Shown here: in pieces, positions 1-64,000 of the stretch
Numbering within the stretch: position 1 is the first letter of the stretch
How the letters are laid out: each line of letters opens with the position of its first letter
The notes under the pieces: model-generated
What the model was told of the DNA's origin: nothing
Seen by the model: only the letters and a program-made list of their open reading frames with translations
Database searches by the model: none
Position numbers and translations under genes: made by a program
NCBI RefSeq assembly: GCF_006716865.1
Contig: NZ_VFPT01000001.1
Location: 1,359,001-1,423,000 of the forward strand
Direction of reading: 5' to 3'
Length of the DNA stretch: 64,000 bases
Source: Roseinatronobacter monicus
GTDB lineage: Bacteria > Pseudomonadota > Alphaproteobacteria > Rhodobacterales > Rhodobacteraceae

Positions 1-1113
1 GTCATCGTGCTGGAGGCGCACCGCGTGGGCTTTGGCGCATCGGGGCGCAATGGCGGACAGGTCAGTCCCGGCCAGCGCATTGAGCAGGACGCGATCGAGG
101 GCATGGTTGGTCAGGACGATGCGCGCAAACTGTGGGATATCGGGCTGGAATCGCGCGATCTGGTGCGTGATCTGATTGCGCGACATGATATGGATTGCCC
201 GTTCAAACCCGGTGTTATCCATGCCGATTGGAACGCGCGCGACGTCCCCCACGCCCATGCCTATGCCGAGAAACTGGCGCGGGACTATGACTATCACGAC
301 ATCGAACCGCTGGACCGCGCCGCGATCCAGCAGAGCGTCAAATCGGCGGCCTATCAGGGGGGCACGCTGGATCGCGGGGCAGGGCATTTGCACCCGTTGC
401 GCTTTGCCTTTGGCCTTGCGCGGGCCGCACAGGCCGCTGGCGCACAGATATGCGAAGGCTCGCTCGTGGTTGATATTCAGCAAGGCGCGACTGTCAAAGT
501 GCACACACAAACCGGCCATGTCGAGGCAGATCATGTCCTGCTGGCTGCCAATGGCTATATGGGCGGGCTGGTGCCGCAAGTTGCCGCCAAGGTCATGCCG
601 ATCAACAACTTTATCATTGCGACCGAACCCCTTGCGCCAGATACTGTACTGAGCCGCGATGTTGCTGTGGCTGACAGCAAATTTGTCATCAACTATTTCC
701 GTTTGTCCGAAGATGGGCGGCTGCTGTTTGGCGGGGGCGAAAGCTATGGCTACCGCTTCCCCGATATCGTCAAGACTGTCCGCAAGCCGATGCTGGAGGT
801 GTTTCCGCAGTTAAAGGATACGCGGATTGACTACAGTTGGGGCGGCACTCTGGCAATCACGATGACGCGGTTGCCTTGCTTCATGCGGCTTGCGCCAAAT
901 GTCCTGTCTGCCTCGGGATATTCCGGGCATGGCGTGGCGATGGCGACAATGGCGGGCAAGATCATGGCTGCAGCGATAGCGGGACAATCGGAACAGTTCG
1001 ATACAATGGCCCGCGTGCGCCTGCCCAGTTTTCCGGGCGGTCGCGCGTTGCGCAGCCCTGTTCTGGTGTTGGCGATGACGTGGTTTGCTTTGCGTGACAG
1101 GCTTGGGATTTAG
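1..1113 (+). CDS. FAD-dependent oxidoreductase, DadA/PuuB-like (5' partial)
   Basis: This is the C-terminal part of an FAD-dependent amine or amino-acid oxidoreductase of the DAO superfamily. The frame is open from the first base, so the start codon and the N-terminal dinucleotide-binding glycine motif lie outside the window. The visible part opens with an ASGRNGGQ motif, typical of gamma-glutamylputrescine oxidase and related flavoenzymes, where it follows the FAD-binding fold. A C-terminal stretch with SGYSGHGVAMA is also typical of DAO proteins and contributes to flavin binding. About 370 residues are visible against the usual 430 or so. The substrate (glutamylputrescine, a D-amino acid or another amine) cannot be told from the sequence. 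Confidence 0.85.
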   Translation, partial: VIVLEAHRVGFGASGRNGGQVSPGQRIEQDAIEGMVGQDDARKLWDIGLESRDLVRDLIARHDMDCPFKPGVIHADWNARDVPHAHAYAEKLARDYDYHDIEPLDRAAIQQSVKSAAYQGGTLDRGAGHLHPLRFAFGLARAAQAAGAQICEGSLVVDIQQGATVKVHTQTGHVEADHVLLAANGYMGGLVPQVAAKVMPINNFIIATEPLAPDTVLSRDVAVADSKFVINYFRLSEDGRLLFGGGESYGYRFPDIVKTVRKPMLEVFPQLKDTRIDYSWGGTLAITMTRLPCFMRLAPNVLSASGYSGHGVAMATMAGKIMAAAIAGQSEQFDTMARVRLPSFPGGRALRSPVLVLAMTWFALRDRLGI

Positions 1114-1137
1114 CCTGTCAGACATCGGGGGCAGGGC

Positions 1138-1153
1138 GGCGGCGTGCGCCGCC
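1138..1153. terminator. possible bidirectional hairpin between convergent genes
   Basis: A GGCGGC/GCCGCC stem with a GTGC tetraloop lies between the convergent oxidoreductase and phaR genes. No T-tract follows on either strand, so terminator function is only suggested by position. Confidence 0.3.
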
Positions 1154-1169
1154 TTGCGCGCAGCATCTG

Positions 1170-1715
1170 CTACTTGTTCAGGGTCGAAAGTTTTTGCTGC
1201 AATTCAGATAATTGCTTCTTGATCTCGTCCAACTCATCACTGTCGGTTGATGGCGTGGTGGTTGATGTTGGAACGCCCGGCCAACCGGCCATCATGGTTT
1301 TCATGAAGGCTTTTTGCTGGCGCTGCATTTCTTCGAAACCCGGCATGTTTGCCATCGGATTGGCGCGGGTCATGTTGTCCACGATTGTGGACTGCCCGTC
1401 CCGCAGCATCTCGAATGACATGGCCAGAAATTGCGGCACAACGCTTTGGGCTTGCGTGGTGTAGCTGCGCACCAGATCGTTCAGCACCTCTAGGGGCAGC
1501 ACACTTTCGCCCCGGCTTTCATGCTCGGCAATGATTTGCAGCAAATATTGCCGCGTAAGGTCGTCGCCGGATTTCAGATCCACGATTTGAACTTCGCGGC
1601 CAGAGCGGATGAAACCTGCAATATCTTCCAGCGTCACATAGTCACTGGTTTCAGTATTATACAGGCGGCGGCTGGCATAGCGCTTGATCAACAGCGGCTT
1701 TGCGGTGTCTGACAT
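1170..1715 (-). CDS. phaR: polyhydroxyalkanoate synthesis repressor PhaR
   Basis: PhaR is a DNA-binding repressor of phasin and PHA genes that also binds PHA granules, so it senses polymer. The N-terminal PHB/PHA accumulation regulator domain is clear (IKRYASRRLYNTETSDYVTL near residues 8-27, followed by the GREVQIVDLKSGDDLTRQYLL region). The C-terminal third is Gln/Leu rich and probably coiled coil. I chose the ATG at 1715 because GAGGGG lies just upstream of it; an in-frame ATG 36 bases further upstream is less likely. It lies downstream of phaP and phaC on the same strand, separated from phaP by a strong terminator, so it probably has its own promoter. The matching operators are seen at phaP. 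Confidence 0.93.
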   Translation of the reverse strand: MSDTAKPLLIKRYASRRLYNTETSDYVTLEDIAGFIRSGREVQIVDLKSGDDLTRQYLLQIIAEHESRGESVLPLEVLNDLVRSYTTQAQSVVPQFLAMSFEMLRDGQSTIVDNMTRANPMANMPGFEEMQRQQKAFMKTMMAGWPGVPTSTTTPSTDSDELDEIKKQLSELQQKLSTLNK

Positions 1716-1776
1716 GGATATCCCCTCGCCCATGAATATGCGTTGCCTCAAGACTAGGCGAGGTTTGCATAAAAGG

Positions 1777-1805
1777 AAAGGGCGAGCGTCATGCGCTCGC
1801 CCTTT
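1777..1805 (-). terminator. intrinsic terminator downstream of phaP
   Basis: A perfect 12-bp stem (AAAGGGCGAGCG with its complement) closes a 5-base loop. On the minus strand it is followed by a T-rich tract. It lies about 50 bases beyond the phaP stop codon and would separate phaP from phaR transcription. Confidence 0.8.
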
Positions 1806-1856
1806 GATCAGGCATCAACCGGGAGGAAGTGACGCCCGTAAATTTTTCGCGTCAGA

Positions 1857-2303
1857 TTACTTGGTCGAAGCAGTCTTTGCAGCTTTGGTTGCTGTGTCAG
1901 TTGCTTTCTTGACAGCAGCAGAAGCTTCTTCCTGCATGTCTTTGCCAGCAGCCATCATCAGTTCAACTGTGTCCATCTGGACTTTTTTCGCGATTTCAGC
2001 GAAAGCAGCGACATGCTCTGATGTCATCTCTGCCGAAGCCGAAGCGAAGTCGGACATGGCTTTGGAGTAATCAGCAGGGTCTTCCTTGATGGTCGACACT
2101 TCGCCAACTTTCGCCAGCGTTGCTTTTGTCCATTTGGTCGAAACTTCTGTGGACTTTTCAGCAGCTTCGAGAGCAACTTTGCTCATCTTTTCTGCCATTG
2201 CGGCTTGCGACTTGAACATGTCCTGCATTGCAGAAGTGTCCATTGGGAACGCGCCCATCATGTCTTTCATCATCTTTGTGTAATCGTTGTTTGCAGCAGC
2301 CAT
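1857..2303 (-). CDS. phaP: phasin (PHA granule-associated protein)
   Basis: This is a 148-residue phasin, the small amphipathic protein that coats polyhydroxyalkanoate granules and sets their number and size. The protein is Ala/Lys/Met rich with long helical stretches, a central ALEAAEKSTEVSTKWTKATL region typical of phasins, and a C-terminal tail of Ala-Thr-Lys repeats resembling the tails of granule-binding proteins. The start is supported by AAGGAG seven bases upstream. It lies just downstream of phaC but has its own promoter, with two CTGCN3GCAG sites, so phasin expression should respond to PhaR. The granule-coating function is inferred from family and context; the fold is low-complexity but the neighbourhood is decisive. 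Confidence 0.92.
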   Translation of the reverse strand: MAAANNDYTKMMKDMMGAFPMDTSAMQDMFKSQAAMAEKMSKVALEAAEKSTEVSTKWTKATLAKVGEVSTIKEDPADYSKAMSDFASASAEMTSEHVAAFAEIAKKVQMDTVELMMAAGKDMQEEASAAVKKATDTATKAAKTASTK

Positions 2304-2362
2304 GTCAGCTCTCCTTGCGTTTTAATTCCGCAGATCGCACTGTGCTCTCTGCCTCTGCAAAC

Positions 2363-2391
2363 AATATGCATGCTGCGGTGCAGCATTTCAA
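2363..2391 (-). promoter_or_regulatory. phaP promoter
   Basis: On the minus strand TTGAAA (2386-2391) and CATATT (2363-2368) are separated by exactly 17 bases. The spacer is almost entirely filled by a palindromic PhaR-type operator. This is a sigma-70-like promoter read by eye, not mapped. Confidence 0.6.
2370..2386. promoter_or_regulatory. PhaR operator 1 (in the -35/-10 spacer of phaP)
   Basis: The palindrome ATGCTGC-GGT-GCAGCAT contains CTGC-N3-GCAG. That is the TGC-rich CTGCN3-4GCAG motif reported for PhaR of Paracoccus denitrificans. It sits between the two promoter hexamers, where a bound repressor would block RNA polymerase. Confidence 0.7.
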
Positions 2392-2400
2392 GTATTTTTT

Positions 2401-2411
2401 CTGCACTGCAG
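2401..2411. promoter_or_regulatory. PhaR operator 2 (upstream of the phaP -35)
   Basis: A second exact CTGC-ACT-GCAG site lies 28 bases, centre to centre, from the first and just upstream of the -35 hexamer. The pair suggests cooperative binding. Confidence 0.65.
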
Positions 2412-2437
2412 CATAATTTTTGAGATTTTTTCCAACC

Positions 2438-4240
2438 CTATGACATCGCGTCATTTTTAGAACTTACAACATAGGTGCCAGGCGCGTCACACAGGGCTTC
2501 ATACTCCGAATCACCCGCTATACGCGCGGGAACCTGCGCACCAGAGCGCCTGCGCAGCCATTCTTCCCAATGCGGCCACCACGACCCCTCATTGAATGTC
2601 GCGCTCTCTAGCCAATCCTCTGGCACGCCCGATGGCGCTTCCCCTGTGTAGTGACCATACTTCTTCTTGCTGGGGGGATTGATGATCCCTGCGACATGGC
2701 CTGATTGGGACAGCACAAATGTCTTGTCGCGGCTGCCCATCTTCGAGATGCCGCGGAAACTGGACCGCCACGCGGCAATGTGGTCTGTCTCACATGCAAT
2801 CGCACAAAGCGGATGCTTGACCTCGGAAATATTCACATCCTCGCCACAGATGCGGAATGTCTCGGCGGCGAAGCGGTCATTCTGGCAAAGCCCGCGCAGA
2901 TACTCCACACACATCCGGCCGGGCAGGTTCGTGCCGTCGCCATTCCAGTACAGCAGATCAAATGCGGGCGGCGCTTCGCCCATCATATAGCTGCGAATGG
3001 CTGGCCCATAGATCAGATCGTTGGAGCGCAGATACGAGAAAGTCTGCGACATGAAGGAGCTGCCAAGATAGCCCTTGTCCGCGCATTCCGCCTCGATCCC
3101 GTCGACGAAATCATCTTCCAGAAAGACGCCAATCTCGCCCTGATCCGAGAAATCCGTCAATGTGGTGAAGAAGGTGGCCGAGCGCACGGATTTGTCCTTG
3201 CGCTTGTTCATCAGCGCCAGAACCATCGACAAGGTTGTCCCCGCGATGCAATAGCCGATGACATTGACCTGCTTCTCCTTGGTGATTTCACGCGCGACAC
3301 GGATCGCTTCCAGATACCCTTCCTCGACATAGGTATCCATGCCGACATCCGCATAAGAGGCATCGGGGTTCACCCATGACACGACAAACAGCGTGTAACC
3401 TTGGTCGACAATCCATTTGATAAGGCTGTTTTGCGGCTTCAGGTCCATGACGTAGAATTTGTTGATCCACGGCGGGAATATGATCAGCGGTGTGCGATAC
3501 ACCTTTTCCGTTGTGGGGGTGTATTGGATCAACTCGAACATGCGGTTGCGAAACACCACCTTGCCTGGTGTGGTCGCAATATTCTCGCCAACGGTAAAGG
3601 CGTCTTTGTCGGCCAGTGTGACTTGAAGTTCGCCCTTATGGGCTTCGATATCACGCACAAGGTTTTCCAGCCCGCGCACAAGGCTTTCGCCTTCTGTCTC
3701 GACAGCTTTCATCAAGGCATCGGGGTTGGTGGCCAGAAAGTTCGTAGGCGCCATCATGTCGGTGATCTGCTGCGTGAAATAGGCAAGACGCCGCTTTTCA
3801 CGTTCCGGGATCGAATCGAGCGATTGCACGGTGTGGTGCAGCGCTTCGGTTGCGATCAAGTATTGTTGCTTGAGGTAATTGAAATAGGGGTGCGATTTCC
3901 ACAACGGGTTGGCAAAGCGCCGATCATCCGAAGTGTTGTCCTCGGGGGCTACCAGCTTGCCCTTGCGCAACACTTCTTGCGCCTCGACATGGTGTTTCAG
4001 GGCCTTGCCCCAATATTCAAGCTGTTGTTCCAATGCCTTAGAGGGCTGCTTGACCATCTCGGTCCAATAGGCGGTTGCCGCATGCATGAACAGATCCGAA
4101 TCGGGCGCTTGCAAGCTTTGTCGGGGGGGATCACGATGCGCAAGCGCTTCGGTCAAGCGTTGGGTCAGTTCCTCAATGCGCGCTAAATTTGCCCGCATGC
4201 GTACTACTTTTTGATCATCTTCATATTCAGAAGTTGTCAT
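2438..4240 (-). CDS. phaC: class I poly(3-hydroxyalkanoate) polymerase
   Basis: PhaC polymerises (R)-3-hydroxyacyl-CoA, mainly 3-hydroxybutyryl-CoA, into polyhydroxyalkanoate on the granule surface. The 600-residue length is typical of class I enzymes. The N-terminal PhaC domain covers about residues 100-270 and an alpha/beta-hydrolase core follows. The lipase-like box is GYCIAG with the nucleophile Cys331; Asp486 (in CETDH) and His515 (in SGHVAG) complete the catalytic triad. The start is supported by GGGGGA about eight bases upstream. It is divergent from the depolymerase gene phaZ across a roughly 130-base gap and is followed by phaP, the standard Rhodobacterales arrangement. Confidence 0.97.
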   Translation of the reverse strand: MTTSEYEDDQKVVRMRANLARIEELTQRLTEALAHRDPPRQSLQAPDSDLFMHAATAYWTEMVKQPSKALEQQLEYWGKALKHHVEAQEVLRKGKLVAPEDNTSDDRRFANPLWKSHPYFNYLKQQYLIATEALHHTVQSLDSIPEREKRRLAYFTQQITDMMAPTNFLATNPDALMKAVETEGESLVRGLENLVRDIEAHKGELQVTLADKDAFTVGENIATTPGKVVFRNRMFELIQYTPTTEKVYRTPLIIFPPWINKFYVMDLKPQNSLIKWIVDQGYTLFVVSWVNPDASYADVGMDTYVEEGYLEAIRVAREITKEKQVNVIGYCIAGTTLSMVLALMNKRKDKSVRSATFFTTLTDFSDQGEIGVFLEDDFVDGIEAECADKGYLGSSFMSQTFSYLRSNDLIYGPAIRSYMMGEAPPAFDLLYWNGDGTNLPGRMCVEYLRGLCQNDRFAAETFRICGEDVNISEVKHPLCAIACETDHIAAWRSSFRGISKMGSRDKTFVLSQSGHVAGIINPPSKKKYGHYTGEAPSGVPEDWLESATFNEGSWWPHWEEWLRRRSGAQVPARIAGDSEYEALCDAPGTYVVSSKNDAMS

Positions 4241-4260
4241 AGTATGAATTCCCCCGTATC

Positions 4261-4279
4261 CTTTGCAGGTGCAGCAAAG
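4261..4279. promoter_or_regulatory. inverted repeat in the phaC/phaZ intergenic region
   Basis: CTTTGC and GCAAAG are separated by AGGTGCA between the divergent phaC and phaZ starts. It is TGC-rich and could be a degenerate PhaR site, but it does not match CTGCN3-4GCAG exactly. Confidence 0.3.
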
Positions 4280-4369
4280 ATCTCCTCACGTGATCTTAAC
4301 CTTGTACAGGTACGATGAAAAGCGACGATTCTGTATGGAATATGTCGTCAACGCAGAATGGGGACAGAC

Positions 4370-5650
4370 ATGAAGGGTATGGCGACCTACGACATGATGG
4401 AGTCGATTCGGAATACGAATGAATGGATGGGCGCGTCCGCCCGCGCCTTCGCTTCCTATCCAATGTGGGGGCTGACCCCCAACCCGATGTTCAAGGTCAT
4501 GTCCGCTTGGGGCCGCGTTGCGGAACGCAGTTTTGCACGCATGGTGATCAAGCCTGACTGGGGCATTACCAGCATAGTGGGCGAGGATGGGCGCGATCAT
4601 ATGGTCGAAGAAGTTGTCGAAGTGCCGCGCCCCTTCGGTGATCTGCTGCGCTTCAAGGTACATGGGCGTCCTGAAAAGGAACGCCGCGTTTTGCTCTGCG
4701 CGCCGATGTCGGGGCATTATGCAACGCTTCTGCGCTCGACCGTGGCCAGCTTGTTGCCCGATTGCGAAGTCTGGGTGACCGACTGGCACAATGCGCGCGA
4801 CATTCCAGTGTCCGAAGGTAAATTCGATATTGAGGATTATTCCATCTATCTGATGGATTTCATGCGCCATATGGGGCCGGACACGCATGTGATTGCTGTG
4901 TGTCAGCCGGTGCCGCTGGCCTTGGCCGCAACTGCCTATCTGGCCGAACAAGACCCCGATGCACAACCGCTGACACTGACGCTGATCGGCGGGCCGATTG
5001 ATCCCGACGCCGCACCGACCGAAGTTACGGATTTTGGCCGCCGCGTGACGATGGGACAGCTGGAGCATCTGGCGATTCAGCGTGTGGGCTTCAAGAATCA
5101 GGGGGTCGGGCGGCTGGTCTATCCGGGGCTTCTACAACTCGGCGGGTTCATTTCCATGAATATGGAGCGACATGCACAGGCTTTTGCAGACAAGATATCT
5201 GCCGAAGCGCGCGGCGATGGCGGCGAGCGTGACAAGCACAACCGGTTTTATGATGAATATCTGTCGGTCATGGACATGACCGCTGAATTTTATCTCTCGA
5301 CGGTCGAGCGGATTTTCAAAGACCGCGAAATTGCGCGCAACGCCTTTACGGTGGATGGGCACAAGGTTGATTTCTCGAAGATCACCAATGTCGCCGTCAA
5401 GATCGTGGAAGGCGAGAAGGATGATATCAGCGCACCGGGGCAATGCCTTGCTGCGCTCGATTTGCTGACAGGGCTTCAGCCCGACCAAAAAGCCAGCCAT
5501 CTGGAGCCGGGCGCGGGACATTACGGTATTTTCGCAGGAAAATCCTGGCGCAACAATATCCGCCCGCTGGTGATGGAATTCATGGATGCCCATTCTGGTG
5601 ACGACGGTGGCAAGAAAGCGAAACTGACACTGGCCGCGTCGAACGGCTAA
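4370..5650 (+). CDS. phaZ: intracellular poly(3-hydroxybutyrate) depolymerase
   Basis: PhaZ mobilises stored PHB from native granules in the cytoplasm. The protein of about 426 residues belongs to the i-PHB depolymerase family, with the C-terminal PHB depolymerase domain over the last half. As in the Ralstonia type, the nucleophile is a cysteine (Cys178 in VIAVCQPVP) rather than a serine. Asp351 or Asp352 (EGEKDD) and His384 (GAGHYG) are the likely remaining triad residues. ATG codons exist at 4358, 4370 and 4379; I chose 4370 because GGGGAC lies six bases upstream. It is divergent from phaC and followed by a strong terminator, so it is a single-gene unit. Confidence 0.93.
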   Translation: MKGMATYDMMESIRNTNEWMGASARAFASYPMWGLTPNPMFKVMSAWGRVAERSFARMVIKPDWGITSIVGEDGRDHMVEEVVEVPRPFGDLLRFKVHGRPEKERRVLLCAPMSGHYATLLRSTVASLLPDCEVWVTDWHNARDIPVSEGKFDIEDYSIYLMDFMRHMGPDTHVIAVCQPVPLALAATAYLAEQDPDAQPLTLTLIGGPIDPDAAPTEVTDFGRRVTMGQLEHLAIQRVGFKNQGVGRLVYPGLLQLGGFISMNMERHAQAFADKISAEARGDGGERDKHNRFYDEYLSVMDMTAEFYLSTVERIFKDREIARNAFTVDGHKVDFSKITNVAVKIVEGEKDDISAPGQCLAALDLLTGLQPDQKASHLEPGAGHYGIFAGKSWRNNIRPLVMEFMDAHSGDDGGKKAKLTLAASNG

Positions 5651-5675
5651 CCAGATTTGCGACCACCGCGCTCTT

Positions 5676-5702
5676 GGCCCCGGACATGTTCCGGGGCCTT
5701 TT
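5676..5702 (+). terminator. intrinsic terminator downstream of phaZ
   Basis: A perfect 9-bp GC-rich stem (GGCCCCGGA/TCCGGGGCC) with a CATGT loop is followed by TTTT, 25 bases after the phaZ stop codon. The convergent lysE-type gene ends about 45 bases further on. Confidence 0.88.
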
Positions 5703-5747
5703 GCATGGGCGAGAGGTTCGGCAATCGATCGTTGTTGCGCGACCGTG

Positions 5748-6329
5748 TCAACGCGCCAACATCCACAGCGCGACACAGGCCAAAACCAGCGCAAACCCCC
5801 GATTAAGTAGCCGCGCCTGTCGCGGATCACGAAAGCGCCGCAAAAACAGATCACCTGCGACGGTCCAAAGGCTAAAGGCCACCAGATTGTTCAGCGTGAA
5901 CACTGTCGTGACACAAAGCACCAGTGCGACACCCGGCGCAGGCGGCAGGAATTGCGCGAACATGGCGGCGATGATGACATAGGCCTTGGGGTTGAATACC
6001 AGCAGAACTGCCCCGTCCAATACGCTGGCCTTGACGGTGTCACCCTTTTGGCGCTGTTGGCCTGCGGCCCAGAACCGCACGGCCAGCCACAGGATATAGG
6101 CACTGCCGGCATAGCCAATGGCCACAAATAGCGCGGGCGCCATGGGTGCGACCGACGCGAATCCCAACCCGATTGCGGATGTTACAAACCATGTTGCCAG
6201 ATGATAGCCAAGGCTTGGCGCGAGACTGGCGCGCCATCCATAGCGTGCGCCGATGGCTGCAAAGACCAGATTGCCGGGGCCGGGGCTATAGGCAAGTGGG
6301 AGCAGGAACAAGAGCAGCGCGACGAACAT
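5748..6329 (-). CDS. LysE/RhtB family amino-acid exporter
   Basis: This 193-residue inner-membrane protein of the LysE/RhtB translocator family would export amino acids or similar small metabolites. The family signature SPGPGNL is present near residues 15-21 in the first helix, and the hydrophobic profile fits five to six transmembrane helices. A central NPKAYV motif is also typical of RhtB members. The start has AAGG about ten bases upstream. It is convergent with phaZ and divergent from pmbA. The exported substrate cannot be inferred. Confidence 0.88.
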   Translation of the reverse strand: MFVALLLFLLPLAYSPGPGNLVFAAIGARYGWRASLAPSLGYHLATWFVTSAIGLGFASVAPMAPALFVAIGYAGSAYILWLAVRFWAAGQQRQKGDTVKASVLDGAVLLVFNPKAYVIIAAMFAQFLPPAPGVALVLCVTTVFTLNNLVAFSLWTVAGDLFLRRFRDPRQARLLNRGFALVLACVALWMLAR

Positions 6330-6503
6330 GCCTTAAACCTTTCAAAGGATGGATGTGTGTCTGTGCCACATTGCTGGCACTTTGCGCGACCCGTATCCTG
6401 CGCAAAGTAATGGCTGGCGCGTTTTTCGCCTGAGGGCATTTCATTTCAGCCCCATGCGCATTAGATGATGCTATCTATATCCTCAGGAAGGCCGAGTTTT
6501 CGC

Positions 6504-7865
6504 ATGCATGATACAGACCTGACCAAAGCACTCGCGCCCGTTGCAAATGCTCTGCTGAAAGCGGCGCGCGCCGCTGGCGCAGATGCCGCCGATGCAGTTG
6601 CCATTGAGGGGCGCTCGATTTCGATTGATGTGCGCAAGGGCGGGTTGGAGCAGGCCGAACGGGCTGAGGGGCTGGATATAGGACTGCGCGTTTTTGTCGG
6701 GCAGCGTCAGGCGTGCATTTCATCGTCAGATACCCGACCCGAAACATTGGAAGCGATGGCCGCCCGCGCAGTTGCGATGGCGCGCGAAGCGCCCGAAGAC
6801 CCCTATGCCGGTCTGGCAGAGACAGCTCAGCTTGCCATGCTGCGCTCTGCCGAAGGGTTGGAGTTGTTCGATCCCGCGCCAGAGCCAGACCCCGCAACCC
6901 TGCAAGAAGACGCGCGCCGCGCCGAAGCGGCGGCAGAAGCGGTCAAGGGGGTGTCTCAGGTGCAATCGGCCTCTGCCGCTTACGGGTCGCAAGCCATCTG
7001 GTTGGCCGCCACAAACGGGTTTCAGGGCGGCTATGGGCGCAGCTCGCGCCATACGTCTTGTGTCGCAATCAGCGGCGAGGGCACAGGCATGGAGCGCGAC
7101 TGGTGCGGCGAAGGGCGCATTTTTCAGGCTGATCTGCCCGCGCCAGAAGAGATTGGCCAACTGGCCGCCGAGCGTGCAGTGGCGCGGCACGGTGCGCGCA
7201 GACCCAAAACCGGCACCTACCCAGTTCTGTATGACGAACGCATTGCCTCCAGCCTGATCGGGCATTTGCTGGGCGCGATAAACGGTAGCGCCATCACGCG
7301 CGGGTCAAGCTGGCTGCGTGACGCGATGGGCGAGCAGGTCTTGCCCAAGGGCATGACCCTACGCGAAGACCCGGTGCGCGTGCGCCGCTCTGGCTCTCGC
7401 CCGTTCGATGCGGAAGGGCTGCAAAGCCGCGTCAAGGATCTGGTGTCCGATGGTATCTTGCAATCTTGGGTGCTGGATCTGGCAACCGCGCGCAAATTGG
7501 GAATGGAGAGCACTGCCAACGCTGTGCGCGGCACCTCTGCGCCGCCATCCCCCTCGACCTCGAACCTGATCCTGACGCAGGGTGACAAATCCCGCGAAGA
7601 ACTGATCGCCGAGATGGGCACGGGGCTGTTGGTAACCTCGCTTATCGGATCGACTATCAATTCCACCACGGGCGACTATTCGCGCGGGGCCAGTGGGTTC
7701 TGGATCGAAAACGGGCAGATCGCCTATCCTGTCAATGAATGCACGATTGCTGGCAATCTGCGCGAAATTCTGGGCCGGATCATCCCTGCCAATGACGCGC
7801 GCGACCATCTGTCCAGTGTCGTCCCCTCATTGCTGGTCGAAGGGATGACCCTTGCGGGAGAGTGA
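6504..7865 (+). CDS. pmbA: TldD/PmbA family metallopeptidase-like protein
   Basis: PmbA (TldE) partners TldD in proteolysis of modified peptides (microcin B17 maturation, CcdA degradation in E. coli). The PmbA subunit itself lacks the metal site. The 453-residue protein shows the TldD/PmbA fold: an N-terminal domain with the SISIDVRKGGLEQAE region and a C-terminal segment with GTSAPPSPSTSNL and TTGDYSRGASGFWIENGQI, strong family signatures. I chose the ATG at 6504; AGGAAGG lies about 12 bases upstream, and an ATG further upstream adds non-conserved residues. Its stop overlaps the start of the next gene, so the two are probably co-transcribed. Confidence 0.92.
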   Translation: MHDTDLTKALAPVANALLKAARAAGADAADAVAIEGRSISIDVRKGGLEQAERAEGLDIGLRVFVGQRQACISSSDTRPETLEAMAARAVAMAREAPEDPYAGLAETAQLAMLRSAEGLELFDPAPEPDPATLQEDARRAEAAAEAVKGVSQVQSASAAYGSQAIWLAATNGFQGGYGRSSRHTSCVAISGEGTGMERDWCGEGRIFQADLPAPEEIGQLAAERAVARHGARRPKTGTYPVLYDERIASSLIGHLLGAINGSAITRGSSWLRDAMGEQVLPKGMTLREDPVRVRRSGSRPFDAEGLQSRVKDLVSDGILQSWVLDLATARKLGMESTANAVRGTSAPPSPSTSNLILTQGDKSREELIAEMGTGLLVTSLIGSTINSTTGDYSRGASGFWIENGQIAYPVNECTIAGNLREILGRIIPANDARDHLSSVVPSLLVEGMTLAGE

Positions 7866-8634
7866 CGATCTGACCCTACTTGTTGCAGCAGCCCATGCCG
7901 CAGGCGAAATCGCAAAGCGTCATTTCGGCGAGGGGCCAAAATCTTGGGACAAGGGCGCGGGCCAAGGTCCGGTGTCAGAGGCGGATCTGGAAATCGACGC
8001 GATGCTGCGCGACATGCTGCTGGCGGCGCGGCCCGACTACGGGTGGTTGTCTGAAGAAAGCACGGATGATCCGGCGCGCCTGCATTGTGCGCGCGTCTTT
8101 ATTGTAGATCCCATTGATGGAACCCGCTCCTTTCTCGACGGGCAAACGGGCTTTGCCCATGCGCTGGCGATTGTCGAGGACGGGCGGCCCATCGCTGCGG
8201 TGGTACATCTGCCGATGATGGGCCTTACCTATGCGGCTGCGCGCGGCAAAGGCGCTTTTCTTGGCGGTCAGAGGTTGCGCGTGACAGATCGCGCCACACC
8301 GACCGGCGCGGAAATGCTGGTGACGCGCCCGCAGATGAACCCGGCCAATTGGCCCGGCGGTGTGCCTGCGATTGAGCGCCATTTCCGCCCCTCACTAGCG
8401 TGGCGGCTGGCCTTGGTGGCAGAGGGCAGGTTCGATGGCATGCTAAGCTTGCGATCCACATGGCACTGGGACATTGCCGCAGGCGTGTTGCTGATTGAAG
8501 AAGCGGGCGGCGTTGTGACCACAGGGGCAGGTGATGAAGTGCTGTTCAACACTGAAAAACCTGCGGCCGACGGCGTCATCGCTGCCGGACCCGCGTTGCA
8601 TGCGGGGCTGATGCAGCATCGGCTTGGGGGCTGA
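7852..8634 (+). CDS. inositol monophosphatase family protein (CysQ/SuhB-like)
   Basis: This 260-residue member of the Mg-dependent inositol monophosphatase superfamily would hydrolyse a sugar phosphate or 3'(2'),5'-bisphosphate nucleotide. The metal-binding motifs are present: LSEES around residue 64, DPIDGTRSF near residue 85 and WDIAAG near residue 205. The only usable start is a TTG at 7852, overlapping the pmbA stop by 14 bases, so translation is probably coupled. In Rhodobacterales this gene often precedes lipid A genes, as here. The choice between 3'(2'),5'-bisphosphate nucleotidase and true inositol phosphatase is not resolvable by eye. Confidence 0.88.
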   Translation: MRESDDLTLLVAAAHAAGEIAKRHFGEGPKSWDKGAGQGPVSEADLEIDAMLRDMLLAARPDYGWLSEESTDDPARLHCARVFIVDPIDGTRSFLDGQTGFAHALAIVEDGRPIAAVVHLPMMGLTYAAARGKGAFLGGQRLRVTDRATPTGAEMLVTRPQMNPANWPGGVPAIERHFRPSLAWRLALVAEGRFDGMLSLRSTWHWDIAAGVLLIEEAGGVVTTGAGDEVLFNTEKPAADGVIAAGPALHAGLMQHRLGG

Positions 8635-8818
8635 TCTGACGCCCATCACACAAGTTTTCCCTCCTCCCTCGGCGGAAATTGGCGTAACACTGGCGTCGGT
8701 ATGAACAGCTTAAAGGGATGCCGCGATGATGACACCTGTGTTTCTGCGCAATTTCGGCGCGTGTCTGCGCATGTCGGATGATGCGGCATTCTGTTGTCAA
8801 AAGGGCTGAAGGGTCTCT

Positions 8819-10021
8819 ATGGCATCTTCCATGATTGATCAGATTTTCCGTCTGTCGCGCGTACCCAGCCAGTCTGCCCCACTCGCGTTGGAGCGGTTGA
8901 CCGACCCGCTGGTCTGGATGCACAGCGATGATGTGCGCAATGCACAGGTGTTGACTGCGCTATCCGAGACATTGCTGCAACGCGCTCCGGGTTTCAGTGT
9001 CTTGCTAACCCACCCTGAGGGGGCAGAGCGCCCGCCCGACCTGCCGGGCCGCGTTTGTATGGCCGTGCTTGCCGATGATCCGGCTATGGTGAATTGGCTT
9101 TTGGCGCGTCAGAAACCTGCGGCCGTGCTGATTGCAGCCCAAGATATTCCCGCTGGCATGGTCAGCGCGCTGGGGCGTGCCTATGTCCCCGTCATCATTG
9201 CCGAAGCGGACACGCCTAAGTTTTTGTCGCGCTGGGGGCGCATGCCGGGGTTTGGGCGGTCGGTTCTGCCGCATATCGCAACTGTCTGTTTGCCCAATGC
9301 CGCAGCGCGCGCGCCGTGGCGTGACGCGGGCGTTCCCGATGCTGCGTTGATCGCATGTGGCCGCCTGTCGGCAACCCCTGTGGCCCTAGGGTGCAACGAA
9401 TCCGAGCGCGAGGAGTTGGCCGAGAATTTTCGCCACCGGACAGTGTGGCTGGCCGCAGGTGTGCCCGAGCGCGAAGAAGACGCGGTCCTTGCCGCACATC
9501 GGGAAGCGCTGCGCGAAAGTCACCGCCTTGCGCTGATCCTGCACCCTGCCGACCCTATGCGAGGCCCGGTTCTGCGCGATGCTTTTGCAAAGCAGTTCAT
9601 CACGGCGCTGCGCTCGGATGACGATCAGATCACCCCTGAAACGCAGGTGTATATCGCCGATACCGAAGGCGAGCGCGGCTTGTGGTATCGTTTGGCGGTC
9701 GCCTGTTTTCTGGGCGGCTCGCTTGGCGGCGAGGGCGCGCAGTACAGCCCGATGGAGGCCGCAGGTCTGGGCTGCGCAATCGTGCATGGGCGTATGTTCG
9801 GGCGCTTTTCCGAACCGTTCGATCTGCTGCGCGAGGCCCGCGCGACCCGTATGATCCAGAGCGCCGATGCACTGGGTTCCGCCATTTGTACCGCGTTGCG
9901 GCCTGAACAGGCCGCCGATCAGGCCCACCGCGCGTGGAAAGTCATCTCTGGCGGGTCAGAGGCGACAGAGACTGTGATCGGTGCTGTGCTTGCTGCCGCT
10001 ACGCGCGCCGAGGCGAGTTAA
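8819..10021 (+). CDS. WaaA-like glycosyltransferase (Kdo transferase family, divergent)
   Basis: A 400-residue GT-B protein of the 3-deoxy-D-manno-octulosonic acid transferase family, which adds Kdo to lipid A precursors. The C-terminal nucleotide-sugar domain is recognisable: [10 protein letters not shown] (residues 211-220), LILHPAD (238-244), [14 protein letters not shown] (280-293) and [17 protein letters not shown] (299-315). The N-terminal half is aberrant. The usual membrane anchor is missing, and the conserved W-x-H-A-x-SVGE segment carrying the general-base Glu reads [11 protein letters not shown] (31-41), so Glu is replaced by Asn. The last base of its stop codon is the first base of the lpxK start, so the two are translationally coupled. 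A lipid A role is inferred from this coupling. Confidence 0.75.
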
Positions 10022-11016
10022 TGCGCGCACCTGCCTTCTGGTTCACCCCGTCCCACCGCCCCGCCTTGCGCGCGCGCCTGCTGGCACCATTGGCCGCACT
10101 CTATGCACAGGCAACCGCACGCCGCGTGGCCAAAGCGCCAGATTATCGCCCGCCCATTCCGGTTATATGTGTGGGCAACCTGAATGCAGGCGGCACTGGC
10201 AAGACCCCGACCGTGATTGCACTGGTGCAGATGCTCGATGCGATGGGGCACAACCCGCATGTCATCTCGCGCGGGTATGGGGGGCGGCTGTCGGGGCCTG
10301 TTCGTGTTGTCGAGCGTACACACACTTCCACAGATGTCGGCGATGAGCCGTTGTTGATGGCGGCCTTCGCGCCTGTCTGGGTGGCACAGGACCGCGCAGC
10401 AGGCGCGCGCGATGCAGTGTCCGCAGGGGCGGGGGTTCTGGTCATGGATGACGGGTTTCAGAACCCGACACTGGCCAAGGATCTGTCGCTGATTGTGGTG
10501 GATGCCGCGATTGGCTTTGGCAATGGCCGCGTGCTGCCTGCCGGCCCTTTGCGCGAACCCGTCGCGCATGGGCTGGCACGGGCGGACATGATTGTCAGCA
10601 TCGGTGCGCCCGAGATGCAGCGCCGCTTTGATCTGAACGCCGATTTGAAAGGGTTGCCCATCCTGCGCGGGCAATTGCGCCCGTTGCAAATGGGGATGAG
10701 TTGGCAAGGACTGCGCGTGCTGGCCTTTGCCGGAATTGGCCGGCCTGAGAAATTCTTTGCCACCTTGCGCGCCGAAGGGGCCGAATTGCTGCGCGCCGAG
10801 GCGCTGAGTGATCACCAGCCCCTGACAGACGCGCTGATGGCCCGACTGGAGTTGGAAGCCAAGGCGCTGGGTGCGCAACTGGTTACGACCGAGAAAGACG
10901 CTGTGCGATTGCCCGCGAAGTTTCGGATGAAGGTGCTGACACTGCCGGTCCGGTTGGAGTTTGAAGACCCCGAACCGCTGCGGGCGCGGCTGGCTGCGCT
11001 GATGACCCAGCCATAG
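10021..11016 (+). CDS. lpxK: tetraacyldisaccharide 4'-kinase
   Basis: LpxK phosphorylates the 4' position of tetraacyldisaccharide 1-phosphate to make lipid IVA at the cytoplasmic face of the inner membrane. The 331-residue protein has the family P-loop [12 protein letters not shown] (residues 52-63), the HVISRGYGG motif that follows, and VMDDGFQNP, the DDGFQ motif of LpxK. The start ATG overlaps the upstream glycosyltransferase stop (TAATG). A longer open frame upstream of this ATG is inside the neighbouring gene and not used. The gene is convergent with the next gene, which ends 18 bases away. Confidence 0.96.
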
Positions 11017-11034
11017 TTGACTAGGCGACCGGCG

Positions 11035-11658
11035 TTACTGCACCTCACCGATCCGCGCGCCGAGCCGCAGCGCATGTGCGGGGTCTGTCGCCACAGAGGG
11101 CAGGACCGGATCATAGGCCGCACGGATCAATGCGCCAATCTCGGGGCGCAAAATCGTCGTCTCGCCCGCCACGGCCAGCGCCGAGCGGTCGGTAAAGGCA
11201 GTGTCGGACCACAGCAAAATCACCTGCACGGCCTGCGACAAGGCCAGTGTTTCGGCGGGCACCTGTGACAGCGCGTCATCCATACGGATAAAGACGAACG
11301 CCGCCCGGATCGCATTATCCGCGTCAAATCGGAACACCCGGTATTGGTTGGCATCGGCGGCATGCAGGCGCGCAACCAAGGGCGCAAGCCCCTCAATCAG
11401 CCGGTCAAGATTGGGCACGTCTAGCAGCTCGGACCAGTCCCGACAGAAAAACACCATCAGATTGGCACCCAGTTCGGGGTCGGTTTCGGCCATCTTGTGA
11501 TTTGCCAAAGTCACGACCGCCTCGATCGCACCTTTGACTGTTGAGAGAGTGGCATCATCCACCCCAAAGACGACCGGAACAATCGGTCGCCCCCAGCGCG
11601 CACAGAGATACTGGCCGTCCGAGCGGGTGAAAAGCTGTTCAATATCTGATGTCTGCAT
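11035..11658 (-). CDS. conserved hypothetical protein
   Basis: A 207-residue soluble protein that I do not recognise by family. It has no signal peptide or membrane segments. It is rich in Leu, Ala and Asp, with a central ANLMVFFCRDWSELLDVPNLDRL segment and a C-terminal AAYDPVLPSVATDP. Codon use resembles neighbouring genes, so it is likely real. The start at 11658 (MQTSDIEQLF) is preferred; an in-frame upstream start adds 17 Arg/Pro-rich residues that look non-coding. It is convergent with lpxK and divergent from the Sel1-repeat gene. Confidence 0.7.
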   Translation of the reverse strand: MQTSDIEQLFTRSDGQYLCARWGRPIVPVVFGVDDATLSTVKGAIEAVVTLANHKMAETDPELGANLMVFFCRDWSELLDVPNLDRLIEGLAPLVARLHAADANQYRVFRFDADNAIRAAFVFIRMDDALSQVPAETLALSQAVQVILLWSDTAFTDRSALAVAGETTILRPEIGALIRAAYDPVLPSVATDPAHALRLGARIGEVQ

Positions 11659-11780
11659 GGGGCCCGTCCTTTCGCGCCACGCCATAGGCCGGAACAGCGC
11701 GCCGCGCAAGCTGTCGCAGATGCGTCACAATCGCGTGACAGACGAAAGAAAGTTGCGTATAGGCGAAAAAGGGATTGCGG

Positions 11781-12405
11781 ATGCGGGAAATTTTAGTGGC
11801 CTTCAGAATAATTCTTCTGTTTTTTATCATCGGGTTGCCACTGTCGGCACAGGCGCAATTGCGTGCGCAGGATGGGCTGGCGGCACTTGACGCAGGCGAT
11901 ACAAAGGCCGCGCGCGCGATCTGGACACCGCTGGCGGAACGTGGCGATGTTTTGGCACAGTATAATCTGGCGGTTTTGCTGGCAACGGATGCGGGCGATC
12001 AGGCCGATTTGGAACAGGCACAGCACTGGTTTGAAGCGGCCGCGCAGCAAACGCATCTTGGCGCGCAACTGGCCCTCGCGGATATGTCGGCAGAGCAAGA
12101 TGACTGGCAGTCGGCGAAGTATTGGTATGAAGCGGCGGCCAAGGCTGGCGCGGTGCGTGCGCAATTTGCACTTGGCAAGATACTGGAGCGCGGCTTGGGC
12201 ACAGCGCCTGACCCGCAACAAGCGATACGCTGGTATCAGGCCGCCGCCGACCAAGGGCATAGGGCGGCACAATTCGCCCTTGGCGCAGCACTGGCCGAGC
12301 AGGGGCAGGATGACGCTGCCGCAGACTGGTTTGAAGCAGCCGCCGATCAGGGCCATGTTGAGGCGCGGCATAATTTGGCCCTTGCCCTTGCGCGTGGCCT
12401 TGGCC
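11781..12405 (+). pseudogene. Sel1-repeat protein, 5' part, split by mobile element
   Basis: This is the N-terminal 208 codons of a secreted or periplasmic Sel1-like repeat (TPR-type) protein. A signal peptide is evident (a charged start, a hydrophobic run, then SAQA before QL), followed by at least four Sel1 repeats of about 36 residues. Examples are GDVLAQYNLAVLLA, GAVRAQFALGKILERGLG and GHVEARHNLALALARGLG. The reading frame runs into the mobile element at 12406. Joining 12405 directly to 17119 gives a continuous 906-base frame of 301 codons plus stop, ending at 17399, which shows what was interrupted. The truncated product would read 30-odd element-encoded residues before stopping. Confidence 0.9.
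12400..12405. repeat. target-site duplication TTGGCC, left
   Basis: TTGGCC borders the left end of the 4.7-kb element and recurs at 17113-17118 on the right. Removing the element and one copy restores the Sel1 reading frame exactly, which fixes the duplication as 6 bp. Confidence 0.88.
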
Positions 12406-12498
12406 CCCAAGATGGTATGGTTGCCGCCCTTCCCCGAGAGGCATCAAAGTGCCAACATGAGTGGTGTATACGCCACAGAAATGGAGAAGGACGGCGGG

Positions 12499-13527
12499 AT
12501 GTATGATACAATGATCGGGGTAGATTTGGCAAAGCGAGTTTTTCATCTGCACGTCGCGTCGATGACAGGGCATGTGAGAGATCGCAAGAAGCTGACGCCA
12601 TTGCAGTTTCGGCGCTACATGGCGGACGCGCCGAATTGCGTTGTGGTCTTTGAAGCCTGTGGGAGCGCGCATTACTGGGCGCGGCAAATGATGGAGCTGG
12701 GCCACGAGGCGCGGATCATCCCAGCGCAGTACGTAAAGCCGTTTGTAAAACGCCATAAAAATGACCGGAATGACGCAGAGGCGATCGTGGTGGCGGCGCA
12801 GCGTCCCGAGATGCACTTCACGACGGTGAAGAGTGAACAGCAGCAGGCACGCGCGGTCGTATTTCGGGCGCGCGAACGACTTGTAAATCAGCGCACTGAG
12901 CTGGTGAACGCTTTGCGCTCAACGCTCTATGAATACGGGCACACATTCCCTGTGGGATTTGGCCATGTGAAACGGATCGCCGAACTTGTGGAGGCACCCG
13001 ATTGCGACCTACCCGCCCTTGTCGTGACGGAGTGTCAGGACTTGGTGGCGCAAATTGCTGAGAAGACAGAACGCATCACAGCGAAGGACAAGCTGATCAA
13101 GCAACTCGCAAAAGAAAGCGCTGTGGCGCGGCGCCTGCAAACGATGCCGGGTGTGGGGCCGATGACTGCATTGGCGGTTGAGGCTTTCGCACCGGATATG
13201 GAGCAATTCTCCTGCGGACGGGACTTTGCGGCCTGGCTGGGATTGGTGCCGTTGCAAAAATCGACCGGTGGCAAGAGCCGTTTGGGTAAGCTGTCCAAGA
13301 TGGGCCAGGTCGATATCCGACGTTTGCTGATCATCGGGGCGATGTCGCGGATCATCGGGCGGGCGCGTCATACGATTCCAGATGACAGCTGGCTTGGCAG
13401 GAAAGTGGCCATGAAGCCGAAGATGCTGGTTGGCATTTCGCTGGCGAACAAGATGGCCCGCCAGATCTGGGCGATGCTGACGAAGAATGAGGATTACAGA
13501 GATCCGGCGCTGGTGGGCGCGGCATGA
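12499..13527 (+). CDS. IS110 family transposase, copy 1
   Basis: The 342-residue DEDD recombinase of the IS110/IS116/IS902 family has the RuvC-like N-terminal domain: Asp9 in IGVDLAK, Glu52 in FEACG, Asp89 and Asp92 in KRHKNDRNDAEA. Its C-terminal helix-hairpin-helix transposase domain includes the LQTMPGVGPMTAL and FAAWLGLVP motifs. It moves the element through a circular intermediate using a guide RNA. I chose the ATG at 12499; in-frame ATGs at 12481 and 12457 are possible. It is intact, as is its inverted twin, from which it differs at one residue (Val versus Leu after AEL). Confidence 0.93.
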   Translation: MYDTMIGVDLAKRVFHLHVASMTGHVRDRKKLTPLQFRRYMADAPNCVVVFEACGSAHYWARQMMELGHEARIIPAQYVKPFVKRHKNDRNDAEAIVVAAQRPEMHFTTVKSEQQQARAVVFRARERLVNQRTELVNALRSTLYEYGHTFPVGFGHVKRIAELVEAPDCDLPALVVTECQDLVAQIAEKTERITAKDKLIKQLAKESAVARRLQTMPGVGPMTALAVEAFAPDMEQFSCGRDFAAWLGLVPLQKSTGGKSRLGKLSKMGQVDIRRLLIIGAMSRIIGRARHTIPDDSWLGRKVAMKPKMLVGISLANKMARQIWAMLTKNEDYRDPALVGAA

Positions 13528-13786
13528 CAGCCATGTCGTAACCTGCAAGCGTCGGTGCCAAGGGGAGTGTGAGAGTGCTATGACCTGAATGGGCGCAACG
13601 ATCGAATAGATCTGGATTGGGAAAACCATAGTTGAACTTTGCGCCAAAAGCGCTTCCCCAAGATTTGGACCCTATCCGCTGATCACCATACCGGCCGCGG
13701 CTTCCGGAAACGCCGCTCAGAACAGGCCTGAAAGAAGCACGCAATCGATCACACGCACTGAAACGGTCAAAAGACTCTTGCATCAC
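13528..13786 (+). ncRNA. candidate bridge/seekRNA region of IS1111-type element, copy 1
   Basis: These 259 bases lie between the transposase stop and the right subterminal repeat and contain no convincing ORF. In IS1111-type elements this is where the target-guiding RNA (bridge RNA or seekRNA) is encoded. Two short segments echo the insertion flanks: AGTTGAACTT (13630-13639) resembles the inner flank AGTTTAACACTT, and CCCAAGAT (13657-13664) is identical to the first eight bases of the outer flank (12406-12413). CCATACC (13686-13692) is complementary to GGTATGG at the element's left end. The RNA itself is inferred. Confidence 0.5.
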
Positions 13787-13871
13787 GGGCGGCAACCAAA
13801 GAAGTTTAACACTTATGAGCGTTAAGTGTTTGATTTTCTTGAAACGGGGCTTCAAGAAATGACACAACAGA

Positions 13872-15560
13872 TCAGGCTGGCTGCTTCGGCAGCTCTATGT
13901 TCAGCGTCCGGAACAGGTCCAGCTGTTCAGGCTCAGGGCGGGTTATTCCGTGATATGCATTCGCACCCACATGGACAGTATGCTTCTGAATCCTGCCCAG
14001 TGATTTCAGCAGCCGTGATGGCGACACAGGGCTTTGCGCGGCCCTCAGGCGCATTCGGAGAATGCGGTAGAGAACAAGGGCGAGGAAGCATACAAGGGCG
14101 TGGGCGCGGATGCGATCAGGTAGGCGGTGATAAACCGGTGCGATTTCGATTTCGGATTTAAGCACACGAAACCCCCGCTCAATATCAGCGAGTGAACGAT
14201 AGCGATGGACGACCTCTTCGGGTGTCATATCCGACAGGCTGGTGACCAGAAGGAGCTTTCCATCCAACCGTTCCGCCTGTTCAAGAGCCTCTTCGTCCAC
14301 GGAATAGGTGAAACTGGGGCTGCCAAGATCGGTCTTGATGAACCGGGTCATCTGTTTTTCCAACAGCGCCTTGTGGAAGCGCTGATAGGCGCCGCGGTCG
14401 GAACTACGCCGTCCCCGGCCATTCTCACCGGCATCTTGCGCGTCGAGCTTTCTGGCCAAGGCGTCACCAAGAGCATCAAGCTCAGCGATGATGCTCTGCC
14501 GCGCTGCTGTCTGTTCTGCTGCGCGGGCGGCATTATGCGCGATCACCAGGCGACGCTCTTCCCAGAGGGTTTCGGTGATGACATCCTGATCAACCGGGCC
14601 ATCAGCGCTGTCCAATGCAGGCTGCACCTCGCGCAGGATTTCTGCAAAGGCCGAATATCTGCGGGCTGGGACCGCCAGAATGTAATCCACGCACACGCCT
14701 TGTGCGCGGCCCAGTTCTTCCAGGGCGGCAACATTGTCGAGGCTCAGCAGCCCCCGATCTGCCACGATAACAATCCGCCTCAACGCAAAGCGCTTTTGCA
14801 GCCGTTGCAGGATCGGGACTAGCGTTCTGGTCTCGGCCACATTGCCCTCGAAGACCTCATGCGCAATCGGCAGGCCTTCGGCAGTCTGGATAACACCCAA
14901 GGCAAACTGACGGCCGATCCCATGGATATCCTTGCTTTGCCCATAGGCGCGCAGGTCATCCTCCAGCTGCGCAGTCCCATGGATGCGAACAGAAGTCACA
15001 TCATAGAAGACGACGCTCAGGTCCTTATCCAGCAAGGGATGCAGCTGGTTCGCGACCGCCTGCTCCACCGCGTCCTTGTTCTCTTCGAGCGCATCCATGG
15101 CGCGCATGTGCTGCATGTGATGAACAGCTTCAGGATCAATGCCGGGCATGCTTGTCTCTGCGCGGAGCCATTCGACAACGCCGATCTCGCTGGTGGGGTC
15201 GATCAACCGGTTGAAAACCATCGCCCGCACCAGAGCTTCTGCGTCGAACTGACGGCGTGAGGAGCGCAGGGCGCGGCGCAATGCATCTGACAATCCCAGC
15301 TCATGCCAGAGCTGATGGAGCACCCAGACATCCCCAAATGTCTTGGAGCTGTCGAATTTCGGAGGCTCGGGCAGCATTTCTGGTCGGCCTGCCGCGCGCT
15401 GAAGGCCGTGGATCAGCGCCGACAGATTTTTCTCGCCCATCTTGTCCAGCCGGCCCAGATTGGCGATGACCTTTTGCTTCACACGCCCTGCCTCGTCGCG
15501 GTAGCCCTCGACGATTTGCAGGTAGCTGCGGTTGCCTGATTTTGATACGCGCACATACAT
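13872..15560 (-). CDS. IS1634 family transposase
   Basis: A 562-residue DDE transposase of the IS1634 group (IS4 clade). Likely catalytic residues are Asp187 (VVFYDVTSV), Asp268 (VIVADRGLLS) and Glu461 in the YRSLADIERGFRVLKSE signature, with a long beta-rich insertion between the second Asp and the Glu. The N-terminus (MYVRVSKSGNRSYLQIVEGY) is typical of full-length family members, so the gene appears intact. Its terminal repeats, however, are interrupted by IS110-type copies, so the element may be immobile as it stands. The upstream flank (15561-15703) is AT-rich and should hold its promoter; no other gene is seen there. Confidence 0.92.
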   Translation of the reverse strand: MYVRVSKSGNRSYLQIVEGYRDEAGRVKQKVIANLGRLDKMGEKNLSALIHGLQRAAGRPEMLPEPPKFDSSKTFGDVWVLHQLWHELGLSDALRRALRSSRRQFDAEALVRAMVFNRLIDPTSEIGVVEWLRAETSMPGIDPEAVHHMQHMRAMDALEENKDAVEQAVANQLHPLLDKDLSVVFYDVTSVRIHGTAQLEDDLRAYGQSKDIHGIGRQFALGVIQTAEGLPIAHEVFEGNVAETRTLVPILQRLQKRFALRRIVIVADRGLLSLDNVAALEELGRAQGVCVDYILAVPARRYSAFAEILREVQPALDSADGPVDQDVITETLWEERRLVIAHNAARAAEQTAARQSIIAELDALGDALARKLDAQDAGENGRGRRSSDRGAYQRFHKALLEKQMTRFIKTDLGSPSFTYSVDEEALEQAERLDGKLLLVTSLSDMTPEEVVHRYRSLADIERGFRVLKSEIEIAPVYHRLPDRIRAHALVCFLALVLYRILRMRLRAAQSPVSPSRLLKSLGRIQKHTVHVGANAYHGITRPEPEQLDLFRTLNIELPKQPA

Positions 15561-15731
15561 GACACGACGATACCGTTATTTTAGCTATCTATCAATAATC
15601 AATATTACCATCGCGTGACACAACAACGCTTAAGAGAATTTGCCCCTCCAACCCAAAGGAATTCAACACCTTAGCCCTCAAAATCGGCCAGAATCCCGGC
15701 CAAAAGTGTTAAACTTCTTTGGTTGCCGCCC

Positions 15732-15990
15732 GTGATGCAAGAGTCTTTTGACCGTTTCAGTGCGTGTGATCGATTGCGTGCTTCTTTCAGGCCTGTTCTG
15801 AGCGGCGTTTCCGGAAGCCGCGGCCGGTATGGTGATCAGCGGATAGGGTCCAAATCTTGGGGAAGCGCTTTTGGCGCAAAGTTCAACTATGGTTTTCCCA
15901 ATCCAGATCTATTCGATCGTTGCGCCCATTCAGGTCATAGCACTCTCACACTCCCCTTGGCACCGACGCTTGCAGGTTACGACATGGCTG
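15732..15990 (-). ncRNA. candidate bridge/seekRNA region of IS1111-type element, copy 2
   Basis: Inverted duplicate of the copy 1 non-coding region. The same flank-matching segments occur at 15854-15861 (CCCAAGAT) and 15879-15888 (AGTTGAACTT) when read on the minus strand. Together with 15561-15703 it accounts for the long gene-free stretch here. Confidence 0.5.
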
Positions 15991-17019
15991 TCATGCCGCG
16001 CCCACCAGCGCCGGATCTCTGTAATCCTCATTCTTCGTCAGCATCGCCCAGATCTGGCGGGCCATCTTGTTCGCCAGCGAAATGCCAACCAGCATCTTCG
16101 GCTTCATGGCCACTTTCCTGCCAAGCCAGCTGTCATCTGGAATCGTATGACGCGCCCGCCCGATGATCCGCGACATCGCCCCGATGATCAGCAAACGTCG
16201 GATATCGACCTGGCCCATCTTGGACAGCTTACCCAAACGGCTCTTGCCACCGGTCGATTTTTGCAACGGCACCAATCCCAGCCAGGCCGCAAAGTCCCGT
16301 CCGCAGGAGAATTGCTCCATATCCGGTGCGAAAGCCTCAACCGCCAATGCAGTCATCGGCCCCACACCCGGCATCGTTTGCAGGCGCCGCGCCACAGCGC
16401 TTTCTTTTGCGAGTTGCTTGATCAGCTTGTCCTTCGCTGTGATGCGTTCTGTCTTCTCAGCAATTTGCGCCACCAAGTCCTGACACTCCGTCACGACAAG
16501 GGCGGGTAGGTCGCAATCGGGTGCCTCCAACAGTTCGGCGATCCGTTTCACATGGCCAAATCCCACAGGGAATGTGTGCCCGTATTCATAGAGCGTTGAG
16601 CGCAAAGCGTTCACCAGCTCAGTGCGCTGATTTACAAGTCGTTCGCGCGCCCGAAATACGACCGCGCGTGCCTGCTGCTGTTCACTCTTCACCGTCGTGA
16701 AGTGCATCTCGGGACGCTGCGCCGCCACCACGATCGCCTCTGCGTCATTCCGGTCATTTTTATGGCGTTTTACAAACGGCTTTACGTACTGCGCTGGGAT
16801 GATCCGCGCCTCGTGGCCCAGCTCCATCATTTGCCGCGCCCAGTAATGCGCGCTCCCACAGGCTTCAAAGACCACAACGCAATTCGGCGCGTCCGCCATG
16901 TAGCGCCGAAACTGCAATGGCGTCAGCTTCTTGCGATCTCTCACATGCCCTGTCATCGACGCGACGTGCAGATGAAAAACTCGCTTTGCCAAATCTACCC
17001 CGATCATTGTATCATACAT
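15991..17019 (-). CDS. IS110 family transposase, copy 2
   Basis: The 342-residue transposase has the same DEDD residues (9, 52, 89, 92) and the same C-terminal domain as copy 1, with Leu in place of Val in the RIAELLEAP segment. Both copies are full length and presumably active, so they probably arrived recently or are kept identical by gene conversion between the inverted arms. Confidence 0.93.
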   Translation of the reverse strand: MYDTMIGVDLAKRVFHLHVASMTGHVRDRKKLTPLQFRRYMADAPNCVVVFEACGSAHYWARQMMELGHEARIIPAQYVKPFVKRHKNDRNDAEAIVVAAQRPEMHFTTVKSEQQQARAVVFRARERLVNQRTELVNALRSTLYEYGHTFPVGFGHVKRIAELLEAPDCDLPALVVTECQDLVAQIAEKTERITAKDKLIKQLAKESAVARRLQTMPGVGPMTALAVEAFAPDMEQFSCGRDFAAWLGLVPLQKSTGGKSRLGKLSKMGQVDIRRLLIIGAMSRIIGRARHTIPDDSWLGRKVAMKPKMLVGISLANKMARQIWAMLTKNEDYRDPALVGAA

Positions 17020-17112
17020 CCCGCCGTCCTTCTCCATTTCTGTGGCGTATACACCACTCATGTTGGCACTTTGATGCCTCTCGGGGAAGGGCGGCAACCA
17101 TACCATCTTGGG

Positions 17113-17118
17113 TTGGCC
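17113..17118. repeat. target-site duplication TTGGCC, right
   Basis: Right-hand copy of the 6-bp direct repeat flanking the nested element; see 12400-12405. Confidence 0.88.
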
Positions 17119-17399
17119 GCCCTCAGGACGCAGCGGCCGCGCGGCGTCACTATCTGCGCGCGGTCGCAGCGGGCTATGCGCCCTCAACCTACAATCTGGC
17201 GCTGATGCAGGCACAGGGGCGCGGCGGGGTGCAGAATTTCCGCAAGGCACTGGCACTGGCGATGATGGCGCAATCCTTGGGGCATGGCCCCGCCGAACAC
17301 CTTATCGACGCATTGCGCGAGGTGATGCCAGCAGATGCGATTGCACAGGCCGAGGGGCTGGTTGCGCAATGCGAAACCAACCCCGATCTGTGCGGCTGA
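17119..17399 (+). pseudogene. Sel1-repeat protein, 3' part
   Basis: These 281 bases are the C-terminal part of the interrupted Sel1-repeat gene, continuing the frame from 12405. They encode a further Sel1 repeat (ARRHYLRAVAAGYAPSTYNL), another repeat-like segment (NFRKALALAMMAQSLGHGPA) and a C-terminal tail ending in CETNPDLCG, where the two Cys could pair in the periplasm. It lacks its own start signal and is not expected to be expressed. Confidence 0.88.
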
Positions 17400-17427
17400 G
17401 GGACACCCCCCAGCCGCATAAGGCGGT

Positions 17428-19575
17428 TTAGCTTGCCGCCTTCAGTTGCAACCTGCGGGCATGTAGCACCGGCTCGGTATAGCCCGAAGGCTGCGCGCGC
17501 CCCTTGAACACCAGATCACAGGCGGCCTGAAAGGCGATGCTGTCAAATGCGGGTGCCATTGGGCGATAGGCCGGATCATCTGCATTCTGGCGGTCCACGA
17601 CTTCGGCCATGCGCCGCATTGCATCCATGGCTTCGGCCTCTGATACCACACCGTGATGCAGCCAGTTGGCAATGTGCTGGCTGGAAATGCGACAGGTGGC
17701 GCGGTCTTCCATCAAGCCCACATCATTGATGTCGGGCACTTTGGAACAGCCCACCCCCTGATCGATCCAGCGAACGACATAGCCCAGAATACCTTGCGCG
17801 TTGTTCTCGACCTCGCGCAGGATCTGGTCGCGGCCCCATTTGCGGAACGACGCAAGCGGTATGTCCAGCAGCGCCTCGACATGGGCGCGCCGCCCGCCTT
17901 TTGCCAGCTTTTCCTGCACTTTGCGCACATCGACCTGATGGTAATGCAGCGCATGCAATGTGGCGGCGGTGGGCGAGGGTACCCATGCCGTTGACGCACC
18001 CGATTTCGGATGCTCGATTTTCGTCTCGAGCATCGCGGCCATCTGGTCTGGCATGGCCCACATGCCCTTGCCGATCTGTGCGCGTCCCATCAGCCCGCAT
18101 TCAAGGCCGATATCGACATTGCGGTCCTCATAGGCCTTGATCCAGCCTTTGCGCTTGATGAAATCCTTGCGCGAAAACGGGCCTGCTTCCATGCTGGTGT
18201 GAATTTCATCGCCGGTACGGTCCAGAAAACCCGTGTTGATAAAGGCGACGCGGGTGCGCGCGGCATGGATGCATTGCTGCAAATTCACAGTTGTGCGGCG
18301 TTCTTCATCCATGACGCCAATCTTGATTGTATTCGGTGCCAGTCCCAGCACCTGTTCGACGCGGGCGAAAATTTCGTCAGCGAAGGCGACTTCATCGGGG
18401 CCGTGCATCTTCGGCTTTACGATATAGATGGACCCTTCGGCAGAGTTGCGCGGGCCGCTTTGCTTGCGCAGATCATGCATCGCGCAAAGCGCTGTGACCA
18501 TGGCATCCATCATCCCCTCAAACACCTCATTCCCGTCTTGATCGAGGATTGCGGGGTTGGTCATCAGGTGGCCGACATTGCGCACCCAAAGCAGCGCGCG
18601 CCCCTTGAGGGTCTTGGCACTGCCATCGGGGGCAGTAATCTCGACATCGGGGTTCAGGCGGCGGGTGACGGTCTTGCCGCCCTTTTCCAAATCGGCGCTT
18701 AGATCACCGCGCATCAACCCCAGCCAGTTGGAATAGGCCTGCACCTTGTCTTCGGCATCGACACAGGCGACGGAATCTTCGCAATCCATGATTGCCGACA
18801 GTGCAGATTCGGCGCGCACATCGGCCATACAGGCCTGATCGCGCCCGCCAATCAGATGCGCGCGGTTGAAGACCAGTTCAATATGCAGCCCGTTATTGAC
18901 AAGGAACACCGAGTCAGGCGCGCGCGGATCACCGCGATAGCCAGCGAATTTTGCAGGGTCTTCAAGCGGTTTGCCATCAACCAGCAGCGCGCCGCCCTTG
19001 ACGTGATATAGCCGCGCATCTGCATGGCTGTGCCCCGCAAGCGGAAAGGATGCATCCAGAAACACCCGAACCCGCGCTACGACACGCGCGCCGCGCCCTT
19101 GTTCATAGCCGCCTTTGGGGGGCATGTTGCCCATCGCATCGGTGCCATAAAGCGCATCATACAGGCTGCCCCAGCGTGCGTTCGCGGCGTTCAGCGCATA
19201 GCGCGCATTGGTGATCGGCACCACAAGCTGCGCGCCGGAAATCTGAGCAATCTCGGGGTCGACATTGGTTGTTTCAATCTGAAAAGGGGCCACCTCGGGC
19301 AACAGATAGCCAATCTCTTCCAGAAATGACCTATAGCCCTCGCGGTCATGAACCTGATTGCGCTGCGCGATATGCCACTGGTCGATCTGCTGTTGCAGAT
19401 CGGCACGTTTGTCCAGCAAAGCCCGGTTCTTGGGGCTCAGATCATGGACGAGGGCCGAAAAACCCTGCCAGAATTGTGCCGCGTCCAGCCCGGTACCAGC
19501 CAAGGCCTGGTCTTCGATAAACGCACAAAGTACCTCACTTACCTTCAGGTGGCCGCGTTCTATCATCTTGTTCAT
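17428..19575 (-). CDS. glcB: malate synthase G
   Basis: Malate synthase G (EC 2.3.3.9) condenses glyoxylate with acetyl-CoA to malate in the cytoplasm. The 715-residue length is typical of the G isoform. Recognisable regions are the TIM-barrel core with [20 protein letters not shown] sequence ([11 protein letters not shown]), the [10 protein letters not shown] segment with metal-ligand acidic residues, and GLNVGVRY-type C-terminal helices. AAGGA lies about seven bases upstream of the ATG. An 18-bp perfect inverted repeat lies 38 bases upstream. With the ethylmalonyl-CoA pathway in this organism (ccr at 60.9 kb), it would consume the glyoxylate released there by malyl-CoA cleavage. Confidence 0.95.
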
Positions 19576-19612
19576 GCCTGGTCCTTATTTTTTGATCGCG
19601 TCGTGTCGGATT

Positions 19613-19630
19613 TGTACACAAAGGTGTACA
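19613..19630. promoter_or_regulatory. palindromic operator upstream of glcB
   Basis: TGTACAC-AAAG-GTGTACA is a perfect 18-bp inverted repeat, 38 bases upstream of the glcB start and overlapping the likely -10 region. The architecture resembles GntR- or FadR-type operators; the cognate regulator is not in this window. Confidence 0.6.
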
Positions 19631-19747
19631 GTATTGCCTTGTAGCGCCGCGACAAGGGCAAAGAAAGATGGGTTTTCAAGAAAAACCTTCAAGATTATGC
19701 AATAAAGCGCGGCGCTCTGCAAAGGGGGCTTGATGCGCTGGCTTGGT

Positions 19748-20680
19748 TCAATAGCCGCGCGCGGGGTCCACCTTGTGCAGTAACTCCGCCCCCGCCTCGA
19801 CCCGCGTAATGTTTTCGGCAATGACCTGCGAGGCAGATTTGGCGCGTGTGGTGGCGGCGATATGCGGCGTGATCGTGACATTCGGATGCGCCCAGAACGG
19901 ATGCTCCGCGGGCAAAGGTTCGACCCGGAATACATCCAGTGTTGCTTGCGCGATCTGGCCGGTGTTGAGGGCGGCCAGAAGTGCCTCATCCTCAATCAAT
20001 GCGCCGCGTCCGGGGTTTATGATCCGCGTGCCAGTGCGCATCTGCGCGAAAGCTGCCGCATTCAGGATGTTTTCGGTCTGGGGGGTGTGGGGCAGCAAAG
20101 TGACAAGGATATCTGCGCGGCGCAGCAGGGTCTTGAACCCGTCTGCCCCGTGATGGCACGTCACATCCTGCACCGATTTCGGGCGCGATGACCACCCTTC
20201 GACGGCAAAGCCAAGTGCCGCCAATGCGCTGGCACAAGCGCGCCCCAATTCGCCCAAGCCCAATATGCCGACCACCCGTTCCGGGGCCAGTGGCGGCTCA
20301 TCCTGCACCCACGCGCCGGGGGTGGCATTGATATGGGCATCCATTCCCAGATGGTAGCGCAACACATGACCGCAGACATATTCGACCATCCCGCGTGTCA
20401 GCGCCGGGTCGACCATACGTGCCAAGGGTTGCGTCAGGGTCGGGTTGCCCACGATCTTCTCAACCCCGGCCCATAGATTGAGCACCGCCTTGCAGCGCGT
20501 GTAGGGCGTGAAATCGCGCAAGGTGCTGGCGGGCGAATAGATGATATAGTCGACAGCTTCCGGCGCGGCCTCGGTCACAAGGTCGATCTTAAGATCGTGT
20601 TGCGCGAAGGCCTGTGTCAGCGGCGCGCGGTATTCTGCGAAAGCCGCGTCGCCCGCAGCGAACAGGACGGTCAGCGTCAT
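19748..20680 (-). CDS. 2-hydroxyacid dehydrogenase (glyoxylate/hydroxypyruvate reductase A-like)
   Basis: A 310-residue NAD(P)-dependent D-2-hydroxyacid dehydrogenase of the GhrA branch, reducing glyoxylate or hydroxypyruvate. The Rossmann motif is GILGLGELGRACA. Catalytic residues are the conserved Arg in INPGRGALI, Glu in the RVEPLPAEHPFW segment and His in TPHIAA. The ATG at 20680 overlaps the rodA stop by four bases (ATGA); the longer frame upstream is inside rodA. It is the distal gene of the mre/rodA operon. Its position next to malate synthase, with 172 bases between, also fits glyoxylate metabolism. Confidence 0.88.
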   Translation of the reverse strand: MTLTVLFAAGDAAFAEYRAPLTQAFAQHDLKIDLVTEAAPEAVDYIIYSPASTLRDFTPYTRCKAVLNLWAGVEKIVGNPTLTQPLARMVDPALTRGMVEYVCGHVLRYHLGMDAHINATPGAWVQDEPPLAPERVVGILGLGELGRACASALAALGFAVEGWSSRPKSVQDVTCHHGADGFKTLLRRADILVTLLPHTPQTENILNAAAFAQMRTGTRIINPGRGALIEDEALLAALNTGQIAQATLDVFRVEPLPAEHPFWAHPNVTITPHIAATTRAKSASQVIAENITRVEAGAELLHKVDPARGY

Positions 20681-21825
20681 GATGGCAACCTCGGGCGATG
20701 AATATGGGCGGATTGCACCAACCCGAACCCGACCATGATCACGATCAGCGCAGACCCCCCATAAGACACCAGCGGCAAGGGCACACCGACAACGGGCGCA
20801 AGCCCCATCACCATGGCCATATTGACGGCAAAATACAAAAAGAACGTGCCCACAACACCCATCACCACCAACGCGCCAAAGCGATTGGTCGTGCGCATCG
20901 CAGTCAGCAGGCACACCGCAATCACCGCCATGTATAGAATGAGCAGCGACGATGCTCCGACAAAACCGAACTCCTCGGCGAGCGTGGTAAAGATGAAATC
21001 GGTATGCTTTTCAGGCAAGAAGTTCAGGCGTGCCTGTGTGCCTTCCATAAAACCGCGCCCCGACCAGCCGCCGGACCCCAGTGCGATCATCGACTGGTTG
21101 ATGTGATAGCCCGCGCCCAAAGGGTCCAGTGTGGGGTCCATGAACGCATCAATGCGGCGATATTGATAATCCTTTAGGATTTGCCACTCGGTGCCCCGCG
21201 ATGACATGACCGTCGCAACCAGCGCGAAGCCGCTGCCGATCAGGGCAGCAAAATACCCCCAATGCACCCCGGCGGCAAAGATTACGACACCGCCGCCGAC
21301 TGCCAGCAACATTGCCGTGCCCAAATCTGGCTGGCGCAGCGTCAAAAGTGCCGGGACCAAGGCAATCAGGGCGGCCAGCAGCACCCAGAACGGATGCGAG
21401 ACTTTCTTGAGGTCGAGCCAGTCAAAATAGGCGGCAAGCGCCATGATCGTCGTGATCTTGGCCAGTTCCGAGGGTTGCAGCCGGAAGGGGCCAAGCTCTA
21501 GCCAGCGTTTTGCGCCCATACCGATCGTGCCGAAGAACTCGACCCCGAACAACAGCAACACCGATATGGCATAGGCCACCCCCGCGATGGACCGCCAGAA
21601 CCATAGCGGCACAAAGGCCACAAGGAACATGATCCCCAGCCCAAGGGCAAAGCGCTTCATCTGCGGGTCGGCCCAAGGGAACCAACTGCCACCGGCGATG
21701 GAATACAGCATCAGAACGCCGTAACAGCCCACCGCAATCAGCAGCGCGACCAAAGGCCAGTTCAGATACAGAACCTTGGCAAGCCCCGCAGGCATCCGCT
21801 TGGTGTTGTATTCAAGATAGCTCAT
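20677..21825 (-). CDS. rodA: rod shape-determining peptidoglycan polymerase RodA
   Basis: RodA is the SEDS-family glycosyltransferase that polymerises glycan strands for side-wall growth with PBP2. The 382-residue protein has about ten membrane helices. SEDS motifs are visible: RWLELGPFRLQPSELAKI, RQPDLGTAM, the KHTDFIFTTLAEEFGF loop and the C-terminal GVPLPLVSYGGSALI signature. The start at 21825 (MSYLEYNTKR) overlaps the PBP2 stop by four bases; the longer open frame lies in mrdA. It belongs to the mreBCD-mrdA-rodA operon. Confidence 0.96.
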   Translation of the reverse strand: MSYLEYNTKRMPAGLAKVLYLNWPLVALLIAVGCYGVLMLYSIAGGSWFPWADPQMKRFALGLGIMFLVAFVPLWFWRSIAGVAYAISVLLLFGVEFFGTIGMGAKRWLELGPFRLQPSELAKITTIMALAAYFDWLDLKKVSHPFWVLLAALIALVPALLTLRQPDLGTAMLLAVGGGVVIFAAGVHWGYFAALIGSGFALVATVMSSRGTEWQILKDYQYRRIDAFMDPTLDPLGAGYHINQSMIALGSGGWSGRGFMEGTQARLNFLPEKHTDFIFTTLAEEFGFVGASSLLILYMAVIAVCLLTAMRTTNRFGALVVMGVVGTFFLYFAVNMAMVMGLAPVVGVPLPLVSYGGSALIVIMVGFGLVQSAHIHRPRLPS

Positions 21826-23759
21826 GCGCGACTGATCCGCATGTCTTCGGGTTTGCGCAAGCGCTCTTGCATTTCCTGTTGCTCGGAATGAATGCGGTTG
21901 CGTTGCGGGGCAGGGTAGGCGGAAAGCGGTGGCACACCGCCATTCAACGCGGCCAGCATGATGTCGCGCCCGATCGGGGCTGCCGTTGACGATCCGCCGC
22001 CCCCATGTTCGACCACGATGGAAACCGCAATACGCGGTGCCTCGACCGGGGCGTAATTGACAAACAGCGCGTGGTTGCGCCGGTTCCAAGGCAGATCTTC
22101 TTGCCTGCGCACCCCCGCGTCGCGTTCGGCGCGCGTGATCGAGAACACCTGACTGGTGCCGGTCTTGCCTGCCATCACCTGATCATCCGCGACCACGCGC
22201 GAAGAATAGGCCGTGCCGCGCCGGTCATTGACAGTCTCGCTCATCCCGCGCCGGATCAGGCGCAGCCATTCGGGGCGCAGGTCAAGGCTTGCGGCCTCGG
22301 GCAGCGCGCTCTCTGCGGGGTCGCGCATCAACCGAGGCAGAATGGCTTTGTTTGACGCCAGACGTGCAGTCATGACAGCAAGCTGCAACGGCGTTGTCAG
22401 CACAAAACCCTGCCCGATCGAGGCATTGACTGTGTCCCCGATACGCCATTCGGAATTGCGGTTGTTGCGTTTCCATTCGCGCGTGGGGTTCAGCCCGCTC
22501 GCCACGGATGTGATGGGTAGATCATAGCGTATGCCCAGACCAAGCCGCGTCGACATCTCGTTGATCTTGTCGATGCCGCACCGTTGCGCCATTTCATACA
22601 TGTAGACGTCGCAGCTTTCCGACAGCGCCGAGACAAGGTTCACGCGGCCATGCCCGCCACGTTTCCAGCAATGGAAACGATTGCCCGACACATCCATATG
22701 ACCGGGGCAGAACACGCGCTCTTGCCCATCGGTGACGCCTGCGTCCAGCGCGGCCAGTGCTGTGACCATCTTGAAGGTTGAACCGGGCGGATACATGCCC
22801 TGCACGGTTTTATTCACCAAGGGCCGGTATTCATTGTCCAGCAACCCACGAAAATCGGTGGTGGAGATTCCGCGTACGAACAGATTGGGGTCAAAGCTGG
22901 GCCCAGAGGCCAGCGCCAGAATATCGCCGCTTTCGATGTCCATAACGACCGCCGCCGCACTGTGCCCGTGCAACCGCTCCAGCGCATAGTTTTGCAGGCG
23001 TGCATCCAGCGTCAGATGCACATTTCCGCCCGGCGTGCCCTCAACCCTGTCCAACTCGCGCATGACGCGGCCGACCGAGTTTACTTCCACACGTTGCGAG
23101 CCCGCGCGCCCGCGTAGCCGGTCTTCGGCCATCCGCTCGACCCCGCTTTTGCCGATCTGAAAGCGCGGGATCATCAAGACCGGATCAGGCGCTTCGAGCG
23201 CTTCAAGGTCGCGTTCTGATACAGGGCCGACATACCCCACCACATGCGCTGTGTCCTCGCGCAGCGGATAGTTCCGCGACAGGCCCATTTCCGGCGTGAC
23301 ACCGGGCAAAGCCGGCGCGTTCGAGGCAACGCGACTGATTTCTTCCCAACTCAGTCGCTCTGCCACAGTGACCGGCACGAATGGCCGGTTGCGCAACATG
23401 TCGCGACGCGCACGTTCAATGTCTTCTTCGCTTAGCGGGATCAGGCGGGCAAGTCGGGCCAGCACAAGATCAATATCGCCTGCGTCATCGCGCTTGATGA
23501 CGACGCGGTAATTCTGTTCATTCCCGGCCAGCATCACGCCATTGCGATCCACGATCAGGCCGCGCGTAGGCGGCAGCAGGCGCAGGTTGATGCGGTTCTC
23601 TTCGGCCAGCAGGTGATACTGCTCTGACTGGTTCAGTTGCATGTCCCGCAACCGCCAGAACAGCGTGCCCGCCACCCCGACTTGCAAGCCCCCCAAAAGC
23701 AGTCCACGGCGACTGATGACACGCCTGCTTAAGTCCTGTTCGCGTTCCGAGCGTTTCAC
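21822..23759 (-). CDS. mrdA: penicillin-binding protein 2 (transpeptidase)
   Basis: PBP2 is the elongasome transpeptidase that cross-links side-wall peptidoglycan made by RodA. The 645-residue protein has one N-terminal membrane segment (SRRGLLLGGLQVGVAGTLF), a PBP dimerisation domain, and a C-terminal transpeptidase domain with STFK (active-site Ser), SCD and KTGTSQV motifs. The start is a GTG at 23759 overlapping the mreD stop (GTGA); a longer upstream frame lies within mreD. Overlaps on both sides indicate coupled translation in the mre operon. Confidence 0.95.
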   Translation of the reverse strand: MKRSEREQDLSRRVISRRGLLLGGLQVGVAGTLFWRLRDMQLNQSEQYHLLAEENRINLRLLPPTRGLIVDRNGVMLAGNEQNYRVVIKRDDAGDIDLVLARLARLIPLSEEDIERARRDMLRNRPFVPVTVAERLSWEEISRVASNAPALPGVTPEMGLSRNYPLREDTAHVVGYVGPVSERDLEALEAPDPVLMIPRFQIGKSGVERMAEDRLRGRAGSQRVEVNSVGRVMRELDRVEGTPGGNVHLTLDARLQNYALERLHGHSAAAVVMDIESGDILALASGPSFDPNLFVRGISTTDFRGLLDNEYRPLVNKTVQGMYPPGSTFKMVTALAALDAGVTDGQERVFCPGHMDVSGNRFHCWKRGGHGRVNLVSALSESCDVYMYEMAQRCGIDKINEMSTRLGLGIRYDLPITSVASGLNPTREWKRNNRNSEWRIGDTVNASIGQGFVLTTPLQLAVMTARLASNKAILPRLMRDPAESALPEAASLDLRPEWLRLIRRGMSETVNDRRGTAYSSRVVADDQVMAGKTGTSQVFSITRAERDAGVRRQEDLPWNRRNHALFVNYAPVEAPRIAVSIVVEHGGGGSSTAAPIGRDIMLAALNGGVPPLSAYPAPQRNRIHSEQQEMQERLRKPEDMRISRA

Positions 23760-24364
23760 AATCTCTGCCCCAAAGAATCTACTTCGCCCGTTGCTGGTTT
23801 GCGCAGCCCGAAAATGAAATGCGACACTGCGACCACAACAGGGTAGGCCGCCACCGTGCCCAGAAACTGCACAAAGCTCAAGCCAAGTGGGGCTTGTGGC
23901 ATCATCACAATCGCGAGCATTGCGCGGTTGGCCAAAAACATTGTCAGCATCAGCCCGATCACAAGCAGAAATTCCAGCCAGAACCCGTAGCCGCGCAATT
24001 GCTCGGTTCTGGTGCGCAGGTATTCGCTTCCCAGCAGGACAATCAGCGCCCACAGCCCCGGCGGGCGCAGCAAAAGAATATCTTCAATAAAGAAATATCC
24101 GACGATGATCGGCGCAGGCAGCATGTCGGGGCGTCTGACCACCCAAGCAAGCGTCAGACATAACAGGAAATCGGGCGCGGGCAGGCTTCCAAGGGTGAAG
24201 CCGATGCTTGATCCGGGAATCGCATCCTGCCCGGCCAGGTCATGTGAAATGCCGTAACTGCCCAAGGGCAACAGCCGGTAGAATGTCATCAGCGCGGCAA
24301 GCCCCAGAAACAAGGACACATAGAGCAGCCGCTGGGTCTGGCGCCGTTCAACCATCGCCGGCAT
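23756..24364 (-). CDS. mreD: rod shape-determining protein MreD
   Basis: This small integral membrane protein of about 200 residues has five or more hydrophobic segments and belongs to the MreBCD complex that links the MreB filament to wall synthases. Family similarity is low, but position between mreC and mrdA and the membrane profile identify it. The start could be 24364 or the ATG nine bases downstream (24355); both overlap the mreC stop. No unusual features. Confidence 0.88.
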   Translation of the reverse strand: MPAMVERRQTQRLLYVSLFLGLAALMTFYRLLPLGSYGISHDLAGQDAIPGSSIGFTLGSLPAPDFLLCLTLAWVVRRPDMLPAPIIVGYFFIEDILLLRPPGLWALIVLLGSEYLRTRTEQLRGYGFWLEFLLVIGLMLTMFLANRAMLAIVMMPQAPLGLSFVQFLGTVAAYPVVVAVSHFIFGLRKPATGEVDSLGQRL

Positions 24365-25286
24365 CGCTTTGCAGGGGCGGGATCAAAGTGTCCGGCTCTT
24401 CAAGCTCCAAGGGATTTAATTCCAATTGGTCGGGTGCGATAAGATCGCCTGTGTCGACAATCCGCTCCATCGGGCGCGAACGCAGAACGCGCAGAAATTC
24501 CAGACGTCCGAAATCCGCAGAAATACGGACCCGCAATCTGCGATCACTTGTTGCCACCACTTCGCCCACAAGAATGCCCGCAGGAAAAACACCGCCATCA
24601 TCGGAACTGATTACCCTGTCGCCAGGGCGCAGGTCGTCGGGGGATTCGATGAATTCCAGGATTGGAAAGGCCGAGTTGTCGCCAATCAGCATTGCGCGCT
24701 GGCCAGAGGGTTGAATAACCACCGGAACAGCGCTGGCCGTATCTGTTAGCAACACAACCCGCGACGTGCGTTGTCCGACCCCCGCAATGCGCCCCGCCAG
24801 CCCCAGCCCATCCATCACCGCCCAGCCGTCCCGCACCCCATCGCGCGCGCCGACATTCAGCAACACAGACTTGCGGAAGGGAGAGCCGCTATCAGCCATC
24901 ACAACGCCTGTCACATGCGTCAATTGCGGATCAAGCCGCACTTGATTGAGGTCCAGCAATTGTGCGTTGCGTTGCTCCAGTTGCAGCGCCGCCTCGCGCC
25001 ATGCGCGCATTTGTTGCAATTCGCGCCGCAATTCCTGATTTTGCTCGATGATCCGCGCATAGGAGCGGAAATTTTCGGCCAGTGCCACGCCGCGCGCAAC
25101 AGGGCGCATCGCCCAGTCAAATGACGGGACGACACGGTCAATGACGGCCATGCGGAACTGCTCAACCCGTGGGCTGTCAATGCGCCATACGATAAAGATC
25201 AGCAGCATCAACGTCGCCAGCAACCCGATCAGGATGCGCCGAACCGGGCGGATAAAATCCTGATCCTGTCTGCGATCTTCTGCCAC
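24348..25286 (-). CDS. mreC: rod shape-determining protein MreC
   Basis: The 312-residue MreC has one N-terminal membrane helix (about residues 18-35), a coiled-coil segment (ENFRSYARIIEQNQELRRELQQMR) and the periplasmic double beta-barrel domain, which contacts PBP2. Sequence such as VTGVVMADSGSPFRKSVLLNVG and RVVLLTDTASAVPVVIQPSGQRA is typical of the family. It follows mreB by 25 bases and overlaps mreD. Confidence 0.95.
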   Translation of the reverse strand: MAEDRRQDQDFIRPVRRILIGLLATLMLLIFIVWRIDSPRVEQFRMAVIDRVVPSFDWAMRPVARGVALAENFRSYARIIEQNQELRRELQQMRAWREAALQLEQRNAQLLDLNQVRLDPQLTHVTGVVMADSGSPFRKSVLLNVGARDGVRDGWAVMDGLGLAGRIAGVGQRTSRVVLLTDTASAVPVVIQPSGQRAMLIGDNSAFPILEFIESPDDLRPGDRVISSDDGGVFPAGILVGEVVATSDRRLRVRISADFGRLEFLRVLRSRPMERIVDTGDLIAPDQLELNPLELEEPDTLIPPLQSDAGDG

Positions 25287-25311
25287 GCGCTACACCCTGT
25301 GACGCGCCCCG

Positions 25312-26520
<1,209 letters not shown>

Positions 26521-26585
26521 TCACCTGCCAAAAGTGATTTTTGCCAATGCGCCCCGCGTGTTTGGGCGCGACTTTCGTCCACGGG

Positions 26586-26619
26586 CAGGCGGCCCCGGCA
26601 TCAAATCCGGGGCCGCCTG
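26586..26619 (-). terminator. hairpin downstream of leuA
   Basis: A perfect 13-bp GC-rich stem (CAGGCGGCCCCGG and complement) with an 8-base loop ends 12 bases beyond the leuA stop codon. No T-run follows, so it may act as a transcript-stabilising hairpin or a factor-assisted terminator. Confidence 0.6.
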
Positions 26620-26631
26620 TCATTGCCGCGG

Positions 26632-28197
26632 TCAGCCTGCGCTGGTCATCAGTTCAGACAGGTTGCCGCGATGGCGGTGCATCACCAAACGGTTGAGCGC
26701 GTTGACATAGGCCTTGGCCGAAGCAACTACTGTATCGGTATCCGAAGATTGTCCCGAATACACAATGCCATCCTGCATCAGCCGTACACTGACCGTGGCT
26801 TGCGCATCTGTGCCTTCGGTCACAGCATGCACCTGATACAGTTCCAGCCGCGCCTCATGCGGGAACAGCATCTTGACGGCATTGAATGTCGCATCGACAG
26901 GGCCGTCGCCAGTGGCGTCGACAAACTGCTCCACGCCGCCAATACTTAGCGTCATTTCAGCCTCTTGCGGGCCGTCGGTGCCGCAGATCACGCGCAGTTT
27001 GCGCAGTTGCAGATAGGCGTCCTCGTCGCTCAGGCTGGCTTCGGCCATCAGTGCGATCAGGTCATCATCATAGACTTCCTTCTTGCGGTCCGCCAACGCC
27101 TTGAAGCGCACAAACACATCCTTGAGCTGGTTGTCGCCCAACTCGTAGCCCAGATCCGACAACTTCGAGCGCAATGCCGCACGGCCCGAATGCTTGCCCA
27201 TCACCAGATTGGTGGCCGCCAGCCCGATATCTTCGGGGCGCATGATCTCGAAGGTTTCCTTGTTCTTCAGCATTCCGTCCTGATGGATGCCGGATTCATG
27301 CGCGAAGGCGTTTTTGCCCACGACGGCCTTGTTATACTGCACAGGAAAGCCTGACACGGCCGCGACCATGCGCGAAATGCCCATGATCTTGGTGGTGTCG
27401 ATCCGCGTTGCGTAGGGCAGGATGTCGTTGCGCACGCGCAGCGCCATGACCACTTCTTCCAGCGCAGTGTTGCCCGCGCGTTCGCCCAGACCATTGATCG
27501 TGCACTCGATCTGGCGCGCGCCCGCTTCCACCGCCGCCAGCGCATTGGCGGTCGCCATGCCAAGGTCATTGTGGCAATGCGTGGCAAAAGTGATTGTGTC
27601 TGCGCCGGGCACGCGCTCCAGCAGCATGGCGATCAGATCGGCGCTTTCGCGTGGGTATGTATAGCCCACCGTGTCAGGGATATTAACAGTGGTGGCCCCT
27701 GCCTTGATCGCGGTTTCCACAACGCGGCACAGATAGTCATGCTCGGTGCGGGTTGCGTCCATGGGCGACCATTGCACATCGTCGCACAGATTGCGGGCGT
27801 GGGTGACTGTGTCATGAATGCGCGCAACCATGCCATCCATATCCAGCGCCGTAATCTCTCGGTGCAGCGGCGAGGTGCCGATAAACGTGTGAATGCGCCC
27901 GCGGGGTGCATGTTTCACAGCCTCCCAGCAGCGGTCGATATCGGTCAGGTTGGCACGTGACAGCCCGCAAATGACAGAGTTTTTGGCATTGCGCGCAATT
28001 TCCGATACCGCGTTGAAATCCCCTTCCGAGGCTATGGGAAACCCCGCCTCGATGATATCCACACCCATCTCATCCAGAAGGGCCGCGATTTCCAGCTTCT
28101 CGGAATGGGACATGGTCGCGCCGGGGCTTTGTTCGCCATCACGCAGGGTTGTGTCAAAGATCAGGACGCGGTCCTGCTCAGCTGGGGTCATGGTCAT
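26632..28197 (-). CDS. leuA: 2-isopropylmalate synthase
   Basis: LeuA condenses acetyl-CoA and 2-ketoisovalerate in the first committed step of leucine synthesis. The 521-residue protein has the DRE-TIM barrel with FDTTLRDGEQSPG near residue 15, the HCHNDLGMA metal site and the HESGIHQDG motif. A C-terminal regulatory domain (from about residue 390) binds leucine in the family. The start is supported by GACAGGAAC upstream. A 310-base gap separates it from divergent lepB and contains a Leu-rich leader peptide and alternative hairpins, so leuA is probably attenuation-controlled. Confidence 0.96.
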   Translation of the reverse strand: MTMTPAEQDRVLIFDTTLRDGEQSPGATMSHSEKLEIAALLDEMGVDIIEAGFPIASEGDFNAVSEIARNAKNSVICGLSRANLTDIDRCWEAVKHAPRGRIHTFIGTSPLHREITALDMDGMVARIHDTVTHARNLCDDVQWSPMDATRTEHDYLCRVVETAIKAGATTVNIPDTVGYTYPRESADLIAMLLERVPGADTITFATHCHNDLGMATANALAAVEAGARQIECTINGLGERAGNTALEEVVMALRVRNDILPYATRIDTTKIMGISRMVAAVSGFPVQYNKAVVGKNAFAHESGIHQDGMLKNKETFEIMRPEDIGLAATNLVMGKHSGRAALRSKLSDLGYELGDNQLKDVFVRFKALADRKKEVYDDDLIALMAEASLSDEDAYLQLRKLRVICGTDGPQEAEMTLSIGGVEQFVDATGDGPVDATFNAVKMLFPHEARLELYQVHAVTEGTDAQATVSVRLMQDGIVYSGQSSDTDTVVASAKAYVNALNRLVMHRHRGNLSELMTSAG

Positions 28198-28255
28198 AGG
28201 ATGTTCCTGTCAAGGATGTCTGAATATGTCGTCTTGCATTTCGGGGCGCTGGTCA

Positions 28256-28293
28256 CCTCTGAGCGGCGCGCCCGCAAGGGACACGCTCAGAGG
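28256..28293 (-). promoter_or_regulatory. leuA attenuator hairpin
   Basis: A perfect 10-bp stem (28256-28265 with 28284-28293) follows the Leu codons of the leader ORF and includes its last sense codon and stop codon. A 6-bp stem (28294-28299 with 28305-28310) is built from the Leu codons themselves and would be masked by a translating or stalled ribosome. GGGCGC/GCGCCC on the leuA side offers a competing pairing. No T-run follows, so the output (termination or occlusion) is uncertain. Confidence 0.55.
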
Positions 28294-28364
28294 CTGCTAA
28301 GAAGTAGCAGGCCACTGGAAGGCAGCGCAAAGCGCAAGCTGACTGTTTGAGCGCAAATAATCAT
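28287..28364 (-). CDS. leuL: leuA leader peptide
   Basis: This 25-codon ORF lies about 90 bases upstream of leuA and is too short for ordinary gene finding. Its C-terminal part contains four consecutive leucine codons (CTG CTA CTT CTT, including rare CTA) and a final Leu (CTC) before TGA, seven Leu in 25 residues. Such clustering is the mark of ribosome-mediated attenuation. There is no Shine-Dalgarno sequence, and a TATAGT hexamer ends six bases before the ATG, so the transcript probably starts at the initiation codon. This is the arrangement reported for trpL of Sinorhizobium. The gene name is used by analogy. Confidence 0.7.
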   Translation of the reverse strand: MIICAQTVSLRFALPSSGLLLLSSL

Positions 28365-28370
28365 AGTGCG

Positions 28371-28399
28371 ACTATAGGCAGCGATGCGAGGCTTGAAAA
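28371..28399 (-). promoter_or_regulatory. leuA leader promoter
   Basis: TATAGT (28371-28376) is preceded, 17 bases upstream, by a weak -35 TTTTCA. Transcription would start about position 28364, the A of the leader ATG. Read by eye only. Confidence 0.45.
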
Positions 28400-28507
28400 C
28401 CCCATTTTTGCAACGTCACAACCGCGCGTGCTACGTGGTCTTGCTTGACTCCGCCCGCGGCCCCGCCCATGAAGCCCGCGACAGGCAGCCGAAATGGATC
28501 AGAACGC

Positions 28508-29296
28508 ATGACGACGATGGATGGCAAGAAAGACGGGCTTTGGGAAAATATCAAGACGATTATCTACGCGCTCTTGATTGCGGGCTTGTTCCGGACATTG
28601 TTCTTTCAACCGTTCTGGATTCCCTCCGGCTCGATGAAAGAAACGCTGCTGATCGGGGATTTCCTGTTTGTTAACAAGATGGCCTACGGGTATTCGCGCT
28701 TCTCATGCCCGTTCGCAATGTGCCCGTTTGACGGACGGATTTTCGGCACCGAGCCAGAGCGTGGCGACATTGTCGTATTTCGCCACCCCGGCACCGGCGC
28801 CGATTACATCAAGCGCCTGATCGGCGTGCACGGCGACCGCGTGCAAATGCGCGATGGTCAGCTATGGCTGAATGATGAAGCCGTGCCGCAGGAACCCGCA
28901 GGCGAGTTTGTCGAGGTTTACGAGCGTCAGGGCAGTGCCGGGCAATTTCCGCGCTGCGAGAATGCACCAGTGGGGCAGGGCGGTGAATGCCGCAAATCAC
29001 GCATGACCGAGACTTTGCCCAATGGCGTCAGCTATCCCGTTTTGAATATCTCTGATGGCAGTCCGGGCGACAACACCCCCGTCTTTACTGTGCCGGACGG
29101 GCATTATTTCTTCATGGGCGACAACCGCGACAACTCGCTCGACAGCCGTATGCCGCGTCAGGTTGGCGGTGTTGGGATGGTTCCGTTCGACCACCTGATC
29201 GGGCGCGCACGCCATGTTGTCTTCTCTGCCGAGGGGCGCTCGCTGTTCTTCGTCTGGACATGGCGCAGCGACCGGCTGTTCACGAGGTTGCAGTGA
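28508..29296 (+). CDS. lepB: signal peptidase I
   Basis: LepB removes signal peptides from exported proteins at the outer face of the inner membrane. The 262-residue protein has an N-terminal membrane helix (about residues 15-35), the catalytic Ser42 in PSGSM and Lys102 in [11 protein letters not shown], and the C-terminal [11 protein letters not shown] box. The ATG at 28508 is chosen; the longer frame adds a Pro-rich, unlikely N-terminus. It is the first gene of the lepB-rnc-era-DUF1491 operon, with four-base overlaps downstream. Confidence 0.96.
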
Positions 29297-29979
29297 AACT
29301 GTCGGCTGACCTGACTGCCTTTGCTGCCCGGTTGGGACATGCGTTTTCCCGCCCTGAATTGTTGGTGCGGGCGCTGACACACCCCTCGATTTCCTCCCCC
29401 TCGCGCCCTGACAACCAGCGGCTGGAATTTCTGGGCGACAGGGTTCTGGGCCTTGTTATGGCCGAGGCTTTGCTTCAGGCCGACACAGCCGCGACCGAAG
29501 GCCAGCTTGCACCACGTTTCAACGCGTTGGTGCGCAAAGAAGCCTGCGCCGAAATTGCGCGCGCCATTGATCTGGGTGCTGCACTGAAACTTGGACGCTC
29601 TGAAATGCTGTCTGGCGGGCGGCGCAAGGATGCTGTGCTGGCCGACGCCATTGAGGCAGTGATTGCGGCGGTCTATCTGGATGCCGGGTTCGAGGCGGCG
29701 CGGTTTGTTGTCCTGCGCCACTGGTCAACGCGCCTGAGCGGTGTCGATGCAGATGCCCGCGATGCCAAAACCATGCTACAAGAATGGGCGCAGGCGCGCG
29801 GACAGGCCCCGCCCACCTATGTCGAAATCCTGCGCGCAGGACCGGACCATGCACCGGAATTCACAATTCAGGCGCAGCTTGACAGTGGCGAGGCCGCGCA
29901 AGCTGTCGCCGGATCCAAGCGGCAGGCCGAGCAAATGGCCGCGCGCGCCCTTCTTCAACGGCTGGAGGCCGACACATGA
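29293..29979 (+). CDS. rnc: ribonuclease III
   Basis: RNase III cleaves double-stranded RNA in rRNA processing and mRNA turnover. The 228-residue protein has the signature [12 protein letters not shown] (residues 41-52), with Glu45 and Asp49 equivalent to E. coli E41 and D45. The residue matching E38 is Gln. A C-terminal dsRNA-binding domain starts near residue 155 ([13 protein letters not shown]). The start is a GTG overlapping the lepB stop (GTGA). It overlaps era by four bases. Confidence 0.95.
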
Positions 29980-30896
29980 CTGACACCCCGACCCGCGCGG
30001 GCTTTGTCGCCCTCATCGGCGAACCCAATGCTGGCAAATCGACCCTGACCAACCGCATGGTCGGGGCCAAGGTCAGCATTGTGACCCATAAGGTGCAGAC
30101 CACCCGCACCCGTATTCGCGGCGTTGCGATTGAAGGGGCCGCGCAGATTGTCTTTGTCGACACGCCCGGCCTGTTTCGTCCGCGCCGCCGTCTGGACCGC
30201 GCGATGGTCGCCGCCGCGTGGGGGGGCGCTGCCGATGCCGATATCGTGGTGTTGCTGGTTGAGGCGCATCGTGGCCTGACCGAAGGTACGCAGGCCATCA
30301 TTGATGCGCTGAAAGACCGTGTCAGCGCGGGACGGACCGTGGTGCTGGCCATCAACAAGATCGACCGCGTCAAGGCCGAAGTGCTGCTGGCGCTGTCGGA
30401 GAAACTGAACGCGGCATATCCCTTTTCGCAGACCTTCATGATCTCGGCTGAAAAAGGGCATGGCGTGGATGCGCTGCGCGGCTGGCTGGCCGAAGAGTTG
30501 CCAGAAGGGCCGTGGCTGTACCCCGAAGACCAGATCGCCGATCTGCCCATGCGCATGATCGCGGCAGAAATGACGCGCGAGAAACTGACCTTGCGCCTGC
30601 ATGAAGAGCTGCCCTATCAGATCACCGTTGAGACGGAACACTGGCAGGAACGCAAGGACGGCTCTGTCCGGATTGACCAGCTGATCTATGTGGTGCGCGA
30701 CGGCCATAAGGGGATTGTTCTGGGCAACAAGGGTGAGACGATCAAGTCCATCTCGCAGGCCGCGCGGGTCGAGATTGCTGAGTTTCTGGGCCGCCCCGTG
30801 CATTTGTTCCTGCAAGTGAAAGTCCGTGAAAACTGGCTGGAAGAGGCAGAGCGCTATTCCGAGATGGGACTGGAGTTCCGCGACGGGAACACATGA
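29976..30896 (+). CDS. era: GTPase Era
   Basis: Era is an essential GTPase in 16S rRNA maturation and 30S assembly. The 306-residue protein has G1 GEPNAGKST (about residues 14-22), G3 DTPG, G4 NKID and a C-terminal KH domain containing [19 protein letters not shown]. It overlaps rnc and the DUF1491 gene by four bases each, a common order in alphaproteobacteria. Confidence 0.97.
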
Positions 30897-31219
30897 CCGC
30901 ACGGCTGGCATCGGGCATCTGGGTGTCGGCCTATCTGCGGCGGCTGCAACTCGAAGGGATCGCGGCCTATGTCATCACGCGCGGTGATGACACGGCGGGT
31001 GCCGTGCTGGTGAAGCTTGCACTTATGAACGGATTGGCGCGCGCCTATACACGCGGCTTCGATCTGGAGGCGGATGCCCGCGTCTGGCAAGTTCTGGTGG
31101 AGGGGGCCGAGCGCGATGTCGACGCCGCCATTGCCCGCCAGCGCAGCTTTGATCCAGACCTGTGGGTAATTGAAGTGGAAGACGCGCGCGGGCGCGATTT
31201 TCTGGCTGAGATGGGCTAG
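30893..31219 (+). CDS. DUF1491 family protein
   Basis: This 108-residue conserved alphaproteobacterial protein of unknown function regularly sits between era and recO. The family pattern is visible: an N-terminal LASGIWVSAYLRRLQLEGIAAYV and a C-terminal RQRSFDPDLWVIEVEDARGRDFL. It has no catalytic motif that I can name. It overlaps era by four bases. recO does not follow; instead an IS630 element begins 49 bases downstream, so the usual neighbourhood may have been broken here. Confidence 0.88.
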   Translation: MTARLASGIWVSAYLRRLQLEGIAAYVITRGDDTAGAVLVKLALMNGLARAYTRGFDLEADARVWQVLVEGAERDVDAAIARQRSFDPDLWVIEVEDARGRDFLAEMG

Positions 31220-31268
31220 AGTGCGGCCAACCGCAATCGAGATGCGCACACGGTCCTGACACCTAATA

Positions 31269-32445
31269 CCAATCAGCATTGATCAGAACTCTTGAGCCCA
31301 GTCGCGGGTTCCAATGGAGGTGATTGTGTCGGGCATGCTGACCAATTTGTTCCAAGCCTTGCAGCAATGATCTACGATGTCTTCATAGGTTTCGAAGATG
31401 AGGTTTGATAGCCAGTTGTCTCGCATGAATTGCCAGATGTTTTCGACTGGATTGAGTTCTGGGCATTTTGCGGGGATCGGGATGATGGTGATGTTGTCCG
31501 GAATGACCAGCTTGTCAGTCATGTGCCATGCGGCTTGATCCACGAGCACAGCCCCATGTGCTTTGGGTGCGACAGTTTGGGAGATTTCAGCAAGATGCAG
31601 GGCCATCGCTTCGGTATTGCACGCTGGCAGCACAAGACCTGCAGCTTTCCCGAGGGCTGGGCAAATCGCTCCAAAGATGTAGCTTGAACTCGTGCGCTGA
31701 TCATGTGGGGCGGAAGGTCGCGTACCGCGCTTCGCCCATCGGCGCGTGATCTTGTTTTTCTGGCCGACACGCGCTTCATCTTGGAACCAGACTTCGATCA
31801 CAGTGCCTTGCAGGAGCCGTGCGCGGAGCTTTGCTACTGCGGCTGCAAACCCTTTTTTTTAAAGTCCTCCAGTGCGGCTGTATCTTGCGCGTGATGGCGC
31901 GGGCGTGCTGTGAGTTTGACATAACCAAGCGCCCTGAGTTCCCGGCTTATCGACGTCTCGTGAAGTGAAATCCCAAATGTGTCTGCAATCCATTTCCTCA
32001 GATCACTCAGGCGCCAGCGGACGACCCCATGGACCGATAAGGTCGGACCGCTCTCAACAATTGCAGCAAGCGCCCTGCGCTGCTCATCGTTAAGCTTAGA
32101 CTGCTGACCAGGAGCTTTGCCGTTGATCAAGCCGTCAGGCCCGCGGGCATTAAACCGCTCCACCCAGTCACGGACAATTTGTAGGCCAACACCACCAATC
32201 CGAGCAGCATCGCTGCGCCGACCGCCATCATAGATCTCCGCCAGCGCCAAAAGCCTGCGGGCTTGGTTGGCATCCTTTGTCTTTCGCGCAAGTTCTCTCA
32301 ACTTCATGCCGTCGTAGTCTGTCCGTAACGCGAGCGCTGCGCCCATAGAGAGGCCCTCCCCAGAAAATCTGACGCCATTGAGTCAGATCTTCATAGATTT
32401 GGGAATCCCAAAACCCTCAGAAGAGTCAGATTTCGCGAGACTTGG
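31269..32445 (-). mobile_element. IS630 family insertion sequence
   Basis: The element is bounded by CCAA and TTGG with TA on both sides (31267-31268 and 32446-32447), as expected for IS630-type TA targeting. Its 1177 bp are typical. Both ends read CCAA, 16 bases, then CTCTT(C)(T)GAG, an imperfect inverted repeat. It carries a two-frame transposase on the minus strand and abuts the 3' end of the beta-galactosidase gene. Confidence 0.82.
31283..32346 (-). CDS. IS630 family transposase (two frames, likely -1 frameshift)
   Basis: The first frame (31834-32346, 170 residues) carries the helix-turn-helix domain (YDGGRRSDAARIGGVGLQIV) and ends shortly after DFKKKGLQ. The second frame (to 31283) carries the DDE catalytic domain: VWFQDEARVG, VLVDQAAWH and LNPVENIWQ. 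At the junction the minus strand has a run of eight A (31853-31860) after GACTTT. A -1 slip there continues through the second frame without interruption. Such slippery runs are known in this family, so this is probably programmed frameshifting rather than decay, although a single-base mutation cannot be excluded. Confidence 0.85.
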
Positions 32446-34357
32446 TATAACATTCAGCGCGCGCCTTCCAGACCACACCGGCAGCAGGGATTTCCTGCCC
32501 GTCCCAAACTATGGGATGCGCCCCATGATTGAACCAAAAACGCAGCGTGTCTGTGTCGCGCTTGCGCAGCGCATCGGGTAAATCCAGCGTCTCGATCCCG
32601 TGCGTGTCGCACAGATCGCGCAAAATTGCGCGCAGCGTGTCATCCTGCGGCCATCCGGCCAGATACGTGACAGGGCCATTGCCAACCAGTGCAGCCTGTC
32701 CATCTGCACGCCGCCGCATGACGGGCGCTGTGCCTTCCATGTCTTCCAGCCAATGCACGAACCCGCCGCCGCCCTCCAAGTCCATAGTCACCCCAGGCGG
32801 CAAGCTTTCCACCCGCGTTACCCGCACATCCAGCCCCGGCAATCCGGGGGGCAGAGGGTCGGGAATAGCGAAATCACCAGTTTTGGAATTGGCGCGGGGC
32901 CCGAACAGGACCGTCCCCGGACAACTATGCACTGCGGCGCGCAAATCTGGTGACAGCGTGAACAAACCCGGTGCCAAGACCAGCTTCCAGCGCGACAGAT
33001 CACCCGTATCGGGGGGCAGAATGTCAACATTCAATCCCAGCCGCCGCAACGCGCGATACCATGCGAAAACCAGCCTGAAATAGTCGAAATCCGCGCCCTG
33101 TGGCTGCGTATCCCATGCCCAAGCGCTCTCATAATCAAACACCAGTGCGACATCGCCGTCGCGGCTGCCGATGTAGGGAAGATTGGTCAGGTCATGTGCG
33201 GTTTCGCGCGCCTCACTCAATCCGGGTGCGTCGGCGCTATCGGGGCGCAACAGCCCTGCATGCATCTGCTCTTGTGCAAAGGGGGCCTGACGCCAGCGGA
33301 AATAGCACACGGCCTCGGCCCCATGGGCAAACGCTTCCCATGTCCAAAGGCGCACCATGCCGGGCAGGGGTGCTGGGTTATAGGGTGCCCAGTTCACCGG
33401 GCCGGGTTGCTGTTCCATGACCCACCAGCGGCCACGACCGACCGCCCGATAAAGGTCATGATGGAACGCCTGAAAATCAGGATCACCCTGCCGCAGGAAC
33501 GCGGCCTTATGTGCTGCGCTGGCTTCCAGCCGGTCTGACAGAAACCCGATCGGGTAGCTGTCCCAGCTTGCGATTTCCATATCAGCGCCCAGTTTGAAAT
33601 GATCAAAATCCGTGACACGGCCCATATAGTTATGCGCAATCGGCGCGTCTGTGTGGCGGCGCAGGATATCCACTTGTGCGCGGTTAAAGGCGACCACCTG
33701 ATCCGATGCGAAACGGCGAAAATCCATCACATGGGCGGGGTTGGGTTCCGTGACTGTCAGGTTGGGCAGGTCAATCTCGTCAAAGCTGCGATACTCCATC
33801 GACCAGAAGACATTGCCCCATGCCCGGTTCAACATGTCGGGGCTTTGGTATTTCTGCCCCAGCCAGTCGCGGAAGGCAGCGCGCGCCGCGTCGGAATAGC
33901 TGAGGGTTGTGTCATGGCAGCCATACTCGTTGTCTGTCTGCCATGCCGCGACATGGGGGTTGCGACCATAGCGTTCGGCCAGAAGGGTGACGATCCGCTT
34001 GCAGTCTTCCAGATAGCCGCGATGACTGAAGCAATAGTGGCGGCGTGATCCGAATTTGCGCAGGCGTCCCTGCGCATCGACGGCCAGCATGTCGGGATGG
34101 CGCGCGATCATCCAGCGGGGCGGCGTGGCCGTGGGCGTGCCCAGCACCACGCGAAGACCAGCTTTGCCCAAGACCGCGATGGCGCGGTCCAGCCAGCCGA
34201 ATTCATAGTGTCCCGGCGCGGGTTCCAGCCGCGACCATGCAAATTCCCCGATCCGCACCCATGTTAGCCCCGCTTCGACCATTCGGCGTCCATCCTGTGG
34301 CCAGATGTCTTCGGGCCAGTGTTCGGGATAGTAGCAAACGCCAAGGGTTGGTTTCAT
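32426..34357 (-). CDS. beta-galactosidase, GH42 family
   Basis: This 643-residue cytoplasmic glycoside hydrolase would release galactose from beta-galactosides. GH42 features are the N-terminal [15 protein letters not shown], the acid/base Glu in [10 protein letters not shown], the nucleophile Glu in [12 protein letters not shown], and a trimerisation-like domain after residue 390. The ATG at 34357 has GGAG eight bases upstream and is preferred to one 42 bases further upstream. It is the last gene of the galactoside operon. The stop codon and the last five residues (KSREI) lie in the IS630 element, which inserted at or near the natural end. Confidence 0.9.
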
Positions 34358-34385
34358 GACGGGACTCCGGGGGGAAGGGACTGCG

Positions 34386-35225
34386 TCAGGCATCGTCAAG
34401 GTGAAATTGATATTCGCGCAGACCTTGCACGGGCACAGGTGTCACGAATGTCGCGCCATCAAGGTTGTTGGGGTTCTGGCGGCCTTGCCGCGCCGTGGTG
34501 CAATATAATTGCCGCAGATCATCGCCCCCAAAGGCAGGGCAAGATGTATGCGGGGCAGGAAAATCAACGGCTTGCAAGAACTGCCCACTGGGCGCGTAGG
34601 CCGCCACGCGGCCCGCACCCCATTGCGCCACCCAGAAATTCCCTGCCGCATCGAAAACCGCGCCATCGGGGTTCAAGCGCTCAGCGCTCAGGTCCAGCCA
34701 GCATTCGGGCGCGCCTTTTGGCCACCCCTCTGCGTCCAGCGCCACGCGCATGATGCGCCGCGTCATTGTGTCGGTGAAGCAGGCGCTTTGCCTGTCAGGC
34801 GCGAAGCAGATTGCGTTGGGGATGGTCAGGCCAGCGAACAGCCTGCGCAACTCGCCCTTGTGCCACCGCCAGATCGCGCCGGCACCTGCCTCGGCGCGTT
34901 TGCCCATCGTGCCGATCCAGAAACCGCCCTGCGGATCGATGCGGCCATCGTTCGAGCGGGTGGCGGCATTCTCGGCCTCCAGCGCGCACAGGGTGCGGGA
35001 GGTGCCACTGTGCAGGTCAAACACTAGCATCCGCGTTTGGGCCGCGATCACCACGCGGGTTTTGTCCACCCAGCCCATAGCCGACACCATTTCATCAAAG
35101 TCCCAGCTTCGGGCCAGCGAATGCAGGCGCTGCCCGGTAATGTCGAACCAGAAGAACTCTGCCCGCGCGGGGTGCCAGAACGCGCCTTCGCCCAGATCGC
35201 ACCGTATGTCATTCAGGGGCGTCAT
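34386..35225 (-). CDS. SMP-30/gluconolactonase family lactonase (probable galactonolactonase)
   Basis: This 279-residue six-bladed beta-propeller of the SMP-30/regucalcin family would open a sugar lactone. Metal-ligand positions are present: Glu in [10 protein letters not shown], Asn and Asp in [17 protein letters not shown], Asn in [12 protein letters not shown] and Asp in [20 protein letters not shown]. The start at 35225 overlaps the aldolase stop by four bases. Between KDPGal aldolase and beta-galactosidase the likely substrate is D-galactono-lactone from the SDR dehydrogenase; L-arabinonolactone is an alternative. Confidence 0.87.
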
Positions 35226-35821
35226 TGGCATGCGTCCCAAGCAGCGACGATATCGCGCGCGCGCGCGCGCACCTCGCTGGCGGACATTCCCGGCGCATAG
35301 AGTGCGCTGCCAAGCCCGAAGCCGGTCGCGCCCGCCCGCAGCCATGTGCCGAAATCATCGGGGCCGACGCCGCCCACGGCATAGACGGCGCAATCGTGGG
35401 GCAGAACTGCGCGCAGGGCGGCCAACCCATCTGCGCCAAGCTTGAAGGCGGGAAACAGCTTCAGCCCGGTGGCACCTGCGCGGAGCCCGGCAAAGGCTTC
35501 GGTCGGGGTGAACACACCGGGATAGCTGAGCATTCCGGCGGCGCCTGTAGCCGCGATAACCGCAGGGTTGCAATCGGGCGAGACGATCAGCCGCGCGCCC
35601 GTGGCCGCCACCTGCGCCACTTGCGCCTCGTCCAGCACTGTGCCCGCGCCGATCTGTGCCTGATCGCCACAGGCGGACACCATGGCGCTGATGCTGTCCA
35701 GCGGATCGGGCGAGTTCAGTGGCACCTCGATTCTTGTGATACCCGCGTCAATCAGGGACTGTGTGACGCGCACAGCCTCGGGCGGGGTGATGCCGCGTAG
35801 AATGGCGATCAGTTCACGCAT
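35222..35821 (-). CDS. dgoA: 2-dehydro-3-deoxy-6-phosphogalactonate aldolase
   Basis: This enzyme splits 2-keto-3-deoxy-6-phosphogalactonate into pyruvate and glyceraldehyde 3-phosphate. The 199-residue class I aldolase (KDPG/KDPGal family) has Glu32 in RIEVPLNS and the Schiff-base Lys121 in [13 protein letters not shown]. The [11 protein letters not shown] segment and the partner kinase favour the galactonate rather than the gluconate enzyme. It overlaps the kinase by 13 bases and the lactonase by four. Confidence 0.93.
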
Positions 35822-36720
35822 GGCCGCTCCGATGGGGGCAGGTGGGCGCGGGCCTCGTTGAGCCCCGCAATCGTCATCTCGGTTGCATCATGTATGCTGA
35901 CAGGCACGGACAGCCCGGCCAGCGCGGTCGCATAGGCTTTTGCCAACCCGTCCGCGCCAATGACTGCCACGCGCTGGCCCAGCCAATAGGGTTTGGCGGC
36001 AGCCAGTTCCGCGCCGATCAGCAGGCCCGACAGGCGTGCGCGGGCAAGGGCGGGGTCCAGCCCGTCCAGCAGCCCCTCGGCACGAATAGAAAACAACCGC
36101 GCCATCAGCCGCTCTGGCCGTTCCATGCCTTGCGCGACACCGTCAGCGAAACCTGCGCTATCCCAGCCCGCAACTGAATGGCGCAGCACCGAGTGCTGCG
36201 TCAGCAGCGCGAACATCTCGCCGGTCAGGAAGGTCTGAAAACTGACCACTTCGCCCGCACTGATATGCACCCATTTGCTGTGCGTGCCGGGCAGGCAGAT
36301 CACGCCGTCCCAGCCGGGATTGCGTGCAAGATACCCTGCGATCTGGGTCTCTTCGCCGCGGATCACATCGGCGGGTTTGACCTGCTTCAGGCCGGGCACC
36401 ACATGCACGGACAAGCGTAATTCACGGGTGGGCGCAGGGGTTAATGTCGCGCCCAAGGGCGTGCAGGGGACAGATCGATAGGGCGCCTCGACCCAGCCCT
36501 GACGCGAGCCTGCCATCCCGCAGGCGATAACAGGTGTGATTTGTCCGTTAGGCAGCCAGTCGCCCACCAGCGCTAGAAGGGCGGCTTCAAATCCGTCGCG
36601 GCCAAGTTGCGCCATGCCTTGGTCTGACTGCGCTTGCTGGACCACATGATCCCCTGCCAGCCCCCAGACCCGCAGATGCGATGTGCCCCAATCGGCGGCG
36701 ATCCAGTCCAGCGCGCTCAT
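35809..36720 (-). CDS. dgoK: 2-dehydro-3-deoxygalactonokinase
   Basis: DgoK phosphorylates 2-keto-3-deoxygalactonate at C6, feeding the adjacent aldolase. The 303-residue protein begins [13 protein letters not shown], the phosphate-binding start of the family. It also has [16 protein letters not shown] and the [29 protein letters not shown] block, which is diagnostic of DgoK. It overlaps the SDR gene by four bases. Confidence 0.94.
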
Positions 36721-37484
36721 CCTGTCACCACCACACCGCCGTCAATCACCAGCGCCTGTCCGGTCATGGCGCGGCTGGTGTTGGACGCCAGAAACAGCAC
36801 ACCGCCTGCAATATCTTCGGGGTTCAAGCTATCGGGCAGGCATTGGCGCTTGAGATGTTCAGCCAACGCGTCGGGCGTGACCCACTGCTCCAACTGTTTT
36901 GGCGTCATAACCCAGCCGGGGGCAAGGGCGTTAACGCGGATGCGGTCGGGGCCGAATTCGCGCGCAAGGCTGCGGGTCAGGCCATTGAGTGCGGAATTGG
37001 CTGCCGTATAGACCGGGTAGCCCGCATTGCCCATCATATAGCTGATCGAGGTGATGTTGATGATCGCCCCGCCCCCCATTTCCTGCATCGCAGGGATCAC
37101 GGCCTGCGCGGTAAAGACATAGGATTTGAAATTGATCGCCAGCGCCCAGTCCATAAAATCCGGCGTCACCTCGGCCAATGTATGGCGCTGGTCATTGGCG
37201 GCATTATTAACCAATACCTGAACAGGCCCATGCACTGCGGCGGCCTGTTCGATGGCAGCGCGCACTGCGTCCGGGTCGGTGATGTCGCAGGAAGTGAACA
37301 GGGGGCGGTTGCCTGTGGATTGCGCCATCGCATCACAAAATTCGGACGCATCCGAGCGCTGCACGAAGGCGACCTTCGCGCCCTGACGCAAAAACGCTTC
37401 AGTCAGGCCCGCGCCAATGCCAGAGCCACCGCCGGTGATAAAGACGGAAGTGTCGTGAAGGTCGGGATAGATGGGCAGGGTCAT
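36717..37484 (-). CDS. SDR family dehydrogenase (probable galactose dehydrogenase)
   Basis: A 255-residue short-chain dehydrogenase/reductase with the NAD(P) motif TGGGSGIG (residues 17-24) and NNAAND (93-98). The expected role is oxidation of D-galactose to galactonolactone, inferred from the kinase, aldolase and lactonase beside it. Ser146 and Tyr159 have the correct 13-residue spacing, but the catalytic Lys of Y-x-x-x-K is Asn163 (VYTAANSALNG). The usual tyrosine-activating lysine is therefore missing and activity needs proof. It overlaps dgoK by four bases. A 227-base gap separates it from the alpha-galactosidase gene. Confidence 0.85.
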   Translation of the reverse strand: MTLPIYPDLHDTSVFITGGGSGIGAGLTEAFLRQGAKVAFVQRSDASEFCDAMAQSTGNRPLFTSCDITDPDAVRAAIEQAAAVHGPVQVLVNNAANDQRHTLAEVTPDFMDWALAINFKSYVFTAQAVIPAMQEMGGGAIINITSISYMMGNAGYPVYTAANSALNGLTRSLAREFGPDRIRVNALAPGWVMTPKQLEQWVTPDALAEHLKRQCLPDSLNPEDIAGGVLFLASNTSRAMTGQALVIDGGVVVTG

Positions 37485-37711
37485 TGCTGGCTCTCTTTTG
37501 TCACGGTGCGGGCCTTCTTGCTGACAGGAACACCCTGATCGGTGCCGGTGTCGGCGTGCAGGAGGTAAATGATACGCAGGTGCGCACCGACGCGTGTATA
37601 ATGTGGCGGATCAGGTTGCCAGCCCGTGCGGTTGATCGGCGGGGTGTCTTCATGGTGCAGCGTCGTCCCTGTGGCATAGGCTGGATTTGAGTATTTTTGG
37701 CAAGAAAATGA

Positions 37712-39064
37712 TCAGGCAGCATATTCGGCACGGCACCAGTCGGGCATCCAGTCGCCATGGGCGGCAAGCAGATCATCGACAAGCGCCCGGATCTGGCGCA
37801 GGTCCAACTCGGCCGCTGTATGGGGGTCGAGCATGGCGGCGTGGTATATGTGGGCGCGGTTTTCGGTCAGAAGTGCCTGCACCGTCAATTCCTGCACATT
37901 CAGATTGGTGCGCATGAGGGCCACCAGATGCAGGGGCAGATCCTTGACGGATGTGGGGTGCAGGCCATTGGCATCCACCAAGATGGGCACTTCGACAGCA
38001 GCCCCATGGGGCAGTTGCGGGATATAGGCGTGGTTGGCCACATTGCCGTAGATGACCGAAGGCGTGCCGGTTGTGATACTGTCCATGATGGTGGCCGCAT
38101 ATTCGTTCGAGGGGCTGTGTTCGATCCGGTCTGCTGATTTCAGCGCCTGCGCCTGTGTGGCCCATGCGGTGATCTGTTCCTCGCAGCGCTTGGGGTATTC
38201 ATCAAGCGGGATGCGGAATTGCTCGATCAGGTCGGGGCGGTGGGATTTGATGAACCAAGGCACATATTCGGCGAAATGTTCAGAGGATTCGGTGACGAAG
38301 TAATCGAATTGCGCCATCACCTCGTAGCGCACCAGATTGGGGCAACGCGGGTTCCAGTGGCTTTCCAGCGGGATGCGGCCTGCGCGGTAGCCGTCGCGCA
38401 AGGCGGGATACAGGTCGCGCCAGCCTGTGCCATCGCGCAGCTCCAATGACAGGTAGAAGGCCATGTGGTTGATGCCCGCCGCACGGTAGCGCAGATCGGC
38501 CACATCCAGCCCCAGATCGCGCGCCAACTCGAACGCTGTGCCTTGTACCGAGTGGCACAGGCCCACTTGCTTTATGTCCGGGTAGCGGGCGGTGAGCGCC
38601 CATGTGTTGATGGCCATCGGGTTGACGTAATTGAGCATCAGCGCATCGGGGCAGAGCGCGCGCATGTCTTGGGCTATGGCCCATAGATGCGGCACAGTGC
38701 GCAGGCCCCGCATGATCCCGCCCACGCCCAATGTGTCGGCAATGGTCTGGCGCAGCCCGTATGCCTTTGGGATTTCGAAATCTGTCACGGTGCAGGGTTG
38801 ATAGCCGCCGATCTGGAACGCGACGATCACGAAATCCGCACCCTCCAGCGCGGCGCGGCGGTCGGTGGTCGTGCTGACACGCGCGCCTGTCCCAAGCGAG
38901 GCGACCAGTTTGCGCGCGACAAGGGCACTTTCTTCCAGTCGGGCGCTGTCGATATCCATCAGCGCGATATGGGCATCGGCCAGCGCAGGGCGCAGCAAGG
39001 CATCGCCGATCAGGTTTTTCATGAAGACGGTCGATCCGGCCCCGATAAACGCGATTTTGGTCAT
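37712..39064 (-). CDS. alpha-galactosidase, GH4 family
   Basis: This 450-residue NAD- and Mn-dependent GH4 glycosidase would hydrolyse alpha-galactosides such as melibiose or raffinose in the cytoplasm. The N-terminal Rossmann motif is IAFIGAGSTVF. The family metal and catalytic motifs GLCHSVQGTA and GINHMAF are present, and the CHS triplet supports alpha-galactosidase rather than alpha-glucosidase. It overlaps the upstream permease gene by four bases, so sugar uptake and hydrolysis are co-expressed. Confidence 0.9.
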   Translation of the reverse strand: MTKIAFIGAGSTVFMKNLIGDALLRPALADAHIALMDIDSARLEESALVARKLVASLGTGARVSTTTDRRAALEGADFVIVAFQIGGYQPCTVTDFEIPKAYGLRQTIADTLGVGGIMRGLRTVPHLWAIAQDMRALCPDALMLNYVNPMAINTWALTARYPDIKQVGLCHSVQGTAFELARDLGLDVADLRYRAAGINHMAFYLSLELRDGTGWRDLYPALRDGYRAGRIPLESHWNPRCPNLVRYEVMAQFDYFVTESSEHFAEYVPWFIKSHRPDLIEQFRIPLDEYPKRCEEQITAWATQAQALKSADRIEHSPSNEYAATIMDSITTGTPSVIYGNVANHAYIPQLPHGAAVEVPILVDANGLHPTSVKDLPLHLVALMRTNLNVQELTVQALLTENRAHIYHAAMLDPHTAAELDLRQIRALVDDLLAAHGDWMPDWCRAEYAA

Positions 39065-39909
39065 TTGACGGCTCCGAGGGTCAGGCCCGCAATGAAGTGC
39101 TTTTGCATCAGAAAGAACATCATCACAGGGGGCAATGCAGCGATGATGCTGCCTGCACTCATCATGTGATAGGCAGCACGAAACTGGCTGTTGAAGGCGG
39201 TGATCCCTGCGGTTACGGGCTGGGTTTCCACCCCTTGGGTCAGCACGATCGCCCAGAAATAGTCATTCCAGATAAAGGTGAAGATCAGCACCGACAATGC
39301 GGCAATGGCAGGGCGCATCAGCGGCAACACCACATACCAGAAGATGCGTATTTCTGACACGCCCTCGACGCGCGCAGCCTCGATCAGTTCGCGGGGCAGG
39401 GCGCGGATGAAATTGCGCATGAACAGCGTGCAAAACCCGGTTTGAAACGCGATATGAAACAGCACCAACCCCAAACGGGTGTCATATAACCCCATGCTCA
39501 ATGTCAGGTCGCGCACTGGCACCATGAGGATCTGGAAAGGCACAAAATTGCCCGCGACAAACATGAAGAAAATCCAGATATTGCCGCGAAACCGGTAAAC
39601 GCCCAGCGCAAAGCCCGTCATGCAAGACAGCGCAACTGCCCCGATAACTGTCGGCACCGTGATGAAAACCGAATTCAGCAGGTAGCGCGGCATGGCGCTG
39701 TCGGTGAAGACGCGGGCGTAATTCTCGAACCCTGCGAAACTGGAGGGCCAGCCCCAAAGATTGCCTTGGGTGAAATCGCTGTCTGGCTTGATGGAGAACA
39801 GCGCGACCATCAGCAGCGGCAGCAACCACAGGAGCAATGCGACTGGCAAAAGCGCCTTGTAGCTGGCCTGAATGGCGGCAGAGCGTTGCTCGACAGGCGT
39901 GGGGAACAT
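39061..39909 (-). CDS. carbohydrate ABC transporter permease (MalG-type)
   Basis: This 282-residue inner-membrane permease has six predicted helices and the EAA loop near residue 190 (ELIEAARVEGVSEIRIFWYVVLPL). It is the second permease of the CUT1-type importer encoded in this operon. It follows the MmcQ/YjbR gene by one base and overlaps the alpha-galactosidase gene by four. Substrates are probably alpha- and beta-galactosides. Confidence 0.92.
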   Translation of the reverse strand: MFPTPVEQRSAAIQASYKALLPVALLLWLLPLLMVALFSIKPDSDFTQGNLWGWPSSFAGFENYARVFTDSAMPRYLLNSVFITVPTVIGAVALSCMTGFALGVYRFRGNIWIFFMFVAGNFVPFQILMVPVRDLTLSMGLYDTRLGLVLFHIAFQTGFCTLFMRNFIRALPRELIEAARVEGVSEIRIFWYVVLPLMRPAIAALSVLIFTFIWNDYFWAIVLTQGVETQPVTAGITAFNSQFRAAYHMMSAGSIIAALPPVMMFFLMQKHFIAGLTLGAVK

Positions 39910-39910
39910 C

Positions 39911-40261
39911 TTAGCGCCCCTCCCATGCGGGCAGGCTGGCTTGCAGCTTTTTGGTCAGGCCAGAGCGGATCAACACGTAGGACAGGTGTATGCGGTGGCG
40001 CGCCTCGTTCAGGTCGGTGCCCTCCGGCAGACGGACCCATGAGCGATGGAAATATGGCGCGCGCTCGGCATTGATGGTGTCGCGCAAAACCTCGGCAGTC
40101 TCGATGTCGCGGCATTTCACACAGATGCCCGGCTCCATCCCATGCAGGGCGAACATTTTGCCACCGATCTTCCAGCAGTCATGCCCGCCGTCCCATGGGT
40201 CGGATTTCTCGGCACCGGGCAGGGCCGCACAGATGGCATTGATTTCATCGCGCCATGTCAT
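39911..40261 (-). CDS. MmcQ/YjbR family protein
   Basis: This 116-residue cytoplasmic protein belongs to the MmcQ/YjbR (CyaY-like fold) family. It begins MTWRDEINAICAALPGAEKSDPW and contains GGKMFALHGMEPGICVKC and RAPYFHRSWVRL segments typical of the family. The biochemical role is unknown, with DNA binding suggested for some relatives. Its position is odd: it lies between the two permease genes of a sugar transporter, overlapping the first permease stop by one base. It must be co-transcribed with them. Confidence 0.88.
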   Translation of the reverse strand: MTWRDEINAICAALPGAEKSDPWDGGHDCWKIGGKMFALHGMEPGICVKCRDIETAEVLRDTINAERAPYFHRSWVRLPEGTDLNEARHRIHLSYVLIRSGLTKKLQASLPAWEGR

Positions 40262-41178
40262 CAATAGCCCCTTTCTTCGCGCCACATACGCCATAAGAAA
40301 AACGCGATATAGACCAGCATGATCAGGAACAGGATGACCGCAATCGCAGCGCCGTAACCCATGCGGAAGCCATATTCCGACAGCGACACCTCGAACATGT
40401 AATAGGCCAGCACGCGGCTGGACCCGAACGGCCCGCCACTGGTCATGACGCTGATCATGTCGAAACTGCGCAGCGCGCCGATCACGGTGACGACCACCGC
40501 GATAAACGTGGCCGGGCGCAGTTGTGGCAGGATCACATACCACAGCATCTTCCAGCCCTTGGCGCCATCCAGCCGCGCGGCTTCGACCTGTTCGGGATCG
40601 ACCGCGTTCAGACCTGTCAGATACAGGATCATGCAATAGGCAATCTGGGGCCAGAGGCCTGCGGCGATGATGCCATAAGTCACTGTATTCGGGTTGCCGA
40701 GAATGTTCATGGGGCCAAGGCCGAACAACCCGATCAGCGGATTGAACAGCCCGATGGAGGGGTTGTAGAACCATGCAAAAACAAGGCCGACAACGACTTG
40801 AGAGATTACGAAGGGAAAGAAGAACAGCGATTTATACAGCCGGATGCCGCGCACTTGCTGGTTCAGGAAAAGGGCAATGAACAGCCCGCCCGGAATGGCC
40901 AGCAAATACAGCAACAGCCAGCGCAGATTGTTCCATAACGAGGTGTAGAAGGCCGGGTCATCGAACAGGCGCTCATAATTCTGCATACCGACATAGCGCG
41001 CCTCGCCCAGCCCGTCCCAGCGATAGACGCTGATATGGAAGCTCTGGACTATGGGGATGATGACGTAGAGCGCGAAAAAGGCGATGCCGGGGGCCAGAAA
41101 CAGCCAAGGTGCCGCGCGCACCTGATTGCGTGCCCACCAGCTTCGCCGCGATTGATCTGTGCTGGACGTCATTGGCAC
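40261..41178 (-). CDS. carbohydrate ABC transporter permease (MalF-type)
   Basis: The 305-residue first permease of the CUT1 importer has six predicted helices and the EAA loop (EQVEAARLDGAKGWKMLWYVILPQL). It pairs with the MalG-type permease two genes downstream, the solute-binding protein 67 bases upstream, and the ATPase encoded divergently at 43.4 kb. Confidence 0.92.
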   Translation of the reverse strand: MPMTSSTDQSRRSWWARNQVRAAPWLFLAPGIAFFALYVIIPIVQSFHISVYRWDGLGEARYVGMQNYERLFDDPAFYTSLWNNLRWLLLYLLAIPGGLFIALFLNQQVRGIRLYKSLFFFPFVISQVVVGLVFAWFYNPSIGLFNPLIGLFGLGPMNILGNPNTVTYGIIAAGLWPQIAYCMILYLTGLNAVDPEQVEAARLDGAKGWKMLWYVILPQLRPATFIAVVVTVIGALRSFDMISVMTSGGPFGSSRVLAYYMFEVSLSEYGFRMGYGAAIAVILFLIMLVYIAFFLWRMWREERGY

Positions 41179-41245
41179 GGAATCCCGGTTGTCACGAAAG
41201 GGATCGGGGCGGCAAATGCCCGCCCCGAGTGTTGCGGCCTATTCT

Positions 41246-42493
41246 TCAGTCTTCGGCGATGCGCTGCCGGGTGCTTTCAAGCCGGTCAAGGATTGCATCC
41301 AGACTGTCTGGCATGACCATGAATTCCTGAAACCCCTGCATTGCCGCCGAGGCCATTTCAGCATCGGCGTCGCGGTCAAAGAACTGTGCGATCCCGCCTG
41401 TGGCATTCGACAGCATCTCGAAGCCTGCCTGAATGAACTTGTCATCGGCCACTTCGGCATTGCTGTTGATCGGCAATTGCCCCAGCACTTCATTGGCGAT
41501 GGTCTGGTTTTCGGCGCTGGCCACATATTGCAGGAAGGCGCGCGCATTGTCCTTGTTCTGGGCCTGTGCCGGAATGTGCAGCGTATCTGTAGGCGCATCT
41601 TCGGCCATCGGAATGCCGGGGGTTATTTCCGGGAATTGGTAGAACCCCAGTTGGTCATCGGTCAGGCCGGCGTCGCGCATCGGCTCGACCACGAAATTGC
41701 CCATCAGGTAGGACACGGCGTCACCATTGACCATGAAGGGCTGCGCCTCTTGCCATGTATAGGCCGTGTGGTCGTCGATAAACGCCCCCATGTCGATCAA
41801 CTCGCGCCACTTGGCAAAGGTTTCGCGCACACGGTCATCGGTCCATTCCACCTCGCCTGCGGTCAGGGCCATGTGGAAATCATAGCCATGCGTGCGCAGG
41901 TTCAGATAGTCGAACCAGCCGCCCGCCGTCCACAAAAAGCGGGTGCCAATTGTGTAGCATTTGCGCCCGGAATCGAGGATGGCTTGGCAGTTGGCCTTTT
42001 CCTCTTCCCAAGTGGTCGCAGGTGTCAGGCCCAATTCTTCATAGATGTCCTTACGGTAATAGATCCCCCACTGGTAATAGGTGTAGGGCACGCCCCATTG
42101 CTTGCCGTCCAGTGTCAGCGCAGGGCGGGTCGAGGCAAGTTCCTCGCCCATTGGGCCGTCCCATAGGTCGGACACGTCTTCAAACAGGCCCGCATTGACA
42201 TAGGGGCGCATCCGGTTGCCCGCATACCATCCGTTCACATCGGGCGCATTCGCCGTCAGGTAGTTGCGGATCTGGGTTTTGTTTGCTTCCCGGTCGATCA
42301 GAGTCAGGTCGATGTTTAGGTCCGGGTGCATTTCCTGAAAACGCTCGACCATGCCCTCAATCGCGGCGCGGGGTGCGGGGTTCTGGTCATTGAAGAAGAT
42401 GCGCAGATCGCCGGTCAGTTCGGCCTGTGCCGTCCCGACAAGCATCGTGCTTGTCGCCAGTGCCGCCAGTGCGCCCTTGAATGTAAACTGCAT
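41246..42493 (-). CDS. carbohydrate ABC transporter solute-binding protein
   Basis: This 415-residue periplasmic binding protein of the family 1 extracellular solute-binding group captures the sugar for the importer. A signal peptide is evident (MQFTFKGALAALATSTMLVG, cleavage after AQA). The mature part contains family features such as MVERFQEMHPDLNIDLTLID and DEYDVPYTYYQWGIYYRKD-like sequence (GVPYTYYQWGIYYRK). The start at 42493 has AGGGAGG seven bases upstream. It is the first gene of the galactoside operon and should be the most highly translated. Confidence 0.93.
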   Translation of the reverse strand: MQFTFKGALAALATSTMLVGTAQAELTGDLRIFFNDQNPAPRAAIEGMVERFQEMHPDLNIDLTLIDREANKTQIRNYLTANAPDVNGWYAGNRMRPYVNAGLFEDVSDLWDGPMGEELASTRPALTLDGKQWGVPYTYYQWGIYYRKDIYEELGLTPATTWEEEKANCQAILDSGRKCYTIGTRFLWTAGGWFDYLNLRTHGYDFHMALTAGEVEWTDDRVRETFAKWRELIDMGAFIDDHTAYTWQEAQPFMVNGDAVSYLMGNFVVEPMRDAGLTDDQLGFYQFPEITPGIPMAEDAPTDTLHIPAQAQNKDNARAFLQYVASAENQTIANEVLGQLPINSNAEVADDKFIQAGFEMLSNATGGIAQFFDRDADAEMASAAMQGFQEFMVMPDSLDAILDRLESTRQRIAED

Positions 42494-42530
42494 GTTTTCC
42501 TCCCTTGCAGGTTTCATTATTTGGAACTTG

Positions 42531-42548
42531 TTTTTATATATTGAAAAA
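42531..42548. promoter_or_regulatory. possible operator between the divergent SBP and iclR-type genes
   Basis: An 18-base AT-rich imperfect palindrome (TTTTTATATATTGAAAAA) lies between the -10 hexamer and the SBP start. It is a candidate IclR-family operator. The low complexity makes this weak. Confidence 0.3.
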
Positions 42549-42576
42549 GATGGCGCGACTCGTTACGGTTTGTCAA
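42547..42576 (-). promoter_or_regulatory. promoter of the galactoside operon
   Basis: On the minus strand a perfect TTGACA (42571-42576) is followed after 18 bases by CATCTT (42547-42552), about 55 bases upstream of the SBP start codon. Confidence 0.45.
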
Positions 42577-42607
42577 GAAATTGTTTGTCCGCGTAGTGGG
42601 AGGGGGG

Positions 42608-43414
42608 ATGGCCGCTGGTTCATCAGATGGCACGGTTGCAAAAGCGCTCGAAGCGCTGGACCTTGTCGCGGCTTTCGGGCGGCCTGTGCGGTTTTCGGAC
42701 CTGCTGGAACACAGCCCATACCCCAAAGCAACGCTCTACCGGTTGCTACAGACCTTGGTCAGCCAAGGAATGCTCGCCTATGAGGCGGATCGCGGGTGCT
42801 ACACAATGGGCATTCGTCTGGTGCGGCTGGCCCATGTCGCATGGGCGCAAAGCTCGCTCGCCCCGATAGCGCGCCCGCATCTGGACCGGCTGTCCAGCGA
42901 AGTGGGCGAGACGGTCCATCTTGCGCAGTTGGACCATGCGCAAGTGCTGTATGTCGACAAGCGTAATGCGCGCGAGCCTGTGCATATGTATTCGCAGGCA
43001 GGCAAGGTCGGGCCAGCTTATTGCACAGGTGTGGGCAAGGTGATGCTGGCGTATCTTCCAGATGCCCAATTGCCAGCATTGCTTGCACAACAAAGCTGGC
43101 ATCGCTTCACTGACAACACCCTGACCACACCGGACGCGTTGCAGGCGGAACTGGCCACCATTCGTGCGCGCGGGTTTGCGTTTGACGCTGAAGAACACGA
43201 GCCGGGCATCATCTGCGTGGCGCTTCCGATCCTGTCGTCGCGCGGCGGGGTATTGGGGGCGCTGTCTGTCACCTCGACCACCTCGCGCACCAGCCTTGAT
43301 GCGCTGGAGGGCCTTGTTCCCGTTATTTCGGATATCGCCCGGACCATCGCGCAGGAAGCCGAAACATGGCGTTTCCCCGAAGAGGGTGCGCATCCCATCC
43401 GCAAGAAGGCCTGA
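42608..43414 (+). CDS. IclR family transcriptional regulator
   Basis: This 268-residue IclR-type regulator probably controls the galactoside operon. The N-terminal winged helix-turn-helix runs from VAKALEALDLVAAF to RLLQTLVSQGMLAYEADRGCY. The C-terminal effector domain contains GETVHLAQLDHAQVLYVDK and YCTGVGKVMLAYLPD. The start at 42608 is preceded by GGGAGGGGGG, a strong ribosome-binding site; an alternative upstream start lacks one. It is divergent from the transporter operon and one base beyond coupling distance from the ATPase gene. The effector is unknown. Confidence 0.92.
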   Translation: MAAGSSDGTVAKALEALDLVAAFGRPVRFSDLLEHSPYPKATLYRLLQTLVSQGMLAYEADRGCYTMGIRLVRLAHVAWAQSSLAPIARPHLDRLSSEVGETVHLAQLDHAQVLYVDKRNAREPVHMYSQAGKVGPAYCTGVGKVMLAYLPDAQLPALLAQQSWHRFTDNTLTTPDALQAELATIRARGFAFDAEEHEPGIICVALPILSSRGGVLGALSVTSTTSRTSLDALEGLVPVISDIARTIAQEAETWRFPEEGAHPIRKKA

Positions 43415-43417
43415 TCC

Positions 43418-44470
43418 ATGTCCGGTGTCACTCTGAGCAACGTCGTCAAAAAATACGGTGAAACGCAGGTCATTCACGGGGTGGAATTGACTGTTGATCC
43501 GGGCGAATTTTGTGTCTTTGTCGGCCCCTCTGGCTGTGGCAAGTCCACGCTTCTGCGCATGATCGCGGGGTTAGAGGAAACCTCGGCGGGTGAGATCAGG
43601 ATCGGTACGCGTGATGTGACAAGACTGGACCCGGCGCAGCGCGGGGTGGCGATGGTGTTTCAGACCTATGCGCTTTACCCGCATATGTCTGTCGCAGAGA
43701 ACATGGGGTTCGGACTGAAGATGAATGGCCACCCCAAGGCTGAAATCCGCGAGAAAGTTGCGAAAGCATCCAGCATCCTGCATCTTGATGACTATCTGCA
43801 CCGCAAGCCCAAAGCCTTGTCCGGCGGACAACGTCAGCGTGTGGCCATCGGGCGCGCCATTGTGCGCGGGCCGGAAGTGTTCTTGTTTGACGAGCCGCTC
43901 TCGAACCTTGACGCAGAATTGCGCGTTGAAATGCGGGTTGAGATTGCGCGCCTGCACCGCGAAATCGGCGCAACGATGATCTATGTCACCCACGATCAGG
44001 TCGAAGCCATGACACTGGCTGACAAGATCGTCGTGCTGCGGGGCGGCCGGGTTGAACAAGTCGGCGCGCCGCTGGACCTGTATCGTGAACCCGACAATCT
44101 GTTTGTGGCCGGATTTATTGGCTCGCCTGCAATGAACCTGCTACCAGCGCACCCCACCGAAGGCGGCATTCATGTGCCTGCACTGGGCCCAGAGGTTATT
44201 GCCTGTCGCCCACCGGGCCATGTGTCAGAGCTTGTGGCCGGGTTCCGCCCGCAAAGCCTTAGAATAGGTGCCGGTGACACTCACAGCGTGGAAATGACCG
44301 AAGCCCTCGGTGGCGTGTCCTTCATCCATTGCGCGCGGGACGGGCAGCCGAAGTTGGTGATCGAAACAAAGGGCAATCATGTCGAGCGACCGGGTACAGA
44401 TATCAGCGTTCATGTCGACCCGGATGAGATGTTTTTGTTCGACAAACTCACCGGCCACAGGCTGCGCTAG
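43418..44470 (+). CDS. sugar ABC transporter ATP-binding protein (UgpC/MsmK-type)
   Basis: This 350-residue ATPase energises the CUT1 importer. Walker A is GPSGCGKST (about residues 36-44), the signature is [15 protein letters not shown], and Walker B is [12 protein letters not shown] followed by the H-loop YVTHDQ. A C-terminal TOBE-like regulatory domain follows residue 240. It lies three bases after the IclR gene and is divergent from the permease operon, a split seen in other Rhodobacterales sugar loci. Confidence 0.94.
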
Positions 44471-44501
44471 GGCAGCGCGCGCAGGCGGTGCGGGTGCAAC
44501 G

Positions 44502-45062
44502 TTATTGTCCGCGCGCGCCGATTTCCTTTTCCATCCAGCCCACAATCGCTTCGATTTCGTCCGCGTCCAGCACCTCGGTGCCCAGCATCCGCATGGCGCG
44601 CAAGGCGTGGATGCCAAGAAAAGCGACTGTGGCAAAATCCGGGTCCGTGGCATCGGCACGAATGCGATCCAGAAAATCGCGCTCGCGCGCACGGACGGGA
44701 CTCAGCAGGTCCGGGTTTTCGGCGAGCGCTGCAAGCAGCCCAGAAGAGGGCGGCGTGTGCCGCGCGCATTCTTCAAGAAACTGGTTCATATAACCCTTAA
44801 TCGCAGCGTTCGGGCGGCCTGTCGCTTCCTCGGCGCGCAAGGCTGCATCAAGGCGCGACAGATGATGCTCGACCAGCGCTTCCATAAGTTTGGCTTTTGA
44901 CGGGAAGTGATAAAGCAATCCGCCCTTTGAAACACCGGCTTCGGCGGCGACCGCGTCCAGCGACATATTGCCCGGACCAAGCCGGCGTGCCAACGATTCC
45001 GCTGCCTCCAGCAAGCGGCGTTTCGTCTCGGTTGGTTGGCGTGGCAAGCGTTCGGGGGACAT
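44502..45062 (-). CDS. TetR/AcrR family transcriptional repressor
   Basis: The 186-residue TetR-type regulator has a helix-turn-helix in residues 13-58 (RRLLEAAESLARRLG ... VSKGGLLYHFPSKAKLM). The C-terminal ligand domain is of the type found beside RND pumps (TetR_C_37-like AEEATGRPNAAIKGY region, by impression only). The start at 45062 fits the conserved N-terminus; a much longer open frame extends into the divergent efflux gene and is spurious. A 16-bp palindrome lies between it and the pump genes, so it likely represses them and itself. Confidence 0.92.
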   Translation of the reverse strand: MSPERLPRQPTETKRRLLEAAESLARRLGPGNMSLDAVAAEAGVSKGGLLYHFPSKAKLMEALVEHHLSRLDAALRAEEATGRPNAAIKGYMNQFLEECARHTPPSSGLLAALAENPDLLSPVRARERDFLDRIRADATDPDFATVAFLGIHALRAMRMLGTEVLDADEIEAIVGWMEKEIGARGQ

Positions 45063-45083
45063 GTTGTTTCCATACGTTGACTT

Positions 45084-45099
45084 TACCGTCCAGACGGTA
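45084..45099. promoter_or_regulatory. TetR-type operator between repressor and RND genes
   Basis: TACCGTC-CA-GACGGTA is a perfect inverted repeat in the 82-base gap between the divergent genes. It begins two bases after a TTGACT hexamer that could be the -35 of the efflux promoter, so binding would block it. Confidence 0.7.
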
Positions 45100-45144
45100 T
45101 AGCGAGCGGTCAAATTTTGCAAGCCCAAGTGATGGATACCTCGA

Positions 45145-46242
45145 ATGAAAAAGCGCTTCGCTATCGCAATAGTCCTACTCGCGCTGATCGGCGGGGGGCT
45201 GGTCGGCTTCAATATGTTCCGTGACCAGATGATCCAACAGTTTTTGGCAGACAGGCCCATCGACCCCTTGCCGGTCGAAACAGTGACGGCAGAGGCCGTG
45301 ACATGGCAGCCCTCGCTGTCCGCCATTGGCACAGTGAACGCGGCCCAAGGCGTCGAGCTGACAGTTGAGGCCGCTGGCATCGTGCGCGAAATTGCGTTCG
45401 CGGCCAATGCCGACGTTGAGGCTGGGCAGACGCTGCTGCAACTTGATGACGAAGTGCAGCAGGCCGATCTGACCGCCGCGCGCAGCCAGTTGAACTTGGA
45501 GCGCGCGACACTTGCCAGAGAGCAGGAATCGCAAAGCCGTGGTGTTGCCAGCGAGGCGCGGCTTGACCAGACGCGCGCGGCCTTTGACGCGGCCACAGCC
45601 CAAGTCGCGCGCGGCGAGGCGGTGATTGCGCAGCGCCGCCTGATCGCACCTTTCAATGGCACCATTGGCCTGCCACGCGTGGATCAGGGTGCCTATGTCT
45701 CGCCCGGAGCGACGGTTGCGACATTGCAGGATCTGGACACGATGCGGGTGGATTTCAGCCTGCCGGAACAGGCCTTGCCATCGCTGTTCATCGGTCAGCG
45801 GCTGCATATGCGCATTGATGGCGATACGCGCGAGTTTGAAGGCGAGATCACGGGCGTTGATCCGCGCGTAGATCCCGGCTCGCGCATGGTTGCGGTGCGC
45901 GGCAGTGTCGACAATCCTGACCGCGCGCTCACGCCGGGCCAGTTTGCCCGCCTGCGCGTCGACCTGCCCGAAGAAGACGGCGTTATCACCCTGCCGCAAA
46001 CGGCCATTACCATCAGCCTGTACGGTGATTTTGTCTATGCCGTGCGCGAACGCGAAGATGATCCTGACACACTCGAAGCGCGTCAGGTTTTCGTCAGCTT
46101 GGGGCGGCGCGACAATGGACAGATCGAGGTTGTCGAGGGGCTGGAGGCGGGTGAGCGGGTGGTTTCGTCCGGCCAGAACCGCCTGTCGAACCGCGCGCCG
46201 GTAACACTGTCCGACACGCAGGCACCGGGGGCCGCGCGATGA
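45145..46242 (+). CDS. RND efflux periplasmic adaptor (membrane fusion protein)
   Basis: This 365-residue adaptor links an RND pump to an outer-membrane channel. It has an N-terminal membrane anchor (residues 5-22), no lipobox, and a lipoyl/barrel-sandwich region split around a coiled-coil hairpin (QQADLTAARSQLNLERATLAREQESQSRG). The RLIAPFNGTIGLPRVDQGAYVSPG signature and a beta-barrel domain follow. It overlaps the pump gene by four bases. No outer-membrane factor gene is in the window, so a shared TolC-like channel is likely. Confidence 0.93.
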   Translation: MKKRFAIAIVLLALIGGGLVGFNMFRDQMIQQFLADRPIDPLPVETVTAEAVTWQPSLSAIGTVNAAQGVELTVEAAGIVREIAFAANADVEAGQTLLQLDDEVQQADLTAARSQLNLERATLAREQESQSRGVASEARLDQTRAAFDAATAQVARGEAVIAQRRLIAPFNGTIGLPRVDQGAYVSPGATVATLQDLDTMRVDFSLPEQALPSLFIGQRLHMRIDGDTREFEGEITGVDPRVDPGSRMVAVRGSVDNPDRALTPGQFARLRVDLPEEDGVITLPQTAITISLYGDFVYAVREREDDPDTLEARQVFVSLGRRDNGQIEVVEGLEAGERVVSSGQNRLSNRAPVTLSDTQAPGAAR

Positions 46243-49200
46243 ACCTGTCTGCACCGTTTATCAAACGTCCTATCGGGTCCAGCGTTCTGGGCATCATGAT
46301 TATGCTTGTCGGTTTGATGGGCGTCTTTGGCCTGCAAACCCGCCAGTATCCACAAGTTGACGAGACGGTGATTACTGTCGCAACGGTCTATCCCGGCGCA
46401 TCGGCAGACCTGATCCAAGGCTTTGTCACGGCACCCATCTCGGCGGCTGTCGCCTCGGCTGAAGGGGTGGATTACATCACCAGCCAGTCGCGCCCCTCTG
46501 CCTCGGTGGTGACAGTGCAGATGCGGCTGGGGCAAGACCCTGATGTTGCCCTGACCGAAGTCATGTCCAAGGTGCAGGAAGTGCGCGCGCGCCTGCCATC
46601 GGATGCGCAAGACCCCAGCATCGTCAAGGGCACCGGCCAGACCTTCGCAACCATGTATCTGGCGGTGCAGAACCCTGCGATGACATCCGAGCAGGTGACC
46701 GAGTATATCGAGCGCGTGATCGTGCCGCGCATGTCCACGATTGAGGGCGTGGCCGAAAGTCAGGTCATGGGGGCGGCGAATTACGCCATGCGCGTCTGGA
46801 TTGACCCGGTGCGACTGGCGGGGCAGGGGCTGACAGCAGGCGAAGTCACACAGGCGATAAATGACGCCAATTTTCTGGCCGCACCGGGCCGGACGCGCAA
46901 TGAACTGGTCGGCTATGCGATCACAATGGACTCGACCCTGCAAACGCCCGAGGCGTTCGGCAACCTGCCCGTGGCGGGGTCAGGCACCGAAGTTGTCCGC
47001 CTGAGCGATGTCGCGCGGGTAGAGTTGGCGGCGGCCTCAACCGATATGGTGGTCAGTTTCGACGGCGTGGCGGGCACGTTTATCGGTGTGTTCCCCAGCC
47101 CCGGTTCCAACCCGCTGGATGTGTCTGCCGCTGTGCTGGAGGAGCTGCCCGCCTTGCAGGCCAGCTTGCCCGACGGCATGACAATGGAGTTGATGTATGA
47201 CGCGACCGAGCAGATCGCGGCCTCTATCAACGAGGTGCTGCTGACCATCGTTCAGGCCACCGCCATTGTGGCCCTGATCATCCTTTTGTTTCTAGGCTCG
47301 ACCCGATCTGTGTCGGTCCCGCTTGTGGCGATTCCGCTGTCGTTGGTGGGCACTCTGTTTATCCTGTTCGTGATGGGCTACTCGATCAATCTGCTGACAC
47401 TTCTGGCGCTGGTGCTGGCCATCGGTCTGGTGGTGGATGATGCGATTATCGTGGTTGAAAACGTGCAGCGCCATATCGACGAGGGGCAGGCCCCGATGGA
47501 GGCGGCCTTTACCGCGATGCGCGAGTTGTCCGTGGCGATCATTGCCATGCTGACCACACTATTTGCCGTGTTCCTGCCGCTGTTCTTCATTGGCGGGCTG
47601 ACCGGCGCGCTGTTTCGTGAATTTGCGGCAGCATTGGCGGGGGCTGTCTTTATCTCGGGCGTTGTGGCGCTGACCATCTCGCCGATGATGGCAGCAAGGG
47701 TGCTGCGTCCGGGCGGAGGCGAGAACCGCTTTCAACGGTCGCTGAACGGGGCGTTTACCTGGTTGGAAGGGTGGTATGTGCGCCGCCTTGAAGGGACACT
47801 GCGCTTTGTGCCGGTCACGGTGATGGCGGTTGTCGTTCTGACCGGGCTGACGGGGTTTTTGTTTCTCAACACCTCGTCCGAACTGGCCCCGGAAGAGGAT
47901 TCGGGCGCGCTGTTTTCCTTCATCAACGCACCGTCTTACGCCACCATCGACTATACCAGCCATTACGTCAGCCAGATGCGCGAACGCACTGCCGACTTGC
48001 CAGAACTGGCCGCGAATTTCTCGATTGTGGGGTTTGGCGGGCAGACCAATTCCGGCATCATGCTATGGGCGTTCGAGGATTGGGCCGACCGCGACCGCAG
48101 TCAGGCGGACATACAACAAGACCTGCAAGCGCGCATCGCGCCCATTGCGGGTGTGCAGGCCTTCGTCTTTGCGCCGCCATCCTTGCCGGGCGCGGGCGGC
48201 GGGCTGCCCATCGGGTTGGTGATCCAGTCCACGGGTGATCCGTCAGAGGTGTATGAGGTCGCAGACCGCATCCGCCAACAGGCCGAGGCGTCGGGGCGGT
48301 TTCTTGTCGTCCAGAACTCCATGTCCTTTGACACCACGCAGGTTGTCGTCACGATTGACCGTGACCGCGTGGCCGCACTGAACCTGCCCGCCAGCCAGAT
48401 TGGCCAGACCCTCAGCCTGCTTGTGGGCGACGGGGCCACGGCGCAATTCGACCGCGACAGCCAAAGCTATGATGTAATCATGCAGGTGCCGCAGGAATAC
48501 CGCGACAACCCCGAACGGTTGGGCGACATATACCTGCGCGCGCGCTCGGGCGAGTTGGTGCCGCTGTCTGCTGTCGCTGATATTTCAACCGCAGTTGCCC
48601 CGCAATCCATCGAGCAATTTAACCAGCTTAACTCTGCCACGCTGACCGCACTGCCGATGATCGGCACCTCGACCGGTGACGGGCTGGCCGCGCTGGAAGA
48701 GATTGCGCAGGCCGAATTGCCCGACGGGTTCTTCCTTGATTATGAGGGCCAGTCGCGGCTGGAAATGGCCGAGGGCAACACGGTTGCCATAGCCTTTGCG
48801 CTGGCGATTGTGGTGATTTATCTGGTGCTGGCCGCCCAGTTCGAAAGCTTGCGCGACCCGTTCATCGTGCTGATGTCGGTGCCGCTGTCGATCTTCGGGG
48901 TGATTGTGCCGCTGAACCTTGGGCTGGGCACGCTGAACATCTATACGCAGGTGGGCCTGATTACGCTGATCGGGTTGATTACCAAACACGGTATCTTGCT
49001 GGTCGAGTTTGCCAATCAGTTGCGCGTCACAAAGATGCTGGACCGCAGCGCCGCCATCGTTGAATCGGCCCGGCTGCGCCTGCGTCCGATCCTGATGACA
49101 ACAGCCGCCACTGCATTGGGGGTGGTGCCCCTGATGCTGGCCGATGGTGCGGGGTCCGCAGCACGGTTCGCTATGGGTCTGGTGATTTTCTCGGGCATCA

Positions 49201-49313
49201 CCGTTGGCACGATATTTACGCTGATCGTTGTGCCAACTTTCTATGTGCTGATCTCGAAGAAAGAGATTGCCACTGATCCCGAGAGGCAGGCGGGCACTGT
49301 GGCGGTTAAGTGA
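46239..49313 (+). CDS. RND efflux transporter, AcrB/HAE1 type
   Basis: This 1024-residue proton-driven exporter has the standard layout: helix 1 in FIKRPIGSSVLGIMIMLVG, a first periplasmic loop, helices 2-6 with the proton-relay motif GLVVDDAIIVVENVQRH, a second periplasmic loop and C-terminal helices. The length and the double-Asp motif indicate an intact pump. Substrates may include drugs, bile-like detergents or lipids. It is coupled to the adaptor gene and probably repressed by the divergent TetR protein. Confidence 0.95.
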   Translation: MNLSAPFIKRPIGSSVLGIMIMLVGLMGVFGLQTRQYPQVDETVITVATVYPGASADLIQGFVTAPISAAVASAEGVDYITSQSRPSASVVTVQMRLGQDPDVALTEVMSKVQEVRARLPSDAQDPSIVKGTGQTFATMYLAVQNPAMTSEQVTEYIERVIVPRMSTIEGVAESQVMGAANYAMRVWIDPVRLAGQGLTAGEVTQAINDANFLAAPGRTRNELVGYAITMDSTLQTPEAFGNLPVAGSGTEVVRLSDVARVELAAASTDMVVSFDGVAGTFIGVFPSPGSNPLDVSAAVLEELPALQASLPDGMTMELMYDATEQIAASINEVLLTIVQATAIVALIILLFLGSTRSVSVPLVAIPLSLVGTLFILFVMGYSINLLTLLALVLAIGLVVDDAIIVVENVQRHIDEGQAPMEAAFTAMRELSVAIIAMLTTLFAVFLPLFFIGGLTGALFREFAAALAGAVFISGVVALTISPMMAARVLRPGGGENRFQRSLNGAFTWLEGWYVRRLEGTLRFVPVTVMAVVVLTGLTGFLFLNTSSELAPEEDSGALFSFINAPSYATIDYTSHYVSQMRERTADLPELAANFSIVGFGGQTNSGIMLWAFEDWADRDRSQADIQQDLQARIAPIAGVQAFVFAPPSLPGAGGGLPIGLVIQSTGDPSEVYEVADRIRQQAEASGRFLVVQNSMSFDTTQVVVTIDRDRVAALNLPASQIGQTLSLLVGDGATAQFDRDSQSYDVIMQVPQEYRDNPERLGDIYLRARSGELVPLSAVADISTAVAPQSIEQFNQLNSATLTALPMIGTSTGDGLAALEEIAQAELPDGFFLDYEGQSRLEMAEGNTVAIAFALAIVVIYLVLAAQFESLRDPFIVLMSVPLSIFGVIVPLNLGLGTLNIYTQVGLITLIGLITKHGILLVEFANQLRVTKMLDRSAAIVESARLRLRPILMTTAATALGVVPLMLADGAGSAARFAMGLVIFSGITVGTIFTLIVVPTFYVLISKKEIATDPERQAGTVAVK

Positions 49314-49321
49314 GGGGGGAG

Positions 49322-49341
49322 CGCTGGCACAAAGGCCAGCG
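49322..49341. terminator. weak hairpin between convergent RND and aldolase genes
   Basis: A 7-bp stem (CGCTGGC/GCCAGCG) with a 6-base loop lies in the 33-base gap between convergent genes. There is no T-tract; a bidirectional terminator is possible. Confidence 0.35.
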
Positions 49342-49346
49342 GTCGC

Positions 49347-50393
49347 TTATCCAGCCATCAGCCCAAGAAACTGCTCCACCTGTGCGTCTGTGGTGTTCCA
49401 CGAACAGACCATCCGCGCACTGACAGGGGCGTCGTCGGGGCCATCGAGGGTCTCGGTGTCGGGCCACAGGAAATATTGCGCGCCTGCCTGCTGCATCTGT
49501 TGGTGTGTGGCGCGGGGCCAGCGGGCAAACAGCATATTGCCGCCGCGCGGAAACAACAGCTCTGCCCGCCCTGCCAAGCCGGCCTCCAGCATCGCCGCCA
49601 TTGCATTTGCTTGCGTGGCCAGCTCCAGCCACAACCCGTCTTGCAGCCAAGCCGCCATTTGCGCCGACAGATACCGGTGCTTTGACCACAGATGCCCCCC
49701 ACGTTTGCGCCGCAATTGAAACTCCCACGCGCGCGCAGGGTCGAACATAACCACTGCTTCCACGCCCATCAGCCCATTCTTTGTGCCGCCAAGCGACAGC
49801 ACATCTACGCTCGCGCGCCAGCTCATCTCGGCGGGGCTACACCCTTCGGCCGCCAGCGCATTGGCAAAGCGCGCGCCGTCCAGATGCACAGGCAGGCCGT
49901 GCGCCTTTGCTATGGCCGACACTGCGGCAATCTCGTCCGGGGTGTAGCGCGTGCCGCATTCGGTCAGGTTGGTCAGGCTCAGGATGCCGGGCTGCACATT
50001 ATGCACAACACCGCGTCCCGCGCGCGCCAGCGTATCGCGCAGCGCGTCCGGGGCCATCTTGCCGTTCTCGCCCGCCACATGCGTCAGTTTTGCGCCCCCT
50101 GTGTAGAATTCCGGCGCGCCGCATTCATCGACTTCGATATGGGCCAGCGCATGGCAATAGACCGCGCCCCAAGGTGGGCAATAACTGGCCAAAGCCAGTG
50201 CGTTCGCGGCAGAACCGGTGGTTACAAGAAAGACCTCTGCCTCTGGTGCCTCAAAGAACGTGCGGATTTGGGCGCGAACCTCTGCCATCAGGGGGTCGGT
50301 GCCATATCCCGGTGCATAGCCGGCATTCGCGCGCGCAATCGCGTCGATGATGCGCTCGGGCATTCCCGAGGTGTTGTCTGATGCGAAATACAT
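49347..50393 (-). CDS. low-specificity L-threonine aldolase
   Basis: This 348-residue pyridoxal-phosphate enzyme cleaves L-threonine or allo-threonine to glycine and acetaldehyde. The fold-type I pattern is present: FASDNTSGMP at the N-terminus, HIEVDECGAPEF with the ring-stacking His, HLDGARFANAL with the PLP-binding Asp, and SLGGTKNG with the Schiff-base Lys. It is a single gene, convergent with the RND operon and divergent from the nfuA-like gene. Beta-hydroxyaspartate-type aldolases are close relatives that I cannot exclude. Confidence 0.92.
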   Translation of the reverse strand: MYFASDNTSGMPERIIDAIARANAGYAPGYGTDPLMAEVRAQIRTFFEAPEAEVFLVTTGSAANALALASYCPPWGAVYCHALAHIEVDECGAPEFYTGGAKLTHVAGENGKMAPDALRDTLARAGRGVVHNVQPGILSLTNLTECGTRYTPDEIAAVSAIAKAHGLPVHLDGARFANALAAEGCSPAEMSWRASVDVLSLGGTKNGLMGVEAVVMFDPARAWEFQLRRKRGGHLWSKHRYLSAQMAAWLQDGLWLELATQANAMAAMLEAGLAGRAELLFPRGGNMLFARWPRATHQQMQQAGAQYFLWPDTETLDGPDDAPVSARMVCSWNTTDAQVEQFLGLMAG

Positions 50394-50440
50394 GATCCCT
50401 CCGTAGGATAGGGCGCAAAGCTGCGGTCAAGTGCGGGCCG

Positions 50441-50462
50441 TGTCAAGGCGCTTGCCTTGACA
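50441..50462. promoter_or_regulatory. 22-bp inverted repeat upstream of the nfuA-like gene
   Basis: TGTCAAGGC-GCTT-GCCTTGACA is a perfect palindrome whose right arm ends in the TTGACA -35 hexamer of the following promoter. A third half-site GTCAAGGCG (50471-50479) lies in the promoter spacer. It is probably an operator; the regulator is unknown. Confidence 0.5.
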
Positions 50463-50485
50463 GATTACAGGTCAAGGCGCATATC
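50457..50485 (+). promoter_or_regulatory. promoter of the nfuA-tsaB-rimI operon
   Basis: A consensus TTGACA (50457-50462) is followed after 17 bases by CATATC (50480-50485), 27 bases upstream of the ATG, which also has AGGAGG (50499-50504). Confidence 0.6.
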
Positions 50486-50512
50486 CCCTGTAACGAACAG
50501 GAGGCGCGCATA

Positions 50513-51070
50513 ATGTTCATCCAAACTGAATCTACCCCCAACCCGGCCACGCTGAAATTCCTGCCCGGTCAGGAAGTGTTGGGGCTTGGCACTGCCGATT
50601 TCCCGAATGCCGAAGCGGCTGCCCCATCGCCACTTGCCCAACGCCTGTTTCAGGTGTCAGGCGTGACAGGCGTGTTTCTGGGCAGTGATTTCATCACGGT
50701 CACCAAGGCAGAGAGTGTCGAGTGGCAGCATATCAAGCCCGAGGTTCTGGGTGCCATCATGGAGCATTTCCAGTCGGGTGCCGCTGTCATGGAAGGCGAA
50801 GCCGCGGCCAGCCACGCCGCACATGACGGCCCCGATTCTGAAATCGTGGGTCAGATCAAGGAATTGCTGGACAGCCGTGTGCGCCCCGCTGTGGCACAGG
50901 ACGGGGGCGATATCACGTTTCACGGGTTTGAACGTGGCGTCGTCTATCTGCATATGAAAGGGGCCTGCGCGGGTTGCCCCTCATCGACCCTGACGCTGAA
51001 GATGGGTATCGAGAATCTGCTGCGCCACTACATTCCCGAAGTGACCGAGGTTCGACCCGTTGCCGTCTGA
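50513..51070 (+). CDS. NifU-like iron-sulfur carrier with Nfu N-terminal domain
   Basis: This 185-residue Fe-S scaffold or carrier protein delivers clusters to apoproteins. The N-terminal Nfu_N domain runs from MFIQTESTPNPATLKFLPGQ to about residue 90. The C-terminal NifU domain carries Cys152-x-x-Cys155 in KGACAGCPSS, which binds the cluster at a dimer interface. The linker is short and acidic. Its stop overlaps the tsaB start, so the two are coupled. Confidence 0.93.
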   Translation: MFIQTESTPNPATLKFLPGQEVLGLGTADFPNAEAAAPSPLAQRLFQVSGVTGVFLGSDFITVTKAESVEWQHIKPEVLGAIMEHFQSGAAVMEGEAAASHAAHDGPDSEIVGQIKELLDSRVRPAVAQDGGDITFHGFERGVVYLHMKGACAGCPSSTLTLKMGIENLLRHYIPEVTEVRPVAV

Positions 51071-51704
51071 CCCCTGCATTCTGGCCTTCGACACGTCGGC
51101 CGCGCATTGCGCGGCCGCTTTATTGTCGGGGGGGCAGATACTGGCCCATACGCACGAAAATATGGCAAAGGGACAAGCCGAACGCCTGATCCCCTTGCTG
51201 AACCAGGTGCTGCACAGCGCCGGTATGGAGTGGCGCGATCTTGATGCGTTGGCGGTAGGTGTCGGGCCGGGCAATTTCACCGGCATCCGCATCGGGGTTT
51301 CTGCCGCGCGGGGGCTTGCCTTGGGGTTGGGTTTGCCCGCGATTGGCGTGTCGATTTTCGAGGCCCGCGCCGAAGGGCTGCCACGCCCGCTCTATGTGGT
51401 TGAGGATGCGCGCCGGGGCGATGTGTATGTGCAGGCGTTCAACGACACCGATGCCGACCCCTTTCTGATACAGCGCGCGGATCTGAGCTTCACCAATGGG
51501 GCCGCAGTTGTCGGCACTCTCGCGGCTGAGGTGGCGGCGGGGTCGAACCTGTCTGCGCGAGAGCCGCGTTTTCCGCTGGCCGAAGCCATCGCACGCGTGG
51601 CCGCCCGCAAGTTAGGCACCCCTCAACCGCGTCCTGCACCGCTCTATATCCGCGCTGCGGACGCCGCCCCTTCGTCTGATCTGCCTTTAACGATTCTGCC
51701 ATGA
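51060..51704 (+). CDS. tsaB: tRNA threonylcarbamoyladenosine biosynthesis protein TsaB
   Basis: TsaB partners TsaD and TsaE in making t6A37 of ANN-decoding tRNAs. The 214-residue ASKHA-fold protein has ILAFDTSAAHCAAAL at the start and VGVGPGNFTGIRIGVSAARGLALG near residues 66-90, a strong family block. The start is probably a TTG at 51060 inside the upstream gene. It overlaps rimI by four bases, the usual neighbour in alphaproteobacteria. Confidence 0.92.
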   Translation: MPSDPCILAFDTSAAHCAAALLSGGQILAHTHENMAKGQAERLIPLLNQVLHSAGMEWRDLDALAVGVGPGNFTGIRIGVSAARGLALGLGLPAIGVSIFEARAEGLPRPLYVVEDARRGDVYVQAFNDTDADPFLIQRADLSFTNGAAVVGTLAAEVAAGSNLSAREPRFPLAEAIARVAARKLGTPQPRPAPLYIRAADAAPSSDLPLTILP

Positions 51705-52129
51705 CGCCCGAGGAGATGGCGCGGCTGCATGCCGAATCCTTCACTTTGCCGCCCGCATGGAATGCCTCTGATTTCGCGGTATTTCTGAATGATCCGGGGT
51801 GTTTCGTGCTGAGTAGCCGCAACAATACCCAGCTTGCCGCATTTGCGCTGTTTCGTGTTGCAGCGGATGAGGCGGAGCTTCTGACACTGGCCACGGCCCC
51901 GACCGCGCGTCGCCAAGGGCTTGCGCGCAAGCTGTTGCACGACGGGCTTGCACGCGCGCGCAGCCTCGGCGCTGCACAGTGTTTTCTGGAAGTGGCCGCC
52001 AGCAACGATGCAGCGATTCTACTCTATCAGACTTCGGGCTTCGCGCAGGTTGGTTTGCGCAAAGCCTATTACCGCATTTCGGGCCGTGCGCCGGTCGATG
52101 CGCTTGTGTTTCGTGCAATTCTTGACTGA
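51701..52129 (+). CDS. rimI: ribosomal-protein-alanine N-acetyltransferase
   Basis: This 142-residue GNAT acetyltransferase probably acetylates the N-terminal alanine of ribosomal protein S18. The acetyl-CoA motif is TAPTARRQGLARKLLHDGLARA (R/Q-x-x-G-x-A), followed by FLEVAASNDAAILLYQTSGFAQVGLRKAYY, which is typical of RimI. It overlaps tsaB by four bases and ends the operon. Confidence 0.9.
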   Translation: MTPEEMARLHAESFTLPPAWNASDFAVFLNDPGCFVLSSRNNTQLAAFALFRVAADEAELLTLATAPTARRQGLARKLLHDGLARARSLGAAQCFLEVAASNDAAILLYQTSGFAQVGLRKAYYRISGRAPVDALVFRAILD

Positions 52130-52176
52130 GGGATTGCTGCTTTGGTCGGGTTGGGTTGTGCGCGTTGATTTAGGTG

Positions 52177-52205
52177 TTGACCACTCAACGCATTGCAGCG
52201 TTAAT
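52177..52205 (+). promoter_or_regulatory. promoter of the BMP-type ABC operon
   Basis: TTGACC (52177-52182) and GTTAAT (52200-52205) are 17 bases apart, about 85 bases upstream of the ATG. Inverted GCGTTGA/TCAACGC arms (52162-52168 and 52185-52191) overlap the -35 region and could be an operator. Confidence 0.45.
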
Positions 52206-52290
52206 CGGCTGTAGTAGCGGCAGTTTTGCGGCCCCAAAATCGCCCCCAAGCACAACGCAGTCTGAGCAGGGGCACAACAGGAGATAGATA

Positions 52291-53280
52291 ATGATTCGTA
52301 TTTCGACTTTCACAGGTGCCGCGTCTGTGCTGGCGCTGACCGCAGGCATGGCGCAGGCTGACCCCGCGTTGATGTTCGATCTTGGCGGGAAATTCGACAA
52401 ATCCTTCAACGAGGCCGCCTATAACGGGGCCGAGCGTTGGCGCGCGGAAACAGGTGGCACCTACCGCGAGATCGAGATGCAGGCCGCCGCACAGCGTGTG
52501 CAATTTGCCCGTCGTCTGGCCGAGGCAGGCTCTAACCCCGTGGTTGTCATGGGCTTTCAGAACGCACCCACCTTGGAAGAGGTCGCACCCGATTATCCCG
52601 ACACATCCTTTGTGCTGATCGACGCTGTGGTGGACCTGCCCAATGTGCGCTCGGTCATCTTCGCCGAGCATGAGGGCAGCTATCTGGTCGGTATGCTGGC
52701 GGCGATGGCGAATGAGACGGGCACCATCAGTTTCGTTGGCGGCATGGAAATTCCGCTGATTGCGTCCTTTGCATGTGGCTATGCGCAAGGGGCCAAGGCC
52801 GTTAACCCCGACATCAATGTGATCGTCAACTATACAGGCGACACGCCTGCCGCTTGGAATGATCCGGTGCGGGGCGGAGAAATTGCCCGCGCGCAGATTT
52901 CGCAGAACTCTGATGTGGTGTTTGCAGCAGCGGGCGGAACGGGCCTTGGCGTACTGCAAGCCGCCGAGGATGCGGGCGTGTTTTCCATCGGTGTCGATTC
53001 CAACCAGAACCATCTGCACCCCGGCTCGGTTCTGACCTCAATGCTGAAACTGGTGGATCAGGCGGTTTATGATGCGTTCACCGATGGTCCCGGTCTGGAA
53101 GCGGGCGTCGTCCAGATGGATCTGGCCGCTGGCGGTGTGGGATATGCAATGGACGAGCATAACGCCGATCTGATCAGCGATCAGATGCAGGAAATGGTCG
53201 AGGCTGCGAAAGCGGCCATCAGCACTGGCGAATTGGTCGTGCATGATTACCGCGTGGACAGCGTCTGCCCGGCATTCTGA
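52291..53280 (+). CDS. BMP family ABC transporter substrate-binding protein
   Basis: This 329-residue periplasmic binding protein of the basic membrane protein (PnrA-like) family binds nucleosides in characterised members. A signal peptide (SVLALTAGMAQA) precedes ALMFDLGGKFDKSFNEAAYNGAERW, the family hallmark. Further blocks are SVIFAEHEGSYLVGMLAA and GGMEIPLIASFACGYAQGAK. It has no lipobox, unlike many Gram-positive homologues. It heads an operon with a double ATPase and two permeases, so nucleoside import is the best guess. Confidence 0.92.
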   Translation: MIRISTFTGAASVLALTAGMAQADPALMFDLGGKFDKSFNEAAYNGAERWRAETGGTYREIEMQAAAQRVQFARRLAEAGSNPVVVMGFQNAPTLEEVAPDYPDTSFVLIDAVVDLPNVRSVIFAEHEGSYLVGMLAAMANETGTISFVGGMEIPLIASFACGYAQGAKAVNPDINVIVNYTGDTPAAWNDPVRGGEIARAQISQNSDVVFAAAGGTGLGVLQAAEDAGVFSIGVDSNQNHLHPGSVLTSMLKLVDQAVYDAFTDGPGLEAGVVQMDLAAGGVGYAMDEHNADLISDQMQEMVEAAKAAISTGELVVHDYRVDSVCPAF

Positions 53281-53287
53281 TACAGGC

Positions 53288-54853
53288 ATGGCCCAGTCAC
53301 AGACAGAAATGATGCGGCAGGACACTGCCGCATCCAGCCCGCTCGCGATTGAGTTGCGGGGAATAAGCAAGGCATTTGGGCCGGTTCAGGCCAACAAAGA
53401 CATCTCGATCCGAGTGCGCCGTGGCACGATCCACGGCATCGTGGGCGAGAATGGCGCGGGTAAATCGACGCTCATGTCTATCTTGTATGGGTTTTATCGC
53501 GCCGATTCTGGCGAAATCTTTATCAATGGCCAACATACTGAAATTCCAGATAGCCTGTCCGCTATTTGCGCAGGCGTTGGTATGGTGTTTCAGCATTTCA
53601 AACTGGTCGAGAATTTTACGGTGCTGGAGAATGTCATTCTGGGTGCCGAAGCTGGCGCGCTTTTGCGCCCTTCATTGGCCAAAGCGCGCGGGTTGCTGAA
53701 AGATCTGGCGCGCGAGTTTGAGTTGAATGTCGACCCCGACGCCCTGATCGAGAACCTGTCTGTCGGCCACCAGCAACGTGTTGAAATCCTGAAAGCCCTG
53801 TATCGAGAGGCGGATATTCTTATTCTGGACGAGCCGACTGGCGTGCTGACCCCGTCCGAGGCTGACCACCTGTTCCGCATTCTGCGCGGATTGAAAGAAC
53901 AGGGCAAGACGATCATCCTGATTACGCATAAATTACGTGAAATCATGGATGTAACGGACGAAGTTAGTGTAATGCGGCGCGGTGAGATGGTCGCCACGCG
54001 CACCACGTCTGAAACAAGCCCAACTGAACTGGCTGAGTTAATGGTGGGGCGTAAGGTGTTGTTGCGGGTTGAGAAAATGCCCGCCAATCCCGGTGATGAA
54101 GTGCTGCGCGTCGAAGATCTGCGGCTGGTCGATGCACAAGGCGTCGAGCGGCTGCGCAGCATCGGTTTTTCGCTGCGCGCAGGCGAGATTGTGGGCATTG
54201 CGGGCGTCGCTGGCAATGGCCAGTCGGAATTGCTGGAGGTGCTCGCCGGCCTGCGCCCCGCAACAGGTCAGGCATGGCTAAAAGGCGCCGAGCTTCCGCT
54301 TTCAGGGTCGAAATGCGATGCGCAGGCGCGGCGCGCAGTCCGGATTGCCCATGTCCCAGAGGACCGCCACAGGCGCGGGCTGGTGCTCAATTTTCACGCA
54401 TGGGAAAACACGGCCCTCGGCTATCACCATGACCCGGCCTATAATCCGACACCTTGGAAAATGGACAATCCCGCCATTATCCGAGAAACCGAAGCCAAGA
54501 TGGCTGCCTTTGACGTGCGCCCGCCTGACCCGCAACTGAAAGCCAGCGGGTTTTCGGGCGGCAACCAGCAAAAAATCGTCCTTGCCCGCGAGATCGAGCA
54601 TGAGCCGGATCTGCTGTTGGTGGGCCAGCCCACACGCGGGGTCGATATTGGCGCAATCGAGTTTATTCACCAAAGACTGATCCGTCTGCGCGACGCCGGG
54701 GCCGCGATCTTGCTTGTCTCGGTCGAACTGGATGAAATCCTGTCCCTGTCTGACAGGATCATTGTGATGTTCGACGGGCGGATCATGGGCGAGCGGCTGC
54801 CAGACCAGACGAACGCGCAGGAACTGGGGCTGATGATGGCGGGCATGGCATGA
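53288..54853 (+). CDS. ABC transporter ATP-binding protein, tandem ATPase (nucleoside/simple-sugar type)
   Basis: The 521-residue protein contains two fused ABC domains. The first has Walker A GENGAGKST, signature LSVGHQQRVEILKAL and Walker B ILILDEPTGVLTP. The second has a degenerate Walker A (GVAGNGQSE) but a clear signature FSGGNQQKIVLAREI and QPTRGVDIG. This layout matches RbsA/YufO-type importers. The ATG at 53288 is eight bases after the upstream stop; an in-frame start inside the previous gene is unlikely. It overlaps the permease gene by four bases. Confidence 0.94.
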   Translation: MAQSQTEMMRQDTAASSPLAIELRGISKAFGPVQANKDISIRVRRGTIHGIVGENGAGKSTLMSILYGFYRADSGEIFINGQHTEIPDSLSAICAGVGMVFQHFKLVENFTVLENVILGAEAGALLRPSLAKARGLLKDLAREFELNVDPDALIENLSVGHQQRVEILKALYREADILILDEPTGVLTPSEADHLFRILRGLKEQGKTIILITHKLREIMDVTDEVSVMRRGEMVATRTTSETSPTELAELMVGRKVLLRVEKMPANPGDEVLRVEDLRLVDAQGVERLRSIGFSLRAGEIVGIAGVAGNGQSELLEVLAGLRPATGQAWLKGAELPLSGSKCDAQARRAVRIAHVPEDRHRRGLVLNFHAWENTALGYHHDPAYNPTPWKMDNPAIIRETEAKMAAFDVRPPDPQLKASGFSGGNQQKIVLAREIEHEPDLLLVGQPTRGVDIGAIEFIHQRLIRLRDAGAAILLVSVELDEILSLSDRIIVMFDGRIMGERLPDQTNAQELGLMMAGMA

Positions 54854-55944
54854 GCAGGGGGCGCATTCCGCATTGGGCCGATGTGACACTTGTGCCGCTT
54901 ACCTCGGTGGTGCTTGCGTTTATCATTTCGGGTATCCTGATCTGGGCGATTGGCGAAAGCCCGTGGGGCGCGTTGAAGCTGATGGTCGAAGGGGCGTTCG
55001 GGTCCAGTTACGGCTGGGGTTACACGCTCTATTACGCCACGAATTTCATCTTTACCGGGTTGGCGGTGGCTGTGGCGTTTCAGGCGCGGCTGTTCAATAT
55101 CGGCGGCGAGGGGCAGGCGCTTGTTGGGGGCCTTGGGGTCGCGCTGGTCTGTCTGTATATCCCGTGGCCGCATTGGTCGCTGGCACTGATCGCGGCCAGC
55201 CTTGGCGCGGCGGTGTTCGGGGCAGGCTGGGCGCTTATTCCGGGCTATCTGCAAGCGCGGCGCGGCAGCCATATCGTGATTACCACGATCATGTTCAATT
55301 TCATTGCGGCCTCGCTTTTGGGCTATGTGCTGGTCAATGTCCTGCGCCAGCAAGGCTCGCAAGACCCGTCATCGCCGCGGTTTCCTTCTGACACGGCGTT
55401 GCCGAAACTGCATGAAATACTTGGCGTATTCGGGATTCCGTTTTCGACGGTGCCGCCGGTGAATATCTCGCTGCTGATCGCGGTGGCGATGTGTTTCGCG
55501 GTCTGGTTCATGCTGTGGCGCACGCGGTTGGGCTATCAGATCCGTGCCTTTGGCGAATCCGAGCCTGCGGCGGAATATGCCGGTATCAGCCCGGTACGGA
55601 TCACGATTTATGTTATGCTGATTTCCGGCGGGCTGGCGGGGTTGATGGCGGTCAATTCGGTGATGGGCGAACAGCAGCGACTGGTCCTGAACGCGGTGGA
55701 AGGCGCAGGCTTTATCGGGATTGCCGTCGCGCTGATGGGCCGGAATCACCCTTTGGGTGTGTTTCTGGCGGCGGTTTTGTTCGGGTTTCTGTATCAGGGC
55801 GGCGCAGAGCTGGCCCTTTGGACAGGAATTCCGCGTGAATTGATCGTTGTGATTCAGGCGCTTGTGATCCTGTTCACAGGCGCGCTTGATAATATGGTGC
55901 GCATTCCGATTGCGCGGCTGTTCGCGTTGCGGGGGGCACGGTGA
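54850..55944 (+). CDS. ABC transporter permease (BMP-type importer, first)
   Basis: This 364-residue membrane protein of the BPD_transp_2 family has about ten helices and contains FNIGGEGQALVGGLGVAL and GYQIRAFGESEPAAEYAGISP, typical of YufP-like permeases. It pairs with the next permease. A four-base overlap with the ATPase gene and a TGATG junction to the next gene indicate translational coupling. Confidence 0.92.
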   Translation: MSRGRIPHWADVTLVPLTSVVLAFIISGILIWAIGESPWGALKLMVEGAFGSSYGWGYTLYYATNFIFTGLAVAVAFQARLFNIGGEGQALVGGLGVALVCLYIPWPHWSLALIAASLGAAVFGAGWALIPGYLQARRGSHIVITTIMFNFIAASLLGYVLVNVLRQQGSQDPSSPRFPSDTALPKLHEILGVFGIPFSTVPPVNISLLIAVAMCFAVWFMLWRTRLGYQIRAFGESEPAAEYAGISPVRITIYVMLISGGLAGLMAVNSVMGEQQRLVLNAVEGAGFIGIAVALMGRNHPLGVFLAAVLFGFLYQGGAELALWTGIPRELIVVIQALVILFTGALDNMVRIPIARLFALRGAR

Positions 55945-56909
55945 TGGACCTGATGGTATTGGTACAGGTTCTGGACTCGACCATGCGTCTGGCAACGCCC
56001 TTACTGTTTGCCTGCCTTGCCGGGCTGATATCCGAGCGCGCGGGTGTCTTTGACATCGGGCTGGAAGGCAAGATGCTGGCGGCGGCCTTTATGGCGGCTG
56101 CGATTTCCTATGTCTCGGGCAATGTCTGGATCGGGGTTGTGGCCGCCGTTGGGGTATCGGTCGCAATGGCGCTGATCCATGGGCTGGCCTCGATCACATT
56201 TCGGGGCAACCAGTTGATCTCTGGTGTAGCGATCAATTTTCTCGCGGCAGGCATTACGGTGGTCATCGCCCAAAACTGGTTTCGCCAAGGCGGACGTACC
56301 CCCTCGCTTTCAGGTGATGCGCGCATGGCGCGGATTGATCTGCCCTTTGCAAACGCGCTGCGCGACGTACCGGTGATCGGGCCGATCTATCACGGCATTC
56401 TGTCAGGCCATGCGTTGCTCGTCTATGTCGCGCTGCTCTGCGTGCCGCTGACATGGTACATGCTGTTTCGCACGCGCTTCGGGTTGCGTCTGCGCGCGGT
56501 GGGTGAAAACCCGGCGGCGGTGGACACAGCAGGCGTTTCCGTTGTGGCGTTGCGCTGCGGGGCGGTGGCGATCTGTGGTGTGTTATGCGGATTGGCGGGG
56601 GCATATCTGTCCACGGGCCTGTCGGCAGGATTCGTCAAGGACATGACGGCAGGGCGCGGGTTCATCGCGCTTGCGGCGATGATTTTCGCCAAATGGCGAC
56701 CGTGGCACGCCTTGGGCGCGGTGTTTTTGTTCGGATTGCTGGAAGCTGTGGCCAACAGGTTTCAAAACATCGACATTTTTGGGTTCAATTTGCCTGTGCA
56801 GGCCATGCAGGCCTTGCCCTATATCCTGACCGTTGTCATTCTGGCAGGGTTCGTGGGCAGGGCGATCCCGCCGCGCGCCGGTGGCGCTGCATACGTCAAG
56901 GAACACTAA
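55944..56909 (+). CDS. ABC transporter permease (BMP-type importer, second)
   Basis: This 321-residue membrane protein of the BPD_transp_2 family contains ERAGVFDIGLEGKMLAAAF and GLRLRAVGENPAAVDTAGVSV, matching YufQ-like permeases. The ATG overlaps the previous stop by one base; a GTG three bases upstream is an alternative start. It completes the nucleoside-type importer. Confidence 0.92.
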   Translation: MDLMVLVQVLDSTMRLATPLLFACLAGLISERAGVFDIGLEGKMLAAAFMAAAISYVSGNVWIGVVAAVGVSVAMALIHGLASITFRGNQLISGVAINFLAAGITVVIAQNWFRQGGRTPSLSGDARMARIDLPFANALRDVPVIGPIYHGILSGHALLVYVALLCVPLTWYMLFRTRFGLRLRAVGENPAAVDTAGVSVVALRCGAVAICGVLCGLAGAYLSTGLSAGFVKDMTAGRGFIALAAMIFAKWRPWHALGAVFLFGLLEAVANRFQNIDIFGFNLPVQAMQALPYILTVVILAGFVGRAIPPRAGGAAYVKEH

Positions 56910-56936
56910 CCGGCCCCAATTGGCCTTGAGACAGGC

Positions 56937-57857
56937 ATGCAGATCTATCTGCCCATCGCCGAGACATCCGTAAACGCCTTCACCCTGCTGGGTGTCGGCG
57001 GCGGTGTTGGTGTGTTGTCTGGCATGTTCGGCGTGGGGGGCGGATTTCTGATCACGCCGCTTTTGTTTTTCATCGGCGTGCCGCCTGCGGTTGCAGTGGC
57101 GACCGGTGTCAATCAGGTTGTCGCCTCGTCTATCTCTGGCGTGCTGGCGCATCTCAAGCGCAAGACTGTTGATCTGCGCATGGGCACTGTGCTGTTGATC
57201 GGGGGGCTGATCGGCTCGCTTGTCGGGATATGGTTTTTCAACTTGATGAGCAGGCTGGGCCAGATCGACCTGATCGTGCAGCTGTCTTATGTCATTTTCC
57301 TTGGCATCATCGGCGCGCTGATGCTGCAAGAAAGCCTGCGCGCGCTTCTGCGCTCCAAGAACCCGAATGCGGCACGACGAAAGCTGCATACGCATATCTG
57401 GGTGCATAACCTGCCCATGAAGATGAAGTTTCGTACGTCGGGGCTGTATATCTCGGTGTTTCCGCCACTTCTTGTCGGGGTCGGGGTTGGTATTCTTGCT
57501 GCGATCATGGGCGTTGGGGGCGGGTTCGTGCTGGTGCCTGCGATGATCTACCTGCTGGGTATGCCCACCAAGGTGGTGATCGGCACATCCTTGTTTCAGG
57601 TGACATTCGTGGCGGCCTTTACCACGATGATGCACGCTGTCACCAACCAAAGCGTTGATGTGATGCTGGCGATCTTTCTGATCCTTGGCGGGGTGATCGG
57701 CGCGCAGGTTGGCACGCGGATCGGCCTGAAGTTGCCTGCCGAGCAGTTGCGCATTTTGCTGGCACTATTGGTGCTGGCTGTCTGCGGAAAAATTGCGTTC
57801 GACCTGCTTTGGACACCGTCAGAGTTTTACTCGATCAGCGTCAAGGGGCGGTTCTGA
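56937..57857 (+). CDS. TauE/SafE family permease (sulfite exporter-like)
   Basis: This 306-residue membrane protein has eight or so helices and the two family repeats GMFGVGGGFLITPLLFFIGVP and AIMGVGGGFVLVPAMIYLLGMP. Members export sulfite, sulfoacetate or other organic anions. A cytoplasmic loop of about 50 residues (KNPNAARRKLHTHIWVHNLP) separates the halves. Its stop overlaps the start of the TIGR02186 gene, a pairing that suggests a two-component membrane system. Confidence 0.9.
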   Translation: MQIYLPIAETSVNAFTLLGVGGGVGVLSGMFGVGGGFLITPLLFFIGVPPAVAVATGVNQVVASSISGVLAHLKRKTVDLRMGTVLLIGGLIGSLVGIWFFNLMSRLGQIDLIVQLSYVIFLGIIGALMLQESLRALLRSKNPNAARRKLHTHIWVHNLPMKMKFRTSGLYISVFPPLLVGVGVGILAAIMGVGGGFVLVPAMIYLLGMPTKVVIGTSLFQVTFVAAFTTMMHAVTNQSVDVMLAIFLILGGVIGAQVGTRIGLKLPAEQLRILLALLVLAVCGKIAFDLLWTPSEFYSISVKGRF

Positions 57858-58615
57858 TGCGTGTGGTGCTGGCACTTTTCCTGTTTCTGAGTGCGCTGCC
57901 CTTGCGCGCAGAGGAGGTGATTGTCGGCCTCAGTCAGAACCGTGTGTCCCTTACGGTAAATTTCGAAGGCTCTGAGATTCTGATTTTTGGGGCCGTGCGG
58001 CGCGAAATGGCGCTGCCAGAGGATTCCGCGCTGGATGTCATCGTCGCAATCGAAGGGCCACCCCAGCAGGCAACCATCTGGCGCAAGGCGCGGCGTGCGG
58101 GCATATGGGTGAATACCGAAGGCCAAGAGGTGCGCGCCGCACCCAGCTTCTATGCTGTTGCAACGACAGGCCCGCTGAGTGAAATTCTATCCGCAGATGC
58201 CGATCTGACACATCGGATTTCAACCCGCCTTGCGATATTCGAGGCGCGCAGCGGTGTGGACCGCACCGACCCCGCCGCATTCACCGAAGCGCTGATCCGC
58301 ATACGCGAAGCCGAAGGGCTGTATCAGCAACGCGAAAGCACGGTCGATCTGCAACGCGACACATTGTTCAGCACGCGCCTGACCTTGCCCAAGACCATCG
58401 TCGAAGGGTCTTATGCTGCGCGGATATTCCTGCTGCGCGATGGCGATGTCATTGACGAATTCGAGACATTCATCGATGTGCGCAAGGCCGTTCTGGAACG
58501 TTGGCTGACCAATCTGGCCTATGACCAGCCGTTTCTATACGGATTGCTGGCGCTGTTTCTGGCGGTATTTTTCGGCTGGGGCGCATCGGCTTTATTCCGG
58601 TTCCTGCGCAGTTGA
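57857..58615 (+). CDS. TIGR02186 family membrane-anchored protein
   Basis: This 252-residue protein of unknown function has a cleavable signal peptide (ALFLFLSALPLRA before EE), a periplasmic domain rich in beta structure, and a C-terminal membrane helix (FLYGLLALFLAVFFGWGASALF). The family is recognised by LSQNRVSLTVNFEGSEILIFGAV and TRLTLPKTIVEGSYAARIFLLRDG. Its start overlaps the TauE/SafE stop by one base (TGATG). It may be an accessory subunit of that permease; this is inferred only from the fused gene order. Confidence 0.87.
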   Translation: MRVVLALFLFLSALPLRAEEVIVGLSQNRVSLTVNFEGSEILIFGAVRREMALPEDSALDVIVAIEGPPQQATIWRKARRAGIWVNTEGQEVRAAPSFYAVATTGPLSEILSADADLTHRISTRLAIFEARSGVDRTDPAAFTEALIRIREAEGLYQQRESTVDLQRDTLFSTRLTLPKTIVEGSYAARIFLLRDGDVIDEFETFIDVRKAVLERWLTNLAYDQPFLYGLLALFLAVFFGWGASALFRFLRS

Positions 58616-58649
58616 TCTGGCCGAGCAGCACCGGCAGAGCAACCCTGCG

Positions 58650-58886
58650 TCAAAAGGCGCGGAATGTCATCGTTGTGACGGTGCGGCTGATGCCCGCTAT
58701 GTCGAACAGCCGATTGGTCAGGTAATGGCCTACATCTTCGTCTTCGGGGATATAGACCTTCGCAATCAGATCAAATTCGCCAGAGGTTGAATACAACTCC
58801 GAGACGACCTCGCGGTCATAGATTGCATCGGCGACCTCATAGGTCTTGCCGGGCTGGCAGCGGAACTGGACGAAAACGCAGCGCAT
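58650..58886 (-). CDS. stand-alone Lrp/AsnC ligand-binding (RAM) domain protein
   Basis: This 78-residue protein consists only of the alpha/beta RAM domain of Lrp/AsnC regulators and lacks a DNA-binding helix-turn-helix. The typical pattern is CVFVQFRCQPGKTYEVADAIYD, SELYSTSGEFDLIAKVYI and a terminal ISRTVTTMTFRAF. Such single-domain proteins can oligomerise and bind amino acids. The ATG at 58886 follows AGGAGAG. It is a monocistronic minus-strand gene next to a helicase gene. Confidence 0.88.
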   Translation of the reverse strand: MRCVFVQFRCQPGKTYEVADAIYDREVVSELYSTSGEFDLIAKVYIPEDEDVGHYLTNRLFDIAGISRTVTTMTFRAF

Positions 58887-58985
58887 CAAACTCTCCTGTC
58901 ACGTGGCAAACTTAGCTTGGCCTATGTGTTGAAGCAACGCGGCGCATATGGCAAGCCTTGACGCTTTGCGCGGATACAGGAAATG

Positions 58986-60509
58986 TCAGCTCTCCGAGGC
59001 GAGCGCCAAAGGGGCAGGGGGGGCGCCCAGATCATCCGTTGAAAGCGGCGTTTGCGGGCGCGCGAGGCGGTTGCGAATAACCCAATGCAGCCTGTGTTCT
59101 GCTCGGGTGATGGCGACATAGGCCAGACGCTTCCACAGGGGGATGCCCGCCTCTGATCGGCCAGCGCGGGCGGCGGCGTACAGATCAGGTGCAAATACCT
59201 GCACATCGGGCCATTGTGACCCTTGCGCCTTGTGAATCGTGACAGCCGCGCCATGCACAAAGGCAGCACCCATCGTGGCGGCATAGGGGATAAAGGGTTC
59301 TTCTTCGGGGTCCGTCTCGATCTTGATGATGGATGCGACAGAAATCTGCGGCTCTTCCGCGCCAAAAATATGCAGGCGCGAAAAGCCGGGTTTGCGACCG
59401 GGGCCAAGAAAGACCACTTGCGCACCCTTGATCAGCCCGCGCGCTTCCAGATCAATGCGTTTCTTGCGGTGCTTGAGCGGCAACTCCAACCCGTCGCAGA
59501 TAAGCGGCTCTCCGGCGATCAACTCGGTTTCGGGTGCGCCATGCGCGCTGCGAAAGGCGTTGATCAGGCGCAGGCGGGTGGCATTGCGCCACACCAACAC
59601 AGGCGAGCGTGCCATAAGATCGCTGTTCACACGCTCTGCCAGTTGTACGCGTTCATCCTGACGCGCGGCATTCTGAATCTTGCTCTCGAATTCCTCGAAT
59701 CCCATATCCGGGTCGGCCAGCGCATGGGCCAGATCCAGAATCGGGTTGTCTTGTGCCTGGCGGTGAATGCGTGACAGGCGCAGTTGTGCGGGGGCGGGCA
59801 ATTTGTCGAACACCATTTCCCCCGATTGGCCCACAGGGGCAAGCTGCGCCGGGTCACCAAACAGGATCAGGGTTGAAAACAGTTCTTGTAGGTCTTCCAA
59901 CTGGCGCGCATCCAGCATCGAGCTTTCATCGACAAAACCGATATCAAGCGGTTCTTCGCGCCGTTTCCAGCCGGTAATGAAGTCCGACCCGCGCAGGCCC
60001 GCGGCAGCCAATGCGCCGGGAATGGATTTGACCTGTGCATAGAATGCGTGGGCGCGGTCCAGCGCTGTATCATTCAGCCCTTCGATTGTGGGGCGGGGCA
60101 GGTTGCCGGTCAGCCATTCCGCGATGCGTTCATATTCGGGGTCATAGACAGGGGTGTACAAAATGCGGTGGATGGTGGTCGCGGCAACCCCGCGCCCGCG
60201 CAGCACAGATGCGGCCTTGTTCGTTGGGGCAAGGACTGCAAGGCTGCGCCGCTCGCGCTTGCGCCGCCCTTCATAGTCGCCGGAAACCAGTTCTACACCC
60301 AATTCCAGCAGCGCGCGGGTCAGATCGGCCAGCAGCATGGTTTTGCCGGAACCGGCCTTGCCCATAATCGCCAAGGTCGCGCGCGTCTCTTTCGTCGGGG
60401 CAAGGCATTGTCCGTCAGCCAGATTCACCCCTGCCGCTGCCAACACTTCGGCGACGCGGTCCCAGGCTTCGGCTTGATCTTCGGAAAACTGCACGATTGC
60501 TTCAGACAT
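58986..60509 (-). CDS. RecD-like superfamily 1 ATP-dependent helicase
   Basis: This 507-residue SF1B-type DNA helicase has motif I IMGKAGSGKTMLL near residue 50, a motif II region FVDESSMLDARQL, motif III LFGDPAQLAPVGQ, and C-terminal UvrD_C_2-like motifs TIHKAQGSQWPDV and YVAITRAEHRLHWV. It is much shorter than RecD of RecBCD and lacks the long N-terminal extension of RecD2. A role in repair or phage-related DNA processing is inferred from family only. It is preceded by a small ORF 71 bases upstream. Confidence 0.9.
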   Translation of the reverse strand: MSEAIVQFSEDQAEAWDRVAEVLAAAGVNLADGQCLAPTKETRATLAIMGKAGSGKTMLLADLTRALLELGVELVSGDYEGRRKRERRSLAVLAPTNKAASVLRGRGVAATTIHRILYTPVYDPEYERIAEWLTGNLPRPTIEGLNDTALDRAHAFYAQVKSIPGALAAAGLRGSDFITGWKRREEPLDIGFVDESSMLDARQLEDLQELFSTLILFGDPAQLAPVGQSGEMVFDKLPAPAQLRLSRIHRQAQDNPILDLAHALADPDMGFEEFESKIQNAARQDERVQLAERVNSDLMARSPVLVWRNATRLRLINAFRSAHGAPETELIAGEPLICDGLELPLKHRKKRIDLEARGLIKGAQVVFLGPGRKPGFSRLHIFGAEEPQISVASIIKIETDPEEEPFIPYAATMGAAFVHGAAVTIHKAQGSQWPDVQVFAPDLYAAARAGRSEAGIPLWKRLAYVAITRAEHRLHWVIRNRLARPQTPLSTDDLGAPPAPLALASES

Positions 60510-60579
60510 GGCGGCAACCTAGCCTATGCAGGCGCAGATGTGCAGCGCATTTCAGCATCAAGCGGCAGAAAACCGTTTG

Positions 60580-60786
60580 TCAATCGTCCGAACCGGCCAC
60601 ATCTGGGCCATTGGATGCTATAGGCGCCTCGCCCCCTTCGCGTAGGGTGATTTCCAGATGTGCCAGTTGGATTGCCCCGTCCAGATGCTTGGCCAGTTCT
60701 GGAAGGCCGGACTGTGCTGCGTAGGTCCGCAGCTCTACCAAAGACTCGATTAACCAGACATGTGACACGCGAAACTGCTCGATCAA
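60580..60786 (-). CDS. small hypothetical protein
   Basis: A 68-residue acidic ORF with no family that I can name; residues 1-50 look helical (VSHVWLIESLVELRTYAAQSG ... LAKHLDGAIQLAHLEI). The probable start is TTG at 60786, with GGAG seven bases upstream. It lies upstream of the helicase gene on the same strand. Codon usage is in keeping with the neighbours, which together with the ribosome-binding site supports a real gene. Confidence 0.55.
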   Translation of the reverse strand: MIEQFRVSHVWLIESLVELRTYAAQSGLPELAKHLDGAIQLAHLEITLREGGEAPIASNGPDVAGSDD

Positions 60787-60855
60787 CGCAGGCTCCGCTA
60801 CCTGCCAAGGATCAGACTACAGGCCGAGCAGTTAATGCTTGATTGCGCGCAGAAG

Positions 60856-60889
60856 AAAACCGCCCCGCAGCGCGATGCTACGGGGCGGT
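60856..60889 (-). terminator. intrinsic terminator downstream of ccr
   Basis: A perfect 9-bp stem (ACCGCCCCG with complement) and 13-base loop are followed on the minus strand by TTTTCTTCT, 24 bases after the ccr stop codon. Confidence 0.85.
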
Positions 60890-60912
60890 GAGGGCAGAGT
60901 ATTTGCGTAAAA

Positions 60913-62205
60913 TTAGCGCTTCGGGCTGGCTTCAAGCGCATCTTCAAACGTGCGCAAGCCTGTGCGTGGCGACTGGACAAGCACCGCCATGTTCCCCGGC
61001 TTGTGTTCGTTGTTATACATCTTCACATGCGCCGCAGGGATTTCTGCCCAAGGAAACACCTCTGACATGCAAGGATCAAGGCGGCGCTCGATCATCAACT
61101 GATTGGCGGCCGAGGCTTGTTTCAGATGCGCGAAATGGCTGCCCTGCAACCGCTTCTGGTGCATCCACATATAGCGCACGTCAAAGGTACAGTTGAAGCC
61201 GGACGTGCCTGCACAGATCACAACCATGCCGCCCTTTTTCACCACCAGTGTCGAGACAGGGAAGGTCGCCTCGCCCGGATGCTCGAACACCATGTCGACA
61301 TTGACGCCTTTACCGGTAATGTCCCAGATCGCCTTGCCGAACTTGCGGGCCTCTTTCAGCCACTCATTATATTCGGGCGTGTTGACCTTGGGCAACTGAC
61401 CCCAGCAATTGAAGTCCTTGCGGTTGATAACGCCCTTTGCACCCTGATCCAGCACGAACTGGCGCTTGCTTTCATCAGAGATGACGCCGATGGCATTCGC
61501 GCCCGCAGTGTTGGCCAGTTGGATCGCATAAGACCCAAGGCCGCCCGATGCACCCCAGACCAGCACGTTTTGGCCGGGTTTCAGGTCGTGGGGTTCATGC
61601 CCGAACAACATGCGGTAGGCGGTTGCCAGTGTCAGCGTGTAGCAGGCGGCTTCTTCCCAAGTCAGGTGCTTGGGGCGTGGCATAAGCTGCTGCGCCTGAA
61701 CATTGGTGAACTGTGCAAAGCTGCCATCGGGGGTTTCATAGCCCCAAATGCGCTGGCTGGGCGAGAACATGGGGTCGCCGCCATTACAATGCTCGTCATC
61801 GCCATCATCCTGATTGCAATGGATCACGACTTCATCGCCAACTTTCCAGCGCTTGACGGCAGAGCCGACAGCCCAGACGATGCCGGATGCATCAGAACCG
61901 GCAATGTGAAACGGCGCTTTGTGTACATCAAAAGGCGAGATCGGCTCGCCCAGACCGGCCCAGATGCCGTTGTAATTGACGCCTGCGGCCATAACCAGAA
62001 CCAGCACTTCATGGCTGTCGAGTTGGGGCACATCGACCACTTCGATCTGCATCGCCTTTTCGGGTGTGCCGTGCCGCTCGCGGCGGATGGCCCATGCATA
62101 CATCTGCTTGGGCACAAAACCGAGGGGCGGCATTTCACCGATTTCGTAAAGGTCTTTTTCGGGTGCGTCGTAATGTGCGATGCCGTCCTGAGTATCCAGA
62201 GCCAT
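60913..62205 (-). CDS. ccr: crotonyl-CoA carboxylase/reductase
   Basis: Ccr reductively carboxylates crotonyl-CoA to ethylmalonyl-CoA with NADPH, the key step of the ethylmalonyl-CoA pathway for acetate assimilation without isocitrate lyase. The 430-residue MDR-family protein shows the Ccr N-terminus (APEKDLYEIGEMPPLG), GVNYNGIWAGLGEP, VWGASGGLGSYAIQLA (Rossmann motif) and VFEHPGEATFP. The start at 62205 has GGAGG five bases upstream; an ATG 12 bases further upstream is less suitable. It has its own terminator. Malate synthase at 17.4 kb completes the same route. Confidence 0.96.
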   Translation of the reverse strand: MALDTQDGIAHYDAPEKDLYEIGEMPPLGFVPKQMYAWAIRRERHGTPEKAMQIEVVDVPQLDSHEVLVLVMAAGVNYNGIWAGLGEPISPFDVHKAPFHIAGSDASGIVWAVGSAVKRWKVGDEVVIHCNQDDGDDEHCNGGDPMFSPSQRIWGYETPDGSFAQFTNVQAQQLMPRPKHLTWEEAACYTLTLATAYRMLFGHEPHDLKPGQNVLVWGASGGLGSYAIQLANTAGANAIGVISDESKRQFVLDQGAKGVINRKDFNCWGQLPKVNTPEYNEWLKEARKFGKAIWDITGKGVNVDMVFEHPGEATFPVSTLVVKKGGMVVICAGTSGFNCTFDVRYMWMHQKRLQGSHFAHLKQASAANQLMIERRLDPCMSEVFPWAEIPAAHVKMYNNEHKPGNMAVLVQSPRTGLRTFEDALEASPKR

Positions 62206-62348
62206 GTATGCCTCCATATGTTATGCCTGATGGGCCTTGGCCCGGTGAATTTGCTGCGTTGCAGAATATCATGCCGCGCTTGCAGTATGGATAAAAGTGG
62301 CTGCGCAATAATGCAACCCTATTTTAGCAAATTTTGTAACTTTATGTC

Positions 62349-63773
62349 TTAGTGTGCATCCGGGTCTTGCAGGGTCTGATGCGGGGTTGTCGCGATTCCA
62401 ACAGGGGCATCGCATCGTTGCAAGGTCGAGGCGGCGTAAAAGCCCAGAACACTTTCTTCGCCGGCCTTGGTGCTGATCTGCGCACCTTGTACCGTAACAA
62501 TGCCGCGCAGCTTCAGCGCCGCCAGCCCGTCTGACATAGCGTCAGTGTTTTCCCCGTCTGGCAAATGAATCCATGCCCTGAGCGCATTCAATTCTGCCCG
62601 CAACTTTGCGCATTCTGCCTGCAATTGCGCATGCGTACATGTTCCGCCGCAGCGAATGATCGCTGCGGCCACAAAGGGGACAGGCAGCACAGGCACCGCA
62701 GACCGAATACGCTGCGTCAGATCCTCTGCCAGCGTTTCGGTGCTGGCATCCGGCGTCGTGGTCATAAACTCGCGCAGTGACAGGGGGGGGCCGTAACACA
62801 TGGCGGCATATCCGAAGGGGGTGAATGTGCCCCGCAGTTTTCGCCACAAGATACGCAGCGTGAATCCCAGAACCACACGCGCGCGCACCGGAAAGCGCCG
62901 GATACCTTGCTGACCCGCCGAGATCAGAACCCTGTCTTCCAGCACCCGGTCATAATTCAACGCAACCGGCACAAAAACCACATCCTGCCCTTCATGCAAA
63001 TTGAAGCCCCGAACGATGTAATGCAGCAAGCCGCGCTTGGCCTGTCCCACACTGCCCGTCAGGCTTAGGCCACCTTCGGGAAAAATGGCTTGTGTTGTGC
63101 CTTGTTGCACTGACATCTGCACATAGCGCGCAAGGATCGCCCGGTAGAGCAGGTTGGAATAGCGCCGGCGAATAAAATATGCGCCCATTGCGCGGATCAG
63201 CGCCTTGAGCGGCCAGACCCGCGCCCATTCCCCGACAGCATAACTCAGGGCCGAATGTTTCGACGCAAGCCATGTGATCAGAAAGTAATCAAGGTTTGAG
63301 CGATGATTCATAACGAAAATCACCGCCGCGCTGGAGTCGATTTCGTTCATATGGGGGGTGTCTGCGCCCCCAATGCGGACATGATACAGACCTTGGCTCA
63401 GGCGTTGCGCCAGCTTGATCGCAAAGCCGAAATAGGTAGCTGTCGAGAAGCCGGGCACGATTTCGCGCGCATAGGACCGGGCTTTCTCGAAGGCGACATT
63501 GGGCGGCACGCCTTCGTCGCGGGCATAGGCGCGGACGGCTTCCATGACTTGCGGGTCATAGATCAGCCGCGTGACCTGATCTTGCCTGCGCATGATCTTG
63601 AACGGCTCGATCGGGCGCTGCAAATGCGTGTTCAGCTTGGCGACCGCACGTTCCATCCTGCGGCGAAAGAACCACCGCACAGATGGGAAGAGGAAATGCG
63701 ATGCAAAGGTTACAGCAGCAAAACCAAGTATTAGAATCAGTGCCCACATGGGCAAGGTAACAGTCTGGAACAT
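62349..63773 (-). CDS. glycerol-3-phosphate/lysophosphatidate acyltransferase (PlsB/PlsC-like)
   Basis: This 474-residue acyltransferase has an N-terminal membrane helix (residues 8-28), the HX4D catalytic motif in NHRSNLDYF and the glycerophosphate motif FPEGGLSLTG. The length and the N-terminal segment resemble PlsB-type 1-acyltransferases more than the short PlsC type. The C-terminal third, with a Cys-containing CGGTCTHAQLQAECAKL segment, is of unknown role. It is likely involved in phospholipid synthesis. It lies 143 bases upstream of ccr on the same strand. Confidence 0.85.
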   Translation of the reverse strand: MFQTVTLPMWALILILGFAAVTFASHFLFPSVRWFFRRRMERAVAKLNTHLQRPIEPFKIMRRQDQVTRLIYDPQVMEAVRAYARDEGVPPNVAFEKARSYAREIVPGFSTATYFGFAIKLAQRLSQGLYHVRIGGADTPHMNEIDSSAAVIFVMNHRSNLDYFLITWLASKHSALSYAVGEWARVWPLKALIRAMGAYFIRRRYSNLLYRAILARYVQMSVQQGTTQAIFPEGGLSLTGSVGQAKRGLLHYIVRGFNLHEGQDVVFVPVALNYDRVLEDRVLISAGQQGIRRFPVRARVVLGFTLRILWRKLRGTFTPFGYAAMCYGPPLSLREFMTTTPDASTETLAEDLTQRIRSAVPVLPVPFVAAAIIRCGGTCTHAQLQAECAKLRAELNALRAWIHLPDGENTDAMSDGLAALKLRGIVTVQGAQISTKAGEESVLGFYAASTLQRCDAPVGIATTPHQTLQDPDAH

Positions 63774-63839
63774 GGCGACAATCTTGCAGGAATGCGCGGG
63801 TTGGTAAATCCCACATGTACCATTCGATCTAAAACAGAT

Positions 63840-63863
63840 GGCCCCGGATTTACGTCCGGGGCC
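63840..63863 (-). terminator. hairpin downstream of the edge gene
   Basis: A perfect 9-bp stem (GGCCCCGGA/TCCGGGGCC) with a 6-base loop lies about 70 bases beyond the stop codon of the partial gene at the window edge. On the minus strand ATCTGTTTTAG follows, a weak T-tract. Confidence 0.6.
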
Positions 63864-63931
63864 AGCGTTAACTTGTGCTTATGTCGCTACATGCGGCAGC
63901 GATTCTGTCGCAAGGCAATTTGCCTGCGTGG

Positions 63932-64000
63932 TCAGCCGACCAGTTCAAGGCCAGAGAAGTAGTATGCAATCTCTTGCGCTGCGGTTTCTGGCGCATCAGA
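63932..64000 (-). CDS. 3' end of an unidentified gene (partial)
   Basis: A minus-strand frame is open from the window edge for 22 codons and ends with ELVG and TGA. The terminator-like hairpin downstream supports a genuine gene end. The fragment is too short to identify; in related genomes ccr lies near ethylmalonyl-CoA mutase, but nothing here shows that. Confidence 0.5.
   Translation of the reverse strand, partial: SDAPETAAQEIAYYFSGLELVG

Follow-up and report, generated by a model that had tools for sequence, protein, structure and literature searches.

A predicted guide RNA that may read both the target and the right end of an IS1111-type insertion sequence found in the ends of an IS1634 element

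The window, the whole stretch of 64,000 nucleotides of Roseinatronobacter monicus DNA analysed here, contains an IS1634-family element with an IS1111-type insertion sequence (IS) in each of its terminal inverted repeats. The IS1634 element splits a Sel1-repeat gene (11775-12405 and 17119-17399; continuity judged by eye). The features, in window positions, are as follows.

12400..12405, no strand: TTGGCC, left copy of the 6-bp target duplication by the IS1634 element (by eye)
12406..12409, plus strand: CCCA, outer tip of the IS1634 inverted repeat and left half of the IS1111 target
12410..13802, plus strand: IS1111-type IS, copy 1 (1393 bp; boundaries via aligned elements)
12410-12411: core AG of copy 1 (the target's copy is at 13803-13804)
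12418..12429, plus strand: left subterminal inverted repeat, TGGTTGCCGCCC
12499..13527, plus strand: transposase/recombinase, DEDD (IS110 family), 342 aa if the start is the ATG at 12499
13584..13757, plus strand: guide RNA, two-loop bridge/seekRNA as modelled, with predicted ends (consensus fold; model R1, 164.9 bits)
13631..13638, plus strand: right target guide GTTGAACT, antisense to AGTTTAAC, the core plus right half (from covariation)
13656..13662, plus strand: left target guide CCCCAAG, same sense as left half plus core (from covariation)
13685..13692, plus strand: candidate right donor guide, ACCATACC
13731..13737, plus strand: putative left donor guide AAAGAAG, equal to the right end AAAGA plus core AG (from 5-mer identity)
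13787..13798, plus strand: right subterminal inverted repeat, GGGCGGCAACCA
13803..13814, plus strand: AGTTTAACACTT, inner IS1634 repeat, core plus right half of the target
13872..15560, minus strand: IS1634-family transposase of the targeted element, 562 aa (NCBIfam transpos_IS1634, E 2.2e-116)
15716..17108, minus strand: IS1111-type IS, copy 2, in the other IS1634 inverted repeat
15761-15934, minus strand: guide RNA of copy 2
17113-17118: TTGGCC, right copy of the duplication

By the features tested, the inserted element is of the IS1111 type within the IS110 family. Its protein combines the Pfam domains DEDD_Tnp_IS110 (RuvC-like) and Transposase_20, as in IS1111 (NCBIfam transpos_IS110, E 4.3e-84), and its translation contains GLVPLQKSTG, which by eye fits the GL-P----S(t)G motif described for IS1111 in the available part of PMC11187229. 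The subterminal repeats are perfect over 12 bp and leave 8 and 4 bp on their outer sides, which becomes 7 and 3 when a mismatched 13th pair is included; relatives such as L045 have 13-bp repeats with 7 and 3 outside. This corresponds to the IS1111 pattern of 11-13 bp repeats with about 7 and 3 bp outside, and the non-coding stretch 3' of the transposase gene (13528-13802) is likewise an IS1111 trait. Aligned elements place the ends at AGATGG...AAAGA, with one AG common to element and target. The two copies differ by 2 mismatches in 1393 bases.

Relatives of the transposase were sought in 147 and 394 genomes, of which 10 and 26 matched at the set limits (own genome included); a search of genome contigs added one more. 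The nearest relative found (L074, 73% protein identity) has another site and other guides. The comparisons rest on 26 elements, namely the window element and 25 of 39 relative loci. Left out were loci in which no repeat was found (L047, L056, L090, L091), those without a right arm (L087, L093) and those in which the left-end pattern was not found (L052, L057, L059, L075, L089, L095, L096, L097). The hold-out consists of 18 plasmid elements fetched later, hand-picked among 40 listed of 393 records; 16 of them were scored, L114 and L120 having no recognised arm pair. The genomic copies L005-L007, which have the same guides as the window element, were excluded from the permutations and scans. The scans compared NCR columns with flank and end positions, in both senses and by permutation, in the 26 elements and in 42 (the 26 plus the 16 held-out). 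The genome of R. monicus also carries a second IS1111-type element (L137/L138), in whose RNA ACACACG equals the right end ACACA plus CG, and CTGAAC equals its own left flank; a right-guide match was looked for there by eye and not found.

RNAalifold predicts 30 pairs for the 26 sequences, 10 of them doubly changed (mean 4.4 after shuffling, with none of 500 shuffles reaching 10), and the consensus fold has 96.8% paired cells. In this fold, a small hairpin sits on an internal loop with one target guide on each side, and a second hairpin is flanked by the donor segments, so that the guide segments fall in internal loops. A covariance model recovers the RNA from the two copies in the window and from all 18 plasmid loci, L114 and L120 included; in the own genome it finds all seven copies and three more places. 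L139 (G000:C3:49717-49884) is a weak match to the model, at 42 bits. No Rfam family was found on the RNA itself, and the one match, below the gathering score, lies elsewhere.

The evidence that the RNA reads the target comes from comparison of elements with differing sites. The right guide agrees exactly with flank positions RF+2..+7 in 28-34 of the 42 elements at each position, and the left guide with LF-5..-1 in 32-40; the AT just after the left guide hardly varies among the RNAs (at least 90% of the 26). Scoring Watson-Crick or wobble pairs and leaving out the core, 242 of 286 guide positions pair with the element's own flanks in the 26 elements, compared with a mean of 119 (sd 8.7) and a maximum of 165 in 100,000 permutations. 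In the held-out 16, 157 of 176 positions pair (permutation mean 76.8, maximum 119), a test made conservative by look-alike targets among some of these elements. Sliding the register by one base reduces the own pairs of the right guide from 125 to 75 or 89, and those of the left guide from 117 to 51 or 46; this control is partly circular, because the structure was derived from the same sequences. With ties counted against it, the own site ranked first in 17 elements of the 26 and not in the other nine. Of 20,000 Markov resamples drawn from 13528-13797, 1 contained an 8-nt right guide, with wobble permitted, and an exact 7-nt left guide 8-40 nt beyond it, under a rule fixed after the pattern had been seen.

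The scans point to the same segments. In the 26 elements, the strongest signals link columns 13660, 13659, 13658 and 13656, in the same sense, to left flank -1, -2, -3 and -5, columns 13661 and 13736 to the core, and columns 13734 and 13732 to positions -2 and -4 of the right end; complementary matches to the right flank also belong to this top group. Left flank -4 ranked lower, among low-information columns, as did some positions of the right flank. In the 42 elements the diagonals are complete: left flank -5 to -1 reaches z 7.7-10.5, and right flank +2 to +7, whose complement runs from 13636 to 13631, reaches z 6.2-8.0. The first core letter reaches z 7.2-7.9 and right-end positions -4 and -2 reach 8.1 and 8.9, while flank positions beyond the footprint stay at z of at most 4.0. 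The expected diagonals are thus the leading signals once we set aside near-invariant columns, in which single sequences give spurious z near 5, and the core-correlated column 13590 (z 7.2), none of which was read as a guide.

The agreement is not uniform. In the fixed register, the right guide makes only 2-3 of 6 pairs in six of the 26 elements (L048, L049, L051, L055, L064, L086) and equally few in three of the held-out 16 (L118, L125, L128); by eye, some of these guides resemble one-base shifts, which were left unscored. The left guide matches at 2 of 5 positions in L078 and at 3 of 5 in L064, L083, L094 and the held-out L111. The two junction cores of L048 and of L050 differ from each other, and the RNAs of L050 and L051 have CG as core letters, compared with TG at the left junction.

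The first-pass annotation had proposed a guide RNA here, and the own-flank pairing by permutation, the held-out elements and the consensus fold support that interpretation; homologues with other targets bear other guide segments, which match their own targets. The three strings it singled out, AGTTGAACTT (13630-13639), CCCAAGAT (13657-13664) and CCATACC (13686-13692), are placed correctly. AGTTGAACTT does belong to a target guide, but through being the reverse complement of A-AG-TTTAAC (with one G:T wobble) and not through direct resemblance to the inner flank. CCCAAGAT was read as the outer flank, which holds for CCCA and the core AG, whereas its final AT is the start of the element (AGATGG); as a guide, the segment begins one base further left (CCCCAAG).

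The RNA also appears to copy the element's own right end. Positions 13731-13735 equal that end in all 26 elements and in all 16 held-out ones. The end is AAAGA here and ACAGA, ACAAA, ATACA and others elsewhere; it varies at positions -4 and -2, and the RNA 5-mer follows, as does the first core letter in 40-41 of 42. On a quick transposase tree of the 26, in which 8 of 23 inner branches are open, 10 changes are counted for the right end and 10 for the RNA 5-mer. Positions 13731-13737, missed at first pass, are strongly supported by this comparison as a predicted left donor guide, and this is the best-supported donor guide. For the opposite end, 13686-13689 can pair with the left end and, after a skip, so can 13691-13692; the last of the first four bases is a U facing A or G. 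No covariation with the left end was found in the 42 elements. As the columns barely vary, the pairing is compatible with the data and not demonstrated, and CCATACC, proposed earlier as a donor guide, keeps only this compatibility. A count at 13685 that assumed one left-repeat sequence for all elements is unused.

These observations bear on a simpler reading, in which the RNA is a pure seekRNA that reads the target only, the protein recognises the ends via the subterminal repeats, and 13731-13737 is a relic or has another role. We regard it as unlikely. An 82-nt seekRNA is reported, in the available part of PMC11187229, to suffice for movement of ISEc11, and the right donor segment that had been named earlier lacks covariation. 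A relic would decay, however, whereas the identity between right end and RNA is complete despite the variable positions and is kept through the 10 changes on the tree, with the first core letter following.

The target itself can be described from the flanks. Both window copies have CCCA outside and AGTTTAACACTT inside, and we infer that the empty target is CCCA^AGTTTAACACTT. A second IS1634/IS1111 locus in the genome has TGTTCC on both sides (by eye); with 6-bp duplications outside each IS1111 pair, the IS1634 terminal repeat starts with CCC. The two inverted sites noticed at first pass are both hit, and can now be specified as the terminal inverted repeats at either end of a single IS1634 element. 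With such a repeat as the preferred target, insertion occurs in both ends and in opposite orientations.

Seven full copies of the IS are present in the genome (L001-L007). Four of them form pairs in both ends of two IS1634 elements and L005 lies in one end of a more diverged IS1634, so that IS1634 ends hold five of the seven; L006 and L007 are in other sequence on contig C4. Joining the flanks of L006 gives an open frame that spans the site and is 298 codons long, the next best having 98. For L007 the frame is 260 codons, and with a next-best frame of 208 this case is less clear. Phage records searched with one C4 flank gave no match. AGTT[TC]AAC stands to the right of all seven copies, and the left five bases agree with the guide at 5, 4, 4, 5, 4, 3 and 3 of 5 positions in L001 to L007, hence at only three in the two C4 copies. 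A search of the own genome for an unoccupied site that combines AGTTYAAC with the full set of five left bases found none; the shorter CAAGTTYAAC is present 13 times elsewhere, each time with an incomplete match to the left five. A first empty-target pattern had given 0 matches in the own genome, but it demanded at least one extra A between the halves, which put the site as now defined out of its reach.

In two close IS1634 relatives, the unoccupied ends lack the exact site, namely both ends of L015 (CCCAAC) and one of L017 (TTACAG), which are small numbers; the ends of more distant IS1634 elements in the genome were examined by motif only. L015 is uninterrupted, and each of its ends reads CCCAACTTTAACACTT, which departs from the target by one core base. 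An escape mutation was considered for it, but CCCAAC likewise stands at either end of L129, a 94% relative from another genome, so the L015 state may be the older one and escape is not claimed. The core base at occupied IS1634 ends possibly came from the element; the junction cores at the five occupied ends, AG in all ten, were counted against this.

Several observations concern the arrangement of these elements. L015, L016 and L017 (G000:C1:1110926-1114604) represent one IS1634 nested inside a more diverged IS1634, the other end of which bears the L005 copy. At L008 (G000:C1:97879-97942), an IS1634-like end (CCCAAGTTAATCAACA) cuts a 64-bp remnant of the left end of the IS1111 element. The idea that IS1111-IS1634-IS1111 moves as a single composite unit is not supported, as copies pair by locus and not by end. 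A search of plasmid DNA with the IS1634 element returned 14 records, none covering 80%, and is unused.

The pairing by locus leads to the question of whether the two window copies arose by inversion or gene conversion between the IS1634 ends, instead of by two guided insertions. Copies within a locus are indeed nearly identical (2, 0 and 0 differences), and comparisons between loci among L001-L005 show 20-26 differences, with L005 against L003/L004 (4) as the exception. Yet conversion levels copies but does not place them, and each IS1634 end has been struck at the same base and with the same core, as at the L005 end and the two C4 sites. We therefore consider this explanation quite improbable. 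That the echoes are due to chance or phylogeny, with related elements inheriting both flank and RNA letters, is hardly conceivable: the elements are related and some have the same type of target site (L045/L076) or look alike by eye (L112/L119, L116/L124, L121/L122), but flanks differ in most elements, it is rejected by each of three tests, permutation, register sliding and hold-out, with own pairs far outside the permutation range, and where the near-identical flanks of L045 and L076 differ, at one base of the right half, the guide base changes too.

Taken together, the region almost certainly encodes the guide RNA of an IS1111-type IS, which would read the target and the element's own right end. 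The sequence comparison shows that the 5' side of the first internal loop has a segment reading the right half and core, its 3' side one reading the left half and core, on opposite strands, and the 3' side of the second loop one reading the element's own right end and core. The recombinase would bind the RNA, which would pair the end junction of the circular element with a 13-bp target made up of 5 bases, AG and 6 bases, and recombination would take place at the AG. On balance, we also favour a more specific version, in which the RNAs of this alphaproteobacterial IS1111 group may read the two ends unevenly, the right by a co-evolving guide and the left by a fixed, discontinuous segment, with the element as an RNA-guided parasite of IS1634 that would have filled all exactly matching IS1634 ends of the genome.

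RNAs of the seekRNA/bridge RNA kind are already known, and the predicted RNA in the window is ordinary in kind, though well supported. With the IS1111 seekRNAs of ISEc11, ISKpn4 and ISPa11, as far as described in the available part of PMC11187229, it shares the DEDD transposase, the subterminal inverted repeats, the 3' non-coding RNA, guides that match the element's own insertion site and overlap at the insertion point, and the common order of right guide before left, the top-strand complement preceding the bottom-strand match. That part of the paper describes target segments, whereas the present RNA contains a copy of the element's right end as well. With the IS621 bridge RNA, in the available part of PMC11208160, the shared feature is the two internal loops, each of which in IS621 has left and right guides that covary with target and donor. 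In contrast to IS621, where the RNA lies upstream of the recombinase gene and the bottom-strand guide comes first, the RNA here is downstream and the guide order in the target loop is reversed; the long subterminal repeats also differ. In the accessible descriptions, IS4321 and IS5075, also of the IS1111 family, insert in the terminal inverted repeats of another mobile element, those of the Tn21 family instead of IS1634, and are a direct precedent for invading another element's ends. Among the plasmid relatives, L121, L122, L126 and L128 adjoin istA of IS21, an IS481 transposase gene or another transposase gene, and several members of the IS1111 group perhaps target mobile elements.

In the portions at hand, Siddiquee et al. 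2024 note that the two families may work by different mechanisms, above all where end recognition is concerned (PMC11187229), and Durrant et al. 2024 proposed the donor-binding nucleotides in IS1111 by inspection, examining six elements, three per group, by eye for target and donor complementarity (PMC11208160). The covariation evidence that IS1111 RNAs may also read the element's own end is, within the literature searched, modestly new. The covariation of 13731-13737 with the right end offers a simple mutational test of how IS1111 elements recognise their ends. If the uneven reading is true, end recognition would be half programmable. The IS1111 group is in addition a natural set of reprogrammed guides.
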